From contig JARDVN010000001.1 of assembly GCA_028994555.1 (NCBI GenBank), positions 3,844,001-3,908,000 of the forward strand: a DNA stretch of 64,000 nucleotides. The letters are read 5' to 3'. The DNA is from Citrobacter amalonaticus. Its GTDB lineage: Bacteria; Pseudomonadota; Gammaproteobacteria; Enterobacterales; Enterobacteriaceae. How positions within the stretch are numbered: position 1 is the stretch's first letter; each line of letters begins with the position of its first letter. Below, piece by piece: positions 1 through 64,000 of the stretch. The translations under genes were made by a program, and so were the position numbers. Below the pieces are notes generated by a model that was given only the letters and a program-made list of their open reading frames with translations, was not told where the DNA came from and ran no database searches.

Positions 1-1
1 G

Positions 2-418
2 AGTGCCTGGTGCAGCTACCACAGCTTTGAAGGGGCCGCCGCGTTCCTGCGGCGCCACGCGCAGGAGGAGATGACTCACATGCAGCGTCTGTTCGACTAT
101 CTGACCGATACCGGCAGCCTGCCACGTATTAATACCGTCTCATCGCCTTTTGCAGAATATGCTTCACTGGACGAATTATTCCGTGTCACCTATGAACATG
201 AACAGTTGATTACCCAGAAAATTAACGAACTGGCGCATGCTGCAATGACCAGTCAGGATTACCCGACCTTTAATTTCCTGCAATGGTATGTTGCCGAACA
301 GCATGAAGAAGAGAAATTATTCAAATCGGTAATTGATAAATTGACGCTGGCAGGGAAAAGCGGCGAAGGTTTGTATTTTATCGATAAAGAACTCTCTACG
401 CTCGATACCGCAAATTAA
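2..418 (+). CDS. ftnA: Ferritin FtnA, 5' end outside window
   Basis: Cytoplasmic iron-storage ferritin; the family forms 24-subunit shells that oxidise and store iron. The frame is open from base 2 and matches E. coli FtnA from its SAWCSYH region to the C terminus, so only the first 25-30 residues are missing. Visible are the ferroxidase-type acidic and histidine residues of the four-helix bundle ([11 protein letters not shown] near the start, [10 protein letters not shown] later) and the conserved tail [15 protein letters not shown]. The ATG at 71 is an internal methionine, not the start. A strong hairpin follows the stop. Recognition is by sequence, very confident. Confidence 0.97.
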
Positions 419-423
419 GCATA

Positions 424-450
424 AACGGTGAGGAAATTCCTCACCGTTTT
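424..450. terminator. Bidirectional terminator between ftnA and yecH
   Basis: A 10-bp inverted repeat (AACGGTGAGG/CCTCACCGTT) with a 5-nt loop lies just past the ftnA stop and at the 3' end of the convergent yecH. A T-rich tract follows on the plus strand. Confidence 0.8.
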
Positions 451-451
451 C

Positions 452-691
452 TTAATGACGGCAGATCTTGCTTTCGTGCGTAGAAAAACCGTCATCCTGA
501 GCAATAAACTTCCCTTTCGCCGCCAGAAACGCCACCAGCTCTCCCGCCGTCATGTCCGACGCGGAACAGGTATGAAAACGTGTCGCTTCGCCAAATCGCG
601 CTTTGATCGCGGCTTCCAGACTCGCAGTAGAATATTGCTTGCCTGACTCAATCATCATATTTAACACTTCGTGACCGTGAACAGAATCCAT
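452..691 (-). CDS. yecH: YecH family small metal-binding protein
   Basis: A 79-residue protein of the YecH (DUF2492) family, predicted metal-binding and of unknown role. It shows the family N terminus MDSVHGHEVLNMM, an internal HTCSA motif and a C-terminal SKICRH; these His and Cys residues could ligate a metal. I chose the second of two adjacent ATGs (691) because it gives the E. coli length and start. It is convergent with ftnA and divergent from tyrP, as in E. coli. Confidence 0.93.
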   Translation of the reverse strand: MDSVHGHEVLNMMIESGKQYSTASLEAAIKARFGEATRFHTCSASDMTAGELVAFLAAKGKFIAQDDGFSTHESKICRH

Positions 692-774
692 CATTCCTCC
701 TCAATAAAATGCGTAGCCTACGCCGATACGACATCCACTGTTTTGCGTTAACGCAGGTTGGTCTCATTCAAGAG

Positions 775-815
775 TGTAAATATTTTTATACATCCAATGT
801 AACGGTCATTTGACG
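775..815 (+). promoter_or_regulatory. TyrR boxes (strong and weak) upstream of tyrP
   Basis: At 775-792 TGTAAA-N6-TATACA differs by one base from the TyrR consensus TGTAAA-N6-TTTACA (strong box). At 798-815 TGTAAC-N6-TTGACG is a weaker box that overlaps a candidate -35. E. coli tyrP is known to carry adjacent strong and weak TyrR boxes through which tyrosine represses and phenylalanine activates. Box identity is read from sequence; regulation is inferred. Confidence 0.75.
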
Positions 816-838
816 AAAATAGCGTTATGCCTTACCCT
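810..838 (+). promoter_or_regulatory. Candidate sigma70 promoter of tyrP
   Basis: TTGACG (810-815), 17-bp spacing, then TACCCT (833-838). The -35 lies inside the weak TyrR box, which fits repression by TyrR occupancy. The -10 is a poor match, as expected for a regulated promoter. Confidence 0.5.
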
Positions 839-883
839 GCGCCGCAGATCTAACCGTTGTTTATCTCTGGGACAGTGTAAAGC

Positions 884-2095
884 GTGAAGAATAGAACTCT
901 GGGAAGTGTTTTCATCGTGGCGGGCACCACGATTGGCGCAGGGATGCTGGCGATGCCGCTGGCTGCTGCCGGGGTCGGTTTTGGCGTCACTTTTGCGTTA
1001 CTCATTGGGCTTTGGGCATTGATGTGCTACACCGCGCTGTTGCTGCTTGAGGTCTATCAACATGTCCCGGCCGATACCGGGCTAGGCACGCTGGCAAAAC
1101 GCTACCTGGGACGCTATGGTCAGTGGGTCACAGGCTTCAGTATGATGTTCCTGATGTATGCGCTGACCGCAGCCTATATCAGCGGTGCAGGCGAGTTACT
1201 CGCCTCCAGTATCAGCGACTGGACCGGAAGCGAAATGTCTCCCAGCGCTGGAGTATTACTGTTCACCTTTGTTGCCGGCGGCGTCGTCTGCGTGGGTACC
1301 TCGCTGGTCGATTTGTTTAACCGCTTTCTGTTTAGCGCCAAGATTATTTTCCTGGTGGTGATGCTGGCGCTGCTGATGCCGCACATTCATAAAGTCAATC
1401 TCCTGACCCTGCCGCTAGAACAGGGGCTGGCGCTTTCGGCTATCCCGGTCATTTTTACCTCTTTCGGCTTTCATGGCAGCGTTCCCAGCATCGTGAGCTA
1501 CATGGAAGGCAATATCCGCAAACTGCGGTGGGTGTTTATTACCGGCAGCGCGATTCCGTTAGTGGCCTATATTTTCTGGCAACTGGCGACGCTCGGTAGC
1601 ATCAACTCCACAACGTTTATGGGATTGCTGGCAAATCATGCCGGGTTGAATGGTTTATTGCAGGCGTTACGGGAGGTCGTTGCCTCACCGCACGTTGAGC
1701 TGGCGGTACATTTGTTTGCTGACCTGGCGCTGGCGACTTCCTTCCTCGGCGTCGCACTGGGCCTGTTCGATTATCTGGCCGATCTGTTTCAGCGCCGCAA
1801 TACAGCCTCTGGCCGGTTGCAAACGGGCGCGATTACCTTTCTGCCGCCGCTGGCCTTCGCCCTCTTCTATCCACGTGGTTTTGTCATGGCGCTGGGCTAT
1901 GCCGGCGTCGCGCTGGCTGTACTGGCGCTGATCATCCCTTCGCTGCTGGCATGGCAGAGCCGCAAACAGAATTCGCAGGCGAGTTACCGCGTGCGAGGCG
2001 GGCTTCCCGCCCTGGCGTTGGTGTTTACCTGTGGCATTGTGGTGATTGGCGTACAATTTCTGATTGCCGCCGGGTTGCTGCCTGAAGTGGGATAA
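884..2095 (+). CDS. tyrP: Tyrosine-specific transporter TyrP
   Basis: Inner-membrane proton-coupled tyrosine importer of the aromatic amino acid permease family (TyrP/Mtr/TnaB). The protein is 403 residues, the E. coli length. It begins [20 protein letters not shown], the family's first helix with the [12 protein letters not shown] signature, and has about 11 hydrophobic segments ending near residue 400. The ATG at 884 is the family start. TyrR boxes lie about 70-110 bp upstream and a hairpin follows the stop. Neighbours yecH and yecA are as in E. coli. Intact. Confidence 0.97.
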
Positions 2096-2097
2096 AG

Positions 2098-2121
2098 AAA
2101 AAGGGGCGTCAGCCCCTTTCT
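2098..2121. terminator. Terminator between convergent tyrP and yecA
   Basis: AAAGGGGC/GCCCCTTT hairpin with a short loop directly after the tyrP stop, with flanking A and T tracts usable from both strands. Confidence 0.75.
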
Positions 2122-2123
2122 GA

Positions 2124-2789
2124 TCAGTGCAGACAGCACTGCTTGTATTTTTTTCCGCTTCCGCACGGGCACGGATCGTTGCGGCCGACTTTCACTTCCG
2201 CTTTCACCGGCACCTGTACCGGTGCTTCCTGCGGGTGCGCCATCCAGTATGCATGGAGATCCAGCGCCGCAAGGCGAATTGCCTCAACGCTTTCTTCAAA
2301 CGCTTCCGGGGTCAGTTTCTCAACTACCTCGAAATTCTCTTCCGTACCGTGCAGCGCAATAGCGTCCAGAGCGGGTTTAAGGGTATCGGGTAACGCAGAC
2401 CAGTCGGAAAGCGCGACGCCGCGCATGTAGCCGAAGCACCACTCTTCTACAATGGTAATCTCACTCCCTTCAATTTCACGCAGACCAAACAGCGGCTCGA
2501 ACTGCTCCGGGAAATTATTCAACCGCTCAGCGGTATCCTCCATATGCTGGAAAGCGAGATTCATGAAACGCGTCATCTCTTTTTCAGAGGACCAGCGCGG
2601 CACATATTGCGCCCCACCCCATACGGCAACCAACCACTGCTCTGGCTCAATTTCACGTGGTGAACTGAGTACAGCCGTCAGCAGCCCATCCAGTTCTGCT
2701 ACGTCCAGAATGGCATGCTCGGTGTTGTACTTGGTTAATACATCATCCAGCCACTCCAGTTCACTTTCGTTCAACGGTCCCGTTTTCAT
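2124..2789 (-). CDS. yecA: YecA family protein with C-terminal SEC-C zinc motif
   Basis: A 221-residue YecA/YgfB-family protein. The N-terminal about 180 residues are the UPF0149 helical domain ([16 protein letters not shown] start). The C terminus is a SecA-like SEC-C metal-binding motif ([20 protein letters not shown]). E. coli YecA (AscA) has been reported to bind SecA and ribosomes. I placed the start at the second of two adjacent ATGs (2789), matching E. coli. In E. coli the leuZ tRNA follows in the next interval; here about 10.5 kb of accessory DNA intervenes. Confidence 0.95.
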
Positions 2790-2897
2790 CATACTTGTCC
2801 TCGGTAAACACTCTCGCCAGCGACTATCTTACATGGCGAGCGAGGAAACGGATACTGATTGCCGCGTGGGAAACCGCATCTCTGGTACTCAGACTCC

Positions 2898-3365
2898 TTA
2901 TCCTTTTTTTCTACAATACAGATAGGGCACATTGGCTTCTGAAAAAACATACGCTGAGTGATATTCATCCACAGTCAGTGTCAACTCACCTCCCTTCTTC
3001 AGATAAAATTGGGAGAGTATCGCTTCGAGTTTTTCATCATCAATGGTATCGGAAAAGGTTTTAACAATGCGTATCGTATGTAAAATTCGCGTTCTGAACT
3101 GCTGGGTATAGTTAAAATAGACCAGCCGATTCACATTCGTCTCTGTTTCTCCATCGACTTTCCCCGTAATCACAGCCAACCCCTCTTTCTTATGCATCTG
3201 GAAGGAAACCGTGCCGACGAAGCGCGCATCGTCAATATTCCAGTCGGCATCACCAATGCAATCCAGGTATGACGGCTTAAAAATCAGGTAAAACAAAAAA
3301 ACGCTGGAAAAAAGCGTCGTACTGAAAAACGCGATCAGAAGCGATGCTGCCGTATTTTTACTCAT
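2898..3365 (-). CDS. FidL-like inner membrane protein
   Basis: A 155-residue protein with one N-terminal transmembrane segment (about residues 8-29, LLIAFFSTTLFSSVFLFYLIF) and a periplasmic domain of about 120 residues ending in CRKKG. It resembles the FidL-like family, whose Salmonella SPI-3 member is encoded beside the ToxR-like regulator MarT. The start overlaps the stop of the upstream regulator by 4 bp, so the two are translationally coupled. The family's function is unknown; a role in sensing or modulating the membrane regulator is an inference from pairing. Family assignment is from overall pattern. Confidence 0.65.
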   Translation of the reverse strand: MSKNTAASLLIAFFSTTLFSSVFLFYLIFKPSYLDCIGDADWNIDDARFVGTVSFQMHKKEGLAVITGKVDGETETNVNRLVYFNYTQQFRTRILHTIRIVKTFSDTIDDEKLEAILSQFYLKKGGELTLTVDEYHSAYVFSEANVPYLYCRKKG

Positions 3366-4136
3366 TGGCTTAGATTCCAGAAAAAATGAGAAGAGCAGAA
3401 TGCATCTGTGTCAGACCGGACATCTTTATTACAGACAAATGCCGCAACACGCCCCATTTTTGCGTAGCCAGAAAGAAAGAGATAATTGCTGTCCTGACAA
3501 AAATTCGGATGCTTTTTAATTAATGAAGTATAATTATCTGTGTTCGGCTGCGTCACTTCATAATAAACATGACAGTTCATGTCTGTCTTATTATTAATGG
3601 GTAGTGCCACAAAGTCCTGGAATGGCATTTTCAATCGATTTTGATACATGAAAATGCAGTTGATTAACGTCACAGCACAGAAAAAGACGCTCCCAATACC
3701 GAGCCAACGGGAGTTTTTCATTGGCGTATTTTCGGATAATTCTTTTTTCGATGCTCACCGTTTTGATTGCTGCACTTTCAGAACCAGCCATATTCTGAAG
3801 AGGAATCGGCTCGACCACGATGGTTGATGACAGTGTTAATCCCTGACGGGAAATAGTTTTTACCATGTCCCTTGGTAAACCTATCTCTTCCAGTGCCTTA
3901 CGCAATGTTAAAATGGTCTGATAAAACGTATTTGGCAGGGTCACAACATCACGCGCTTTCCAGCCTTCGCCTACCAATTCTTTTTGCGCGACAACCCTCC
4001 CCTGATTCACAATAAGATAAAGGAAACATGCTGTAGCGGGTTGCTGTAAATAAACAACACCCCCAGTTAATTGATTTTTCAGGCTTCGGGTCTGCGGATT
4101 GAACTCTACTGTTCCATTAATTAAGTACAATATCAT
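3362..4136 (-). CDS. ToxR/CadC/MarT-like membrane-anchored transcriptional regulator (one frame break)
   Basis: Read through one break, this is a 257-residue protein. Residues about 1-110 are an OmpR/ToxR-type winged helix (TVEFNPQTRSL start, then PNTFYQTILTLRKALEEIGLP, the recognition-helix region). A linker is followed by one transmembrane segment (WLGIGSVFFCAVTLINCIF) and a periplasmic domain of about 95 residues. The ATG at 4136 is preferred over 4226 because an AAAGGA sits 7 nt upstream and the protein then starts like CadC-family regulators. The frame breaks at a T6 run (3743-3748); one base fewer joins the DNA-binding half to the membrane half. Paired with a FidL-like gene downstream, as marT with fidL in Salmonella. 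Its target could be the autotransporter at 8.6-11.7 kb (inference). Confidence 0.7.
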
Positions 4137-4304
4137 CGCCATGTCCTTTGGATAAATCCTGTTATCCCCCCTAAAATAGTCCTTCATCACCGGTATCGTA
4201 CACGCTATTACTGCGTCGTTTTTCAAGGCACGATTAGATTTGGGATATCAATGATGTCTTTCGCTTTTAAAGTGGCTTTTATTGCTGCCATCTTCAAGGG
4301 CTAT

Positions 4305-4313
4305 CTGATTGAT
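4305..4313. repeat. IS1 target-site duplication, left copy
   Basis: CTGATTGAT directly abuts the IS1 left end and is repeated at 5082-5090. Nine bp is the usual IS1 duplication length. Confidence 0.97.
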
Positions 4314-4368
4314 GGTGATGCTGCCAACTTACTGATTTAGTGTATGATGGTGTTTTTGAGGTGCTCCA

Positions 4369-4644
4369 GTGGCTTCTGTTTCTATCAGCTGTCCCTCCTG
4401 TTCAGCTACTGACGGGGTGGTGCGTAACGGCAAAAGCACCGCCGGACATCAGCGCTATCTCTGCTCTCACTGCCGTAAAACATGGCAACTGCAGTTCACT
4501 TACACCGCTTCTCAACCCGGTACGCACCAGAAAATCATTGATATGGCCATGAATGGCGTTGGATGCCGGGCAACTGCCCGCATTATGGGCGTTGGCCTCA
4601 ACACGATTTTACGTCACTTAAAAAACTCAGGCCGCAGTCGGTAA
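4369..4644 (+). CDS. insA: IS1 InsA repressor
   Basis: A 91-residue InsA protein of IS1. It has an N-terminal zinc-finger pattern ([15 protein letters not shown]...CSHCRKTW) and a helix-turn-helix. InsA binds the IS1 ends and represses transposase expression. The A6C slippery sequence near its 3' end (ttaaaaaactc, about 4618-4626) is where the known -1 ribosomal frameshift produces the InsAB' transposase. Confidence 0.97.
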
Positions 4645-5066
4645 CCTCGCGCATACAGCCGGGCAGTGACGTCATCGTCTGCGCGGAAATGGACGAACAG
4701 TGGGGCTATGTCGGGGCTAAATCGCGCCAGCGCTGGCTGTTTTACGCGTATGACAGGCTCCGGAAGACGGTTGTTGCGCACGTATTCGGTGAACGCACTA
4801 TGGCGACGCTGGGGCGTCTTATGAGCCTGCTGTCACCCTTTGACGTGGTGATATGGATGACGGATGGCTGGCCGCTGTATGAATCCCGCCTGAAGGGAAA
4901 GCTGCACGTAATCAGCAAGCGATATACGCAGCGAATTGAGCGGCATAACCTGAATCTGAGGCAGCACCTGGCACGGCTGGGACGGAAGTCGCTGTCGTTC
5001 TCAAAATCGGTGGAGCTGCATGACAAAGTCATCGGGCATTATCTGAACATAAAACACTATCAATAA
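4563..5066 (+). CDS. insB: IS1 InsB, transposase catalytic part
   Basis: A 167-residue InsB frame overlapping insA by 82 bp. It carries the IS1-family catalytic acidic residues ([13 protein letters not shown]... [13 protein letters not shown] region) and ends [13 protein letters not shown]. In vivo it is expressed mainly as the C-terminal part of the InsA-InsB' fusion made by -1 frameshifting. Intact in this copy. Confidence 0.97.
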
Positions 5067-5081
5067 GTTGGAGTCATTACC

Positions 5082-5090
5082 CTGATTGAT
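5082..5090. repeat. IS1 target-site duplication, right copy
   Basis: CTGATTGAT, identical to 4305-4313, immediately follows the IS1 right end. Confidence 0.97.
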
Positions 5091-5209
5091 GACATAACAT
5101 CACGCTTTTGTCACTTCTTTTCACTGGATAAAAGACGCTGTCATCGACGTATCGTCTCCAGGGTATTTTTCCTGATGGGTATCTGGCTATCAATGCAGGA
5201 TAAGCAAAC

Positions 5210-5722
5210 CTATGGCAGAAATGTGATACTGCGTTCACAGGAATATTTGGCCCTGAAAACGCACCAGTTGCGCATAACCTGCAGAAACAATGCAATATTT
5301 TTCATGTTCATTTTTCGCAACGCTCTTAACTGACTATTGCTGATAGCGCCCTCGCTGAGCAACATGTTTCGTGCAATGGCACGCTTTCCGAGTCCCGCCA
5401 GATAATATTCAATGATTATCCGTTCCCTGTTCGACAATGACCGGGTATGCATAGGAATGCGCTTATTCTGTTTTAGCTGATCAATTACGTAAAAGTACTC
5501 CGTTAAGGGCGCATTTCTGGTCAATGAATAGCATCGTAGTTGTGTAAAATGCGTAAGCGTATCCATTGTATCCGCACGAAGACATTCCATACTGTTTGTA
5601 ATATAAACATTACCCCCTCCCGGATCAAAAACGACAATATCATGCGATTTAGCAAGATCAGTAAAGAACAGGATTTGCCGCAGACCAGAAGTAAAGTACT
5701 GATCATGTGAGAATATATACAT
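5210..5722 (-). CDS. LuxR/FixJ-type helix-turn-helix transcriptional regulator
   Basis: A 170-residue protein. The C-terminal part (about residues 94-150) resembles the LuxR/NarL DNA-binding domain (LSNRERIIIEYYLAGLGKRAIARNMLLSEGAISNS), including the SNRE start that matches the usual LTxRE. The N-terminal part resembles a receiver domain with no obvious phospho-acceptor, as in fimbrial and adhesin regulators of enterics. No frame break. It lies upstream of the MarT-like gene on the same strand with IS1 in between. Its specific target is not recognisable. The start at 5722 is the first ATG; no strong ribosome site was seen. Confidence 0.6.
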   Translation of the reverse strand: MYIFSHDQYFTSGLRQILFFTDLAKSHDIVVFDPGGGNVYITNSMECLRADTMDTLTHFTQLRCYSLTRNAPLTEYFYVIDQLKQNKRIPMHTRSLSNRERIIIEYYLAGLGKRAIARNMLLSEGAISNSQLRALRKMNMKNIALFLQVMRNWCVFRAKYSCERSITFLP

Positions 5723-6421
5723 TATTCATTAGCTCCACTCATAACAGCGATATTTTCAGGATTTAAAAGTGCATAGTAAATTCATCTATTACAACATTAT
5801 TTTTTATCGTTTCCACAGCCATTGCCGATTCCTTTCGCCTGGTGATATTTTCCTGAAAATTAATTGAAAAAATCAAATAACCATACAATAAAGACAGCTA
5901 CGTCTTTGTGATATTGATTATTGCTGTAAATATCTTAAATTGTCATTTTAAATAGCCTTAAACGACCTTAAATGAAATATATCAGTCATCTCAGGTGAAA
6001 GTGAGGCTTATAACCATATGATTTATATGGATATACGACGAAATATTAAGTTATCAGCACACAATGAAATGATATTAAGGGAATATTGATGCGTGATACA
6101 GTCCTGAGCTAGCCTGTCTCCGGCAATGATGCCGGGATAAGGATCCCGCGTTTCTCACTAAGGATAAGAAGTTTAAATGCTTTGCTAATTCTTAACACAG
6201 AATGTTACTTGCTAAAAATAATATTAATCTATTAACAGAATCAAGAAGTACCCCCTCTGGCGAAAGGCAATGGTCACGACGGCGTATTTTGAAGACATAA
6301 TAAAAATGTCTTTAAGGACATTTGACCTTTTTTTATTTCTCATCCCTGAAATATCCCTTTATTACGCGAATGTCTGAAGCTAGTATGGTGGCAGAAACGA
6401 ATCCATGTAAACTAAAGGATA
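5723..6421. other. 699-bp A+T-rich intergenic region, no gene seen
   Basis: Divergent interval between the minus-strand LuxR-type gene and the plus-strand RidA-like gene. It is strongly A+T-rich, which fits H-NS-bound horizontally acquired DNA. A short inverted repeat (CCGGCAATGATGCCGG, about 6120-6135) is present but no T-tract follows. No convincing ORF, tRNA or promoter consensus was found. Confidence 0.5.
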
Positions 6422-6796
6422 ATGACATACATTATGACGACGATAACAAGGCATGAAATAAATGAAGACTGGGCGCTTGCCGGAATGGTTGAGGCTGGCG
6501 ATTTTGTCTTTGTGAGTTACTGTGTTGGAAACATCGGGCAACCCATTGAAGCACAAATTAATGGCGCGTTTGATGTTCTGAGTGAAAGGCTAAGCACTAT
6601 CGGCCTGACACTGGAGTCAGTCGTGAAAATTGATGCGCTGTTCCGGGACGTATGGGATATTCCGGTGATGGAAAACGTCATGAAGCAGCGCTTCAAGGGT
6701 AAATTTCCGGCCAGAAAATCCATTCAAACTGAATTTGCTCATCGCGGCGGAGCAACAGGAATGCTATTTCAACTTGACGCTATTGCTTACCGATGA
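6422..6796 (+). CDS. RidA/YjgF/UK114 family protein
   Basis: A 124-residue protein of the RidA family, whose members hydrolyse reactive enamine/imine intermediates formed by PLP enzymes. Visible are the GNIGQP... segment, the region VVKIDALFRDVWDIPVMENVM and FPARKSIQ, where the arginine corresponds to the conserved RidA active-site Arg. The ATG at 6422 has AAAGGA very close (about 3 nt); an ATG at 6434 (MTTITRHE) is an alternative start. It is convergent with a LysE-type exporter, so a role in amino-acid metabolism or detoxification is plausible but unproven. Confidence 0.8.
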   Translation: MTYIMTTITRHEINEDWALAGMVEAGDFVFVSYCVGNIGQPIEAQINGAFDVLSERLSTIGLTLESVVKIDALFRDVWDIPVMENVMKQRFKGKFPARKSIQTEFAHRGGATGMLFQLDAIAYR

Positions 6797-6909
6797 TATC
6801 CCCATCATAATACAGAGCGTTCTTGCGGCTTTATGAATAAGCACACCGCAGGAACACTCTCAGGAATAAGCGGCACACAGAAATAGCAAGCCGTTGACAT
6901 TACCTGGTA

Positions 6910-7531
6910 TTACCCGCGCTGTGTTAAAAATAAATTCACTGCCAGACTTACAAAGCCACATGAAAACAGGAACCGTAATCCTGACAAAATCATCGGGTGG
7001 TTTAATACCTTCGTGCGCATGAAGGATGAAAACACGCCATAAAAGATGAACACAAGTAGCGTCATTATCATGAATATCGAACTCAATATCAGCATGTCGG
7101 TTGCGGGTGCGGTTGATGAGATTTGAATGAACTGAGGAAGGAAGGCCAAAAAAGAACAATGACAACTTGGGATTTAACAAATTGATAAATATCGCGTGCA
7201 GGATCACTTTTACTCCTGACTGAGTAATGTCGCAATCATCCGGTTGTAATGTCGATTTCTCTTTTATGATATTCCACGCCATATATAACAGCCACACGAC
7301 ACCCGCATATTTGATGAGAGTGAACGCAATTTCACTGGAGTAGAAAATGGCAGCCAATCCCGTTATAGCGGCTAACATGTGCGGAACAATCCCCAACGTA
7401 CATCCCACGGCGGCCAGCAAACTCATCGCTGTACCCCGCGATAGCCCCATCGCGATGGTGTAGATAGCGCCGGTGCCCGGCGAAATAATCACTATTAAAG
7501 AGGTTAATAAGAACTCGATGTTGATTAGCAT
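6910..7531 (-). CDS. LysE/RhtB-family amino-acid exporter (one frame break)
   Basis: Repaired, a 206-residue inner-membrane protein, the usual LysE length. It opens with the family hallmark region (LTSLIVIISPGTGAIYTIAMGLSRG), followed by about five hydrophobic segments, the conserved NLLNPK motif near residue 130 and a C-terminal pair of helices. The frame breaks at an A6 run (7148-7153, T6 on the coding strand); one base fewer joins NPKLSLFF to AFLPQFIQ. It lies downstream of, and is co-oriented with, an AraC-type regulator likely to control it. Substrate unknown. Confidence 0.8.
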
Positions 7532-7614
7532 GGCATTATCTCTGGTAAATACATAACAGGAGAGTCAGTGTTTATCAGGAGAAGCCTGCAGATCTTGTAG
7601 AAAATTGCAGACGG

Positions 7615-8419
7615 TTACTCAACCACAGCGGTGCGATATTGCCCCGGTGTGATGCCCGTCTGCTTCTGAAACGCATGAGTGAGATGGCTCTGATCGGTAA
7701 AACCGGCCATTAGTGCAACATCAACCGTTCTCTTGCCCTGCGATAACAGTTTTTTTTGCCAGTCGGACCCGGGACTGTAGAAGATAGGCATGCGGCGTCA
7801 TCCCCACCTCCCTGGAAAAACGGCGAATGAGCTGAAATCGGGAGATATCACACAGAGTCGCTAACCCTGTCAATGTCATGTTCTCCTCCGGAGCATCATC
7901 AATGAACTCTTTTACCCGCCGTACCGTCGACGAGTATGGGATACCCCGTGTGGCAGTCAGGGTGTGATGCTTTCCGGCCTGCATCAGACAGCGCAGGATC
8001 ATCTCTTCTAGCGCCATCGTATCCGACTCGTTGTTCGTCAACTGGCGAAAAAACTGCCGAACCATCAAACCGAGTACAGGATCATGAACCACCGGCTTCA
8101 GGATTAACGCATCTGTGGGTAAATCGCTATTCCATTCATTTATAAAGACATCAGGATTGATATACAGCATATGCCAACCTCGCGGACCCGCTGGGATCCC
8201 GTCGTGAATTTCACCGGGATTGACCATGATGATATCCCCTGTCACCGCATTCACATTGCCGATATTGCTCCATGAGCGTTGACTGCCCTGAGCGAAAACC
8301 CCGATACCGAATTGATCATGCGAATGGCGCGGGAATGCGCGCGCTGAATATAGCGACAGTATTTCCACATCAGGCACCACACGTCGGTACAGGTTCACCT
8401 GATGAATGTCTTTTTTCAT
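7615..8419 (-). CDS. AraC-family transcriptional regulator (one frame break)
   Basis: Repaired, a 267-residue regulator. The N-terminal AraC-type cupin domain includes PRHSHDQFGIGVF and VNPGEIHDG. The C-terminal pair of helix-turn-helix motifs includes LATLCDISRFQLIRRFSREVG and, after repair, a second motif ending in the AraC signature (ALMAGFTDQSHLTHAF). The start at 8419 (MKKDIHQVNLYRR) is chosen over the longer frame because the upstream part has no domain and no family match. The frame breaks at a T8 run (7750-7757); seven restores AKKLLSQGKR. It probably regulates the adjacent LysE-type exporter. Confidence 0.82.
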
Positions 8420-8540
8420 GGTCGTTTTCTCATGGTAACGATGGAGGTAAACATCGACTCTCTCAAGATACCCTCTGAAACGAAGACGGACGACCGATTT
8501 TTTGTGATTAGCTGGAACAGTCCCCATTCAGGCCCGAATG

Positions 8541-8568
8541 AAAAAGGAGCAGGTTTCCCCTGCTCCTC
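8541..8568 (-). terminator. Rho-independent terminator after the autotransporter
   Basis: GGAGCAGG/CCTGCTCC hairpin with a 4-nt loop, followed on the minus strand by T5, about 30 nt past the autotransporter stop. Confidence 0.85.
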
Positions 8569-8597
8569 TCCCTTCTCATAAAATAACGAACCCTTGT

Positions 8598-11500
8598 TTA
8601 CCAGCTGTATTTCACGCCTACTATGCCCTGAGCATGACGATAATTGTCGTTCCCCACCTGCCCGGAGACATTTCCCCAGACGGTCAATTGAGGAGTGAGT
8701 TGCCCTTCCACACCCACTTTCAGTTCAGCCAGGTCTTTCACGCCATGAACATCATTTTGCAATTCGCCCATTGTCACTCGTGGACTGTGTGAGTTGTGGA
8801 TCCAGTTCGCTTCAACAAATGGCTGGATGTCTGCCATTTTGTTCCCTTCGCCAGTGGGCTTACGGTTGATGTACGCTCTGGCGCCCAGACTGGTCATCAG
8901 ATTGCCGGTGGTGTCCGCTTTCACTTGCGTACCATTGCGTTCCCGATGATCGTCCGCCTGCACATCCATCCAGACTGCCTGTGCTTTCGGTTGGATCCAG
9001 TAGGTTAATTTCTGGCTCTCGCCAACCTTCAGGCTGTAACCCGCCTCAATCGCGGCCGTAATCCCTTTGGATTTATACTCTTCACTTGCCTGATACTGAC
9101 CATTGACGGCGTTATCAAACCAGTTATAGAGCATCCAGGTGTCCACATAGCTTCCGGATTTATCAGGTGCGTTGGCATACCAGGTGCCATACAGACCCAC
9201 ACTGTAACCGTCGACCGTACCACGGGAATGATGGTTGTTTAACGTTGACGTGGTGCGGCTACGGCTGTTGGCATAGCCCGCCATCAACCCAAGATGCCAG
9301 CGGTCAAGACCATCCGAACTCCACTGCGCCAGATCGCCGCCAAGTTGCAACACATAGCTATTGCTCTGGGTTTTCAACTGTTCGCTATTGTCGTTAAAGC
9401 GCGTATGACTCCCTATGTTACGTATCCACATGCTGGTGGTTTTACTCTCACCGGTTAGCGCATCGGTATACTGCGTTTCGCCCAGACGATCGTGCAAACG
9501 CGAGATGAACAGGGTATTGGCAGCCAGGTTATTCGCCAGATAACTGCCAAATTCCGGGCGAACCTGTGAAGGACCACCAGGGTGAACCGGTGCCTGCGGG
9601 ATTTCTGGCGAAGCTGGCACCCCCCGGATCAATGGGGTCAATCGGGTCGCTCAGATCAACAGTGCTGCTTAAAACCCAGTTGTTGCCGCGGCGGATCACA
9701 TTGTAATCATACGCCCCGGCAACAATGCGGCTTTCTTTCTCAAAAGTCCCACTGGAGTTTCCTGCCACATTGACGATTTCAATCCCTTCGACCGTCTGCG
9801 CGCCCATGCCACCAATATTATTGATTGCTACCAGCGTGTGGCCGGAGGTATTTCCCTCTACGATGAGTTTGTCCGTCGCGGAGTTATCACCAGCGATTAC
9901 CGTGTTCATCATCAGGGTGCCACCGCCGGTATAATCGCCTTCCACAGTCAAAGATTTAAACGCGCCAGTATTGCCCGGCGCCAGCATATTCACGCGCCCG
10001 CCCGACAGCGACAGGTTAGTGACATGCGAATTGCCGGTCATGTTCCATACCGCACCGTTAGTGATATTCATGTCTACGACGCCAGGGCTGGTCGACGTTG
10101 TTGTTGCGGTATAACTAGCCGCGGTTAACCAGGAGTTGGCATTATTGAGGGTCAGATTCAGCGTGCCGCCGTTTGTCGCACCAATATCGCCGTCAACCTG
10201 AACGGTTCCGGTTTCTGATGTGTTCACATCAATCTGGCTGCCAGTGCCTGATGAGAACAGCGACCAGGTTATCGCCGGATTATCATTGATAAATAACCCT
10301 TTCTGAATGTCTGCTCTACCTCCGGCAAGAACTTCAATCCCGGAAATATACTCCGCCTGAGAACCTGAAGTGGAAACCGTCAGGTCATCCTGAAATTCAG
10401 CGTAAGTCGTTTCTTCAGGACTGCCATAAAGATAGACACCCCGGGTTGTGTCCACGCCGTTTAATACGGAAACAGACGTTCTCCCTTTGAAGAGGGCCTG
10501 ACTTTCCCACACGTAGAGTCCCGTGTTGTAATATCCCCCCGTTGCTCTGGAGGCTGAAATCCGCATTGGCGATTAATGATGAGGTATCCATCAGCGCGAC
10601 GCCTATAAGCCAGTGCCCATCTACCCATCCAAGATATTCGTGTTCATATCCGGCACTCGTGCCAAGTGGCGTCAGGTTTTCACCAATCAGGGTCGTGTCG
10701 CTGTTAAAGACAAAATCTGTCGAGTTAGCAGAAAGAATGTCCCCCCCCAACATTGTCACCAAAAAGATTGTCTATACCTCCATGGACAATGGCCTCAATG
10801 AGCGTAGTGCCGGTGAAGGTGAAACGCGAGCGGGTGAGGGAATCGCTACCCACTCTGGATAAAATACCCTGGCTGCTTTTCAGATGGATGAAATTTGCTT
10901 CCAGATTTGCGCTGTTGACGACATTATTGGCCTGCGGATAATCACTCGATCCTGCTTTTCTCCCGACCATGATTGCAGATTCATTTGTATCAATCAGAAT
11001 GTTATCCGCCCTGACGTTCAATGAACTGCCTCCGGATATCAGTATCCCGATGCGTCTGTCAATCGAGTAACTCCCCGGATCGCCATCAACATTGATGTAA
11101 AACTGCCCTCCGTCAAAATTGAGTTCCCCCCTCATAAAGACCAATACCATGGCGGTGCGTAGAAACCTCATCTGCAAGAGGCACGAGCACAGAGAGATTG
11201 ATTTTATTTTCACCGTCGCTCTCAAAATTTAGTACCCCTCCGGGCCCGGCAAAGAGTCCATAGATATTGGAATAGCTGCCTGTAACCACATTGCTGACAA
11301 CAACATTGCCTCCGGTGAAGGTCATCGTTCCGCTAAGTGCCCCTCTTTTCCAGGCATAAACCGCCGAACTGTTATCAACAGGGTTATCATTAAATCCTAT
11401 AATGCTCAAAGTCTTGCCCTGAGCAATATCAATATTCATCCTCCCATTAGTTGTATTGAGTATAGAACGCTGGTAATAATACAGCCCGCTATATCCGCTG

Positions 11501-11670
11501 GCATCCAGCAACACATCACCCGCCGTTACGGTATGATCACCCGCAGAAATCTGGCTTATACCGGTGGTGTAATTCCGGCTGACTAATTCTTCCGTGTAGA
11601 CAGGAAAAGCGACTATAACGGTACAACCTGAAGCTGCTAATAATATCTTTTTCAATATCCCTTGAATCAT
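8598..11670 (-). CDS. Large type Va autotransporter, MisL/AIDA-like (four frame breaks)
   Basis: Repaired, about 1022 residues: an N-terminal signal peptide (about 25 residues, MIQGILKKILLAASGCTVIVA), then an about 640-residue passenger rich in short beta-strand repeats and GG/N turns typical of a right-handed beta-helix. A DPIDPIDPG linker and a PPxP-like hinge (about 680-700) precede a C-terminal pertactin-type beta-barrel of about 320 residues ending in the outer-membrane signature VGVKYSW. The barrel closely resembles Salmonella MisL/ShdA barrels (LHDRLGE...QLGGDLAQWSSDGLDRWHLG). Frames break at four C/G runs: 9620-9625, 10535-10540, 10741-10748 and 11126-11131; one base fewer at each restores a continuous frame. 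Likely a surface adhesin. A MarT/FidL-like pair lies about 4.5 kb away, echoing SPI-3 marT-fidL-misL. Confidence 0.85.
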
Positions 11671-12286
11671 TTGTCTGTCCTCCTAATCCAGCGCATTCAT
11701 TCCCGGCGCCACAGCAAAAATTTTCGCTAGCCAGAAAGAACATTTCCCCGCTAATGATTTTAAATCAAACAATAACATTACCTTTTCACCAGGATATATT
11801 TCATCATTACAGGTTCTTAATAACAGAGTGTCACTTTGCTAATTAAGATAATCAGCATCCAATTCCCATTATTCCGATTTATTAAAATCCCATTACTCCT
11901 GACAACAATCCTCTTTGTTTTTAAAAGAAATATTGTTTTTCGGGTGTCATGTAGAAACCGGTAGAATATAAAATTAGATGCACAGAAAGCCACCAAAACT
12001 GTACGTTTCAGAATAATGGCTTCATTTTGAATGATAAAATACTCTCGTGACATCAGATGATTTCATCTACTTAAAGATGAAAAATAGAAATCACCCGTGT
12101 CAAATATAGTCAGAAAAATACCAAATGTATAGGATTATTTATTTGTAAAGAGGTCATGTTATTTTTATCATTTACTTGTTAAATAGAGACTGGATTATTC
12201 CTGGTTTTCGCAGCCCCGAATATATCTCTGTTGCGCATTATATTAACGCGCCTTGTCAGGTACCTCATCTACACTGTTTCAAGCGG
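11671..12286. other. 616-bp A+T-rich intergenic region upstream of the autotransporter
   Basis: Very A+T-rich, with homopolymer tracts and short spurious frames only. It must hold the autotransporter promoter on the minus strand and the 3' end of the esterase gene. I see no convincing -35/-10 pair or operator, and no RNA gene. Confidence 0.5.
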
Positions 12287-13184
12287 CTAAGAATGAATAA
12301 AAGAAGCAATTCGACGTATTGCGCTATTTGCTTCCGGTATCTTACCTGCGGATGACTGGAATACGTGCCATAAGCCGTTCCAGACTTCTATTTGAACGTT
12401 AACACCGACCTCTGTGGCCTGTTTTGCCAGGCGGACCGAGTCATCAAGAAGTAATTCCTCGCTTCCGGTTTGGATCAGAAGGGAGGGAAGCCCAGTCAGA
12501 TCGCCATAAAGGGGTGATACCAGGGGATTCGCTATTTCCGCTTCAGAACAGTAATAAGCAACGGTTTGTCGCAGATCCTCAATACAAATCACCGGGTCCT
12601 TCGCTGCACAAGAGGAAATACTGGCACCCGATAAGGTGTAATCAAGCATAGGAGATAGCAAAAAAACCTGCCCGCGGCAATGGAGAATTTTCGCTTTTGA
12701 GTAGCAGGAGCAGAGATAAAACCAATCCACCGCCGCTTGAGTCACCACCAGGAATGATCTCATCAGGGCGATACCCCTGCGCTAATAGCCATTGCCAGGC
12801 ATATTTGGCATCCATCAAACCGGCGGGAAAGGGATTTTCAGGCGCTAATGAGTAGTTGAGCGTGAGAGCATTTACTTTTGCACAATGGACAATATGTGCA
12901 ACCAGTTTCCGGTGTGTGATGCTTGATCCCTGACTGTTACCGCCGCCATGAAGATACAGGATCACTTTACGGCTTTCGGCCTGCGAATGTCGCACCCACT
13001 CCGCTGAAATTCCCTCTTCATCGATTATTTCTGTGCTGATATTTTCGGGTAACGGCGCATTCATTGCCCCTTCTTCCCATATTCGTCTTTGCTCATGAAG
13101 CGGCGTGTTAAGCACAAAATCTATATTGCTCGCATAATTCCTGAAGAGTTCTTCCCTTTTACACAGAGCTTCGTTGCTTAACAT
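12287..13184 (-). CDS. Alpha/beta-hydrolase, HSL-type esterase/lipase (one frame break)
   Basis: Repaired, a 298-residue cytoplasmic esterase of the hormone-sensitive-lipase group (relatives of E. coli Aes). Visible are the oxyanion-hole motif HGGGN (near residue 80), the nucleophile elbow GDSSGGG (near 150) in the place of GDSAGGN, the region GSEELLLDDSVRLAKQA that supplies the acid, and a late WHVF with the catalytic His. The frame breaks at an A7 run (12660-12666); one base fewer joins PRAGF to LLSPMLDY. Natural substrate unknown. It is the last gene of the accessory island before the tRNA operon. Confidence 0.82.
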
Positions 13185-13312
13185 GATTTCGCCTCACTGC
13201 GAATCGGCAGACAGGAGATCAGTATACGGAAAAATCAAAATTGTTCCGGTTGTTTGCGGTCAAGATAACGTTTTCTGTCAGGAAGGATTTCAGGAAATGG
13301 AATTTCAGACAC

Positions 13313-13336
13313 AAAAAAACCACCCGTAGGTGGTTT
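13313..13336 (-). terminator. Terminator of the leuZ-cysT-glyW tRNA operon
   Basis: AAACCACC/GGTGGTTT hairpin followed by a T7 tract on the minus strand, about 40 nt past the 3' end of the last tRNA. Confidence 0.85.
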
Positions 13337-13377
13337 CACGACACTGCTTATTGCTTTGATTATTCTGCTTTTTCCCA

Positions 13378-13464
13378 TGGTACCCGGAGCGGGACTTGAA
13401 CCCGCACAGCGCGAACGCCGAGGGATTTTAAATCCCTTGTGTCTACCGATTCCACCATCCGGGC
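13378..13464 (-). tRNA. leuZ: tRNA-Leu (UAA)
   Basis: An 87-nt class II tRNA with encoded CCA. On the minus strand it runs GCCCGGATGGTGGAATCGGT to ...CCGGGTACCA, with anticodon TAA in the loop of AAGGGATTTAAAATCCC and a long variable arm. It is third in the glyW-cysT-leuZ order, as in E. coli. tRNA genes such as this are common insertion hot spots; the accessory island abuts its 3' side. Confidence 0.97.
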
Positions 13465-13476
13465 TCGGGAAGAAAG

Positions 13477-13550
13477 TGGAGGCGCGTTCCGGAGTCGAAC
13501 CGGACTAGACGGATTTGCAATCCGCTACATAACCGCTTTGCTAACGCGCC
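13477..13550 (-). tRNA. cysT: tRNA-Cys (GCA)
   Basis: A 74-nt tRNA with encoded CCA; minus-strand sequence GGCGCGTTAGCAAAGCGGTT to ...GAACGCGCCTCCA, anticodon GCA in CGGATTGCAAATCCG. Its position between glyW and leuZ matches E. coli. Confidence 0.97.
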
Positions 13551-13599
13551 TTAAATCTTTGTCTTGCGACGGACACCCGCAAAGGCCGATGTCTTAAAC

Positions 13600-13675
<76 letters not shown>

Positions 13676-13825
13676 ATCATCAAGTAAATCGTTAATCACT
13701 TGATTTTACTGTCGTCTGGCAATCTGAGCTGCCGTTCGATGCGTTGCATTCTACTTACCTGACGCAATGAGTCAACGATATTTTTCGCCACTGACGCTCG
13801 TTTGCTGAAATTTACGGCGAAACGA

Positions 13826-14374
13826 TCACTGATCAAGCAAATCTCCACGTGCGGCGTTCAGATACTGAAACATCGACCATAGCGTCAGCACGGCAGCGAC
13901 GAAGAACAGCGCTATACCCGCGTACTCTACCCAGATGTTCGGACGCCACAGCAGCCAGGCCAGCGCCGCCATTTGCGAGGTGGTTTTGACTTTGCCTATC
14001 CAGGAGACCGCTACACTGCTACGCTTGCCCAGTTCCGCCATCCATTCACGCAAAGCAGAGATGATGATTTCCCGTGCGATCATCGTGGCCGCAGGCAGTG
14101 TCACCCACCAACTGTGATAGTGCTCGGTCACCAGCACCATCGCAATTGCCACCAGAACTTTATCTGCAACCGGGTCGAGAAACGCGCCAAAACGCGTACT
14201 CTGATTCCAGCGACGCGCCAGAAAGCCGTCAAACCAGTCGGTCACCGCAGCGATACAGAAGATCAGCGCAGCAACGAATGGTGCCCAGGTGAATGGCAGA
14301 TAAAACACCACGACAAAGAATGGGATAAGTATGACGCGAAACAGCGTAAGCAACGTTGGAATATTAAATTGCAT
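13826..14374 (-). CDS. pgsA: CDP-diacylglycerol-glycerol-3-phosphate 3-phosphatidyltransferase PgsA
   Basis: A 182-residue inner-membrane enzyme that makes phosphatidylglycerol phosphate from CDP-diacylglycerol and glycerol-3-phosphate, the committed step to phosphatidylglycerol and cardiolipin. The CDP-alcohol phosphotransferase signature DG(x2)AR(x8)G(x3)D(x3)D is visible as [27 protein letters not shown]. Four or five hydrophobic segments; starts [14 protein letters not shown]. Essential in most enterics. Intact, downstream of uvrC as in E. coli. Confidence 0.97.
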
Positions 14375-14430
14375 AGTGACGGGTAACTATCTGTTGTCAG
14401 AGAATTTACCCCTATGTTGCTACAGCAGAC

Positions 14431-16264
14431 TCAATGTTTCAACGACCAGAAGATCTTTTCTGCCAGACCTTGCGAAATACCCGGCACTTTTGCAATTTCT
14501 TCAACGCTGGCGTTACGTAATCCTTGCAAACCCCCCATATATTTCAACAACATTTGGCGACGTTTCGGCCCTACGCCTTCAATAGTCTCCAGCGTACTGG
14601 TGTTTTTCACCTTCGCCCTTTTTTTTACGGTGACCGCCAATAGCATGATCGTGTGACTCATCGCGGATATGCTGGATGACATGCAGCGCCGGCGAATCCG
14701 GCGGGAGACTGAACCCCTCGCCTTCGGGTTCAAAGAACAGCGTTTCCAGACCAGCTTTACGGTCAGCGCCTTTCGCAACGCCCAGCAGCAGAGGGTGATT
14801 TTTATCCCAGGGCACATCCAGCTCAGCAAAAACGGCCTTTGCCTGCCCCAGTTGCCCCTTTCCGCCATCGATCAGGATCACATCCGGAATCTTACTTTCT
14901 TCAATGGCCTTGCCATAACGACGACGCAGAACCTGGTTCATTGCCGCATAGTCGTCACCCGGCGTGATGCCGGTGATATTGTAGCGCCGGTATTCCGCTC
15001 GCAGCGGCCCGTTCGCATCAAAGACTACGCAGGATGCCACCGTCTGCTCGCCCATCGTATGGCTGATATCGAAACATTCCATCCGTTTGACCGCCGGCAA
15101 TTTCAGCACGGACGCCAGCGCCGTCAGACGTTGGGTAATCGTCGACTGCTGCAACAGTTTCGTCGTCAGTGCCGTGGCGGCATTGGTCCGCGCCAGCTTG
15201 AGGTAACGTGCGCGATCGCCGCGGGGTTTTGTCTGCACATTGATTCGGCGCCCGGCCAGTTCAGAAAGTGAATCTGCCAGTAGCGTTTTGTCATCCAGAG
15301 TGAAATCCAGCAGGATCTCACCAGGCAATGTGCGCATCTGGCTGCCCTGGAGGTAGAATTGCCCGACGAAGGTTTCCACCACTTCGCCCAGTTCAGTCCC
15401 TCCCGGCACTTTCGGGAAATAACTGCGGCTTCCCAGCACTTTCCCCTGGCGGATAAAGAGCACGTGTACACAGGCCATACCGGCATCGAACGCCACGCCG
15501 ATCACGTCCAGATCGTCACCCGCATTGGAAACAAACTGTTTCTCCGTCACCCGACGCACGGCCTGGATCTGATCGCGTATCCGCGCGGCCTCTTCGAACG
15601 CCAGATTTTGACTGGCCTTCTCCATCCGCGCGATCAGTTGGGTCAGGACCTGGTCGTCTTTACCGGATAAAAACAGCCGGACGTAGTCTACCTGCTGCGT
15701 ATACTCTTCTTCACTTACCAGTCCCTCGACGCAGGGCCCCAGGCAACGGCCAATCTGATACTGCAGACACGGTCGTGAGCGATTGCGATAAACGCTGTTT
15801 TCACACTGGCGGATCGGGAAAATCTTCTGTAATAGCGCCAGCGTTTCACGCACGGCATAGCCGTTGGGAAACGGCCCAAAGTATTCGCCACGAGTATGTT
15901 TCGCCCCACGGTGCATCGCCAGTCGGGGATGCGTGTCCGCGCTGAGAAAGATAAAGGGGTAAGATTTGTCGTCGCGCAGCAGCACGTTGTAGCGAGGTTG
16001 ATAAAGCTTGATGTAGTTGTGCTCAAGCAGCAACGCTTCTGTTTCGGTGTGCGTCACCGTCACATCGATTTGCTGAATGAGCGCCACCAGCGCTTCGGTC
16101 TTACGCGAAGCCAGGTTGCTGCGGAAATAACTGGAAAGCCGTTTTTTCAGGTCTTTCGCTTTACCCACATAGATGACCGTACCACCGGCATCATACATAC
16201 GATAAACGCCGGGTTGACTGGTTACGGTTTTTAGAAACGCTTTCGCGTCAAACTGATTACTCAC
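14431..16264 (-). CDS. uvrC: Excinuclease ABC subunit UvrC (one frame break)
   Basis: Repaired, 610 residues, exactly the E. coli length. UvrC makes the dual incision in nucleotide excision repair with UvrA and UvrB. Domains in order: GIY-YIG nuclease (residues about 15-95, [25 protein letters not shown]), a cysteine-rich stretch ([21 protein letters not shown]), the UvrB-binding UVR motif (about 200-240), the RNase H-like endonuclease half (ECFDISH... [10 protein letters not shown]) and C-terminal tandem HhH ([17 protein letters not shown]). The frame breaks at a T8 run (14619-14626); seven restores [12 protein letters not shown]. Overlaps the stop of uvrY by 4 bp, so the two are coupled. 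Confidence 0.95.
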
Positions 16265-16917
16265 TGGCTTGTTAACGTCTCCGCATTACACAGGCCATGG
16301 CGAATTGCCAGGTGAGTCAGCTCAACATCACCATGAATGTTTAGTTTACTGAACATACGATAGCGATAGCTGTTCACCGTTTTAGGACTGAGATTCAACT
16401 GCTCCGAAATCTCATTAACCTTCTGACCTTTGGTGATCATCAGCATAATCTGCAATTCACGCTCAGACAAACTGGCAAACGGGGTTTCCGTTTTTTCGGG
16501 TTCAATCTGGCTTAATGCCATTTGCTGGGCGATGTCAGAAGCAATGTATCTCTGCCCGGAATAAACCAGGCGGATGGCATTTACCACGTCCTGGGGCGCA
16601 GCGCCCTTACTCAGGTAACCTGCAGCTCCGGCCTGCATCACTTTTGCAGGCAGCGGGTTTTCCGTGTGGACGGTTAACATAATCACTTTAATATCGGCAG
16701 TTGAACGCGCAATTTTGCGCGTGGCCTCAAGGCCACCGATACCGGGCATGTTCATGTCCATCAACACAACGTCGACGGTGTTGGCGCGACACCATTTTAC
16801 GGCATCCTCACCGCAACCGACTTCACCGACAACTTTTATACCCTTTATATCTTCAAGAATGCGTCGTATCCCTGCGCGCACCAGTTCGTGGTCATCAACA
16901 AGAAGAACGTTGATCAA
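16261..16917 (-). CDS. uvrY: Response regulator UvrY of the BarA/UvrY system
   Basis: A 218-residue FixJ/NarL-type response regulator. The receiver domain (about 1-120) begins [17 protein letters not shown]; the phospho-acceptor is the Asp in [10 protein letters not shown]. The LuxR-type helix-turn-helix (about 145-205) includes [21 protein letters not shown] and [19 protein letters not shown]. With the sensor BarA it activates csrB/csrC transcription and so modulates CsrA. Intact, first in the uvrY-uvrC-pgsA unit. Confidence 0.97.
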
Positions 16918-17377
16918 AGGAATATCTCCAGAATAGGGATAACGCTACTGATAGTGGATCGCCACTATATTAGCGGGTTTTATCTCAACTTTAAAACGTA
17001 AAAAACGTCCGGTAACCGATTTTGCTCTCGTTTTCGGAAATTAGTCTGTACGCTTTGTGGAAACTTACGCTAAGAACAGCCAGTTACACGCGCTATTTCA
17101 GGAACAAGGTTTCACAATAGTGACAAAAACTCGCTTTCTCTCGCTTAAATGCTAAATAGACAGGTAAGTTTGTAACAATAATTAACGAGTAAAATACTCG
17201 GAATAAACAATAAATGAGGAAAATATAGACTTCTTATGTTGTTGTTTAATTTAACTCCGCTGGTGTGATTTCCGATCGAAAAACAACCACTGCTATTTTT
17301 CCCTCAGCTTATGGTATACTCCGCGGCCTTAACATTTACCATCGCACATTTTTACTGAAACATTACGAGGAAAATAA
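16918..17377. other. 460-bp divergent intergenic region with a candidate promoter for yecF
   Basis: Holds the promoters of uvrY (minus) and yecF (plus). An extended -10 (TGG TATACT, 17312-17320) lies about 55 bp before yecF with no good -35. The remainder is A+T-rich with no ORF or RNA gene recognised. Confidence 0.45.
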
Positions 17378-17602
17378 ATGAGTACGCCTGATTTTTCCAC
17401 TGCCGAGAATAATCAAGAACTGGCTAATGAAGTCACCTGCCTGAAGGCGCTGTTAACGCTGATGTTACAAGCTATGGGCCAGGCCGATGCAGGCCGCGTG
17501 ATTCTAAAAATGGAAAAACAGATCGCGCTGGTCGAAGACGACGCGCAGGCTGCAGTATTTTCCAGCACTGTTAAGCAAATTAAACAAGCTTATCGTCAGT
17601 AA
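17378..17602 (+). CDS. yecF: YecF, DUF2594 family protein
   Basis: A 74-residue cytoplasmic protein with the DUF2594 pattern ([19 protein letters not shown]..., ending IKQAYRQ). Predicted mostly helical, function unknown. Located between uvrY and sdiA as in E. coli and Salmonella. A ribosome site (ACGAGG) is 6 nt before the ATG. A bidirectional terminator separates it from sdiA. Intact. Confidence 0.93.
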
Positions 17603-17604
17603 AG

Positions 17605-17642
17605 AAAAACCGGCTGAGAGCAGTGCTTTCAGCCGGTTTATT
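17605..17642. terminator. Bidirectional terminator between yecF and sdiA
   Basis: An 11-bp stem AAACCGGCTGA/TCAGCCGGTTT with an 11-nt loop, A-rich on one flank and T-rich on the other. Confidence 0.85.
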
Positions 17643-17668
17643 GTCTGCCACGCAGAACGTTTATTGTT

Positions 17669-18391
17669 TCAGATAAGACCGGTCGCCGCAGCATAGCATG
17701 CAATCTGTGTCTTATTCGGTGCGTTGAATTTCTTCTGCATATTCTTCTGATGAAAGTTAACGGTGTTTTCTGATATCGACAGAATCATCGCAATTTCAGA
17801 AGAAGTCTTTCCTTCCGCCGTCCATTTCAGAATCTCTTTTTCCCTTTTGCTAAACCGCATTTCCGGCGCCATCACCATCTCATCTTCGAGTCGGGAGAGC
17901 ACGGTTAAGCTTTCGCGAACCAGCAGTTGCAGTTTCAATTCCACTTCATCACCTGCAAAAGGCGTATTACGCAGACTCGACCGCGAGACCGAGAGAAAGC
18001 CCAATGCACGGTTCGGCAACATAAGACACTGCGTGACCCCTTTGCGTAATCCGTGCGAACGGGCAGCATCCCACATCGTCTGCGCATCACTGAATAATGC
18101 GTCATTCCAGGGAAGATGTCCCTGAATGAAGTTTTCTGGCTTTAACACCGGATCGATGGCGAAATAATTTTCCGCCTGATATTGCGAAACCCACGCATCG
18201 GGATAGGTGGTATGAAGGGAAATTTTAGGGCGGGTAAACGGAACCGGATGTCTGACACACAGCGCGTAATAATCAAATTCCAGCAATTGTGTCTGCTGCT
18301 GTAATTCGCTGTAGACGTCCTCTGCGCTGGTCATTTCGTGAAAGCGTAGCAACATCGTCCGTCGCCAGGTAAAGAAATCTAAATCCTGCAT
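17669..18391 (-). CDS. sdiA: LuxR-type quorum-sensing regulator SdiA
   Basis: A 240-residue regulator. The N-terminal autoinducer-binding domain (about 1-165) includes the ligand-pocket region RHPVPFTRPKISLHTTYPDAWV and YQAENYFAIDPVL. The C-terminal LuxR helix-turn-helix (about 178-235) is FSKREKEILKWTAEGKTSSEIAMILSI. SdiA senses acyl-homoserine lactones made by other bacteria; enterics of this group usually lack a LuxI. The ATG at 18391 (MQDLDFFTWRR) matches E. coli; the frame extends 11 codons upstream without support. Intact. Confidence 0.96.
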   Translation of the reverse strand: MQDLDFFTWRRTMLLRFHEMTSAEDVYSELQQQTQLLEFDYYALCVRHPVPFTRPKISLHTTYPDAWVSQYQAENYFAIDPVLKPENFIQGHLPWNDALFSDAQTMWDAARSHGLRKGVTQCLMLPNRALGFLSVSRSSLRNTPFAGDEVELKLQLLVRESLTVLSRLEDEMVMAPEMRFSKREKEILKWTAEGKTSSEIAMILSISENTVNFHQKNMQKKFNAPNKTQIACYAAATGLI

Positions 18392-18576
18392 ACTCAGTAT
18401 TCGCGCCTTGAGAGTGATAATCATTTTTAATGTAAGAAATAACCTATCACATAAACCTACGATAGATATATAAAATATCGGTCAGGGATCCAATTACTTG
18501 AGTCTTGTTTCAACAGGCGTATTACGCCCGCAGAAATGTGTTCATAGTCATGCGTTTGACATTACTATTTATGCAT

Positions 18577-18616
18577 CTCCACTCGCCCGAAATGAGATAA
18601 TCCCGGGCGAGTGGAG
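18577..18616 (-). terminator. Hairpin after tcyN, probable terminator
   Basis: A perfect 13-bp inverted repeat (CTCCACTCGCCCG/CGGGCGAGTGGAG) with a 14-nt loop, just past the tcyN stop. The minus-strand T-tract is weak, so termination efficiency is uncertain. Confidence 0.6.
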
Positions 18617-18625
18617 AAAAACCGA

Positions 18626-19381
18626 TTATTGAAGCAGAAACTTCTCAAGGAACTGACGCGTTCTCGGTTGCTGTGGATTGGCAAATAGCGCTTTGGCCGG
18701 GCCCTGTTCCACAATTCGCCCCCTGGTCCATAAATATCGCCCGATCCGCAACATCGCGGGCAAAGCTCATTTCATGCGTCACAATCACCATGGTGCGTTT
18801 TTCCTGCGCCAGTTGGCGGATAGTGCTCAGCACCTCCCCCCACTAGCTCAGGGTCAAGCGCCGAGGTCGGTTCATCGAACAAAATCACCTCCGGGCGCAT
18901 CGCCAGCGCGCGGGCGATCGCCACACGCTGCTGCTGCCCACCGGATATTCGCCGGGGGTAACTGGTCTCTTTCCCGGCCAGCCCGACTTTCGCCAACAGT
19001 TCCCGCGCCCGGACCGTCGCCTCTTCTTTCCCCTCCCCCCTTAACGATAACCGGACCTTCAATGATGTTCTCCAGCACCGTTCTGTGGGGAAAGAGATTA
19101 AAGCTCTGGAACACAAAGCCGACATGCTGACGCAACTGGCGAATAAGCGTTCGTTGCTGACTCAGCGATCGCGCCGTATCAATGGTGATATCACCGACGG
19201 TGATCGTACCCGCTTCCGGCTGTTCCAGCAGATTAATACTGCGCAGTAGCGTCGTTTTTCCTGACCCGCTGGGGCCGATAATCGCGACCACCTCGCCCGT
19301 CTGCACTTGCAGATCGATGCCGTGCAGCACCGTCTGACCATGGAATTTTTTTACCAGGTTTTTTACGTCGATCGCACTCAT
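18626..19381 (-). CDS. tcyN: L-cystine ABC transporter ATP-binding protein TcyN (three frame breaks)
   Basis: Repaired, 250 residues, the E. coli length. This is the cytoplasmic ATPase of the TcyJ-TcyL-TcyN importer for cystine and diaminopimelate. Walker [10 protein letters not shown] (about 37-45), the ABC signature [18 protein letters not shown] and Walker [15 protein letters not shown] are all visible, though spread over three frames. Breaks lie at C/G runs 18719-18723, 18836-18841 and 19035-19040; removing one base at each restores [21 protein letters not shown] and VKGEGKEEA. Three independent breaks of the same kind in one conserved gene argue for sequence error. Overlaps tcyL by 4 bp. 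Confidence 0.93.
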
Positions 19382-20046
19382 TTCGGCTCTCTCTCCTGGC
19401 GGTTCAGTTGATTTTCAAAATAGTTCTGCAACGAAGACAGCACGGTTGCCATGATCCAGTAGATCAGCGAGGCCGCCAGATACATGGTGAAGACCTCCAG
19501 CGTGCGCGAGGTGATCAACTGCGCCTGACGGAACAGTTCTGGCACCTGAATGGTGGCCGCCAGCGACGTGTCTTTAACCAGGCTGATAAAACTGTTGCTC
19601 AGCGGCGGCAGCGCTACTCTGGCAGCCTGCGGTAAAATGGCGCGACGCATCGTCTGCCACGGCGTCATCCCGATACTCGCAGCCGCTTCCCACTGCCCTT
19701 TGTCAATCGATGAAATCGCCGCGCGCAGCGTCTCTGCAGCATAGGCTGCCGTATTGAGCGACAGGCCAATCATTGCGGACGGCACCGGATCCAGCTCAAT
19801 ACCAAACTGCGGCAGACCGTAGTAGATCATAAACAGTTGTGCGATAAGCGGCGTACCGCGAAAAATTGAGATATAGAAACGCGCCAGCCAGCGCAGAGGC
19901 AGCAGCGGCGACAGGCGCATCAGCGCGAGGATAAACCCCAGCAGCAGGCCGAAGAACATTCCGCCAATACTTAACTGCAGCGTAAATACCGCCCCTTTGA
20001 GCAGATACGGCAGGGAATCAATGACCAGTTGGATACTTTCTTGCAT
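19378..20046 (-). CDS. tcyL: L-cystine ABC transporter permease TcyL
   Basis: A 222-residue inner-membrane permease of the polar amino acid (HisMQ) family with about five transmembrane segments. The coupling EAA motif is visible as EAAASIGMTPWQTMRRAILPQAARVALPP. Starts MQESIQLVIDSLPYLLKGAVFTLQLS. Works with TcyN (downstream, overlapping) and the periplasmic TcyJ encoded across dcyD. Intact. Confidence 0.96.
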   Translation of the reverse strand: MQESIQLVIDSLPYLLKGAVFTLQLSIGGMFFGLLLGFILALMRLSPLLPLRWLARFYISIFRGTPLIAQLFMIYYGLPQFGIELDPVPSAMIGLSLNTAAYAAETLRAAISSIDKGQWEAAASIGMTPWQTMRRAILPQAARVALPPLSNSFISLVKDTSLAATIQVPELFRQAQLITSRTLEVFTMYLAASLIYWIMATVLSSLQNYFENQLNRQEREPK

Positions 20047-20060
20047 GAGCTTATCCGAAA

Positions 20061-21958
<1,898 letters not shown>

Positions 21959-22045
21959 ATTTACCCCGAATGTTGTTATGAATGCCCGTAGTGTAAAGCG
22001 TTTATGGGTAACGACATAAACCACTCCGCTACATCTTATTCATTT

Positions 22046-22598
22046 TTAATATATATCAGAAGTCATCCGGAGGGAGGAATTCTGTTGCGGGTCGGGGCGG
22101 ATATGCGCCTTATATTGCGCGTATTTGCGCAGCGCGATGCGATAGTTGTTGGTGCTGGTCTCCGGTAGCCACGGCGCCAGGTTTTCATCAAGGTAACCGT
22201 CCTGGAGCAGATCGTGAGAAATTTTCTGCTCGCTGAGATGATTACCGAGACGACGCAAACGGACGACATACTCGCGTACGGTCCCGTGGCTCATTTCGGT
22301 CTGTTCAAACAAGAATTGTTTAAAACCAATGATATCGAAGAAGTCACTCTGGGTTTTGCAGTGTAAATCGCCGCAGAAACGGCAGAGTGCGACCCACTCT
22401 TTCTGCTCCTGCTGCCAGGCCGCTTCATCCATGAGGGTATCCAGTCGGGATATGGCGATTTTGTTGACGATCTGCCCTTTGCGCACCAGCGTGATGCGAT
22501 CCAGTAACTTGTGGCAATGGGCGCAATGCGTCTGGCTGTGTTTAAAGTCTTTGAGGTAGCGGCTTAGAGGCCGTCTTTTTTGATTGCTGCACCGTCAT
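22046..22598 (-). CDS. fliZ: Flagellar regulator FliZ (one frame break)
   Basis: Repaired, 183 residues, matching E. coli FliZ in length. FliZ competes with RpoS at its promoters and links motility to curli and lifestyle control. It resembles a tyrosine-recombinase core-binding domain (GFKQFLFEQTEMSHGTVREYVVRLRRLGNHL). N-terminal paired CxxC elements (HCAHC, LCRFCGDLHC) could bind zinc. The frame breaks at a T6 run (22576-22581); five joins MTVQQSKRRPLSRYLKDF to the rest. Without repair the ATG nearest the open frame would give a truncated 146-residue protein. Follows fliA on the same transcript. Confidence 0.93.
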
Positions 22599-22657
22599 GA
22601 GAACTCCTGGTAGTCAATACGTTGTGCGGCATTTTTCAGCATCGACAACGTCGTTCG

Positions 22658-23377
22658 CTATAACTTACCCAGCTTCGTGCGTAACCGTTTTATGGCCTGA
22701 CTGTGCAACTGGCTGACCCGTGACTCCCCGACTTCCAGAACCGCGCCAATCTCTTTGAGATTGAGTTCTTCCTGGTAATAGAGCGTGAGCACCAGTTGTT
22801 CGCGTTCCGGAAGTGCTTCAATGGCATCCATCACGCGCTGGCGCAAATTGCTCTCAAGGAGCTGTTGTAACGGGTTTTCCTGCTGGTGTTCTTCTGTCAC
22901 CAGCTCGATACTATCGCCATGCTCTTCCCGCCACTCGTCATAGGAGAAGAGTTGGCTGTTGTTGGTATCAAGCAACATCTGACGATATTCTTCTACAGGA
23001 ATCGCCAGCCGCTCCGCCACCTCAGTTTCCGTCGCGTTGCGCCCTAATTCCTGTTCCAGTTGCCCCATCGCCTGTGCCACTTCGCGGGCATTACGCCGGA
23101 CACTACGCGGCACCCAGTCGCGGCTGCGTAGTTCATCCAGCATCGCCCCACGAATACGCTGCACTGCGTAAGTGGTAAATGCCGTTCCTTGCAGAGCGTC
23201 ATATCGGTCAACTGCATTCAATAACCCGATACCGCCCGCCTGTAGCAGATCGTCCAGTTCTACGCTCGCGGGCAAACGCACCTGCAGGCGCAATGCTTCG
23301 TGACGCACCAGCGGTACATAACGCTGCCACAGCGAGTGTTTATCCATTACACCTTCAGCGGTATACAGTGAATTCAC
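22658..23377 (-). CDS. fliA: Flagellar sigma factor FliA (sigma28)
   Basis: A 239-residue sigma28 that directs RNA polymerase to class 3 flagellar genes (fliC, fliD and chemotaxis genes). Regions visible in order: sigma region 2 (DLLQAGGIGLLNAVDRYDA, FTTYAVQRIRGAMLDELR), region 3 (ARE...LGRNATETEVAERL) and region 4 (LPEREQLVLTLYYQEELNLKEIGAVLEVGESRVSQ). Start MNSLYTAEGVMDKHSLW as in E. coli. A GCCGATAA -10-like element lies upstream (23403-23410, minus strand), but its -35 is not canonical. Intact. Confidence 0.97.
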   Translation of the reverse strand: MNSLYTAEGVMDKHSLWQRYVPLVRHEALRLQVRLPASVELDDLLQAGGIGLLNAVDRYDALQGTAFTTYAVQRIRGAMLDELRSRDWVPRSVRRNAREVAQAMGQLEQELGRNATETEVAERLAIPVEEYRQMLLDTNNSQLFSYDEWREEHGDSIELVTEEHQQENPLQQLLESNLRQRVMDAIEALPEREQLVLTLYYQEELNLKEIGAVLEVGESRVSQLHSQAIKRLRTKLGKL

Positions 23378-23498
23378 GATAAACAGCCCTGCGTTAAATG
23401 AGTTATCGGCATGATTATCCGTTTCTGCAGGGGTTTTAATCGGGTGAATAGTGGGTGAAATGAGGGGTTATTTAGGGGTTACCGGTAAAGCCAGAACG

Positions 23499-23523
23499 AA
23501 AAAACCCCGCCGGAGCGGGGTTT
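23499..23523 (-). terminator. fliC terminator
   Basis: AAACCCCGC/GCGGGGTTT hairpin with a 4-nt loop, followed on the minus strand by T6, about 16 nt after the fliC stop. Confidence 0.9.
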
Positions 23524-23539
23524 GCGCAAGAAGCGTAAA

Positions 23540-25018
23540 TTAACGCAGCAGAGACAGGACGTTCTGCGGAACCTGGTTGGCCTGTGCCAGAACAGAGGTA
23601 CCCGCTTGTTGCAGGATCTGTGCTTTGGACATGTTGGACACTTCGGTCGCGTAGTCAGCATCTTCGATACGGCTACGTGCAGAAGTCAGGTTGTTAACGG
23701 TGTTGCCCAGGTTAGTGATGGTAGAATCGAAACGGTTCTGTACCGCACCCAGGTCAGAACGCAGGGCGTCAACCTGTGCCAGCGCAGCGTCGATCACAGC
23801 CAGCGGATCTTCGGTGCTGGTGCTGGCTTTCGCCACGTCTTCGTTAACTAGTTTAGCGCTACCGTTTTTGTCGGTAGTCAGGTACATGACTTTGCCATCA
23901 GCAGCGTTAGTCACAACACCATCAACGTCAACGTTATAATCTACGCCACCGACTTGAAGTGAACTACCCGTTTTAGTTCCGCTTGCTTGCTGCAAATCAG
24001 AAAGAGTTGCAGCACGGTTTGCAGTGTTAGCATTAGTTGTCAGAGTACCTGTTTGAGATGTACGCAACTGAATGTCTGTTGTTGCTGCTGCACCAGTACC
24101 ACTTGTATCTGCCGATGTTGCGATGGTGAAAGTTACTGTTTTACCATCAACATTAGCAGTATATGTACCGTTACCAAAATCATCTACTTCTGTTTTCTTT
24201 GTAAATTCAAGACCTTTATAGGAGAACGTTCCGTCAACAGCAGTTGATGCACCTAAAGTTGCTAAGTCTTTCTGACTGTCAGCAGCAAAACTTGAATTAT
24301 TATTTGTAGTGGTGGCAGTGGTAACTAATGACCCATCGGCTGCGCTGATAAACATATCTGCAGGGGTATCATTTTTAACTGCACCCGTCTTGATATCTAC
24401 GGTGTAATCATTGCCCGCTACTTTATAGTTATCCGTTCCCGTTGCTTTAAATTTAGAAATCAAATCTCCTGCAGTGGCTTTCTGCGCGCCGTTCACGCGG
24501 AAGTCAGACACGCCCAGGCTCTGGGTGTCGATTTTTTTCAGGTCGATGGAGATGGTTTCGCCGTCGTTAGCGCCAACCTGGATTTTCAGGGTGTTGTCCT
24601 GAGCCAGAACTTTCACGCCGTTGAACTGAGTCTGACCGGATACGCGGTCGATTTCATTCAGACGCTGGGTGATTTCGTTCTGGATGGAAGTCAGGTCGCT
24701 ATCGGAGTTAGTACCGTTAGTTGCCTGAACAGTCAGTTCACGCACACGCTGCAGGTTGTTGTTGATTTCGTTCAGTGCGCCTTCAGTCGTCTGCGCAATG
24801 GAGATACCGTCGTTAGCGTTACGAGAAGCCTGAGTCAGACCCTTGATGTTAGAGGTGAAACGGTTAGCAATCGCCTGGCCCGCAGCGTCATCTTTCGCGC
24901 TGTTGATACGCAGACCGGAAGACAGACGCTCAATAGCAGAGCTCAGGGTAGACTGAGATTTGTTCAGGTTGTTCTGGGTCAACAGCGACAGGCTGTTTGT
25001 ATTAATGACTTGTGCCAT
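23540..25018 (-). CDS. fliC: Flagellin FliC
   Basis: A 492-residue filament subunit exported by the flagellar type III system. Conserved N-terminal D0/D1 (about 1-175, AQVINTNSLSLLTQNNLNKSQ start, SSGLRINSAKDDAAG) and C-terminal D1/D0 (about 400-492, ending ANQVPQNVLSLLR) flank a hypervariable centre (about 176-395) rich in Thr, Ala, Asp and Asn. The centre determines the H antigen and its specificity cannot be named from sequence alone. It lies divergent from fliD, each with its own sigma28 promoter. No fliB methylase lies next to it. Intact. Confidence 0.97.
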   Translation of the reverse strand: MAQVINTNSLSLLTQNNLNKSQSTLSSAIERLSSGLRINSAKDDAAGQAIANRFTSNIKGLTQASRNANDGISIAQTTEGALNEINNNLQRVRELTVQATNGTNSDSDLTSIQNEITQRLNEIDRVSGQTQFNGVKVLAQDNTLKIQVGANDGETISIDLKKIDTQSLGVSDFRVNGAQKATAGDLISKFKATGTDNYKVAGNDYTVDIKTGAVKNDTPADMFISAADGSLVTTATTTNNNSSFAADSQKDLATLGASTAVDGTFSYKGLEFTKKTEVDDFGNGTYTANVDGKTVTFTIATSADTSGTGAAATTDIQLRTSQTGTLTTNANTANRAATLSDLQQASGTKTGSSLQVGGVDYNVDVDGVVTNAADGKVMYLTTDKNGSAKLVNEDVAKASTSTEDPLAVIDAALAQVDALRSDLGAVQNRFDSTITNLGNTVNNLTSARSRIEDADYATEVSNMSKAQILQQAGTSVLAQANQVPQNVLSLLR

Positions 25019-25087
25019 GATCTTTTCCTTATCAATTACAACTTGATGTTATTGGGCTGTTGCCCACGGTTTCTCACCGTAACCCTT

Positions 25088-25114
25088 GTATCGGCACCTG
25101 AATTTCGAACTTTA
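25088..25114 (-). promoter_or_regulatory. Sigma28 promoter of fliC
   Basis: On the minus strand TAAA (25114-25111), 15 nt, then GCCGATAC (25095-25088). This fits the sigma28 layout TAAA-N15-GCCGATAA with one mismatch, 70-96 bp before the fliC ATG. Confidence 0.9.
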
Positions 25115-25208
25115 GAGAATTTTGAGTTTCCCAATCATTTTTTCTTAGCCATTGAAATACCCTCTTTATACGCCATTATTCCGGGCATTATTTTTCTAAA
25201 ACTATTAT

Positions 25209-25235
25209 TAAACTTTGCCCCGGGATTGCCGATAA
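25209..25235 (+). promoter_or_regulatory. Sigma28 promoter of fliDST
   Basis: TAAA (25209-25212), 15 nt, then GCCGATAA (25228-25235), an exact sigma28 consensus, 39 bp before the fliD ATG. Confidence 0.92.
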
Positions 25236-25273
25236 CGCGTTTAACTACTGTTTGCAATCAAAAGGAATAAGGC

Positions 25274-26680
25274 ATGGCTTCGTTTACATCATTGGGCGTA
25301 GGCTCAAACTTACCACTGGACACATTGCTGACGAACCTGACCACTGCAGAAAAAAAACGCTTAACGCCTATTACACAGCAACAGAGCGCAAATACCGCGC
25401 GCTTAACGGCTTATGGCACGCTTAAAAGCGCACTGGAAAAGTTTCAGACCGCCAACACCACGCTGAACAGTGCCGATCTTTTTAAGAGCACAACCATTAC
25501 CAGCAGCACGGAAGATTTAACCGCAACGACGACTGCGGGTGCAGCAGCAGGAACTTACACCATCAGCGTCACGAAGTTGGCGCAAGCACAGTCACTCAGT
25601 ACCACAGTAGACATCAGCTCCACGAAAGATGCGTTGGGTGATACCTCTTCTGACACTCGCACCATCAAAATTGAACAAGCCGGGCGTAAAGAGCCGCTGG
25701 AAATTAAACTGTCGAAAGACCAGACATCTCTGGAAGGTATTCGTGATGCAATTAACGATGCCGATAGTGGTATTTCGGCCAGTATCGTCAAAGTAAAAGA
25801 AGGTGATTATCAGTTAGTTCTCACTGCCGACTCTGGCACTGAAAACAAGATGACAATTTCGGTTGAAGGCGACAGCAAACTTAACGATTTATTAGCCTAT
25901 GACAGCACCGCTGGCAGTGGGAATATGAAACAGCTGGTTAGTGCGCAAAATGCGCAGCTTACCGTTAATGGTATCGAGATTGAACGTCCCAGTAATACGA
26001 TTACCGATGCGCCGCAGGGCGTCACGCTGAATCTGACCAAAGAAGTCACCGACGCACGCCTGACGGTCACCAAAGACAATAGCAAAGCGACAGATGCGAT
26101 TAAAGGCTGGGTGGATGCATACAATTCCTTGCTTGATACCTTCTCGTCACTGACCAAGTACACTGAAGTGGATCCAGGCGCAGAAGAACAGGATCAAAAT
26201 AACGGTGCACTGCTCGGCGATAGCGTTGTACGTACGATTCAGACGGGTATTCGCGCTCAGTTTTCTAATGCCGGCAGCACTGGAGCCTTTAAAACCCTGA
26301 GCGAAATTGGCATCACATCCGACGGCACGACCGGTAAATTAAAAATCGACGATGCCAAACTGAAAAAAGCGCTGGATGAAAATACCGCTGGCACACGCGA
26401 ATTGTTGGTTGGTGACGGTAAAGAAACCGGCATCACCAGCAAAATTGCAGAGCAAATTAAAGATTATCTGGCCGATGACGGCATTATTGATAGCGCACAA
26501 GATAATATTAACGCCACACTGAAAAAGCTGACCAAGCAATATCTGGCCGTCAGCAGCAGTATTGACGATACCATCGCGCGATACAAAGCTCAGTTCACGC
26601 AACTGGATACCATGATGAGTAAACTCAACAGTACCAGCAGCTACTTAAGCCAGCAATTTACGGCGATGACCAGTTCCTGA
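25274..26680 (+). CDS. fliD: Flagellar filament cap FliD (HAP2)
   Basis: A 468-residue secreted cap protein that forms the pentameric lid under which flagellin assembles. FliD N domain (about 1-100, MASFTSLGVGSNLPLDTLL), variable middle and a C-terminal heptad-rich segment (about 400-465) consistent with the coiled-coil leg are visible. Ribosome site AAGGAATAAGGC precedes the ATG. First gene of fliDST. Intact. Confidence 0.97.
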   Translation: MASFTSLGVGSNLPLDTLLTNLTTAEKKRLTPITQQQSANTARLTAYGTLKSALEKFQTANTTLNSADLFKSTTITSSTEDLTATTTAGAAAGTYTISVTKLAQAQSLSTTVDISSTKDALGDTSSDTRTIKIEQAGRKEPLEIKLSKDQTSLEGIRDAINDADSGISASIVKVKEGDYQLVLTADSGTENKMTISVEGDSKLNDLLAYDSTAGSGNMKQLVSAQNAQLTVNGIEIERPSNTITDAPQGVTLNLTKEVTDARLTVTKDNSKATDAIKGWVDAYNSLLDTFSSLTKYTEVDPGAEEQDQNNGALLGDSVVRTIQTGIRAQFSNAGSTGAFKTLSEIGITSDGTTGKLKIDDAKLKKALDENTAGTRELLVGDGKETGITSKIAEQIKDYLADDGIIDSAQDNINATLKKLTKQYLAVSSSIDDTIARYKAQFTQLDTMMSKLNSTSSYLSQQFTAMTSS

Positions 26681-26695
26681 TAACCAGAGGTAAAC

Positions 26696-27103
26696 ATGTA
26701 TACCGCGAGCGGTACCAAAGCTTATGCGCAAGTCAGCGTGGAAAGCGGCGTAATGAGTGCGAGTCCGCACCAGTTGATCGAAATGTTGTTTGATGGCGCA
26801 AACAGTGCCCTGGTACGTGCTCGTCTGTTTTTAGAGCAAGGGGATATTGTCGCCAAAGGGGAAGCGCTCAGTAAGGCTATCAACATCATTGATAACGGTC
26901 TGAAAGCGGGACTGGATCAGGAGAATGGCGGCGAACTCGCCAGCCATCTCTCCTCACTGTATGACTATATGATCCGCCGTTTATTACTCGCGAATTTGCG
27001 CAATGACAGTCAAGCCATTGAAGAAGTGGAAGGGTTACTCGGCAACATTGCAGAAGCCTGGAAGCAGATTTCACCAAAAGCATCTTCCCAGGAGTCTCGT
27101 TAA
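26696..27103 (+). CDS. fliS: Flagellin export chaperone FliS
   Basis: A 135-residue cytoplasmic chaperone that binds the flagellin C terminus and prevents premature polymerisation. Family start [35 protein letters not shown]. All-helical. Lies 15 nt after fliD and its stop overlaps the fliT start (TAATG). Intact. Confidence 0.97.
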
Positions 27104-27474
27104 TGACCTCAGCCGTGGAGTTTATCAACCGTTGGCAGCGCATCGCGCTGCTCAGTCAGTCGCTGCTCGAACTTGCGCAGCGGGGTGAATGGGACCTTTT
27201 ACTGGAACAGGAAGTCACCTATCTGCAAAGTATTGAAGCGGTCGTTGAAACGCAAACTCCACCGGGTATGACACGCAGTATTCAGGATCTCGTTGCCAGC
27301 CATATCAAACAGACGCTGGATAACGAAGAGCTTCTGAAAGTTTTACTGCGTCAACGGCTCGATGAACTCAGTGGTCTGATCGGTCAATCGACGCGTCAGC
27401 AGTCACTCAACAATGCTTATGGCCGGCTTTCTGGCATGCTGCTGGTACCCGACGCTCCCACAGCCCCGCAATAA
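27103..27474 (+). CDS. fliT: Flagellar chaperone FliT
   Basis: A 123-residue cytoplasmic chaperone for FliD that also acts as an anti-FlhD4C2 factor in enterics. Family pattern [37 protein letters not shown], helical throughout. Translationally coupled to fliS. amyA follows by about 70 nt on the same strand. Intact. Confidence 0.95.
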
Positions 27475-27543
27475 ATTCCCGCTACGTTGGCAAAAATCTT
27501 CCATACTCCAGAGGTCGTTTACCTGACTTCTGGAGCACGGAAG

Positions 27544-29032
27544 ATGAAAAACCCCACGTTACTGCAGTTCTTCCACTGGTATTACCCTGAAGGCGGCAAA
27601 CTCTGGCAGGAAGTGACAGAGCGCGCGGACAGCCTCAATGATATCGGTATCAACATGGTCTGGCTGCCGCCTGCCTATAAAGGCGCATCTGGCGGTTATT
27701 CCGTCGGCTATGACTCTTACGATCTGTTTGATCTCGGCGAGTTTGACCAAAAGGGTTCCCTCGCTACCAAATATGGTGACAAAGCACAGTTGCTGACGGC
27801 CATCGACGCACTGAAGAAAAACGATATCGCGGTGCTGCTCGACGTCGTCGTTAATCACAAAATGGGGGGCAGACGAAAAAGAGGCCATCCGCGTACAGCG
27901 GGTTAACGAAGACGATCGTACGAAGATTGCGGACGAGATCATCGAATGCGAAGGCTGGACGCGTTACACCTTTCCGGCGCGAGGCGGTCAGTACTCGCAG
28001 TTCATCTGGGATTTCAAATGCTTTAGCGGCATCGACCACATCGAAAACCCTGACGAAGACGGCATCTTTAAAATCGTCAACGACTATACCGGCGAGGGCT
28101 GGAATGACCAGGTCGATGATGAAATGGGCAATTTCGATTACCTGATGGGTGAAAACATCGACTTTCGTAATCACGCCGTCACCGAGGAGATTAAATACTG
28201 GGCGCGCTGGGTGATGGAACAAACGCAGTGTGACGGTTTTCGCCTGGATGCGGTCAAGCACATTCCGGCCTGGTTCTATAAAGAGTGGATCGAGCATGTT
28301 CAGGAGGTGGCGCCGAAGCCGCTGTTTATCGTCGCCGAATACTGGTCGCACGAAGTGGATAAGCTGCAAACCTATATCGACCAAGTGGAAGGCAAAACGA
28401 TGCTGTTCGACGCCCCGCTACAGCTCAATTTTCATGAAGCATCGCGTCAGGGACGTGACTACGACATGAGCCAGATCTTCAGCGGTACACTGGTAGAAGC
28501 CGATCCGTTTCACGCCGTGACGCTGGTTGCTAATCACGACACCCAGCCGTTACAGGCGCTGGAAGCCCCCGTTGAAGCATGGTTCAAACCGCTGGCCTAC
28601 GCGCTCATCCTGCTGCGGGAAAATGGCGTACCGTCGATATTCTATCCCGATCTCTATGGCGCGCATTATGAGGATACCGGAGGCGACGGGGAAACCTATA
28701 CCATCGACATGCCGATCATTGAACAACTCGATTTACTCATTCTTGCCCGTCAGCGTTTCGCCCACGGCATTCAGACGCTCTGGTTTGATCATCCCAATTG
28801 CATTGCTTTCAGCCGCAGCGGAACGGACGACGATCCCGGTTGCGTGGTGGTGCTATCCAATGGCGACGACGGCGAAAAAACGCTTACGCTGGGTGAAAAT
28901 TACGGCAATAAAACCTGGCGAGACTATCTGGGAAACCGCGAGGAAAGCGTTATCACTGACGAAAATGGCGAGGCCACGTTTTACTGCAATGGCGGCAGCG
29001 TCAGCGTATGGGTCATTGAAGAGGTGATCTGA
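27544..29032 (+). CDS. amyA: Cytoplasmic alpha-amylase AmyA (one frame break)
   Basis: Repaired, 495 residues, the E. coli length. A GH13 enzyme cleaving alpha-1,4-glucan bonds, cytoplasmic since no signal peptide is present. Conserved GH13 regions: DVVVNHK (I), GFRLDAVKH with the nucleophile Asp (II), FIVAEYW with the acid/base Glu (III) and VANHDT (IV). The frame breaks at a G6 run (27864-27869); five restores [12 protein letters not shown]. The ATG at 27544 ([18 protein letters not shown]) is the family start. Broken, the gene would lose its catalytic core. Confidence 0.95.
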
Positions 29033-29039
29033 TGAAGCG

Positions 29040-29063
29040 CCCCGACAGAGAAAACTGTCGGGG
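29040..29063. terminator. Hairpin between convergent amyA and yedD
   Basis: CCCCGACAG/CTGTCGGGG with a 6-nt loop just past the amyA stop. No strong T-tract, so this is a possible terminator only. Confidence 0.5.
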
Positions 29064-29071
29064 ACAACTCA

Positions 29072-29485
29072 TTACGGTAATGGCGTTGGCAGCGGGGATT
29101 TCTCCAGCGCGGCGGCACATTCCACCGTTGGGCGATCCACGCGTTGCAGGGTCATCCCGTCATATTCCAGGGTATTCCCTTCCCGCTCGATCTCGTAGAG
29201 TTCGCGTTTGACCGTCACGTTGGTTAAGTCACCGGACAGCATGGTCAGCTTACCCGGCAGCGCAATCACCCTCTGCCACTGGCGACAATCGAGAGTATCC
29301 CCCTCTTTGGTCACCACCAGGCTGGCGATCGCTTCCGGACTCACCAGTTTGCGCTGCGGTCCGTTCGTCTGCCAGTACCCTTCCAGCCCGGCGGGCGCAG
29401 GCGTTTTGACCACGTCATTGTAATTTTCCACTTCGGCGCATCCTGCTAGCATCAGTAACGCCCCGACGATTGCACATTTTTTCAT
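29072..29485 (-). CDS. yedD: YedD family lipoprotein
   Basis: A 137-residue lipoprotein with a signal peptide ending in a lipobox (GALLMLAGC, Cys about residue 16). E. coli YedD is of unknown role. No further domain is recognised. The second of two adjacent ATGs is chosen. Convergent with amyA, as in E. coli. Intact. Confidence 0.93.
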   Translation of the reverse strand: MKKCAIVGALLMLAGCAEVENYNDVVKTPAPAGLEGYWQTNGPQRKLVSPEAIASLVVTKEGDTLDCRQWQRVIALPGKLTMLSGDLTNVTVKRELYEIEREGNTLEYDGMTLQRVDRPTVECAAALEKSPLPTPLP

Positions 29486-29670
29486 CATTCATCCTGCATG
29501 CGAAGAAAAGAGGATTGTGGCATTAAAGCCCTGCTGCCGCCAGCCTTTCGCGGTGCCAGCAGAACTTTGATCCAGTCGGGATTACCGCTTAATAGTACCA
29601 GGCAAAATGACCGCCGTGGTGTACTATCCGCTTTCTTGTTTCACACCTTCTGAGTTCAGAGGCAAAACAC

Positions 29671-30864
29671 ATGTCATGGCAACACTTCAAACAAGCCTGG
29701 TTAATTAAATTCTGGGCGCCCATCCCTGCGGTCATCGCGGCGGGTATACTCTCTACTTACTATTTTGGCATCACCGGCACCTTCTGGGCCGTCACGGGTG
29801 AATTTACCCGTTGGGGCGGACAAATCCTGCAACTGTTTGGCGTCCATGCGGAAGAATGGGGCTACTACAAGCTGATCCACCTGGAAGGCACCCCGCTCAC
29901 GCGCATCGACGGGATGATGATCCTCGGTATGTTCGGCGGCTGCTTCGCGGCAGCGTTGTGGGCCAATAACGTCAAACTACGCATGCCGCGCAGTCGCATC
30001 CGCATCATGCAGGCGGTGCTGGGCGGGATCATCGCCGGGTTCGGCGCGCGTATGGCGATGGGCTGCAATCTGGCGGCATTCTTTACCGGTATTCCTCAGT
30101 TCTCTCTGCACGCCTGGTTCTTTGCCGTGGCTACCGCCATCGGCTCCTGGTTTGGCGCCCGCTTCACTCTGCTGCCGATATTCCGCATTCCGGTCAAAAT
30201 GCAGAAAGTCTCCGCTGCGTCGCCGTTGACGCAGAAGCCGGATCAGGCGCGCCGTCGTTTCCGCCTCGGCATGCTGGTGTTTATCGGCATGATCGGCTGG
30301 GCGCTACTGACCGCCATGAACCAGCCGAAGCTGGGCCTGGCGATGCTGTTTGGCGTTGGTTTTGGCCTGCTGATCGAACGCGCGCAAATCTGCTTCACCT
30401 CCGCCTTCCGCGATCTGTGGATCACCGGGCGCACCCACATGGCAAAGGCGATCATCTTCGGGATGGGCGTCAGCGCAATCGGTATTTTCAGCTACGTACA
30501 GCTGGGCGTAGAAGCCAAAATCATGTGGGCGGGCCCGAATGCGGTAATCGGCGGGCTGTTGTTTGGTTTTGGTATCGTGCTGGCGGGCGGGTGTGAAACC
30601 GGCTGGATGTACCGTGCGGTGGAAGGCCAGGTCCACTACTGGTGGGTGGGTCTTGGTAACGTTATTGGCTCAACGATTCTGGCCTACTACTGGGATGATT
30701 TCGCCCCTGCGCTGGCCACCAACTGGGATAAAATTAACCTGCTCAACACCTTCGGTCCGCTCGGCGGCCTGCTGGTGACCTATCTGCTGTTGTTTGCCGC
30801 CCTGATGTTCATCATTGGCTGGGAAAAACGTTTCTTCCGTCGTGCCGGGCTGACCCCCCGCTAA
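29671..30864 (+). CDS. yedE: YedE family selenium/thiosulfate transporter-like membrane protein
   Basis: A 397-residue inner-membrane protein with about nine or ten hydrophobic segments, related to TsuA/YeeE thiosulfate channels. Conserved Gly-Cys motifs ARMAMGCNLAAFF and LAGGCETGWMYRAVEG match the family's substrate-path cysteines. Its association with selenium metabolism is known by genomic context. Linked to yedF by 9 nt. Intact. Confidence 0.95.
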   Translation: MSWQHFKQAWLIKFWAPIPAVIAAGILSTYYFGITGTFWAVTGEFTRWGGQILQLFGVHAEEWGYYKLIHLEGTPLTRIDGMMILGMFGGCFAAALWANNVKLRMPRSRIRIMQAVLGGIIAGFGARMAMGCNLAAFFTGIPQFSLHAWFFAVATAIGSWFGARFTLLPIFRIPVKMQKVSAASPLTQKPDQARRRFRLGMLVFIGMIGWALLTAMNQPKLGLAMLFGVGFGLLIERAQICFTSAFRDLWITGRTHMAKAIIFGMGVSAIGIFSYVQLGVEAKIMWAGPNAVIGGLLFGFGIVLAGGCETGWMYRAVEGQVHYWWVGLGNVIGSTILAYYWDDFAPALATNWDKINLLNTFGPLGGLLVTYLLLFAALMFIIGWEKRFFRRAGLTPR

Positions 30865-30873
30865 GGAATCCGC

Positions 30874-31107
30874 ATGAAAAATATCGTTCCCGATTATCGC
30901 CTGGATATGGTCGGCGAGCCCTGCCCTTACCCGGCTGTGGCAACGCTGGAAGCGATGCCGCAACTGAAGAAGGGAGAAATTCTGGAAGTGGTTAGCGATT
31001 GTCCGCAGTCGATCAATAACATTCCGCTGGATGCGCGCAACCACGGTTACACCGTGCTCGATATTCAGCAGGATGGACCGACGATCCGTTATTTGATTCA
31101 GAAGTAA
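30874..31107 (+). CDS. yedF: YedF, TusA-family sulfur carrier protein
   Basis: A 77-residue protein of the TusA (SirA) family with the catalytic motif CPYPAVATLEAM (family CPxP), the cysteine that carries persulfide. The pairing with yedE suggests delivery of sulfur or selenium. It is the last intact backbone gene before the prophage. Intact. Confidence 0.95.
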   Translation: MKNIVPDYRLDMVGEPCPYPAVATLEAMPQLKKGEILEVVSDCPQSINNIPLDARNHGYTVLDIQQDGPTIRYLIQK

Positions 31108-31111
31108 CGGT

Positions 31112-31192
31112 TTGCCGGATGGCATCGACACCTTATTCGGTCTACAGGATGTGTGAATTGTAGGCCGGATAAGCGCCAGCGCCATCCGGCAC
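31112..31192. repeat. REP/BIME palindromic repeat pair
   Basis: Two inverted REP-like units (TGCCGGATGGCATCG... and GTAGGCCGGATAAGCGCCAG...CATCCGGCA) downstream of yedF, the common enterobacterial BIME arrangement. Confidence 0.85.
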
Positions 31193-31392
31193 TCAAACCT
31201 ACACCTGCATCGACATCATATGACCATGTATTTTTCATAAACGACAAAGATCGTCCAAGAGCGCACCAAATAACAGATGGTTGCAGTCGTCGAAAACTTC
31301 AGTCGTCTAAGTTCACCTTAGAACGAGTGACGTTTTATGCCCCACCCATGCCCCATCACCTATACTTTCAGTCTGAAGACTGGAGGTTTCCT

Positions 31393-31407
31393 ATGTGTGG
31401 ACGATCT
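31393..31407 (+). pseudogene. yedK: Truncated start of yedK (SRAP/HMCES) at the prophage junction
   Basis: Downstream of yedF, an ATG preceded by GGAGG encodes MCGR, the invariant YedK N terminus with catalytic Cys2. After that the reading departs from YedK (expected MCGRFAQ, seen MCGRSTQKPAVKRV then stop). In E. coli yedK follows this interval. I infer that the prophage inserted within the first codons of yedK, so this is the left junction (attL). The core cannot be delimited without attR, which is outside the window. Confidence 0.65.
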
Positions 31408-31411
31408 ACAC

Positions 31412-31437
31412 AAAAACCCGCAGTTAAGCGGGTTTGA
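31412..31437 (-). terminator. Terminator at the prophage left end
   Basis: AAACCCGC/GCGGGTTT hairpin with T5 on the minus strand, 16 nt past the stop of the ORF6N gene. Confidence 0.75.
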
Positions 31438-31452
31438 GTTGTCGACACTACA

Positions 31453-32226
31453 TTAAAACAGCTTGCGAAGATCTACGTCATACACAGCAAGCCATGCCTC
31501 ACGCGGCCAGGACTTCACTGTTCCGTAGGTCTCGTCAGGAACATCCTTCGGTGACAATCCATTTGCAGCGCACCATTTCTTCATGGGCCAATGGCCTACA
31601 AGTTTTCCAGTAGCTCTGTGGACAGCCTTTATAGTGGCGTGCTTCCTGCTCTCACCAAGCTTTTCAGCTAATGCGTTAGCCTTGCGCTTTTCAGCGGAAG
31701 CGGTAGCCATTGCTGTAGCCTCTCTCTTTTCAGAGATCCAAAGCTTCTCTTTCACAGCCCGGTCACGCTGCTCGGTGATGATGCGGTTTTCCTTAACTTT
31801 TACCAGCAGGTCTTCAAGCGCAGCTTCATAAGTAAGCGGGATACCAACCACTGGAGTTGGTCGGAAATACGAGTCTTCCAGACGCTCGAAGAAAGACCAT
31901 GCTTCATCCGTGTCAACAATCTTAGACATACGTGCCGCGCCCTTCTCAGTCCAAAAAACAACGGAGCGGGCTTTGCTCGAAATTTGTGCGTGACTGTTAG
32001 TCACTCGCAAATCCTTCAACTCCTGGCCTTTAATGGTGAAGATGTGAATGCCTTCAATGAAGCGACTAGCGTTGCGTGACAGGTTTTTCCGAATGTTAGC
32101 CTCGTCAGAGCCATAACCTGCGGCCAGTGTTTCTGTTGTAACAACTCGCAGTCTCTTCCATTCAATCACCGGCAACGGTTGGGGATCGACATTTCGCTCT
32201 TGAACTGCTAAATTTAATGACGTCAT
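31453..32226 (-). CDS. ORF6N-domain phage protein, antirepressor-like
   Basis: A 257-residue protein. Residues about 20-110 match the ORF6N domain found in phage antirepressor and KilA-related proteins (PLPVIEWKRLRVVTTETLAAGYGSDEANIRKNLSRN, then FIEGIHIF). A charged alanine-rich coiled-coil stretch (about 140-210) and a distinct C-terminal domain with Trp-rich elements follow. The ATG at 32226 has AAGGA 8 nt upstream; the frame to 32298 lacks one. It is the gene nearest the attachment site. Function is not proven; DNA binding or antirepression is inferred from the domain. Confidence 0.7.
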   Translation of the reverse strand: MTSLNLAVQERNVDPQPLPVIEWKRLRVVTTETLAAGYGSDEANIRKNLSRNASRFIEGIHIFTIKGQELKDLRVTNSHAQISSKARSVVFWTEKGAARMSKIVDTDEAWSFFERLEDSYFRPTPVVGIPLTYEAALEDLLVKVKENRIITEQRDRAVKEKLWISEKREATAMATASAEKRKANALAEKLGESRKHATIKAVHRATGKLVGHWPMKKWCAANGLSPKDVPDETYGTVKSWPREAWLAVYDVDLRKLF

Positions 32227-32337
32227 TAGTTGGATCCTTCTGACAAGTTTCAATGGAAGCCGGTAGCTCGTAACTATCGGCTTTTCTATTTGCATCACTG
32301 CAAAATTCCTTTCCCGTATGAGAAAACGTTTTTCCAG

Positions 32338-33009
32338 TTACTGTCCCCCCCATGGTTGTTCCTTGATGTGATTAGTTTCCCGCTTGAGAATTTCGCGAGA
32401 TTTATTTATCCCACGACTGTAATTAGTGCCAATTGAGCAGAAGCGCGGAGACAAACGATGATCTGCGACTACCAGTAACGGATGTACTTCACGGCATGCC
32501 TCATACATCACTGCAGCAGAACGCCATAGATATGCCAGGGTGCATAATTCATCGTCGGTAAACTGCTTGGCGATCGGTGAGTGCTGAATTTCGCGGTCCA
32601 ATACATCAAGCACCCAACGGCGGAATTCTTTGGCCTTATTCGTGGTTGAAAACATCGCAATTAAGTGAGCGCCGCGAAGTGAGAAAACACGGACAGGGAT
32701 ATCGACCACGCCAGTCTTTCTAACGACACTCATTTTGAGGGTCGTTGACATATGTTCTGTAAATTCATCGTGATAACGACTGAATATTTGCGTAACTGCA
32801 TCTGACTTCTTGTAACCGAGAGCCGCTGCTAACTCAGATGAAGTGAGCCATGTTTCACCCGCATGTTTAACTGGGTGGAAAGATGTCTGCTGGAAAGTTA
32901 ACTCGTAATTCTGTACACTGTTCATGTCGATATTTCCTACGCGGTTATTTTCGATAGAGGCCCGGTTAGTGTTAGCGCACTTCTGGGCTTCGCTGTTTTT
33001 ACTGGACAT
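32338..33009 (-). CDS. Bro-N-domain antirepressor (Ant-like)
   Basis: A 223-residue phage protein. Residues about 36-130 resemble the BRO-N domain of phage antirepressors (VKHAGETWLTSSELAAALGYKKSDAVTQIFSRY, VRVFSLRGAHLIAMFSTTNKAKEFRRWVLDVLD). The C-terminal half is unlike known domains. Start at 33009 overlaps the upstream Arc-like gene, with GAGGGAAG about 7 nt before it; an alternative ATG at 32925 also has a Shine-Dalgarno. The position directly after an Arc-like gene is the P22 arc-ant arrangement, so the role is probably inactivation of the lytic repressor (inference). Confidence 0.72.
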   Translation of the reverse strand: MSSKNSEAQKCANTNRASIENNRVGNIDMNSVQNYELTFQQTSFHPVKHAGETWLTSSELAAALGYKKSDAVTQIFSRYHDEFTEHMSTTLKMSVVRKTGVVDIPVRVFSLRGAHLIAMFSTTNKAKEFRRWVLDVLDREIQHSPIAKQFTDDELCTLAYLWRSAAVMYEACREVHPLLVVADHRLSPRFCSIGTNYSRGINKSREILKRETNHIKEQPWGGQ

Positions 33010-33157
33010 GCATCTTCCCTCTGAACTTCAAAGCCCACACCAAAGCCTGCACCAAAGCTGCGTTCTCAGATAACCCTTCCTCTTCAGCAATACGCTTAAA
33101 TTCTTCCTTCAATTTCTGCGGGTAACGCAGGGTCGTTTTTGCTTCATTTTTTTCCAC
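32999..33157 (-). CDS. Arc-like ribbon-helix-helix repressor
   Basis: A 52-residue protein on a GTG start, with AAGGAG 6 nt upstream. Sequence reads VEKNEAKTTLRYPQKLK then EEFKRIAEEEGLSENAALV, fitting the ribbon-helix-helix fold: a beta-strand TLRYPQ, helix A, a turn and helix B. The stop overlaps the start of the Bro-N gene by 11 bp, so the two are co-translated. By analogy with P22 Arc it should repress its own operon, including the antirepressor, from the operators upstream. Below the size most ORF searches report. Confidence 0.7.
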   Translation of the reverse strand: MEKNEAKTTLRYPQKLKEEFKRIAEEEGLSENAALVQALVWALKFRGKMHVQ

Positions 33158-33174
33158 TTCTCACTCCTTTCTTT

Positions 33175-33238
33175 ATGATGGCATTATGCCTTGAAAGCAG
33201 AATGCCATCATTGAATATAAATAGCAATATGCCATCAT
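33175..33238. promoter_or_regulatory. Divergent operator region with three 10-bp repeats
   Basis: ATGATGGCAT at 33175-33184 and its exact complement ATGCCATCAT at 33202-33211 and 33229-33238, with GGCATTATGCC (33180-33190) a perfect palindrome around one base. The two inverted copies are 27 bp apart. The array lies between the divergent Arc-like and Mnt-like genes, the place where ribbon-helix-helix repressors bind. Sites are seen; binding is inferred. Confidence 0.7.
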
Positions 33239-33259
33239 CTCTTTTTTTGAGGTGATGTT

Positions 33260-33655
33260 ATGGCTGAAAAACAGGTTAAAGATTACGAAAAATTTGTTGT
33301 GCGCTTCCCTGATGGCATGCGCGATGTTGTGGCGGAAAGAGCCAAGCGTAATGGCAGGTCGATGAACTCAGAAATAATCGACATCATCTCCAATGCAGTA
33401 TCTCAGCCAGCATTAGCGCAGGAAGGAATTGAGTTTTTGCTTAGTCTGGTAGATCCTAACGAGGTTGAAAAGCTGTCAGCGAATGAAAGAAAGCGGGCCA
33501 AGAATCTTCTTGTAGATGCAGCGGCCATTATGGCGCAACGACTGGAATCAGAAAGCAAAGATTTGAGAGTGCTCTTGTACTTGGCTTCAAAAGATAGCCC
33601 TCTTAATGAGAACAAAAAAGCCCACCTGAGTGTGACGCAACTATTGAGATGTTAA
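33260..33655 (+). CDS. Mnt/Arc-family ribbon-helix-helix repressor
   Basis: A 131-residue protein. Residues about 8-50 form a ribbon-helix-helix (EKFVVRFPDGMRDVVAERA then KRNGRSMNSEIIDIISNA) containing the NGRSMNSE motif shared with P22 Mnt and Arc. The C-terminal 75 residues are helical and charged and may serve oligomerisation, as Mnt's C terminus does. GAGGTGATGTT precedes the ATG at 33260. It is divergent from the Arc-like/antirepressor genes across the 10-bp repeats, as mnt is from arc-ant in P22. Likely represses the antirepressor during lysogeny (inference). Confidence 0.75.
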   Translation: MAEKQVKDYEKFVVRFPDGMRDVVAERAKRNGRSMNSEIIDIISNAVSQPALAQEGIEFLLSLVDPNEVEKLSANERKRAKNLLVDAAAIMAQRLESESKDLRVLLYLASKDSPLNENKKAHLSVTQLLRC

Positions 33656-33658
33656 AGA

Positions 33659-33693
33659 GCACCTACTGGCGTGATTAAAACGCCTGCAGGTGC
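33659..33693 (+). terminator. Hairpin after the Mnt-like gene
   Basis: Nested inverted repeat GCACCT/AGGTGC with inner GGCGT/ACGCC around an A+T loop, 4 nt after the stop. No T-tract, so its function as a terminator is uncertain. Confidence 0.4.
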
Positions 33694-33806
33694 TGAAAGA
33701 TAGGGTTGATTATGCAGAAATTACCCCTCAGGTAATTTGAATAGATATGAACATCTGAGATAGCACAAAATGCAAATCCACCCGAGAGGGTCATCAAGGA
33801 GCAGGC

Positions 33807-33989
33807 ATGAACGAGTCAAAATCAATTTTCATCATCATGTGGGTAGTAACATTCTTCCCGTGCTACCGGATGGCAAGGAAAGCCGGGTTTGGTTGGCCAA
33901 TGGCGATCTTCCTTTCGATTCCTGTTATCCACTACATCACGCTTTACTTCTTCGCTTTCAAAAGGTGGCCCACCCTCCCTAATGCTTGA
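33807..33989 (+). CDS. Small two-helix membrane protein, unknown
   Basis: A 60-residue protein with AAGGAG 5 nt before the ATG. Two hydrophobic segments (about 7-20 IFIIMWVVTFFPCY and 33-52 AIFLSIPVIHYITLYFFAF) with a basic turn between. No family recognised. It lies between the regulatory genes and the SOS operon, in the plus orientation unlike the late genes, so it may be expressed in the lysogen. Superinfection exclusion is possible from position and topology only. Confidence 0.6.
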   Translation: MNESKSIFIIMWVVTFFPCYRMARKAGFGWPMAIFLSIPVIHYITLYFFAFKRWPTLPNA

Positions 33990-34019
33990 CACTGAGCCTA
34001 CCTGAGCGAGTTTTAAAAG

Positions 34020-34343
34020 TTAGATCACCGGGCATCTATCATCACCCAGCGCCCGGTTGATGAAGTACGTTACTCGACCAATCACTACCACCTCTTCCAG
34101 CGCGTTCCCTTCTATCGCCTCACCATCTTCAGATATCAGTGCCTTGCCAGCCAGTTTTACAAACTGCATTTCACCATCTGCAAGAACGGCGAGTGTATCT
34201 CCCTGTCGCGCATTCAGCGACACGTCGATAACCGCGTATCCCTCTGACGTTTCCATGATTCGACTATTCATTGATATCCCGCAAAACATATCGACTGTTA
34301 AGCGCCTTGAAAGATAATCAGCAGCCGGTGATGGAAATCCCAT
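34020..34343 (-). CDS. UmuD-like LexA/S24-fold protein, short form
   Basis: A 107-residue protein that starts MGFPSPAADYLSRRL, matching the UmuD segment just after its Cys-Gly self-cleavage site (CGFPSPAADY), but here an ATG replaces the upstream region. GISM aligns with UmuD GDSM (catalytic Ser) and ADGEMQFVKL with VDGEFTVKKL (catalytic Lys), with a shortened intervening loop. This resembles a UmuD'-like form made directly by translation. It starts right after the preceding gene and shares its LexA-box promoter. A role in SOS mutagenesis or in antirepression is possible; neither is shown. Confidence 0.65.
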   Translation of the reverse strand: MGFPSPAADYLSRRLTVDMFCGISMNSRIMETSEGYAVIDVSLNARQGDTLAVLADGEMQFVKLAGKALISEDGEAIEGNALEEVVVIGRVTYFINRALGDDRCPVI

Positions 34344-34344
34344 G

Positions 34345-34584
34345 TCATAGACCTCCGTTAGGGTTATAGAGCATGAACAAACGCTCCTCACCTTCAGTAG
34401 GCGAAATGTCCTTGAACGTGCTTATGCTGGCCTCTATCCAGGCATTTGCATCACGCAAAGAGAAATCCCAATTCACTTTCTTCAGTTCCCGCACAAAATC
34501 AACGGTTCGTAGTGTCCTGCGACCGCTTGGCTCAACAACTACAGCCGACCGGAATGCAGCCTCAATGTCATAACGTCTTGGCAT
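34345..34584 (-). CDS. Small SOS-operon protein, unknown family
   Basis: A 79-residue protein (start MPRRYDIEAAFRSAVVVEP, including WDFSLRDANAWIEASIS). No family is recognised with confidence. Its start is 15 bp downstream of a LexA box, and the UmuD-like gene begins 1 nt after its stop, so it is the first gene of an SOS-induced pair. The pairing suggests it partners the UmuD-like protein. Confidence 0.6.
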   Translation of the reverse strand: MPRRYDIEAAFRSAVVVEPSGRRTLRTVDFVRELKKVNWDFSLRDANAWIEASISTFKDISPTEGEERLFMLYNPNGGL

Positions 34585-34598
34585 ACGTACCTCACAAT

Positions 34599-34618
34599 TA
34601 CTGTTTATATATACAGTA
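34599..34618 (-). promoter_or_regulatory. LexA (SOS) box
   Basis: TACTGTTTATATATACAGTA: CTGT-N8-ACAG with the A+T-rich alternating centre and flanking TA, one base from the ideal 20-bp SOS box. It lies 15 bp before the start of the two-gene operon. Confidence 0.88.
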
Positions 34619-34707
34619 TATTTTATAACAAGTATCGATCAAGTAGTGTTTTGAATGGTTGAAACTGCTACTATTACAATTTACTTTTGTTTCATAAGAT
34701 TACGGAT

Positions 34708-36602
34708 ATGAATATAAGATATAGGGCTGACATAGACGGGCTAAGGGCTCTAGCTGTTCTGTTGGTTTTTGCTTATCATCTGAAATTTTCAGCACTGAGC
34801 GGAGGATTTGTTGGAGTAGATGTTTTTTTTTGTTATATCTGGGTTTCTCATAACTGGAATTGTGATAAGGTCGATTGACAGCGATTCATTTTCTTTTCTT
34901 GATTTTTTCAATAGAAGAATTAAGCGTATCGTACCTAACGTCTTTGTAGTAGCTACTTGCTCGCTAATTGCTGGATGGTTCGTTCTCTTACCGAATGATT
35001 ACTCATCACTTATACAGAGCTACTTCTATACATCTGTCTATGCAGCAAATTTCTATTTTCTTGATGCTACCGGCGCATACTTTGCTCATGCAACAGATGA
35101 AATGCCTCTTCTGCACATGTGGTCTTTAGCTGTTGAGGAGCAATTCTATTTTATTTGGCCAGTAATTCTCTTCATAACATTAAAATTTTATAAGGGAAAT
35201 AAACTAGGTATAATAACACTTTTACTTGCGGTGTTATCATTCGTATTTTCTGAAAGAATGGCTCATACCGATAGTGGATTTGCATACTACATGCTACACA
35301 CAAGATCTGGAGGATTAATTCTTGGAGCATCACTTGCTATACTGCAGCGTGACTATAAAGTGGTAAGGGAGTTTAATTCATGGTTTATGGTTTTAACAGG
35401 AACCATATTGATAATATGGACTTCTTTTTCTTTAACTCCAGACTCTATCTTTCCTGGAATAAACTCCGCCCTCCCATGTTTTGGCGCTTTCTTTGTCATT
35501 GCTGGCGGATCCGGCTTTAAGACAAATTTCGCATCAAAAATTTATAGTTTGAAGCCATTTGCATTGATTGGTTTAATCTCATTTTCTGTGTATTTGTGGC
35601 ATTGGCCTTTTATCGCGTTTTCCTCTTATCTTGGAATACTTGACTCACATTTAGTTAAGGTGTCTATATTTATATTAACCATTTCTCTATCCGTTCTGAG
35701 CCTAAAAATGATCGAAACTCCGATAAGAAAGTCATCGATTAAATTCTTTAGGTCCTTCACTACAATAAACCTATCATTTATTGTATTTTCTGCAATAGTT
35801 CTTACCATTTCATCACATACTAATGGAATGTCATTTAGGCTTAACAATGGAACGTTAAATGCAAAAAGTGTTGACGTTAGGTTCGCTGGACTTGATGAGG
35901 GTTGGTGTCATGTAAGCGCAGAAGGAGTTACAAAAATACCATTTAGCAAAAATATGGAGCATTGCCATATTGGCGACAAGAATGGAAAGAAGAAAGCAAT
36001 TTATATAGGTGATTCTAATGCAGGACATTTTGCTCCATTTGTAGATGAACTTGCAAGAAAAGCATCAGTTAAAGTAAGACAACTTAGCACTCAGGGTTGC
36101 TGGCCTACATTAAAACCAGAGGCTTGGGGTGAAAATCCTGACGTATGCCTCAAGTTCAGGCAAGAAATATTACGTTCCATACCTAATGATAAGTACGATT
36201 ATATAATCGTTGCTAACAATTGGGAAAGAGATAGTAGATTCACATCATATAAAACAGAAGACTACAATTCATTATTTGGATTTTATTCCAAGCACGCAAA
36301 AAAAGGTCATTGTATTGGCCCAGATGCCAGAGTTTAGAAGGAATCCTGCCGAGTGCTTCCGTCGTAAGCAATGCACGCCAAATGATGACTTCCAGTATCT
36401 TCCTGCAATGCATGATGCTAACTCTATCATTGGTGCAGCAGCGGGAAAATATAAGAATGTTGAGGTAATAGATGCATCATCTTACATGATTAGGAACGGA
36501 AAATATTCACCGTTTGCTATGGGATATCTCATGTACCATGACACTGGACATATTTCTATAAAAGGTATGAAGTGGATTGTACAGCAATATCAAAAAAGAT
36601 AA
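34708..36602 (+). CDS. O-antigen-type acyltransferase with SGNH domain (OafA-like; two frame breaks)
   Basis: Repaired, about 630 residues. The N-terminal about 370 residues are an acyltransferase-3 membrane domain with ten or so helices: family start [15 protein letters not shown], then [33 protein letters not shown], and [10 protein letters not shown]. The C-terminal about 220 residues are a SGNH hydrolase-like domain with GDSNAGH (Ser block) and DTGHIS (catalytic Asp-His). This AT3-SGNH layout is that of OafA-type O-acetylases of lipopolysaccharide. Frames break at T9 (34823-34831) and A7 (36298-36304); one base fewer at each restores DVFFVISGF and HAKKVIVLA. Strongly A+T-rich, opposite to the late genes, a typical lysogenic-conversion gene. 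Confidence 0.88.
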
Positions 36603-36626
36603 TAAAAATCCATTCAATTAATTTTT

Positions 36627-36646
36627 AAGGCCGCAAACGCGGCCTT
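36627..36646. terminator. Bidirectional terminator between acyltransferase and tail spike
   Basis: AAGGCCGC/GCGGCCTT hairpin with a 4-nt loop, symmetric A/T flanks, between two convergent stops. Confidence 0.85.
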
Positions 36647-36649
36647 AAT

Positions 36650-38747
36650 TTATATCTTATATTTCATTGTACCCATTATAGAAACTGTTGAATTACTTCG
36701 ATCCGCCCAGTTTAAAATAGTAGGCCCTAGGTTTGTAGTTCTTGTTACAGTTGCATTTGATCCTGTAATAACGCTTAGGCTAAGAATGCTTGCGCCTGTG
36801 TTAGAAAAGCCGTTTAGCTGATGTATCTCACCCCCCACCACTATAGCTACTAGCACCACCTAATGATACTGCTGGAATTGGCAATGAAATACCAATGTTT
36901 CCTGTAGTGTCTGAAACTGAAGTGCCTATAACCATGAAATTAACAAAACAATAACCATTGTCAATCGTGTACTTCCCTACACTTCCACTCCAAGTACCGG
37001 TATTGGATGTTACAGTTGGGACGTATGTTAATGTTTCTGTTGACCAACTCCATGGAGCTGAATTAAGTCCTATGCGTGTAGTTTTATCTGTTTGAGATGA
37101 GTTAAAAAGATGGTAATTACCAGATGTTGATGGAGCGTGAAATGTATTACCTTCTATAATCAAGCCTGGACAGTTACCACCAGAATAATATACATAATGA
37201 TTAGTATTTTCTGGTAGAACCCATGCACTTGATAATGTGTTGTTGGTAATAATCAAGTTAGATCCACTAGTGCTTTCAATAAAATTAGTTCTTATATTCT
37301 TTAAGGTGTTTCCTGATATTACACCAGAGAAAAGAGAGTTAGCACTTTTAATCAAATGGCTTATACAATCACTAGCATTAATTGGGTTAACAGTGTCGTC
37401 ATACGAACTATTGAAAGAGTTATCTGATATATTAAATATGTTAAGCGCCTTCACCTCAAAAGCACCACCTCTGAATGATAATAAAGAGTTATTGTTTGCA
37501 ACAATTAGTCGTCTAATAGTTGCATCAGCAGCATCAATCAGACGATCAACAACAGCAAAATCATTGTTTGCTATAATCACATCGTGAATGTAATCCTTCC
37601 ATACTGCTGTACCTGTTATTTTAATAACTCTTGAGGTCGAGTCAGAACGACCGCCTAGCCTAGTATAATGTCGCGCTCCTGTATATTGAGAGTTTGTAGC
37701 GCTTCCGTTTGTCCAGACAATATCTGGATCAGCAACAATATGAAGCTCGTTAGTCACACCAGCAAAGATACAGTTTTGGGTAACAACCCCTCTACCATGT
37801 GCCTCTATTGCATCTACAAACATAGAAAATCTACAGTTTAAAAATGATACATCTAGATCAGCAGCAAGCCACCCTAACTTTCCGAAATAACATGTTTGGC
37901 TGTAATTTGCTGGAATACTGAAATCTGAATCAGTCAGGCTTCCATAAAATGATATATCACGAAATCTCACGTATTCAATTTCACAGTTAAATAAAGGGTT
38001 TATATTTGTGTTAGGTGATCTTATATGAGTTGCCATAATCCCATCACCAATGAACTCAACTCCAAATGATAATGTACTTGGAATTATGAGGTCGCTTACA
38101 TTATAAACTCCTGCAGGTAAATATATTTTGCGAATTCCTCCGTTTCGCGATGTATCACCAAGATCATTAATCGCAGCCTGAAAAGCAACAGTATCATCGT
38201 CTCCAGTCTGTGTTGTCGTATTCCAGTTTCCCTTTGCACCATAGTCCTTTACATTGATGAAATCAGCATTGAAATCATGCTGAGTTCTTGCAATGGTATT
38301 TGGCTTTGGTTGTTTAACTGAAACCAGTGAATCACCGTTACCATCATTACTACTGGAAAGACTTGATCTGAGTGAGGCATCTCCGACGCCTATCCAAGCT
38401 CCAATACCAACTCCACCAGTTGTTTCTGGGGTTGAGTTCTCAGGAACATTTTTGGGGAATGCTCCATCCCAACGATAATATTCACCAGTAGCCTCAAGAC
38501 GTAGAACATGATTAGGAAGCGTCAGTGTATTACCATCCTCAAAACTGTCGATTGTGATGTAGCCGAAATGTGAGATCGCTTGCCTTGCCAGCCAGTTAAT
38601 CCCTTCAATAGTGTAATGCTCATTACCAAAGCGATCTATGTAAGTGTTAACCAGTGAAGTAACAAACTCATCAATCTTCCCGGCGTTAAACTTCAGATCG
38701 CGTGGGGATTCACTCGGCACTGGCAAATTTGTAGGTTGGGTAGCCAT
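36650..38747 (-). CDS. Phage tail spike, beta-helix type (one frame break)
   Basis: Repaired, 698 residues. The N-terminal about 140 residues look like a particle-binding region (MATQPTNLPVPSESPRDLKFNAGKIDEF). From about 170 a pectate-lyase-like right-handed beta-helix begins (NVKDYGAKGNWNTTTQTGDDDTVAFQAAINDL, the usual entry motif of spikes and depolymerases), ending in a trimerisation-type beta-rich tail. The frame breaks at a C6 run (36831-36836); five joins SSYSGGG to EIHQLNGF. The late genes upstream build the tail to which it attaches. It probably binds or cleaves host surface polysaccharide, the same target the adjacent acyltransferase would modify. Confidence 0.85.
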
Positions 38748-38804
38748 ATTTTTTCCATAAAAAAACCCGACGCAGTGGCCGGGCTGTGGTTATTGGGATT
38801 GGTT

Positions 38805-41309
38805 TTACGAGTAAATCAGGTCGCTGTACTCAGCGAGGGTAATTGCTGTGCCTCCCTGTCCATCTGGCTGCTTGGCGGTTATGGTCCATTGCCCGGCGTC
38901 CAGTTCCTCTGATGTTGCTATCACATACCGTGATGGTGACTGAACGTCGAACCCGTCGTAAAGGTTCAGTGGTATGGCAGGAACTGCTGCGGTAAATCCG
39001 AACTGTGTATCTGAACGAGGCGAAGCCGGGAAGCGGGCCGTTGTAGCGCCGGATGAATCGGTGATCTGCACATACATCGAACCGGAGAAATTAATACGTT
39101 CACTGGTTTCGAAGTCGTTACCTGATCGAGAGACAATGTAACCGGCCTGCTGATTGGTATCGTAAGTGTCCGGGACCTGAACCATATCTCCGACGTTCAC
39201 CCACTCACCGTCTGCCATAGCTGTGATAGCCATAGTCATCCTGGAATAGATGAGACGCTTACACTCACGCAGAGCGCGTTCATTGGCCTGATACCTGTTC
39301 CTGATGTATAGCATCTCGAACTTTTTGGCCTTCGTCGGCATCCCTTCCACAATGCTGTTTCCAACAATGCGGTAACGAACGAAATCCTGCTTGTTCGTGT
39401 CCGGGTTACGGAACTGCACTTCTACGCCGTCATATCCACCAGGTAGCGTCATGTCGTATGACAGTGAGTACCGGTCTGCCTTTGTGTTGGAGCGGTTGAA
39501 GATTGTCGCTGCTGAGATTTTCTTACTGTCACGGGTAAACGACAAAACGCCGTTGTCATCATAGACATTGACGCTGGCAGCATCGCAGATGGTTTCCATC
39601 CTTGAACCAAGGGAAACGTCTTCATCATCGAAAGTGTAATCGAAGTACCCAAGGCGCGGATCGATAGCATCAATCTCTGCCTGAATCTGATACAGCCCAT
39701 AAATATCAATGCTTGACTCAGACTGTCCGCCAACCATCAGCCAGTTATGCAACGCGATATCGGCGAACTTACGTGAAGGACGGATCGTATAAACGACCTG
39801 TCTGGTCGTCATGTTGTAGCTGATAACGTGCCGGGTGATTAGAGCATTGTATTTCCTGTCCCTGCTGCCTGTGGCGTTTTCAGTTGCCCGAACCCTGATC
39901 ATTACAGTGGTATCATCAGGATGAACAACGTTACTCCTGATGTTGACAGCATGAATTTCTTCAAGCTGTAGTTTGTTATTATTTGAACTATTATTCACAC
40001 GACGTACAGAAACAGCGTATCGCCCATATCCAGCAGTTGGGACAACCTTAAAAGTGCGGTAATAAGTTCGTGATACACCCTTTGATCCCGCTTTTATTTG
40101 ATATGCTATGGTTTGACTGGTCCCTGGAATTTGCCCATTCTCATCATCAACCTGCCATAGAGTCATCTCGAAATTTGCAGTTTGCCCTCCCACGAACCCA
40201 GCCTGAATATGTGCCCATATCTGACTTGATCTAATCGGTGAAATAAATGGGCCAACGACCAATGCTCCGTTATCGTTTAGTATGAATTTCGTCGTGTTGA
40301 TGGTTGCATTCTCTACAGGCACTGTCGTTCCTGAGAGTTCATTGAATGTGAATGTGTAATAGTAAACAGGGTTTACTACGGCCCCATTGTTGGTCTCTGC
40401 AAACTCAGACAGGTTTGCCGTAATAGTCACATCTTCCGTTTTTGTTCCATCTGGAATCGGATACGTCACATTTATGGTGAAAGTAACTGGATGAGGCAAA
40501 ATCAATCCAGTGAAATAGTCAAAATCTGACTGTTTCACGATTTTTATCGCTATCTCGCCACCCGCATATGTGCCACTGATTACGGTATTTGCGCTGGCTG
40601 ACTCGACAGGAACTGCATCATTTTCATTCGGCCCAGGCATTTCCTGACCGTCAACATCGTCAAACTGATACCCTTCTGTTACAGAGGGAATAACCTGCCC
40701 AGGTTGATAAATGGTATAGGTCGAACCAGCCATTGAGCCTAAGTTAGTTTCAGAGAACCTGACAGAGGAAATGTCATAAACCCCTATTCCGAAATTCATC
40801 ATCTCTGTTACGTATTTAATTCCTGAGTTATCCTGACCTCCAAGAACATATTCGAACATTGACTCCTGAACCAAATCTGGAAACGCGCGCACCTGTCCGA
40901 AATTATCAGGTTTAGCCTCACCGTTACGTGCAGTATTTGTTTGCCCTTTCAGGCTATTATTCGGTGATGTTTTGCTGTTGCTACTTGATGCGCTCGTATT
41001 AGGTTTTGGCATCAGACCGGACAGAATTTTTTGCGTGAACTTTATCGGGTTGAAGTGCTCAAGTGGGTTGAGTATTGTCCCGATCAGCCCGCCGCCTCCT
41101 TTAGGCTGATCAAAGATGATTACCCTGTCATTCTCCTGCAGTGGAAATGCCAGTTCATCATCGGGGCCGAGTTCAGTTCCATTTACGCGAATGCGAATGT
41201 CCCTGTGAAAACTTTCCTGCTCCAGCCATTCAGAAAACACTGTCCCTGCTTTGACTACATCCCGGTCTTTAGGCAGCCCTGGCACTCGCTGAATTTCGAT
41301 TACCGGCAT
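38805..41309 (-). CDS. Phage tail tip / host-specificity protein J-like
   Basis: An 834-residue structural protein of the lambda-J group: the distal tail hub that contacts the host. A lambda-J-like central part is visible (SLGSRMETICDAASVNVYDDNGVLSFTRDSKK and YDMTLPGGYDGVEVQFRNPDTNKQDFVRYRI). The ATG at 41309 (MPVIEIQRVPGLPKDRDVV) is the likely start, since the frame upstream is inside the tail assembly gene. Fibronectin-like strands are suggested in the middle. Ordered after the NlpC/P60-type gene. Intact. Confidence 0.82.
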   Translation of the reverse strand: MPVIEIQRVPGLPKDRDVVKAGTVFSEWLEQESFHRDIRIRVNGTELGPDDELAFPLQENDRVIIFDQPKGGGGLIGTILNPLEHFNPIKFTQKILSGLMPKPNTSASSSNSKTSPNNSLKGQTNTARNGEAKPDNFGQVRAFPDLVQESMFEYVLGGQDNSGIKYVTEMMNFGIGVYDISSVRFSETNLGSMAGSTYTIYQPGQVIPSVTEGYQFDDVDGQEMPGPNENDAVPVESASANTVISGTYAGGEIAIKIVKQSDFDYFTGLILPHPVTFTINVTYPIPDGTKTEDVTITANLSEFAETNNGAVVNPVYYYTFTFNELSGTTVPVENATINTTKFILNDNGALVVGPFISPIRSSQIWAHIQAGFVGGQTANFEMTLWQVDDENGQIPGTSQTIAYQIKAGSKGVSRTYYRTFKVVPTAGYGRYAVSVRRVNNSSNNNKLQLEEIHAVNIRSNVVHPDDTTVMIRVRATENATGSRDRKYNALITRHVISYNMTTRQVVYTIRPSRKFADIALHNWLMVGGQSESSIDIYGLYQIQAEIDAIDPRLGYFDYTFDDEDVSLGSRMETICDAASVNVYDDNGVLSFTRDSKKISAATIFNRSNTKADRYSLSYDMTLPGGYDGVEVQFRNPDTNKQDFVRYRIVGNSIVEGMPTKAKKFEMLYIRNRYQANERALRECKRLIYSRMTMAITAMADGEWVNVGDMVQVPDTYDTNQQAGYIVSRSGNDFETSERINFSGSMYVQITDSSGATTARFPASPRSDTQFGFTAAVPAIPLNLYDGFDVQSPSRYVIATSEELDAGQWTITAKQPDGQGGTAITLAEYSDLIYS

Positions 41310-41688
41310 ACTGGTAGAACTCCACTTTGGTGAATAGTTTCTGAATGGTGCGGATAGCGTCTGGCCTGACGTGACCGTTTTCACCGCGGCTATGCAGCGC
41401 GCGCCCGTCGACAATCAGGCCGACATGTACTGGTTGGCTGCCGACCCAGGCGACGAAAATACCGTCATCACAGAAAGACTCCGTGCGGCGCCAGAACACA
41501 ACATCACTGTCGTAACAGGTCAGGAAGTCACTACCGCTTTCGTAGTCAGCCGTCTGATGTATCTCAATGCCGAGAACGTACCGGTAGTAAAGCACCACTA
41601 ACCCCCAGCAATCAGCGGCTTCGAAAGAGCAGGCTCGGTTCTGCCAGGGGATGCCGGTCACACGTGAAAGGAAGTCGTCTTTAGACAT
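41269..41688 (-). CDS. Tail assembly NlpC/P60-type peptidase
   Basis: A 139-residue protein resembling lambda K-type tail-tip peptidases: catalytic Cys in AADCWGLVVLYY and a His in PVHVGLIVDGRALH. It probably acts during tail-tip assembly or cell-wall penetration. It overlaps both neighbours, as tail-assembly genes usually do. Intact. Confidence 0.85.
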   Translation of the reverse strand: MSKDDFLSRVTGIPWQNRACSFEAADCWGLVVLYYRYVLGIEIHQTADYESGSDFLTCYDSDVVFWRRTESFCDDGIFVAWVGSQPVHVGLIVDGRALHSRGENGHVRPDAIRTIQKLFTKVEFYQYAGNRNSASARAA

Positions 41689-42151
41689 TCTGAAGCCCCG
41701 GATATTCTTCGACGGTGTACAGGCGGCCGACGTTGCGGTTAAGCGGATTGATACGCGTCAGACTGCATGTGACGTCCTTGTCATCCATCGAACAGTCAGA
41801 CACATAGAGCGTCCATGTTTTAATGGCTGTGCCCATATCTGCCGAATCAAACACCTGGTAGGTTGCGGAGATCGGCGTTATGCGTGCATGAGCTTTCCAG
41901 AGTTTCAACTTCTGCTTGAAGTCCTGAGCAAGTCTGCTGAACTTAACCGTGCTGTCGAGTACCGGCGTATTGCTCTGCTGGCTTTCCGTCAGTTCCATCC
42001 GGCACGGCGTGAACACCTGGCCACCGAGAGTTTTGGGGAATATTTGGTTATTAATCAGACGCACATACCCGAATGTTGCGTTGTAGAAGGTGATGGTTTC
42101 ATAAAGGATTCGGTTCGGTCGCTGGCTTTGAAATTCTCGCAATGTAGGCAT
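41681..42151 (-). CDS. Phage minor tail protein, DUF1833-like
   Basis: A 156-residue tail-region protein between the NlpC/P60 gene and a tail-tip gene. Pattern MPTLREFQSQRPNRILYETITFYNATFGYVRLI, a likely lambda L-like role, with internal CSMDDKDVTC that could bind metal. Overlaps both neighbours. Intact; function by position. Confidence 0.6.
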   Translation of the reverse strand: MPTLREFQSQRPNRILYETITFYNATFGYVRLINNQIFPKTLGGQVFTPCRMELTESQQSNTPVLDSTVKFSRLAQDFKQKLKLWKAHARITPISATYQVFDSADMGTAIKTWTLYVSDCSMDDKDVTCSLTRINPLNRNVGRLYTVEEYPGLQNV

Positions 42152-42645
42152 TACGGCGCCCTCGGGAGACTTTCCGGGTCGCGATCGTCAGGATACCCGG
42201 TAACGATAATGTCCAGCCATGACGCCCACGGAGGCGGAAGCTCAACAATGATGTCGTCGAAGTCGTCATCAGAGTTAACCAGTTCACGTGCGATAACGTC
42301 ACCGCTCCATGTGAAGATTGAACCTGATTGCGACCATGATGGCCAGGCGATGAAGTGCAACTCCTGCACCTCAATACCTGTATCTCCGGTTCCGGTACCT
42401 ACAGGCATCGTGAACCACTGGTTGCAGTTGTCCAGGTAGTTCGGACTGCGCAACCACTGCATAAACGCCCGGTGCTGGTCGCGCGTGAATATCCATGTCA
42501 GCGAGAACGACGTTTTCAGGTCATCAGTCAGTTTCTGGAATATCGGCGCACCGACCGTTGGCTGATCCGTGCGAAAACCAGTATCGGTTGTTGGTGACTT
42601 TCCTTTTTGCGCCAGCGGTAGCCAGTCTGGATATGGTATTGCCAT
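42151..42645 (-). CDS. Phage minor tail protein (lambda M-like position)
   Basis: A 164-residue protein between tape measure and the DUF1833-like gene, in the place of lambda gpM. Starts MAIPYPDWLPLAQKGKSP; contains a WIFTRDQHRAFMQWLRSPNY segment. Its ATG shares one base with the tape-measure stop (TAATG). Intact. Confidence 0.6.
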   Translation of the reverse strand: MAIPYPDWLPLAQKGKSPTTDTGFRTDQPTVGAPIFQKLTDDLKTSFSLTWIFTRDQHRAFMQWLRSPNYLDNCNQWFTMPVGTGTGDTGIEVQELHFIAWPSWSQSGSIFTWSGDVIARELVNSDDDFDDIIVELPPPWASWLDIIVTGYPDDRDPESLPRAP

Positions 42646-45587
42646 TACTCCCTCGCTTTACGTGGTGCCTGATGATTTCGTTGAATTGCCTGACTTGCCG
42701 GGCCTCCGTTATCCATGTCGTAAATGAACGCTTCAACCGTCCATCCACCATTACCATCAGGAGTAGCCTGAGCGTCCACAGAGGCACCGGTATAGTTGTT
42801 GATATTCACAACCACACCTCCACTTTCTCCACCACCGGAACTCATTTGTTTATTGCTAATGACACGCCCATTATCTCCGGGGATCATGTACTGTTTTCCG
42901 GTACTGGCACGGTAGATTTCAGGCATGCCGCCCTCACCTACCTGGTACATCGAGCCGGCTGCAACAGGGCCGCCGTTTTTACGCTTACCAGCCAGACCTC
43001 CAGCCAACGCCATAGCCGCGATAAGGGCAGCAATACCGATCGCCGCAGCTCCGCCGAAAGAACCGATTGAGGCGACGGCTGCAGCTGGCGTCCAGACTGC
43101 CATTGTTGTCGTGGCCGCCGCGGTGCTTGCCGCAGTGGTTGTCGCTAAACCAGCAGTTTGCGCCGCAGTAGTTGTGGCAATGGCTGAGGTTTGTGCAGCC
43201 GCACCCATCACGGCAGATTTAACCCAGTCTACGCCCATCTGAACGAAGCCGTTAATCAGGCTATTCAGGGCGTTGCTGGCGAGAGATTGCATTGCCTCCT
43301 GCGCCGACATGCTACCGGTGATGATGCCGGTTAAGGCATTGGAAGCGTTGCCTGCGAGAGAGTCAAAGCTCGCGGCCAGCAACTCATTACCCATACTCTG
43401 GTTGCGGAAAATCTCCCACTGGGCAGCGATGCGCGCCTGCTCATACTGCGTGTCAGTTGCAGCACGTAATGCCATGGCATTCTGGTGAGTAATCAGCCCT
43501 TGCTGCTCGTATGACTGTATAAGCGCGAGTTTCTTGGCGTTCTCGTTAGCCAGCTGCTGAACAGGGTCAACTCCGCCGACAGCCTCTTGCTGTGGCGTTA
43601 CAGCCTGTTGTGCCTGTATTTTCGCGAGGTTAGCCTGGTGCGTTGCCGCCAGTCGTTCTGAGGTCTGGTTGTACTGCTCCTGGCTGATTTTCTTCGCTGC
43701 CAGCGCCGTATTCAGATCCTCAACATCCTGTTTGTAACTGGCGTTCTCAGCCGCTTCAGGGAGAAGCTTCTGGGCTGCAGCTTCAGCTTTGATGGCGTTG
43801 GCTGTATCCCATTTTTTTGCCGCATACTGACCGGCTAGCGCTATCTGCTCTTTAGTGGCTCCTTTCCCGAGCGACTGCTGCGCAGTCAGGATGGCCTGCT
43901 CGCGACTCAGCTTATTCGTTGAGTCAGCGGCAAGCTCTGATTGCTGTTTCAGGTTCGCCAGCTTCTGGGCAATAGAATCAGCCTGTGACGCGCCCTTCTT
44001 CTGCTCTGACTGAAGCGACTTCTGCGCCTGCGTATTTTTGTACGTAGCTGCAGCATCGTCTTCCATTTGCTTCGCGTGCGGATCATCCTTCGCAAACCCG
44101 GCATCTTCGGCGGCGTATTGCGCCTGCAAGCGTGCGCGGGCCTCGCCCTGTAGTTTCGACAGAGCAAGGTTTCGCTCAGACTGCTTGATGAGGTTCTTCT
44201 GCCCGGCCGTGAGGTTGTCAGTGGACTTGTTCAGGCTGTCGACGTTTATCTTCGCGTTGGCTGCTTCTCTCGCCAGATCGACAAGTTTACCAGCCAGCTC
44301 AGCAATGGCTGACTGCCCATCTTTGGATGAGGACTGCATTTCCTGGAGTTTTTTCGCCAGTTCCTGAAGTGCTTCCGGTGAAGGGTTATTGCTCAGGTCT
44401 GATAGTTCTCTTGCCAGATCAAACGCTGACTGCTTGCTGATGCCCAGACGAGAAGAAAGCGTGCTCACCGTTGAGGACAGCGAGTTCACAATACCAGAGG
44501 CATATTGACCCTGGCTGTTGGCCTGTTGAATGGCCTGGCTCCAGTCTGTGGTGGTAACACCAAGCGCAGAAAGCTCATCGTTGAATTTCTTGATGCTTGG
44601 AGACGCCCCGCCGACCGCCGCGAGTGCGCGATCGCCTAACGTAATGAATGCATCAGACGCGTCACTAATGGCCTTAGGTATCTTCGAGATGGCCTGGTTA
44701 TACTCCAGCAGTGCCTGATTCCGCAACAAAGTAGCCACGTCAGCATTTACGCGCGCCAGTGCAGCATACTTGTCTGAAAGCGCGGCCACGCCTTGCGAGG
44801 AAATGGTGATCACCTTATCCATCGCCTCAGCTGCGTCTTTCAGCGCGTCCATGGCGTTCTTTCCGCCATTCAGCGAAGTAATCAGCACGCCAGCCAGGAC
44901 TGAACTAAGCGCTATTATGGCCCCAACCACGGCACCGCCAGGACCAAATGCGCCAGCTAGTTGCGAGCCCTGCTGGGCGAACGCCACCAGCGCAGACTGT
45001 CCACCCTGCACCTGTACGATGAAGTCCTGAACCTGGTACCCGGCCTGTTGCATGCTGGTTTTCCAGTTGCCAGTTCCCTTTGCGCCATTTTCAACGCCAG
45101 TCTTCATGTCATACAGACGGCCGGTCAGCTCGCCGATTTTCTGCTTTTCTTCGTCTGTCGCTTTCGACCCGGCACGCAACTGCGCAGCCAGAACTGCGGC
45201 ACTACGCGCGCCATTCTCCTGCGCTTCGTCCAGCACAGCCAGCTGGTTACCCAGCGCTTCGATGATGGATTCTGCTCGACTGAATTCACTGCTCGCGCCG
45301 CCGGTACCGCTGCGGGCCTCTTCCATTGCGCGGGCGATGCCGCTCACGTTGGTGTTCAGCTTCCGTAGCTGGTTGTCCATGGAGTTGGCATAACCGGCCA
45401 GTTCAGTAAACGCGGACCCGGTCTGTGATGCGCTCTGATCGAGGTTATCCATTCCCTTGCCGGACTGCTGGGCTGCAGCATCCAGTTTGTCCAGAGCATC
45501 AATGGCCTGTTTTCCGCCCTGCAGCAGCGGCTCAACGTCGGCGCTGATTTCATAAACGATGCTACCGGCGTTCTTCTCACCTGCCAT
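42645..45587 (-). CDS. Tail tape-measure protein
   Basis: A 980-residue tape measure, consistent with a siphovirus tail. Long Ala/Gln/Ser-rich helical and coiled-coil stretches (about 1-140 and 350-680), a hydrophobic helix cluster around 200-250 (VVGAIIALSSVLAGVLITSL), and a Gly/Ala-rich hydrophobic region near 860-900. Its length sets tail length. Intact. Confidence 0.88.
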   Translation of the reverse strand: MAGEKNAGSIVYEISADVEPLLQGGKQAIDALDKLDAAAQQSGKGMDNLDQSASQTGSAFTELAGYANSMDNQLRKLNTNVSGIARAMEEARSGTGGASSEFSRAESIIEALGNQLAVLDEAQENGARSAAVLAAQLRAGSKATDEEKQKIGELTGRLYDMKTGVENGAKGTGNWKTSMQQAGYQVQDFIVQVQGGQSALVAFAQQGSQLAGAFGPGGAVVGAIIALSSVLAGVLITSLNGGKNAMDALKDAAEAMDKVITISSQGVAALSDKYAALARVNADVATLLRNQALLEYNQAISKIPKAISDASDAFITLGDRALAAVGGASPSIKKFNDELSALGVTTTDWSQAIQQANSQGQYASGIVNSLSSTVSTLSSRLGISKQSAFDLARELSDLSNNPSPEALQELAKKLQEMQSSSKDGQSAIAELAGKLVDLAREAANAKINVDSLNKSTDNLTAGQKNLIKQSERNLALSKLQGEARARLQAQYAAEDAGFAKDDPHAKQMEDDAAATYKNTQAQKSLQSEQKKGASQADSIAQKLANLKQQSELAADSTNKLSREQAILTAQQSLGKGATKEQIALAGQYAAKKWDTANAIKAEAAAQKLLPEAAENASYKQDVEDLNTALAAKKISQEQYNQTSERLAATHQANLAKIQAQQAVTPQQEAVGGVDPVQQLANENAKKLALIQSYEQQGLITHQNAMALRAATDTQYEQARIAAQWEIFRNQSMGNELLAASFDSLAGNASNALTGIITGSMSAQEAMQSLASNALNSLINGFVQMGVDWVKSAVMGAAAQTSAIATTTAAQTAGLATTTAASTAAATTTMAVWTPAAAVASIGSFGGAAAIGIAALIAAMALAGGLAGKRKNGGPVAAGSMYQVGEGGMPEIYRASTGKQYMIPGDNGRVISNKQMSSGGGESGGVVVNINNYTGASVDAQATPDGNGGWTVEAFIYDMDNGGPASQAIQRNHQAPRKARE

Positions 45588-45599
45588 GTCATTCTCCGG

Positions 45600-46271
45600 T
45601 TATTGCTTTGCTTTTGCCCTGCGTGCGGCCTGTTTAGCCAGGTACTCGTCGGCGATGCTGTCGTACTCTTCGCGAGTAAAGCCTTTCTGGTCAGGATATT
45701 TCGCCGCCAACAGCATCTGAAATTCGGTCATCGTTAACTGCGAGGCTTCTGCGCGGTTCATTTCAAAGTGGCTCCGTGCCGCGCTGATGTAGTCGAAGGC
45801 TTTAAATTCGTTCGTTCTGGCGCCTGTTTCGTGGCGCTGCAGCTGGCGAACCTTGGCTTTTCCGACGACGCCGTGCTGCATGAGGTGCTGCGCCAGCACG
45901 ATGATGTCGTTCTTCGGCATCTGGCCCGGACGGTAAACAACGCAGTGTCGCCAACCCTTCCACTCGCCAATCATCGGCGTCAGATCGTCATCGCAGCACG
46001 CCTGCAGCACCAGCATGCACGTTGATAACAGCTTCTCAGCAGCGCGGTTGAATGATGGAGAAAGCCAGTCAGGAAAACGCCCCAGCGCGCCTGCGCACAC
46101 CTCAATGAGCTGAGCGACATCATTGCCGTGGATGGTGGCGTACGCCTGCACAATCTCTTCCGGAGTGCCGATCCTGGTCATCGCCTCGAATGAAGGTCGA
46201 AGCAGGTAATCTTTCCCGCCTTCGCGGCTGTCGCTGATAGAGAGTTCGCCAATATCGGTTAAAGCGGTCAT
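45600..46271 (-). CDS. Tail assembly chaperone-like protein
   Basis: A 223-residue protein directly upstream of the tape measure, the position of lambda G/GT chaperones. The sequence MTALTDIGELSISDSREGGKDYLLRPSFEAMTRIG is typical of DUF6246-like phage proteins; the C-terminal tail is basic (EYLAKQAARRAKAKQ). No overlapping +1 or -1 frame product is evident. Intact. Confidence 0.6.
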   Translation of the reverse strand: MTALTDIGELSISDSREGGKDYLLRPSFEAMTRIGTPEEIVQAYATIHGNDVAQLIEVCAGALGRFPDWLSPSFNRAAEKLLSTCMLVLQACCDDDLTPMIGEWKGWRHCVVYRPGQMPKNDIIVLAQHLMQHGVVGKAKVRQLQRHETGARTNEFKAFDYISAARSHFEMNRAEASQLTMTEFQMLLAAKYPDQKGFTREEYDSIADEYLAKQAARRAKAKQ

Positions 46272-46328
46272 AGGGCTTCCAGTAAACGGTCATTATCAAG
46301 GGCAGCACGCCGCCCTTTTGAATGTCCG

Positions 46329-47072
46329 TTAGGTAACAGTAACCGTATGCACGGCCACAAAGTTGCCGTCTTCGGTGTTGATGATGATCTGCGCGCTGCC
46401 TGTGGCGACACGCGTCACGGTAACGGTGTTGCCTGAGGCGGTAGCCGTTGCCTTAGTCGCATCGGTAGTCGCTACAGTGAAGTCTTTGTTGGTAGCGCCA
46501 GTTGGTGCGATATTCACCGTGAAGGTGCTGGTACCGCCTGCCGTACCGGTGCTGGTTGTCGGGGTTACCGTCACGCCAGTCACCGCAACAGCAGTGATTT
46601 CGTTCACTTCGATAGTGCTCGCGTCACCGACTTTGAACTCGGTAGAGAACGTTACGATATCGTTGGTACCGCCGTCAGAGCTCAGCGCCGTGATGTTCAT
46701 GTAGCCGATGAATTCGACCGGGCCGTAGTCCATACGCACCCAGATGCCTGGCTGGCGCTTGGCCTTCAGCTCGTCAGCGAAATACTTGATGAACTTGCCA
46801 ACACCGTACTGATCAAGCTTGTCCTTCTTGCGCACCTCACCTTCAAAGCTCAGGGTGAAGTCACTGTTGGTGATGATGGTCTCGACATAGCCGCCGCCGT
46901 CATCCGCATCAGAGGTAACCGAGTTCGGGTTGAAGTCGAAGCCTTTCGACGTACCAGCGGCCAGCGCCATCCACTCAGCTTCGAGTGGTTTGACGTCCGG
47001 GCAGCCATCGGCAACTTCCAGCACGACTGCGCCACCGAAAAGGCGTTCGTTCGAGTTCTGGCAATCAGCCAT
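46329..47072 (-). CDS. Major tail tube protein with C-terminal Ig-like (BIG2) domain
   Basis: A 247-residue protein. The N-terminal about 160 residues have the tail-tube beta-rich pattern, and the C-terminal about 85 residues (VTGVTVTPTTSTGTAGGTSTFTV onwards) match a bacterial Ig-like group 2 domain that decorates the tube, as in several siphoviruses. Located upstream of the tail chaperone. Intact. Confidence 0.75.
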   Translation of the reverse strand: MADCQNSNERLFGGAVVLEVADGCPDVKPLEAEWMALAAGTSKGFDFNPNSVTSDADDGGGYVETIITNSDFTLSFEGEVRKKDKLDQYGVGKFIKYFADELKAKRQPGIWVRMDYGPVEFIGYMNITALSSDGGTNDIVTFSTEFKVGDASTIEVNEITAVAVTGVTVTPTTSTGTAGGTSTFTVNIAPTGATNKDFTVATTDATKATATASGNTVTVTRVATGSAQIIINTEDGNFVAVHTVTVT

Positions 47073-47134
47073 GTGAAACTCCTCTTTGACGTATAAAAGA
47101 AAACCTGCCGTAGCGGGTTATTTGGTTGGTATGG

Positions 47135-47518
47135 CTATTCGCCGTAAGTGCAGGCGAACTGGAGTCGGAAGACTATTCGCCCTTCTTCTGTGAGCACCGG
47201 CGCGGGAATTGCGCCCATGTTCTGGATGTAGCCGACACACTCGTCAGCCATGGGGTTGGCCTGGACGTAATCAACGATTCGCTGCACGGCATTGAGCGCG
47301 TCTTTGCGCTTGTCCTTCGCGCCGACGACATCAACCAGGACGTGATACTCAGAGCCGAGATCAGTCCGAATATTCGACCCGCCGTTAGGCCTGAACACCA
47401 TGATCGCCTTCGACAGATCTCCCGGGTCGTCGTACATCAGCTGCTGCACCGTGAACCCGGCCGTTAGCCCGGCGTCGCCGAACATGTTGCGCACCCGCTC
47501 GTGCATCATGGGTGTCAT
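47135..47518 (-). CDS. Phage tail terminator-like protein
   Basis: A 127-residue protein (MTPMMHERVRNMFGDAGLTAGFTVQQLMYDD). Its position between the HK97-gp10-like gene and the tail tube matches tail terminator or connector proteins. Stop and start codons of neighbours overlap. Function inferred from order. Confidence 0.6.
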   Translation of the reverse strand: MTPMMHERVRNMFGDAGLTAGFTVQQLMYDDPGDLSKAIMVFRPNGGSNIRTDLGSEYHVLVDVVGAKDKRKDALNAVQRIVDYVQANPMADECVGYIQNMGAIPAPVLTEEGRIVFRLQFACTYGE

Positions 47519-47979
47519 AGCGAAAGCTCCTTGCGCATCACCGCGTCAACGTTATCGCGCTCGTCATTTGCGCCTTTGGTCAGGAATTGCGGCTCACCAT
47601 GCGGATCCCAGTAGTTGCCCTTTCCGGTGCCTCCGCCGAACTCTTTCGGTTTCTGCGGGCCGAACTCAGACCTGTTGCTGGTCACGCCGAAGTTCGCGCG
47701 CGGCTGGCCTTTCAGTTTGCCTGATGCCTCATGAACGTACGCGGCATAGTTGGCTGAGTAACCGATGCGCCCGGTGATGAGCACGCCGCCAGCGTCGATT
47801 TCCCGGAACTGACTGTTAATCAGCGTTGAGGTGTCGATCGGGGTGTAATATGCCGCCCGGGTACCGATAAGCATCATCGCTGACTGCAACGCGCGGATTA
47901 CCTTGCGCCCCTTAACGTCGTTGATGACATCGTTCAGGTGCTTCTTCGCCTGGCTGATGCCCTTTACTTTGATGCCCAT
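47515..47979 (-). CDS. HK97 gp10-like head-tail connector protein
   Basis: A 154-residue protein with the gp10-like pattern MGIKVKGISQAKKHLNDVINDVKGRKVIRALQSAMMLIGTRAA..., in the head-tail joining module. C-terminal residues ending DNVDAVMRKELSL. Overlaps the downstream gene start. Intact. Confidence 0.65.
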   Translation of the reverse strand: MGIKVKGISQAKKHLNDVINDVKGRKVIRALQSAMMLIGTRAAYYTPIDTSTLINSQFREIDAGGVLITGRIGYSANYAAYVHEASGKLKGQPRANFGVTSNRSEFGPQKPKEFGGGTGKGNYWDPHGEPQFLTKGANDERDNVDAVMRKELSL

Positions 47980-47981
47980 GG

Positions 47982-48332
47982 CTACACTCCCGTCAGAATG
48001 GCGTAATCATCCGCCACTCGCTCGAACGTGTCTGCGTAACGGATAACCTGCCGTACCTCGTCGGCACCGGCCACAACCGGGTCGGATTCGGTAGACACGC
48101 CAATCAGCAAGTAATCACCCGCAGCCGCCAGCGCGAACTCTGTCCAAACGGTGTTCTTGACGACGATTTCAGCGCCAAGGCTGGCTAACTTCTTGCTGAG
48201 CCCGCCCTCGTAATCACAGAGGATTTGCTCAGGTTCGGCATAACCCAGCGGATCGCCGTATTCGTCATTGCCTTCCAGCTTGCGCCAGATGGTCGCAGTG
48301 GCGGTATAGCTCCAGTTCGCTACCGATGACAT
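47982..48332 (-). CDS. Head-tail joining module protein, unknown
   Basis: A 116-residue protein (MSSVANWSYTATATIWRKLEGNDEYGDPLGYAEPE). The ATG at 48332 overlaps the stop of the next upstream gene (TGATG). Probable head closure or connector component by position only. Confidence 0.55.
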   Translation of the reverse strand: MSSVANWSYTATATIWRKLEGNDEYGDPLGYAEPEQILCDYEGGLSKKLASLGAEIVVKNTVWTEFALAAAGDYLLIGVSTESDPVVAGADEVRQVIRYADTFERVADDYAILTGV

Positions 48333-48505
48333 CAGCCCTCCTTCCAGCGCAGCACCTTCGCGCCAGTCGCCCTGATGCGCGGGCAGTTGATGAACCACTC
48401 GCCGTCCGATTTCACGTAGCCGGTAGTTTCACGACCAGTGTCGGTCATCACCCAGACTCGGGTGAATGGAAGAGGCTGTCGGACGGTTACGGATATCCAC
48501 TCCAT
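48332..48505 (-). CDS. Small phage head-tail module protein
   Basis: A 57-residue frame (start MEWISVTVRQPLPFTRVWV, end RATGAKVLRWKEG), overlapping the stops and starts of both neighbours by 1-4 bp, which is the pattern of a real gene in this operon. Family not recognised; resembles DUF551-like short Trp-rich phage proteins. Confidence 0.6.
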   Translation of the reverse strand: MEWISVTVRQPLPFTRVWVMTDTGRETTGYVKSDGEWFINCPRIRATGAKVLRWKEG

Positions 48506-48885
48506 CAGCATCCCCCAACAACATCGAAGAACCCGACGCTGTTACCGGCGCTGATCGGCAACTCGCCGGTGCAACCGCTGGTATCGAGGCGAGAAAGCGT
48601 GTCACGCAGCCATGTCACACCGTCGTCGCCATACTCAAATGATCGTGACGCACCAGATGGCGATGACTGCGATTTAATACGTCGAGCGCCGGATGAAGTT
48701 GCCATTAGCGCCGCAGCGTAGATAAGAATGAGCTGCGCGGTGCAGTCGTCATATCCAGCGCCTTCAAGGCACGGAATAATCTTGTTCACCACGCAGAGGA
48801 TTGGAGTAAGCAAAGCGTCAGGGATGGCAAACCCCAATTCGGAGAGGAAGCCTTTCACGTCGTCAGCCGTAACCGGGGTCGCCAT
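48505..48885 (-). CDS. DUF4054-like head-tail adaptor
   Basis: A 126-residue protein (MATPVTADDVKGFLSELGFAIPDALLTPILCVVNK), all-helical, in the place of the connector that completes the head. Pattern resembles DUF4054 phage proteins. Intact. Confidence 0.6.
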   Translation of the reverse strand: MATPVTADDVKGFLSELGFAIPDALLTPILCVVNKIIPCLEGAGYDDCTAQLILIYAAALMATSSGARRIKSQSSPSGASRSFEYGDDGVTWLRDTLSRLDTSGCTGELPISAGNSVGFFDVVGGC

Positions 48886-48887
48886 TG

Positions 48888-49253
48888 TTATTTCACCTTC
48901 TTCTTCAGTTCTTCCAGCGCAGCTTCTGCATCATCTGCGCGTTTCTTTTCTGCTGCCAGCGCGTCGGCGTGAGCCTTGTCTTTTGCTTCGGCGTCGGCGG
49001 TCAGCTTTTCGTTCTGCCCCAGCGCGTCGGCGAGTTGCTTTTGCAGCCCAGACAGGTCTGCTGATTTAGCGGAAGGAGTTGCCACTTCGAAGGTGAGCTT
49101 TTCGCCCTTCTTCTTGTCGGTTTCCTTCGCTTTGCCGGTTTTGATCCAGCGGTCAGCGGTCGCTTCGTCTACGTCGACCACAGCGCCGACCTCCAGTTTG
49201 CGGAGATCGGCACCGGCGTGCAGGTTGCTTGCTACGATTTCTACCAGTGCCAT
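48888..49253 (-). CDS. Phage protein with C-terminal coiled coil
   Basis: A 121-residue protein. The N-terminal domain (MALVEIVASNLHAGADLRKLEVGAVVDVDEATADRWIKTGKA) resembles the short head-module proteins between capsid and connector. The C-terminal half is a highly charged coiled coil (LQKQLADALGQNEKL...). Between the capsid gene and the DUF4054-like gene. Confidence 0.55.
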   Translation of the reverse strand: MALVEIVASNLHAGADLRKLEVGAVVDVDEATADRWIKTGKAKETDKKKGEKLTFEVATPSAKSADLSGLQKQLADALGQNEKLTADAEAKDKAHADALAAEKKRADDAEAALEELKKKVK

Positions 49254-49262
49254 GATGTTCCC

Positions 49263-50348
49263 TTAGCTCGATGCGTGAATGACGGAGTACTTGTTGTTGA
49301 TGTCCTGCTTGACCATCAGGCCCATAGCACCCCAGGTACGCCAGATGTAATCGCTGTTGTACTCAGGACGCGGAGAGGCGACGGTGCCGATAGCCTGACC
49401 GACGATCGGAGCGATAACGCCTGCGCCCAGCGGCACAATGACGATTTCGTTACCGGTCAGCTGGCTGTCTTCTTTAATCGCTGCCACGCCGGTCAGTTTA
49501 AGCATTTCATCCATGATGGTGCCCGACTGGAAGTTGTCAGAAAAGTAGCGCTCAAGATTGGAGATGATTTCACCGGACACATACCAGGTCTGCTCGGCAT
49601 ACTGGCTATTGATGCGTCGCATCTGGTCACGCAACGCGATCGCGCCAGCACGAATTGCCTGAGACGTTGCAGTGCCAGAGGTAAAGTCGATATTCAGACC
49701 GGAAGCGCCCAGATCGATCTGCGCTACACGCTCGTCGTCTTTCAGTCCCTTCCAGGTAAGGCCATCAAACACGGCGAAGTTACCCGCTTTATCGCGGAAG
49801 CCGTTGAAGATGTAGTCAACGTAACGACGCTGGACGTCTTCTACCGAACCGCGCTGAGCATCAGCCTGAGACTGAAGCGCCGACGGGCTGTTGAAGATCG
49901 GGTCACGCCATTCGAACTTGAAGCCCGAGTCGTGGATCGGAACCATCGTACCGTCGAAGGTGTAGCTGCGGGCATCAAGCGCCGCGCCGACCTGGCCGGA
50001 CATGGACGTGTGAGCCCAACCACGACCGCCGGTGCGGGCATAGTCGTAGCGTGACTGTTCAATGCGCACTGATCGAGACAGCGGCATCAGGTCATTCAGC
50101 AGCGTGAACTCTGTATTCGGTTCGAACTGCTGCAACACGGTAGTATCAAATGCGCGGTACAGGCGGCGAATATCATCTACAGCGTTTACCGCATCCAGAT
50201 GACCATTCTCGCCAAATCGCGTGCGAGCCAGAAAGTCAGCAACAGCCTGAGCACTGGCATTACGCTCATTTTGCAGGCTGTTGAACTGCCACTGGTTAAC
50301 TTCTGCGTTACCGGTCTTTTCGCCGATAGACTTGGAGAATACAAACAT
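49263..50348 (-). CDS. Major capsid protein
   Basis: A 361-residue protein in the position between the decoration protein and the connector genes. Sequence features such as MPLSRSVRIEQSRYDYARTGGRGWA and the late YNSDYIWRTWGAMGLMVKQD fit HK97-fold capsid proteins of DUF2184/DUF6260 type. No protease-processed N-terminal delta domain is obvious. Intact. Confidence 0.78.
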   Translation of the reverse strand: MFVFSKSIGEKTGNAEVNQWQFNSLQNERNASAQAVADFLARTRFGENGHLDAVNAVDDIRRLYRAFDTTVLQQFEPNTEFTLLNDLMPLSRSVRIEQSRYDYARTGGRGWAHTSMSGQVGAALDARSYTFDGTMVPIHDSGFKFEWRDPIFNSPSALQSQADAQRGSVEDVQRRYVDYIFNGFRDKAGNFAVFDGLTWKGLKDDERVAQIDLGASGLNIDFTSGTATSQAIRAGAIALRDQMRRINSQYAEQTWYVSGEIISNLERYFSDNFQSGTIMDEMLKLTGVAAIKEDSQLTGNEIVIVPLGAGVIAPIVGQAIGTVASPRPEYNSDYIWRTWGAMGLMVKQDINNKYSVIHASS

Positions 50349-50358
50349 TCAGTGCTCC

Positions 50359-50793
50359 TTACTTGAACACAACACGAATCAGATCGCCCGCCACCGCAGT
50401 GACAGCTTTATCTTCTTCGATGTAGGCGAATACAACGGCATCAGCGACAACGGCGGTGACGCGACCATTTGCAACGGCAACAGGCTGGCCTTTGGTGTAG
50501 GTACCGGCAGCGGCCCGAACGTTCAGGAACATACCTGGCAACGGATGAATGCCAACGACCAACTCATTGGTTGGAATGGCATCATCAACGCTCAGGCAGC
50601 GCAGGTAATCTTTGTTTGCCACGTACTTAATCGCTGCTTCTGCACCTGCCACAGAAGCCGTGAATTTATCCGTGGCGCTGAAGAATCCCACGGTGCCAGG
50701 CAGAGTAGATGCAGCTGCGCCGCCTTCACGGTTGAGAAGCGGGTTCGGGAATACGCCACCCGCGTGGATGATATGCTTTCCATCTTTAGCCAT
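50359..50793 (-). CDS. Capsid cement/decoration protein, DUF2190-like
   Basis: A 144-residue beta-rich protein (MAKDGKHIIHAGGVFPNPLLNREGGAAASTL) directly upstream of the capsid gene, as for decoration proteins. Intact. Confidence 0.65.
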   Translation of the reverse strand: MAKDGKHIIHAGGVFPNPLLNREGGAAASTLPGTVGFFSATDKFTASVAGAEAAIKYVANKDYLRCLSVDDAIPTNELVVGIHPLPGMFLNVRAAAGTYTKGQPVAVANGRVTAVVADAVVFAYIEEDKAVTAVAGDLIRVVFK

Positions 50794-50796
50794 TTT

Positions 50797-52182
50797 TTAC
50801 TCCGGCATTTCGCTGACTGATTGGGTGTTGGTAGCCTGGCGGAATGCACCGTTCAGGCCGAAAGAGGTCTGGCACTTGGCGTACATAGCGTCGAGCGCCT
50901 TGCCGTCCAGATCTGCGACTTCTTCATCGCTCATGTTCATCGCCAGCTTCACAGCTGCGCGCTTTTCACCTTTCTCTTTGTCGGCGTTCGCGTTCAGGCT
51001 GTTGAAAACAACGTCCACGCGATCGGCGAGTGTTTTCGCCCACGCTGGCATCTCTTCGTTATTGGTGGCCTGCTCTTTTTTCTTGGGCTTGCCGGTTTCC
51101 GGGTCGATTTCTTCATCGCCTTTTTTCTTGGCGGTGGCTTCTTCGGCCTTCATCTGGTTGTATGCGTCCATCAGCTCGGCGTCGGACTTGCCTTCAGTCG
51201 GCTTACCAGCGGCTTGCAGCGCATTGATAATCAGTTCTTTCATCGGATCGTTCTCTCCGTTGGTTTTAATCTCGTACTCAGTGGGTTTGCGCACGACTTC
51301 TACAGGTTCGCCGACGAACACGGCCTTGCCGTCATCATCGATGAGGTACTTCTGTTTCAGGTATTTGGTGTCATTGCGGTAAATGAAGCTGTCCGGCCAC
51401 ACCGTTTCAGGCCAAAGCCATTTATCTTCGGCGTCACCCTCGCGCAGCTTGTCGCTGATGGCGCGGGAGATGTCGTCGAATGAGAAGTTGGAGGCATTGG
51501 TGAAGAAGAATTTGGTCTTGTTGAGCAGGCCGTCGCGGGTGCAGTCGATACCATCCGCCAGACGGGCAACTTCGATCAGTTGCTCATCACCTTCTGAGTT
51601 AACGAAGATTCCTACACCTTCTTCTGGAGTGCCAGCACCAGCCTCATCCAGAAGGATGGCTGTATGGTCAAACACCATGTTGGTGGCGATCTCGTTGTAT
51701 TTTTTGCCCTTCGATTCGCCGTTGGCAGCGATGCCGGAATACAGCAGGCCGGTAGAGATGTGGATCGGGTCGGAGTTGGTACCGGCCAGCATCTCATCCA
51801 GACGGTTAATCAAACGTTTACCTTTCTCGCTCGATTCGGCGTACTGGCGGTTAACGTACATGTCGCCAGTCACTTTGCCATCATTGTGACTGACGTTCTG
51901 CAGCCAGGCCCCGACGTGATACTCATTCACCGCCCGGACATCGCGTGCCGACACATGCTTGCCGTCCACTTTCGGGTGGCCCAGAGGCATCGGGTTACGC
52001 TCTAGCGTGTTGTAGGCCTTTTCGATTTCTGCTGCCGGGTACAACTTCCGGTTCATCACGATATCGTCCACGACAGGCGTGATTCCGCGAACCACGATAT
52101 GTGGCTTGCCGTCGATGGTTTCAGTGGTGATGTTTGAAGCGGAGTTGACGACGGTCAGCACGTTAACGCGGTTGCGTTTCAT
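50797..52182 (-). CDS. Head maturation protein: DUF2213-like protease plus scaffold region
   Basis: A 461-residue protein. The N-terminal about 210 residues match the DUF2213 pattern (RKLYPAAEIEKAYNTLERNPMPLGHP, then VFDHTAILLDEAGAG), thought to be a prohead protease relative. The C-terminal about 150 residues are a Lys/Glu-rich helical segment (ATAKKKGDEEIDPETGKPKK, DVVFNSLNANADKEKGE) like an internal scaffold. A protease-scaffold fusion immediately upstream of decoration and capsid genes is common. Catalytic residues are not resolved. Intact. Confidence 0.7.
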   Translation of the reverse strand: MKRNRVNVLTVVNSASNITTETIDGKPHIVVRGITPVVDDIVMNRKLYPAAEIEKAYNTLERNPMPLGHPKVDGKHVSARDVRAVNEYHVGAWLQNVSHNDGKVTGDMYVNRQYAESSEKGKRLINRLDEMLAGTNSDPIHISTGLLYSGIAANGESKGKKYNEIATNMVFDHTAILLDEAGAGTPEEGVGIFVNSEGDEQLIEVARLADGIDCTRDGLLNKTKFFFTNASNFSFDDISRAISDKLREGDAEDKWLWPETVWPDSFIYRNDTKYLKQKYLIDDDGKAVFVGEPVEVVRKPTEYEIKTNGENDPMKELIINALQAAGKPTEGKSDAELMDAYNQMKAEEATAKKKGDEEIDPETGKPKKKEQATNNEEMPAWAKTLADRVDVVFNSLNANADKEKGEKRAAVKLAMNMSDEEVADLDGKALDAMYAKCQTSFGLNGAFRQATNTQSVSEMPE

Positions 52183-52234
52183 GCTGGGTCCTCGTTGATG
52201 AATTTAAGGCATTAAAAAAGGCCGCCTGAGCGAC

Positions 52235-52507
52235 CTATTTGATGTGTTTAAATTCCCATCGGAATGAGCTGTAAATATACTCTCCGCCATCATCCCTATC
52301 GGTAAGCTTGGCGGTAATTTCAAATTGGCTGCCAATTGGATAAACATTCACATTTGACAACTTTTTAGAACACTCAACAGCAAGTGAGGTGCTAGCCCAT
52401 TGCCCTGGAATCGGCCTGATATGAACTTTACCCTTCCTGCCTGACGTACTGGCTGGGTAAAAGCTCTCCACAATCAACTTACGATACGGCTCTTCTGGTT
52501 TTGCCAT
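52235..52507 (-). CDS. Small phage protein, unknown
   Basis: A 90-residue protein (MAKPEEPYRKLIVESFYPASTSGRKGKVHIRPIPGQ), beta-rich, in the head operon between the head morphogenesis and protease genes. AGGAATT before the ATG. Family not recognised; could be a late-acquired moron. Confidence 0.55.
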   Translation of the reverse strand: MAKPEEPYRKLIVESFYPASTSGRKGKVHIRPIPGQWASTSLAVECSKKLSNVNVYPIGSQFEITAKLTDRDDGGEYIYSSFRWEFKHIK

Positions 52508-52532
52508 AATTCCTCCGCAAAACCATTTTGTA

Positions 52533-53525
52533 TCATGCCGCTTCTGCCAATTTCCACTGCTGACGCTCTTTCTTCAGCTTATCCGCCAGCCCTTTGTTGA
52601 AGATGCTGCCGTCGTCGTTGAGCAGCACCGGAATCTGGCTGCAATAACAATGAAATATATTGCCGTCCACCGCATACCAGTCGCGGACCTCTTGCGTAGT
52701 CCTGATCTTTCCATGCCAGAAAGCATGAGTCTGTCGTGTGGTGGGCTTCAGCGCCGATAAGTGAAGCAGCCCAGTATTCAGCCCCAGCCTATCAGCAGCC
52801 CAATCGGTCTCGTTCCATTGCGCCTGCCGCAGCGCTCCGACCTGCTCAGTCTGCGCGATGTTCTTGGCCTTAGCCATGGACACATCTAAGCGCTTGCTGA
52901 CGATGCTGGCCGTCTCGCGCGGGTTAACGCCGCGACCGATAGATTCGGCAATGACGTTCGCCAGATCGGCGCGTGCAGTGTCGCTAATGCCTTTCCAGTC
53001 GCTGTAGGTGCTGATGTAGGCACTGGCGATCTGGTTCTGATAAGCCGGGCTGGACAGCAGCTGCATCAGCGTTGTCTGGCTGGCATACACAGGAGACTGC
53101 ACAGACAGATTTGTGTAGGCATTCAACGTGCCGCGCTCATATTCTGCTGCGACGTACTCCAGCGCCCACAAGTTCTGACTGCCGCCATCAAGGAGCGCGT
53201 CATCAAGGATGGTTTGTACTATCTGGAGCAGGCTTGCCAGCTCTGCCGCGTTCATGTCATAGATGAACTTACCGGCATTAACCTGATACAGCGAAGGCTC
53301 TGCGCCTTCGTTATTGCACATCATCCATGACCTCTCACCGTTGGTTTCCCGCTGGCGGCCGGTCAATCGCAGGTCGAACAAATCCTTCAGGCGCCGTTTA
53401 ATGTTCAGATACCGGTCTTCGATGTCGTTGAACATCCGGCTGACTTGCCGCGAGGATTGCGTAGGGTCAGCCTTGTTGCGTGGTACGATCGGCGTCCCGA
53501 TTCTGGTTTGCGCTGTCATCATCAT
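52533..53525 (-). CDS. Phage head morphogenesis protein (Mu gpF/SPP1 gp7-like)
   Basis: A 330-residue minor head protein. The C-terminal part carries the gpF-like pattern SMAKAKNIAQTEQVGALRQAQW, FWHGKIRTTQEVRDWYAVDG and NIFHCYCSQIPVLL. It overlaps the portal gene end by 59 bp, as in many head modules. It is probably packaged with the portal. Several adjacent ATGs exist at the start. Intact. Confidence 0.78.
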   Translation of the reverse strand: MMMTAQTRIGTPIVPRNKADPTQSSRQVSRMFNDIEDRYLNIKRRLKDLFDLRLTGRQRETNGERSWMMCNNEGAEPSLYQVNAGKFIYDMNAAELASLLQIVQTILDDALLDGGSQNLWALEYVAAEYERGTLNAYTNLSVQSPVYASQTTLMQLLSSPAYQNQIASAYISTYSDWKGISDTARADLANVIAESIGRGVNPRETASIVSKRLDVSMAKAKNIAQTEQVGALRQAQWNETDWAADRLGLNTGLLHLSALKPTTRQTHAFWHGKIRTTQEVRDWYAVDGNIFHCYCSQIPVLLNDDGSIFNKGLADKLKKERQQWKLAEAA

Positions 53526-54924
53526 CTGTCAGCGGGTCCTTATCGGTTTGCTTTGCATCAGGGTTGGGGGTCTTGACGACTTTGCGAGGCTCAAGCTCAC
53601 CCACTGCGCGGATTTCATTTTCATCCACCGCTGGAGTGCCGTATGCCTGCTGTGTATCTTTCGCCACCGTCGCCATTGCCTGCATGTTGGCAATCTTCTC
53701 TTTCTCACTCGGCGCGAGCAGATCAGACCATGCCAGAGATACTTCTCCGGATGATGGCTGGTCGATAACGCCAAGCGTCCAGAAGCGCTCCAGGATGATT
53801 TTGATTACAGAAGACATAAAGCCCCAGCGCCGACCATTACAACGCTTCGCCCAGTCCGTCTTATCCTCATCCGAGGCGAGGCGGCCTGTCTGTTGGCCGA
53901 ACAGAATGGTGAACGGACACTGAATTGAAGCGGCAAATTCGTTGGCTGCCACAGTCCAGGTTGGTGACGGATCAGCTGCTGCAACAGAAAGAACCGATGG
54001 TGTACCGGCCTGCATGACAAGTGCCGCATCGGTACCACGGTTCATCTTCGCCACTTTGTCGTTAAGCGCTTCGCCAAGGTCTTTGTAACCGGCTTCCTTG
54101 GCCTGCTTATTGATGGCTTCCATGCTACTGGCTGCATCAAAGGCGATACCAAGCTGGCGGCTGGCGTTCTTCAGGAAGCCCTCAGCGCTACCGCCTGAGA
54201 CTTTCTCAAGGTCGAGAAGTTTGTTGTAGCCTGCGCGCAGGAACGGCACGCCGGACAGCATGTTTTCATCCTCTGAGCCTTCACACAGGATGATGATACG
54301 CTCCGGATGAACGGTCACGCCGCGCACCGGCCCGTAAGTTCCATCATCGCCTACTGGTTGCTCGTTGAAGTTGTACGAAACAGGTTGTCCGTATGTTTCA
54401 GAGAGCGTGTCAGTATCGAAGCTGCCCGGCTTGACCTGCGATTCCCAGGCGGGGATTAGTTTAACGATGGCAGTATCTTTCAGCCTGGCGACGACCGTTC
54501 TGTCTACCGGCTGACTCCACTCTCTGCCGTCACGGAACTGGATGAGTAGTGCAGAGTAACGACCAACGAGATTTCGCCGATCGGCATCCTTGATTTTCGG
54601 CCAGTGCTTCTTCAGCAGCTTCGTTACCGCCTTTTCCCATTCCGTCGTCTGCTCGGCTTCCTTGCCTTCCTCGCCATCAATGATGGTCGGATTGTCCATC
54701 CAGCAGGATTCGAGAAGTTTGTGCACGGCGGCATAAGCTACGGCATTGCGCTCATAGGCTCGGTAGTAGCGGTCGAACTCAAGATTGTTTGGATAGCCGA
54801 ACTCATCCCACAGCTTCGTGCGTTTGGTATTACCCGGCTGGCCTGCGTACAGCATGCGCTGCCGCCCGATAGCATCAGCAAGGGCATTAACGAGGAATGA
54901 AACCTCGCTTTGTTGTTCACTCAC
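53467..54924 (-). CDS. Phage portal protein (DUF1073-type)
   Basis: A 485-residue portal protein forming the dodecameric DNA gate at one capsid vertex. Pattern matches DUF1073 portals (NNLEFDRYYRAYERNAVAYAAVHKLLESCWMDNPTI, then FLKNASRQLGIAFDA and TGRLASDEDKTDWAKR). Some databases label DUF1073 relatives anti-CBASS Acb1-like; the operon position between terminase and morphogenesis genes supports portal. Intact. Confidence 0.8.
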   Translation of the reverse strand: MSEQQSEVSFLVNALADAIGRQRMLYAGQPGNTKRTKLWDEFGYPNNLEFDRYYRAYERNAVAYAAVHKLLESCWMDNPTIIDGEEGKEAEQTTEWEKAVTKLLKKHWPKIKDADRRNLVGRYSALLIQFRDGREWSQPVDRTVVARLKDTAIVKLIPAWESQVKPGSFDTDTLSETYGQPVSYNFNEQPVGDDGTYGPVRGVTVHPERIIILCEGSEDENMLSGVPFLRAGYNKLLDLEKVSGGSAEGFLKNASRQLGIAFDAASSMEAINKQAKEAGYKDLGEALNDKVAKMNRGTDAALVMQAGTPSVLSVAAADPSPTWTVAANEFAASIQCPFTILFGQQTGRLASDEDKTDWAKRCNGRRWGFMSSVIKIILERFWTLGVIDQPSSGEVSLAWSDLLAPSEKEKIANMQAMATVAKDTQQAYGTPAVDENEIRAVGELEPRKVVKTPNPDAKQTDKDPLTDDDDSANQNRDADRTTQQG

Positions 54925-54935
54925 TGATGAGCTCC

Positions 54936-56407
54936 TTAGAAGAATACTGCGCCGACCTGCTTGTGGTTGTTCTTCGCTACTGCAAAGTAACGGAAGCCGT
55001 CAGCACCGTGTGATGTGAAGTCATGAAGCGGTTTATCTTTCCAGCACCCGCGCTTGTCGTCCCACTCCTTGCGGTAGCCTTCGAGGTGAGATATGCCCTC
55101 GGCACACTTCTCCTCATCAAAGACGCAGGACGGGAGAATTTCACGTACCGACTCAATGCCGGTATCGACACCAGTTTTAGGCACAACGTTGAAGGTCATC
55201 GAGTACACCTGACCGTCGATTTCATAGCCTTCCTGCGCGAGCTCTTTGCGCGATTTGGCATCAGCGCCGAATTCGCGGTTCTCAATGTCGTGCGGACCCC
55301 AGTGCTCGCCGTACTCATAACCGCGGTCTTTCAGCACCTTCATGTAGTGCCTCAGGCCTTCGCCAGAGTTTTCGTAGTAGTCAATGATATGGAACTCTTC
55401 ACCAACTTCGCGAACGAACCAGATAGCTGTGGAGTCGCCCACGCCGATATCCCAGAACGTGTGCACCGGAAGGTGCGAGTTATCCGGAATTTGGCCGATC
55501 CGCTTGTTGGTGTACAGCCAGCGGAACTGTTTGGCGTAGTACGCGCCCTCTACCGACTGCTGGAACGCCTCGGCCGGAATGGTCGGGTATTCGCGCTTCA
55601 TGTCGTCGCCGAGCGTCTTTTCTTTGGCGTAATACCAGGCCTTCTGCCGTTCGTTCACGACAACGCCATGCTTAGCTTCCATTTCAGCTAAGTAATCAAC
55701 CAGGCGCTGCGGTAGTGGCTCTACCGGGTCGATGGCGTACTGCGGATTCTTCCACCAGGGGAAGAAAAAAACTTCCAGTCCAGCGCGGATAGCGGTTTGC
55801 CCTGAAGCAACGCCTTCTCTGCTGTCTGGCAGTAATCGAAGAAATACCCAGCTCGACCCTCTGCTGTGCTCTCGATAGTAGCGAAGCATCCGGTCGATAC
55901 CGCCTCAAACGCACCAGTGACGATTTCACGGGCTTTGTCCGGATACTTGGCGCATATCTTTCCGAACTCTGAAACATGCAGATAACGCAGCGTACCGCCA
56001 CGAAACGACGTGCTGACGTATAGCGATCCGCCCTTCTTAAAGACCAGCTCACCAGACGAATCATTGCTCGCCTGGTTGGCCGCCTTTATCTCTGCTGGCA
56101 ACTTGTCGTATGCGTACTTCACCTTTTCGCGGAACAGGCGCTTTGCGTCATTCAGCGTATGGGCGATCAGCGCGCATTTAGCAGACTCGAACAGGGCTGC
56201 GTCGAGCTGGATGATGCACACTTCAGTTGTGAAACCGAGCTGGCGAGCTTTCAGAATGATGTTGCGGGTGTGGATCCCATCAAAGTATTCACGCTGCTCA
56301 GGCGTCATCCTGAAGCGCGTTGGCTTACCCTCTTTGTCGGTGATCCAGTAGAGATTGTTAAGCCGCCAGTCTTTGTCGGCCAGCAGCTTGAGGTGCTCAG
56401 GTTTCAT
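54936..56407 (-). CDS. Terminase large subunit TerL (one frame break)
   Basis: Repaired, about 490 residues. The ATP-driven packaging motor and nuclease. The N-terminal ATPase part begins MKPEHLKLLADKDWRLNNLYW, with ILKARQLGFTT as the Walker-A-like segment, and the C-terminal RNase-H-like nuclease includes HTFWDIGVGDSTAIWFV (conserved Asp). The frame breaks at an A7/T7 run (55765-55771). Eight T's, i.e. one base missing, restores DWKFFFFPWWKN; five would also close the frame. The ATG at 56407 overlaps the stop of terS (TAATG). Confidence 0.85.
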
Positions 56408-56923
56408 TACGCCCCCCTGAGACAGTGAATCCATCAGGTTAGACAGGTCATCAACCGTCTTATTGCCTTCCTCGGTGTCGAGGTTATACGCCTTACGCTC
56501 AGCGTTTATCACTTTTATCTGAGCATCGACACCGGCAGTGATCGAGCGAGACATTGAGGCGTGATTGTCTTCCGTGATCTCTGCATCTTCGAGGAAGTCG
56601 CGGAGCTTATTGGTAATACCTCGCCATGCTGCCAACCCTTCACGGTGAGCCATGACTACAGCGGCAGCCTCATCGGAGGCCTGGTCAATAATCTGCTCAT
56701 CAGTAACCACTGGTGACTGGTTACCGTCTTTGGTTACCGACTTGGTTACCTTAGCCTTGGTTGCCGCTCTGACCTTCTCTGTCAGGTCGCGCTGCCATCC
56801 TTCTTTGTTTGCTCGCTTCAGGATGGTGGCGTGGTTAACACCGTGCTTTTCACCGATGGCTCTTACTGACAACGAACCAGCCCGGTAAGCCGATTCGATG
56901 GCCTCCCAATCTGGTTTGGTCAT
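56407..56923 (-). CDS. Terminase small subunit TerS (one frame break)
   Basis: Repaired, 171 residues. The DNA-recognition subunit that selects the packaging site. N-terminal helix-turn-helix (MTKPDWEAIESAYRAGSLSVRAIGEKHGVNHATILKRANKEGW). The sequence as given has no stop here and reads into terL, because a C6 run (56412-56417) carries one extra base; with five C's the frame ends DSLSQGA-TAA, the A of that stop being the A of the terL ATG. The apparent TerS-TerL fusion is therefore an artefact of the run. Confidence 0.8.
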
Positions 56924-56926
56924 ACG

Positions 56927-57142
56927 TTACTCCGTTGTTTCTTCAGTTGGCTCATCAGGCGTTTCAGTTACCGGCTCAAAGAGGAAGTCCTCAATGCTGT
57001 CCGGGCTGAAGTAACGCCACTCGCCTTTATCGTTCGCCAGGGCGACAAACCCATTGATGATTTCTGGCTGACTACGCTTCATCAGACCGGTGAATGTTTC
57101 TTTGGATTTTTTGGTGATCGTGATTTTGTAGATGTCTGACAT
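56927..57142 (-). CDS. Small phage protein, unknown
   Basis: A 71-residue acidic protein (MSDIYKITITKKSKETFTGLMKRSQPEIINGFVALANDKG), between terS and the membrane protein gene. Acidic C-terminal tail (ETPDEPTEETTE). Good Shine-Dalgarno (AGAGGTAATC). Not recognised. Confidence 0.55.
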   Translation of the reverse strand: MSDIYKITITKKSKETFTGLMKRSQPEIINGFVALANDKGEWRYFSPDSIEDFLFEPVTETPDEPTEETTE

Positions 57143-57293
57143 GATTACCTCTTTACCTTGTCGCGGCTGTTGTCCTGCTTCTCAGAAGTGCTTAGCCACT
57201 TACGGCTTACCCGTCAGCAAGATGTGATCACCATCCTTGCGGGGTTACACAGATCATTATCGAAGCCCCTCAGTGAAGAGCTTCTGTAATGAA

Positions 57294-57726
57294 TCACAGC
57301 TTAACGATGTGCCCGGTCAGTTCTTCGAACTTGTCTCTGCCAACCGAATTAAGCAACGTGACAAAGCCACAAGCCAGGATGTAGAACAGCGAAGTAAACA
57401 CCCATCCTGAGTAAGACAGCATGACGAAGATGGCCGCCATCGTCACAAGCCCGATGAATCTCTTGAACGCTCCCTTACGTTTGTAATAGTCCTTCAGAGG
57501 GATTAACAGCTTGGCACGCTCCATGGGATCACTCTCTTTCCCGGCCATAAGTACAGCCACAAGGAACAGAGGCGAGATGAAGCAGGCAAGAGCGATGATC
57601 GCCCAGTATGCCGCTACGACAATGCTCATCAATGAATGGTCACCCTGTAATGTCGCGTAGACCAGAAGGCAAAACAGCCCCCCAGACCAGCACGAATACA
57701 AAAGCAGTAGTCATCATCTTCTTCAT
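57294..57726 (-). CDS. Multi-span membrane protein, unknown (one frame break)
   Basis: Repaired, 143 residues with three or four hydrophobic segments. It starts at the ATG at 57726 (MKKMMTTAFVFVLVWG) with AGGTGAATT just upstream. The frame breaks at a C6 run (57678-57683); five joins LVWG to LFCLLVYATLQGDHS. Segments lie about at 5-22, 32-58, 92-108 and 110-125. No family is recognised. Position between the Rz/lysis cluster and terminase might suggest host-membrane function or exclusion; inference only. Confidence 0.6.
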
Positions 57727-57841
57727 AATTCACCTATAAGTTGCGAGCCTGTTCGCATAGATAAGCCGCCCCGAGAGATAACGATTTATCTCAGGCTCGC
57801 TTCCTATAGGCTCTCGGTTGGTAATGCGCTGCGATGCGCAT

Positions 57842-57866
57842 AAAAAAAGCCCCGCGGATGCGAGGC
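57842..57866 (-). terminator. Terminator after Rz/Rz1
   Basis: GCCTCGC/GCGGGGC hairpin followed on the minus strand by T7, just downstream of the Rz stop. Confidence 0.75.
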
Positions 57867-57868
57867 TG

Positions 57869-58334
57869 TTATTTGAGGCACTGCTCTCTGATGTAGTCCT
57901 GCATGCCGCGAATCATCTTGTCAGCGGTTGCGATTCCGTCCCGGTGATCGAAATAATTCCGTCGAGCGTCTGGAGTAAGTTCGGGGGGATCCTGCATCAT
58001 CCACGCCGGTGGCGGAGGTGGCTTTTGACACTCCAGGGCAGGTTGCGGCGATGCGCAGCCGTTTAACGCCAGAATCGACATCCCGACGCAAATCGTTAAT
58101 GGTTTTTTTCGCATCGGACAATTCCTTCGTGTATTTGGCATCCAGCGCAGCCACATCTCGCTGGCGCACCTGCATATCTTTGATGGTGGCGTTAGCCGTG
58201 CTGAGATTCTTGGTTGCCTTATCACGCTGGTCTTTGTAGGTGATGGCGTTATCGCGGTAATGATTAACAGCCCAACCAAGCGACACGATGATGCAGACGA
58301 CAACTGCAATGATGATTGCGGTTAACCTGCTCAT
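57869..58334 (-). CDS. Spanin subunit Rz (one frame break)
   Basis: Repaired, 154 residues. The inner-membrane subunit of the two-component spanin that fuses membranes in the last lysis step. N-terminal membrane segment ([23 protein letters not shown]), then a coiled coil ([42 protein letters not shown]). The frame breaks at a G6 run (57983-57988); five restores [15 protein letters not shown] through to REQCLK. The start overlaps the endolysin stop by 4 bp. Confidence 0.85.
57913..58114 (-). CDS. Nested spanin lipoprotein Rz1 (shares the frame break)
   Basis: Repaired, 66 residues, inside Rz in another frame. Lipobox LALNGC (Cys at about residue 20) and a proline-rich segment ([15 protein letters not shown]), the hallmarks of Rz1 outer-membrane spanin lipoproteins. 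The same extra base at 57983-57988 disrupts its end. Nesting of rz1 in rz is normal for lambdoid phages. Confidence 0.8.
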
Positions 58335-58819
58335 TTCTGGCTCCAGGTGCAAACTTCATATTCAACATCGCGCCGGTTCATCAGACCTCTCCACTTCTTG
58401 CCACCGGCATACACCCAACGCTTAAGCTCAGAGCATGCTCCGGCGTAGTCTTTGGCGTTGAGTTTCTTCAGTAGAGTGGAATTGATCGTGGCGGTAGCGC
58501 CGACGTTGTAAGCAAAGCTGTAGATTGCTGCTCGCTGCGTTTCAGTGGTTGGCACTTTGATATGCGGATCAACCTGAGCGGCGATGCTTGTTAAATCTTT
58601 CCGGGTTAGGGCATCGCATTCTTTATCGGTATATCGCTTTCCGGGGATTGTGTCGGAACCGGTGTGACCGTCGCAGACAGTCAGTACCCCGACAACATCT
58701 CGATAGGCTACATACTCGCGCCCCTCAAGACCATCCTTTCCTGACAGCATCACGGTGGCAATTGCTATCGCTCCTCCACCGATACTGGCAGCGATTTTAT
58801 TTCGCAAGGTGCTGTTCAT
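58331..58819 (-). CDS. SAR endolysin (R21-like lysozyme)
   Basis: A 162-residue muramidase. The N-terminal hydrophobic segment ([17 protein letters not shown]) is a signal-anchor-release sequence that lets the enzyme reach the periplasm without cleavage. The T4-lysozyme-like catalytic triad is visible: Glu in [10 protein letters not shown], then CDGHTG (Cys/Asp and Thr positions). It overlaps Rz by 4 bp and its start overlaps the holin stop. A matching pinholin-type or class II holin precedes it. Intact. Confidence 0.88.
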
Positions 58820-59091
58820 CAGATTTCCTTCGGGGCTTTCTGTCCGAGATCGGCGAGGACTTTAGCTGTAGCCGATGGGTTGCTTGAGTCGGTCTTGTTC
58901 AGAATGTCCTGCAGTATCTTCGTGCGCTTCATTTGCTCACGTTTATTGAGCCTGTATGTCAGGACGCCGAGGATAATGCTGAATGCGACGCCAATAATGA
59001 AGCCCCAGTCCTGCAATGACAGGCTGGCAAAGAAAGCCGCAAGACCAGCGCTGCCGTATGTCGCGTTGCTGTATCTTTCGTCCATCTTCAT
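58819..59091 (-). CDS. Class II holin
   Basis: A 90-residue small membrane protein with two hydrophobic segments (about 13-30 SAGLAAFFASLSLQDWGF and 32-48 IGVAFSIILGVLTYRLN) and a charged C-terminal tail (KREQMKRTKILQDILNKTDSSNP). It is first in the lysis cassette, upstream of the SAR endolysin. It likely times depolarisation or hole formation. Intact. Confidence 0.8.
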   Translation of the reverse strand: MKMDERYSNATYGSAGLAAFFASLSLQDWGFIIGVAFSIILGVLTYRLNKREQMKRTKILQDILNKTDSSNPSATAKVLADLGQKAPKEI

Positions 59092-59196
59092 AGTCTCTCT
59101 CCTCGCGGTAAATGCGGGAGCTGTGTGTTGTAGGGTCAGGCCCTCGGGCTGGATTTAACAACGAGGCATGTCGATGATGATTCCCGGGGCCTGAAA

Positions 59197-59220
59197 TAAA
59201 AAACCCGCTCGCGGCGGGAA
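59197..59220 (-). terminator. Terminator downstream of the phage tRNA
   Basis: Perfect stem CCCGC/GCGGG with a 5-nt loop and T6 on the minus strand, between the tRNA-like gene and the holin. It is a likely target of Q antitermination (inference). Confidence 0.8.
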
Positions 59221-59274
59221 TATGAGGGTGTGGCAATGTCAGCTCTGCGGCTGAAGATACCCTGGCTGGGTTTT

Positions 59275-59352
59275 TGGTGGGCCGTGAAGGATTCGAACCT
59301 GTCTACCCTTCCCTTATGAGGGGACCGCTCATACCAAATGAGCTTCCGGCCC
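59275..59352 (-). tRNA. Phage-borne tRNA with CAU anticodon (Met or Ile2)
   Basis: A 78-nt cloverleaf on the minus strand with encoded CCA: acceptor GGGCCGG/...CGGCCC (one mismatch at the inner pair), D-arm GCTCATTTGGTATGAGC, anticodon arm around CTCATAA giving anticodon CAT, and T-arm CAGGTTCGAATCCTT. CAU tRNAs can be Met or, after lysidine modification, Ile2. It sits between Q and the lysis genes, where Stx and other lambdoid phages also carry tRNAs. Confidence 0.8.
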
Positions 59353-59355
59353 AGA

Positions 59356-59390
59356 AAAGAAAAAGCCCAAGGCGTTAACCTCGGGCTTGA
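59356..59390 (-). terminator. Probable late terminator (tR'-like) downstream of Q
   Basis: AAGCCC...CCTCGGGCTT hairpin, T-rich on the minus strand exit (TTTTTCTTTTC). Located between the Q gene and the tRNA, where lambdoid phages have the late promoter and a Q-dependent terminator. The late promoter itself was not resolved. Confidence 0.55.
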
Positions 59391-59508
59391 ATTTTTTTGC
59401 TTAGGAACGATTGAACGGATTCCCAGCGTTAGAGATAAACCTAACCAGTTTTTCCGTAAATAGCAATAACATTTTTCTGCGAAATGTCACAATTAAGTAA
59501 ATAATTAC

Positions 59509-60318
59509 TCATCGCGTCACTTTTGAGAGAACAGAATCGGCAAAAGACTCCTGTTTGTGGCATTCACTTACCAGCGCTTCGAAAAGTGGCTGAAGCTGCT
59601 CGTATGCTGATGTTTTTTTTATATCCGTTACGGTTCTGATGCCTTCCAGAACTACCGAGAACTTTAATCTCGCATAACCACGCCCGCCGCAGCGAACGCA
59701 GCATTTCATCACTGGAACGCCCTGGAGATCACTTTCCTTCTTGTCCAGCACCTTGCCCTTCCCGTGGCAGCGACACGAATTGCTGATAACACCCTTTCCG
59801 TTACACGACTTGCATTTAACCTTGACCACTTCTCGTACTGAGTTCCATTTCTCCCAGTCACCCGGGCCAACGGCGCGTGACATTTTTGCCCATGATGGTG
59901 CTTTCCCCCACGGGAAGGTAACTTTATTAGTAAATACCTCTGCTTCAGTAAAACCTGTTCCATCGCAACAATCGCACCGACGAACGCTTGCTGCGCTGCG
60001 GGCATAATCCTGATATGCAAAAGCACACAAAATTTCGAGAACTCGCCGACGGATTTCTTCATTGAGTTCTGAAACTGATTTGAAGCGTCGGCAAAGTTCA
60101 ACGGATGATTCATAAAGCGCCTCCATTGCCCGATCCGGGCTGCTGATGCCAATTTTTGCAAGGTACAAATCGAATCCAAACCCACACTTGGCGTTAACCA
60201 GTCCAAGCGCGGCCATAACATCAGTTCCGGTCAGGTTGTCGGTGGCAGTCGCCCTCGAGGAGTCACTGAACATCGGTGATTTTGGCGCGAAATATTTAGC
60301 GATTGATTCGAGATTCAT
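59509..60318 (-). CDS. Late antitermination protein Q, zinc-finger type
   Basis: A 269-residue protein that lets RNA polymerase pass terminators upstream of the lysis and head genes. Zinc-binding DnaJ-like repeats are visible: CDCCDGTGF (about 117), CKSCNGKGVISNSCRCHGKGK (about 168-190) and CCVRCGGRGY (about 205). Its position after nin genes and before lysis is the lambdoid order. Intact. Confidence 0.85.
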   Translation of the reverse strand: MNLESIAKYFAPKSPMFSDSSRATATDNLTGTDVMAALGLVNAKCGFGFDLYLAKIGISSPDRAMEALYESSVELCRRFKSVSELNEEIRRRVLEILCAFAYQDYARSAASVRRCDCCDGTGFTEAEVFTNKVTFPWGKAPSWAKMSRAVGPGDWEKWNSVREVVKVKCKSCNGKGVISNSCRCHGKGKVLDKKESDLQGVPVMKCCVRCGGRGYARLKFSVVLEGIRTVTDIKKTSAYEQLQPLFEALVSECHKQESFADSVLSKVTR

Positions 60319-60647
60319 GCGGCTTCTCCTGCTGGCTGTTTTGTTTTTTGCTGTTGCTGGCTGTGCTTTGCTACTGGCGGCAGGCTGGCGCGCTTAACGC
60401 TTTCTGCCTGGTAGCGTTCAACATCGGACCTGGTCATACATCTATCCCCCCACCGTTTCCACGCCGCCTTTGTTCTGGCTTTCGTCCTCATGGCGAACCG
60501 ATGGGCCTTTATGGCTTTACTGGCTGAATAATTGGCATATACCCAAAGAATTCGGAATGCCGCGCATATCCCTACGGCGCCAAACAGAATGCAACTAATC
60601 AGACCAATAAACGCGAGGATATGAATTGTTAATTCAGACGGTGTCAT
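60315..60647 (-). CDS. Small membrane protein in the nin region, unknown
   Basis: A 110-residue protein with one or two N-terminal hydrophobic helices (about 6-40, HILAFIGLISCILFGAVGICAAFRILWV) and a strongly basic C terminus (Arg/Lys-rich, Gln-rich end). It overlaps both Q and ninG by 4 bp. Family not recognised. Confidence 0.6.
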   Translation of the reverse strand: MTPSELTIHILAFIGLISCILFGAVGICAAFRILWVYANYSASKAIKAHRFAMRTKARTKAAWKRWGDRCMTRSDVERYQAESVKRASLPPVAKHSQQQQKTKQPAGEAA

Positions 60648-61237
60648 GCTGCCTCCTGCTGTTTCAATGCGCGTAGGTCTGCCCTGGCTTTGGCACGTAT
60701 GCCGTCCAGTTCTTCACGGGTGTATCGGTGGGTTTTGTTGTTGGACTCCAGCGCCTGCACTCTTTCTTCGCCGATCAATTCAACCAGCGCAGCGCGATAG
60801 GCTTCGATATTTCCTGACTTGTGAACGTTGCATGATGGACACTGGAGCCAGGTATTATCCTCTGTAAAGCGGAGCTGTGGCGCAGCTGATGTAGTACGGT
60901 AATGCCCGCAGTGCCACACCAGAGCCACCTTTGTTCCACAGGATATGCAGCCGTGACCAAGTGAAAGCAGATACTCCCTGCGCCAGTCGTTGTATGCGCG
61001 CTGGGTCATGTTGATCCAGTGACTGAGTGGTTTAAGCGCGGCTTTCCTCACCTTCAGATCACGGCGTTCCTGCTGAGCTTCCTGTTTACGCTTTCGCTCT
61101 GATTCGGCTTTCTTCCTGGCGAGAAGGCGCTGGCTGTACTCGTAACCATGATCAGGACAGCACCACCATACGTTGTCGTAGGTGGCAATGAATTTGGTCT
61201 TGCAGATTTTGCAGCTGCGGCGGGTTGGTTTACGCAT
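60644..61237 (-). CDS. ninG: NinG/Rap-like recombination protein
   Basis: A 197-residue NinG-family nuclease that assists branch migration and resolution in lambda recombination. N-terminal zinc pattern (RSCKICKTKFIATYDNVWWCCPDHG) and an HNH-like C-terminal region (CISCGTKVALVWHCGHYRTTSAAPQLRF... NTWLQCPSCNVHKSGN) are visible. Overlaps ninE. Intact. Confidence 0.88.
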   Translation of the reverse strand: MRKPTRRSCKICKTKFIATYDNVWWCCPDHGYEYSQRLLARKKAESERKRKQEAQQERRDLKVRKAALKPLSHWINMTQRAYNDWRREYLLSLGHGCISCGTKVALVWHCGHYRTTSAAPQLRFTEDNTWLQCPSCNVHKSGNIEAYRAALVELIGEERVQALESNNKTHRYTREELDGIRAKARADLRALKQQEAA

Positions 61238-61400
61238 GCTTCCTCCTTGCGGCCAGACGCAGCCATTTCTGATCCACCAGGCGGGATGTGTAATCTTTGA
61301 GAGTGGGTATTTCTGACGGGATCAGTTCCGGCTTACGCTTGCTGCGTGTCGGTACTTTGTAGATGCCGCCATTCATGACGCGATTGATGAGGTTAGCCAT
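61230..61400 (-). CDS. NinE-like protein
   Basis: A 56-residue basic protein (start MANLINRVMNGGIYKVPTR, end DQKWLRLAARRKHA). The C terminus resembles lambda NinE (WxxRWLRxxARK). It overlaps ninG by 8 bp and the NinB end by 8 bp, as expected in the nin operon. Confidence 0.65.
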   Translation of the reverse strand: MANLINRVMNGGIYKVPTRSKRKPELIPSEIPTLKDYTSRLVDQKWLRLAARRKHA

Positions 61401-61842
61401 GCTGCTCACCCCACTGTTTCGCCCATTCGATTTCGAGGCGGGATTTCTCGCTGAACTTCACGCCATGCTGCGTGCCGAACCAGTAGATAGCCTCGATGAC
61501 TTCTACCATCTGGCGGACGGTCATCTTGCTTGTACGTTGACCGAACATCACAACTCCGCCGTCCAGACCGGGTGCCATTCTCTGCTCTTGTTTTTTGGCC
61601 TTGGCGACCATTGCGGTAATCAGGTCTTTCCAGTCGTCAGAGTCGTACTTGTTGCCGAACCAGGTTACCTGGTCAGACAGGTCTTTCAGTAACGGCCACA
61701 TCTTGCGGTTCTGATCCAGCGTGCGCGTCATCTCCTTGATGTCGAGAATCAGTGGTCGCCTAGCATCCACCGGCAACTGGCGAATGTAGTTGATAGCGTT
61801 CTGCTTGATTACGTCGTTGATGAGGTGGAATTGCTGCTTCAT
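61393..61842 (-). CDS. ninB: NinB/Orf recombination mediator
   Basis: A 149-residue protein of the NinB (lambda Orf) family, which binds single-stranded DNA and host SSB in recombination. Pattern MKQQFHLINDVIKQNAINYIRQLPVD and EKSRLEIEWAKQWGEQHG. The ATG at 61842 has GGAGGTG upstream; the longer frame from 61890 overlaps another start and is rejected. Intact. Confidence 0.88.
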   Translation of the reverse strand: MKQQFHLINDVIKQNAINYIRQLPVDARRPLILDIKEMTRTLDQNRKMWPLLKDLSDQVTWFGNKYDSDDWKDLITAMVAKAKKQEQRMAPGLDGGVVMFGQRTSKMTVRQMVEVIEAIYWFGTQHGVKFSEKSRLEIEWAKQWGEQHG

Positions 61843-61934
61843 ACGCCACCTCCGAGAGGTAACGCAGAATGCAGAAAATCGCAGGTGCATTTCTGCATCT
61901 GTGACAAGGTGAGGAATTCAGATTGTGGTCGCAT
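61839..61934 (-). CDS. 31-residue phage ORF upstream of ninB
   Basis: ATG at 61934 preceded by AAGGGGA; the frame encodes MRPQSEFLTLSQMQKCTCD and ends LPLGGGV. Its TGA overlaps the ninB ATG (ATGA). The coupling and ribosome site support translation; function unknown. Confidence 0.5.
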   Translation of the reverse strand: MRPQSEFLTLSQMQKCTCDFLHSALPLGGGV

Positions 61935-62060
61935 TTAAGTCCCCTTAAATGCGCAGAAGTCATCGAAGTTGTTCAGGCTCCGATGACTTAATTATGGCTG
62001 GCTGATAACGAATAATCAAACGTTGCTTGACGTTTAGTTATGCGTCGAATTGACTGGGTG

Positions 62061-62585
62061 TCACGCCTCTGGCTTTGGTGCCGAAGCTATCATCGCAGCC
62101 CAGCAGAGTTTCGCCCGATGTGCTGCCTGCTGGCACCCACTCATAGCGTCGTATACTTCCCACTCCTTCTCTTCGCTGAAGCTCTCATCAGGCTCTGATT
62201 CAAAGCCATTAACGATCATGTCTTCAGTCGGCTCAACCGGCACCATAACCCAACCATCCGGAATCACCGGTGAGTTGCCAGACACGACGTCAGCGCGAAC
62301 ATAGAGAGTGTCGTCCTGATGTTGGCTATCGCTGCACCAGGTTAATTCACTGAATTCTCCGTTCTCCGGCCAGACTCCGGCAGTCTGAAGCCAGATATGC
62401 TCCGGTGCTTCCTTGCATGGCGTATTGACTGGAATATTTTCAGGAATATTTTGTTGTTGGTTTTGTTGTCGATTAGCAGCGCGCTCAGCCTTAAGCGACA
62501 GCGCAAGATACTGCTCCATCGACGTTTTAGCGCTGGCAATAATCTCGTCCAGCACATCATCAGTCAGGTCTTTATCTGGTATCAT
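62061..62585 (-). CDS. Ea-type early-region protein, unknown
   Basis: A 174-residue protein (MIPDKDLTDDVLDEIIASAKTSMEQYLALSLKAERAANRQQ). The middle and C-terminal part with WVMVPVEPTEDMIVNGFESEPD and AAHRAKLCWAAMIASAPKPEA is of the common lambdoid ea/DUF551-neighbour type. Its start overlaps the stop of the next gene (ATGA). Function unknown. Confidence 0.65.
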   Translation of the reverse strand: MIPDKDLTDDVLDEIIASAKTSMEQYLALSLKAERAANRQQNQQQNIPENIPVNTPCKEAPEHIWLQTAGVWPENGEFSELTWCSDSQHQDDTLYVRADVVSGNSPVIPDGWVMVPVEPTEDMIVNGFESEPDESFSEEKEWEVYDAMSGCQQAAHRAKLCWAAMIASAPKPEA

Positions 62586-62921
62586 CTCAATACATCCTCC
62601 ACGCTAATTAATCCCTTCCGGCTCAAATAGTCCATTGCATCGCTTTGTAACTTGCTATCAGGGCTGGCTTTTCTGAGTGAGTGGGCTAAACGCTTAACCC
62701 ACATGACCAATTCGCCCACTCGTTTGGTATCCTCATTGATGAGGTTGCCATCGGCCCCCCTGAAGCATGGCGGCCTGATACCGATCCAGCTTCACGTATT
62801 CTTGTACTGCCCATCCCATAGCCTTACAATCCGAGGCCTCCGCCGCATCAGTAGAGTAAGAGGTCGAGCGCCCGCCAGGAACGGAAATTGAGTACAGGTC
62901 GGCCACTGGTTTAATAGTCAT
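62582..62921 (-). CDS. Early-region protein, unknown (one frame break)
   Basis: Repaired, 112 residues: starts MTIKPVADLYSISVPGGRS and ends SRKGLISVEDVLR. The frame breaks at a C6 run (62755-62760); five joins AAMLQGA to DGNLINEDTKRVG. The repaired stop overlaps the start of the downstream gene as ATGA, which supports the repair. Contains an AAMLQ motif at which a 17-bp direct repeat with the preceding gene is found. Confidence 0.65.
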
Positions 62922-63283
62922 GATTTACCTCCCTGAAGCATGGCGGCGCGGACAGTTCTGGCGATGCGTTCACGTAGTTGCTGTGTGCCGTGATACTCGA
63001 CAGCGATAACGCGCAGCTCATTTACCAGCTCACGAATCTGATGGTCTTTCATTGATACCGGAGCTGGCGGGGCGGTGAATAGCTTGTCACCAATTTTCAG
63101 TCCAAGCTCTTTCGGTGGGCGGTAATAGACCAGTGTCCATGCTCCGTTGATGAATGCCACCGGCTCGGCACATTTCTCCGCTTCGAGCGATGCCAGTGCA
63201 GAAGCCTCACCGCATTGTACGTGGTCAGTTTCGGTAATTTGCTGTAACTGCTCTTTGGTGAATTCTTTGGTAATAGTGCTCAT
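62918..63283 (-). CDS. Early-region protein, Ea-type, unknown
   Basis: A 121-residue protein (MSTITKEFTKEQLQQITETDHVQ, end ARTVRAAMLQGGKS). Similar modular proteins in lambdoid phages share the N-terminal EFTKEQLQ and C-terminal AAMLQGG segments. Its stop overlaps the next start. Function unknown. Confidence 0.65.
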   Translation of the reverse strand: MSTITKEFTKEQLQQITETDHVQCGEASALASLEAEKCAEPVAFINGAWTLVYYRPPKELGLKIGDKLFTAPPAPVSMKDHQIRELVNELRVIAVEYHGTQQLRERIARTVRAAMLQGGKS

Positions 63284-63648
63284 GCTGTCGCTCCTTCTTG
63301 ATACCGCTCAAACCAGAACACAACCGGATCGGGCTTCATCTCAACCAGCCCCATACGCACCAGAGCCTTTCCCTTACCTGACCGCAGAAACTCCCGACGA
63401 CCGTCGTCAATAATTCGGCGGTAATCATCCAGGCTGCTACAGTGCTTATGCAAGTTGCATGGGTGGCAGGCCGGTACCAGGTTGGTAATGTCATCGCGCT
63501 CCTGGTGAAGCATCTGCCCATTGAAACGAATGACCGGCTTAACGTGGTCGGCGTGCCATTTGTCGCCAAGCTCGCACCCGCAATAAGCACACCGGCCGCC
63601 GAACTTCATGCGCAACTCTGCGCGCTGCTTTTTGGAAATAGTGCTCAT
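63280..63648 (-). CDS. HNH endonuclease domain protein
   Basis: A 122-residue protein with an HNH motif: CAYCG...KWHADHVKPV (HADH) then NLVPACHPCNLHK, with two CxxC pairs for structural zinc. It may nick or process phage DNA. In the early region, overlapping both neighbours by 4 bp. Intact. Confidence 0.82.
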   Translation of the reverse strand: MSTISKKQRAELRMKFGGRCAYCGCELGDKWHADHVKPVIRFNGQMLHQERDDITNLVPACHPCNLHKHCSSLDDYRRIIDDGRREFLRSGKGKALVRMGLVEMKPDPVVFWFERYQEGATA

Positions 63649-63842
63649 GGGTTAGTCCTCACACGCAGAGGGTCATAAACTTTGGAAACGCCTTTTGAGT
63701 GAGGCTCAACTTTATAGAGCTCATCGCCGGCTGGATGGTTATGGCACTCCTGCATGAACATGCGCAGTGATGATGCGGAAAGAATAAGCACCTCTCCAGC
63801 ATGCAACCTCTCTCTAAGTTCCGTTATTGTTGGCATGCTCAC
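63645..63842 (-). CDS. Small early-region protein, unknown
   Basis: A 65-residue frame beginning at GTG (63842) with an ATG two codons later (MPTITELRERLHAGEVLILS). It overlaps the neighbouring stop as GTGA. No family recognised. Confidence 0.5.
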   Translation of the reverse strand: MSMPTITELRERLHAGEVLILSASSLRMFMQECHNHPAGDELYKVEPHSKGVSKVYDPLRVRTNP

Positions 63843-64000
63843 TCTCCTTTACCGGCTGCGGCTGCCGACTCTTCGTATGCGCGCTTGGATGCATTCAGAA
63901 TGGCTGCCAGTGGTGTGTAAGCGCCTCCGCCTTTGATTGTGTTGTGAATGCCAGCCATTGCCTCGCGAAGATTGCCATGGCTTGCCTCCAGCTCAGCAAT
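63839..64000 (-). CDS. Early-region gene, 5' end outside window
   Basis: The minus-strand frame is open from the window edge to the TGA at 63839 (IAELEASHGNLREAMAGIHN ... SAAAAGKGE), 53 residues. Helical and alanine-rich at the end; not recognised. The remaining early genes, immC/repressor and integrase should lie beyond 64000. Confidence 0.55.
   Translation of the reverse strand: MAELEASHGNLREAMAGIHNTIKGGGAYTPLAAILNASKRAYEESAAAAGKGE

Follow-up and report, generated by a model that had tools for sequence, protein, structure and literature searches.

A predicted sar antisense RNA in a probable immI-type cassette of a Citrobacter amalonaticus prophage

The sar RNA of phage P22 is a classic antisense regulator. 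It belongs to immI, a region in which two divergent ribbon-helix-helix (RHH) repressor genes, mnt and arc, accompany the antirepressor gene ant. An earlier note on a 64,000-nucleotide stretch of the Citrobacter amalonaticus genome (the window) had described a similar switch near the attachment site of a siphovirus-type prophage. How much of the P22 design does this module hold, and how far does the design reach? We conclude that the module is very probably an immI-type second immunity cassette, homologous to that of P22 in plan and, at its core of sar and the ant start, also in sequence, with Mnt, Arc, Ant and sar in the roles they have in P22. The mnt/arc/ant design itself is known from P22; what is new here is the predicted sar gene, previously unnoticed at this locus.

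Genes of the module and the prophage around it

The repressor and antirepressor genes lie at the coordinates and on the strands that the earlier note gave, apart from the start of ant. The mnt-like repressor gene (33260–33655, plus strand) encodes 131 residues: an RHH head at about residues 8–51 with the contact strand E-K-F-V-V-R-F, and a variable helical tail. Its product matches the Pfam Arc family (PF03869) at E = 2.8e-17; among PDB entries it matches AmrZ best (3qoq, 1.7e-7), then Mnt (1mnt, 1.8e-5). Facing it is the arc-like repressor gene (32999–33157, minus strand; GTG start, 52 residues), which matches PF03869 at 8e-4, its 19.6 bits falling slightly short of the cut-off (20.4 bits), and, at 2e-9, PHROG 582, ‘Arc-like repressor’. 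Downstream of arc, the ant gene (32338–32925, minus strand; 195 residues) has its probable ATG at 32925, with AGGA upstream. The P22 Ant domain is present as its P22_AR_C tail (3.1e-13), and its N-terminal half is Bro-N (3e-10).

Beyond ant lies a second antirepressor-like gene, of ORF6N type (31453–32226, minus strand; PF10543 at 7.8e-18, phrog_4936 at 2.3e-93), with a probable ATG at 32226 in a reading frame open from a GTG at 32298. It possibly belongs to the arc–ant operon. By sequence, Ant and the ORF6N protein gave weak PDB matches alone (E 0.6 and 0.03), which we took as chance, and a fold search of PDB with the Ant model (pTM 0.55) returned no match at E ≤ 0.001. Against BFVD the Ant model gave 42 matches at E ≤ 0.001, antirepressor and Bro-N proteins among them, which agrees with the family and says nothing more.

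The late genes of the prophage run leftward to the module: a Q-like antiterminator (59509–60318), then genes for an endolysin, the portal and other parts of the head, followed by those for the tape measure, a tail protein and the tail spike. The module lies beyond the tail spike, as the earlier note had it, and, judged by its genes, the prophage is of lambdoid siphovirus type. The phage records that best cover the tail region are Enterobacter phages, with up to 37% of the query. On the other side, host synteny (amyA-yedD-yedE-yedF, ~82% to E. coli) extends as far as ~31107–31359. An ORF from 31394, without a Pfam match, reads as the first codons of yedK, and the junction between host and prophage appears to fall within the first codons of this yedK-like gene, at ~31394–31440. 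The attL of the earlier note is a tentative label. An attachment core was not found from the available prophage ends, and three related prophage records place the integrase at the far end from the module, which by the lambda convention would make the module end the int-distal one. By analogy with related prophages, the phage's own repressor would lie outside the window.

Between module and tail genes we also observed an acyltransferase gene of the O-antigen-acetylase type (34687–36602, plus strand; Acyl_transf_3 plus SGNH) whose sequence is divided among three overlapping frames. A run of nine T (34823–34831) lies near the first of the breaks. The breaks could reflect decay or phase variation.

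The antisense strand of the arc–ant junction

The gap between arc and ant is predicted to hold a sar homologue on the opposite strand (~32926–33001, plus strand). This RNA would span the arc–ant junction and the ant ribosome site and form two stem-loops, the second terminator-like, with its U-run opposite the TAA stop of arc. Rfam RF00262 aligns over its full length (1–68 of 68) at 32927–32994 on the plus strand with 27.8 bits, below the gathering score of 43; our covariance model R1, which has the window among its seeds, gives 77.9 bits. The sar strand folds more stably (-26.8 kcal/mol, z -3.3) than the mRNA strand (-14.6, z -1.3), and in P22 the corresponding values are -29.5 (z -5.3) and -21.0 (z -2.2). 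Aligned to P22 and to six further phages or prophages, the window has the same stem of the GAAGCCC...GGGCTTC type beside the arc stop codon, and its sar stands in the same relation to an ant ATG, here 32925.

The annotated P22 genome (NC_002371) provides the reference for this layout: arc at 14861–15022, sar antisense at 15021–15090, ant at 15091–15993, Psar at 15097–15125 and mnt divergent. The 5' end of P22 sar is the base before the ant ATG, and its promoter lies within the first ant codons. At the same place in the window we predict a Psar (TGGAAA, 17 nt, TACACT; 32891–32919, plus strand). Its -10 box is widely kept. From 123 sar matches we removed six that were not at an ant start, which left 92 distinct upstream stretches, 82 of them with a CATG anchor; all 82 have TAnnnT at the P22 position, compared with 58 of 82 in the next best register. 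TAnnnT is kept whatever ant codon results (GTA, ATA and others).

The RNA structure is conserved by compensatory change. In 44 distinct rows, aligned to the model and including one row away from an ant start (L084), 93 two-sided pair-keeping cells were counted, against 27.5 ± 4.0 after shuffling and at most 13 after sliding. Wobble pairs in the same fitted alignment comprised 87 G.U and 1 A.C on the sar strand. A sequence-only alignment of 91 distinct sequences, with the same six matches removed, gave 134 G.U to 1 A.C in the outer stem. Other parts are less regular (206 to 24 over the whole terminator hairpin, 116 to 53 in the 5' hairpin), and the 5' hairpin is weakly conserved; the second stem-loop is of the intrinsic-terminator type. 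Since G.U pairs are tolerated almost solely on the sar strand, the folded RNA is that of the antisense strand, and we rejected a hairpin acting in the mRNA.

The earlier note had begun ant at 33009, and this suggests a different reading of the gap: it could encode the N-terminus of a longer Ant, so that protein conservation would explain it with no antisense RNA. Of 38 distinct viral leaders, 35 do keep the ant frame open across the gap; a fair ribosome site accompanies the ATG at 33009, and the six annotated relatives are all given the long start. Against this stand the covariation of the hairpin with its strand-specific wobble, P22 itself, which has no open frame there and an annotated sar, and the pattern of substitutions. 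The codon-phase comparison drew on 60 loci with 38 distinct leaders, all of them viral apart from the window. Among 31 distinct leaders of 78 nt, changes were spread evenly over the three phases (672/763/750; 0.31/0.35/0.34), whereas ant codons 4–12 showed a clear phase signal (108/83/381; 0.19/0.15/0.67); the 75-nt class, with four leaders and counts of 3/6/9, is too small to tell. We therefore rejected conservation of the gap as coding sequence and regard the longer Ant as very improbable. Because the leader lacks codon phase and the predicted sar lies there, database ant starts upstream of sar are probably wrong, as is 33009, and Ant probably starts at 32925.

The original immI-like reading is strengthened by the predicted sar-type RNA, by its predicted promoter, placed as in P22, and by a gene order that matches the P22 annotation; by sequence, the module is closer to P22, and holds more of its parts, than first described. 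It shares with P22 immI the divergent RHH repressors, the arc–ant operon, a predicted sar over the ant start with Psar inside ant, and P22_AR_C. It differs in the Bro-N head of Ant (P22 Ant aligns at 21%), a longer Mnt-like tail, different operators and the extra ORF6N gene. The setting differs too: P22, a podovirus, has its immI between gene 16 and the tailspike gene 9, whereas the window module lies beyond the tail spike at the end of a siphovirus-type prophage.

Candidate operators and the Mnt-like repressor

The two repressor genes are separated by 102 bp (33158–33259). As reported earlier, they diverge across three copies of a repeat: the window has three exact copies of ATGATGGCAT and no more, each of them in this gap (33175–33184, plus; 33202–33211, minus; 33229–33238, minus). 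With one mismatch allowed the word is not enriched across the window (7 found, 6.3 expected), so the evidence is its clustering in the gap. In 2,000 dinucleotide shuffles, one had any 10-mer three times within the 102 bp, and we rejected chance as the source of the repeats. The repeat is part of a longer 16-bp site, ATGATGGC-N5-GC(C/T), which occurs three times in the window, in the gap only. We regard these sites as putative operators: the copy nearest arc (33175–33190, plus strand) ends in GCC, and the middle copy (33196–33211, minus strand) and the one nearest mnt (33223–33238, minus strand) end in GCT. Their sequences are GGCATTATGCC, GGCATTCTGCT and GGCATATTGCT. A tentative Pant (TTGCTA-17-CATTCT; 33199–33227, minus strand) overlaps them; it was read by eye, matches the consensus weakly and was absent from the consensus scan.

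The presence of P22's own operators in the gap was rejected. The best matches to Oarc and Omnt in the gap were 12/21 and 11/23, no better than shuffles (206/500 and 379/500). A closer parallel is AmrZ of Pseudomonas aeruginosa, which contacts two GGC half-sites through Lys18, Val20 and Arg22 and whose amrZ1 site is GGCAAAACGCC (PMC3325190). The head of the window's Mnt-like protein has K-V-R at these contact places, and the window sites have the AmrZ spacing, GGC-N5-GC(C/T). AmrZ itself is a regulator of alginate and motility and not a phage immunity repressor. The structure model of the Mnt-like protein has a long helix at 74–111 (pLDDT 71.6, pTM 0.39, low confidence).

Sites and heads go together in other modules as well. 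Among 63 distinct Mnt/Arc pairs, with the palindromic GGC-N5-GCC scored once per strand, GGC-N5-GCY sites were found in all three modules with K-V-R heads (the window, L111 from Intestinirhabdus, and L103) and in one of the 60 others (L098). The operator block is almost identical in the window, L111 and L103, while the flanks differ. Operator words track the Mnt head (partial r 0.26, 0/500 permutations) above Arc (0.09, 5/500); this comparison reduced 68 distinct modules with gaps of 80–165 bp to the 63 pairs, left out P22 and GF-2, and followed a start assignment that had dropped 2 of 123 sar matches for want of a start codon. From the likeness to AmrZ we infer that the Mnt-like protein recognises the candidate sites in the AmrZ manner. 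The earlier suggestion that the specificity may be new is thus half right: P22 operators are unrecognisable in the gap, but L111 and L103 have the same site and the head matches AmrZ.

The weak Pant might be taken to mean that the module is a decayed, non-functional remnant, or a stray RHH unit of toxin–antitoxin type, and P22 immI has been called dispensable for lysis and lysogeny (PMC11016777). Every ORF of the module is intact, however, and conservation extends to the operators, sar and Psar. Three further prophages match the region at 98.2–99.5% DNA identity over 2.9–3.2 kb, and profile searches matched no toxin family among the module ORFs. We hold a remnant or stray unit to be very improbable.

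Proposed working and spread of the cassette

On the model of P22 and AmrZ, the immI-type cassette would work as follows. The Mnt-like repressor of a lysogen would occupy the three ATGATGGC-N5-GCY sites and hold the arc–ant promoter shut. In a cell without this repressor the promoter would fire, yielding Arc, as a brake, and Ant, which would disable CI-type repressors and tip the choice to lysis. sar RNA, made from the promoter inside the first ant codons, would pair with the ant ribosome site and limit Ant from transcripts reading through from upstream phage operons. Any effect on lysogeny, and any bistability, would follow the example of P22, where deletion of immI lowers the frequency of lysogeny (PMC11016777). 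P22 Ant is reported there to inhibit C2 and yet to be able to protect C2 from RecA-driven cleavage, so ‘Ant causes lysis’ may be too simple.

A different trigger can be considered. On the minus strand, two genes at 34020–34584 point toward arc–ant, a small one of PHROG 3893 and one that is UmuD-like (phrog_3469, 4.6e-43); at 34599–34618 lies TACTGTATATATAAACAGTA, a LexA-type box. The antirepressor might then be an SOS tool, with the UmuD-like operon reading into arc–ant and DNA damage raising Ant. The CTGT-N8-ACAG pattern at 34601–34616 overlaps a promoter-like TTGATC-16-TATACT just upstream of the genes aimed at arc–ant. The Gifsy and Fels antirepressors, proteins of another family, are said to be LexA-controlled. 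Prophage antirepressors that control induction are a precedent (PMC3121763). However, the window has two copies of CTGT-N8-ACAG where 0.7 are expected, and 18 of 100 shuffles also had two. The hairpin at 33657–33694 and the divergent mnt intervene, and a UmuD-like gene is annotated beside none of six related modules, where many genes are unnamed. A LexA box within the mnt–arc gap was rejected, as the strict pattern is absent there. We think an SOS role unlikely and return to read-through as the setting in which sar would act.

In the P22-like phage UAB_Phi20, sar is reported to inhibit translation from the late-promoter transcript (PMC12111858; the passage names arc). Co-oriented genes lie upstream of 89 of 95 sar-bearing modules, compared with 35 of 57 ant genes lacking sar, and downstream of 76 of 82 compared with 32 of 55; these counts come from 101 sar-bearing and 65 sar-less loci with enough flank, and their p values (~2e-6 each) are weakened by kinship. 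In the window, a palindromic 10-pair hairpin (36625–36648) lies between tail spike and arc, and a strong hairpin (33657–33694; -23.3 kcal/mol, z -5.7 on the minus strand, without a clear U-run) just after mnt. Both may block late read-through into arc, and with two hairpins between tail spike and arc the read-through idea is least secure here. In the host DNA downstream, the same-strand fraction is 0.10.

The sar covariance model was built from eight sequences (the window, P22 and six others), which match by construction. At E ≤ 0.1 it found 69 matches in 88 sources, and at E ≤ 1 it found 54 in 80 named genome contigs. Beside the best Ant match, 59 of the 80 viral-contig loci carried sar, as did 36 of the 80 genome loci. 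The loci were picked by Ant similarity and by a model that permits G.U, and they are kin by descent, so these counts are not independent. Of 12 sar-bearing loci tried, two (P22 and L073) reached the Rfam cut-off. The genome matches are mostly from Enterobacterales; others come from Gilliamella (L157, L158), Massilia (L145, E 2.7e-5), Oceanisphaera (L127, 5e-4) and Acinetobacter (L152, 0.005; L155, 0.84), as well as from two possible contaminants, the contigs L103 and L110, which carry the label Chryseobacterium. Within 2.6 kb, five of the 123 matches lack any Ant-like ORF, the best of the five being L084 (E 0.0034). Among the 113 with at least 1.9 kb downstream, 15 have no Ant-like ORF starting within 400 nt, and 29 have an ORF6N-like ORF within 2.6 kb. 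Five Xenorhabdus contigs (L117, L119, L130, L132, L114) each hold two to four plausible sar matches, which suggests arrays of immI-like modules.

Related modules occupy varied positions. SPN3UB and Klebsiella phi8.1 (L001, L006) carry theirs among the tail genes, and the myovirus-type GF-2 (L002) between tail and baseplate genes; others lie in lambdoid nin regions (L004, L005) and in P22-like late operons (L003, L007). This range favours the mosaic origin first proposed for the module. One P22-like E. coli prophage has two antirepressor modules back to back (L003:9730-14751), in one of which a LexA-family gene takes the place of the divergent mnt. We compared 39 Mnt-like proteins of types KQV, KPV, YPSQ, FPSQ and KEDP, taking the first 30 residues as head and residue 47 onward as tail. 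In a set that includes near-copies, so that pairs are not independent, 15 of 741 pairs had heads below 65% identity but tails of at least 60% (L025/L036: 0.63 and 0.99), and 37 had heads of at least 90% but tails below 35% (L006/L025: 1.0 and 0.29). The window's Mnt tail is common to L011 and L016, whose heads differ. Repressor heads, tails, operators and Arc genes appear reshuffled around a conserved sar/ant start across sipho-, myo- and podovirus-type genomes.

Parts of this picture have been described before. The ‘ant moron’ of P22-like phages is a fast-changing late-operon insert with ten types in sixteen genomes (eps34, PMC2629481); to those sixteen phages and prophages the present set adds sipho- and myovirus-type genomes, other positions, and sar. 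ImmI in Edwardsiella phage Edno5 is already published (PMC6372524) and, like the window module, places the mnt/arc/ant trio outside P22-like phages. The Arc of GF-2 is 69% identical to the window's, and its sar match (L002:19943-20017) is a model seed. The Edwardsiella phages differ from the window prophage in being of myovirus type and in carrying ImmI between their tail and baseplate genes, and sar goes unmentioned in the accessible text of PMC6372524. We found no account of sar outside P22-like phages among the literature matches listed, which, drawn largely from outside the subscription literature, are weak evidence of absence; a search for RF00262 found no paper, and the accessible text of PMC9836094 yielded nothing relevant.

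The three near-identical prophages share a 100% identical Ant segment with the window. Their CI-type proteins are all of the S24 family, with 29% identity in one pair and no confident alignment in the other two. Nearly the same Ant beside such dissimilar proteins fits a broad antirepressor, as P22 Ant is reported to be (PMC3121763). The trans-acting Gifsy and Fels antirepressors have the kind of target proposed for Ant, namely prophage repressors, and some of them act across prophages; the main text of that paper does not contain the words arc, mnt or Bro-N.

We lean, if only slightly, towards a broader picture in which immI is a widespread combinatorial cassette. Around a core of sar, Psar and the ant start, Mnt heads and tails, operators, Arc and Ant domains would be swapped in all three tail types to give many private second-immunity codes; sar would be kept through read-through operons, and Ant would be broad enough for very different CI-type repressors. 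With 91 distinct, covarying sar relatives in hand, one can ask why an antisense RNA on an antirepressor gene is retained in phages. The repressor–operator pairs form a natural code of second-immunity specificity that can be compared with one solved RHH–DNA complex, that of AmrZ. Finally, three prophages with nearly the same Ant and very different CI-type proteins make the promiscuity reported for P22 Ant directly testable.
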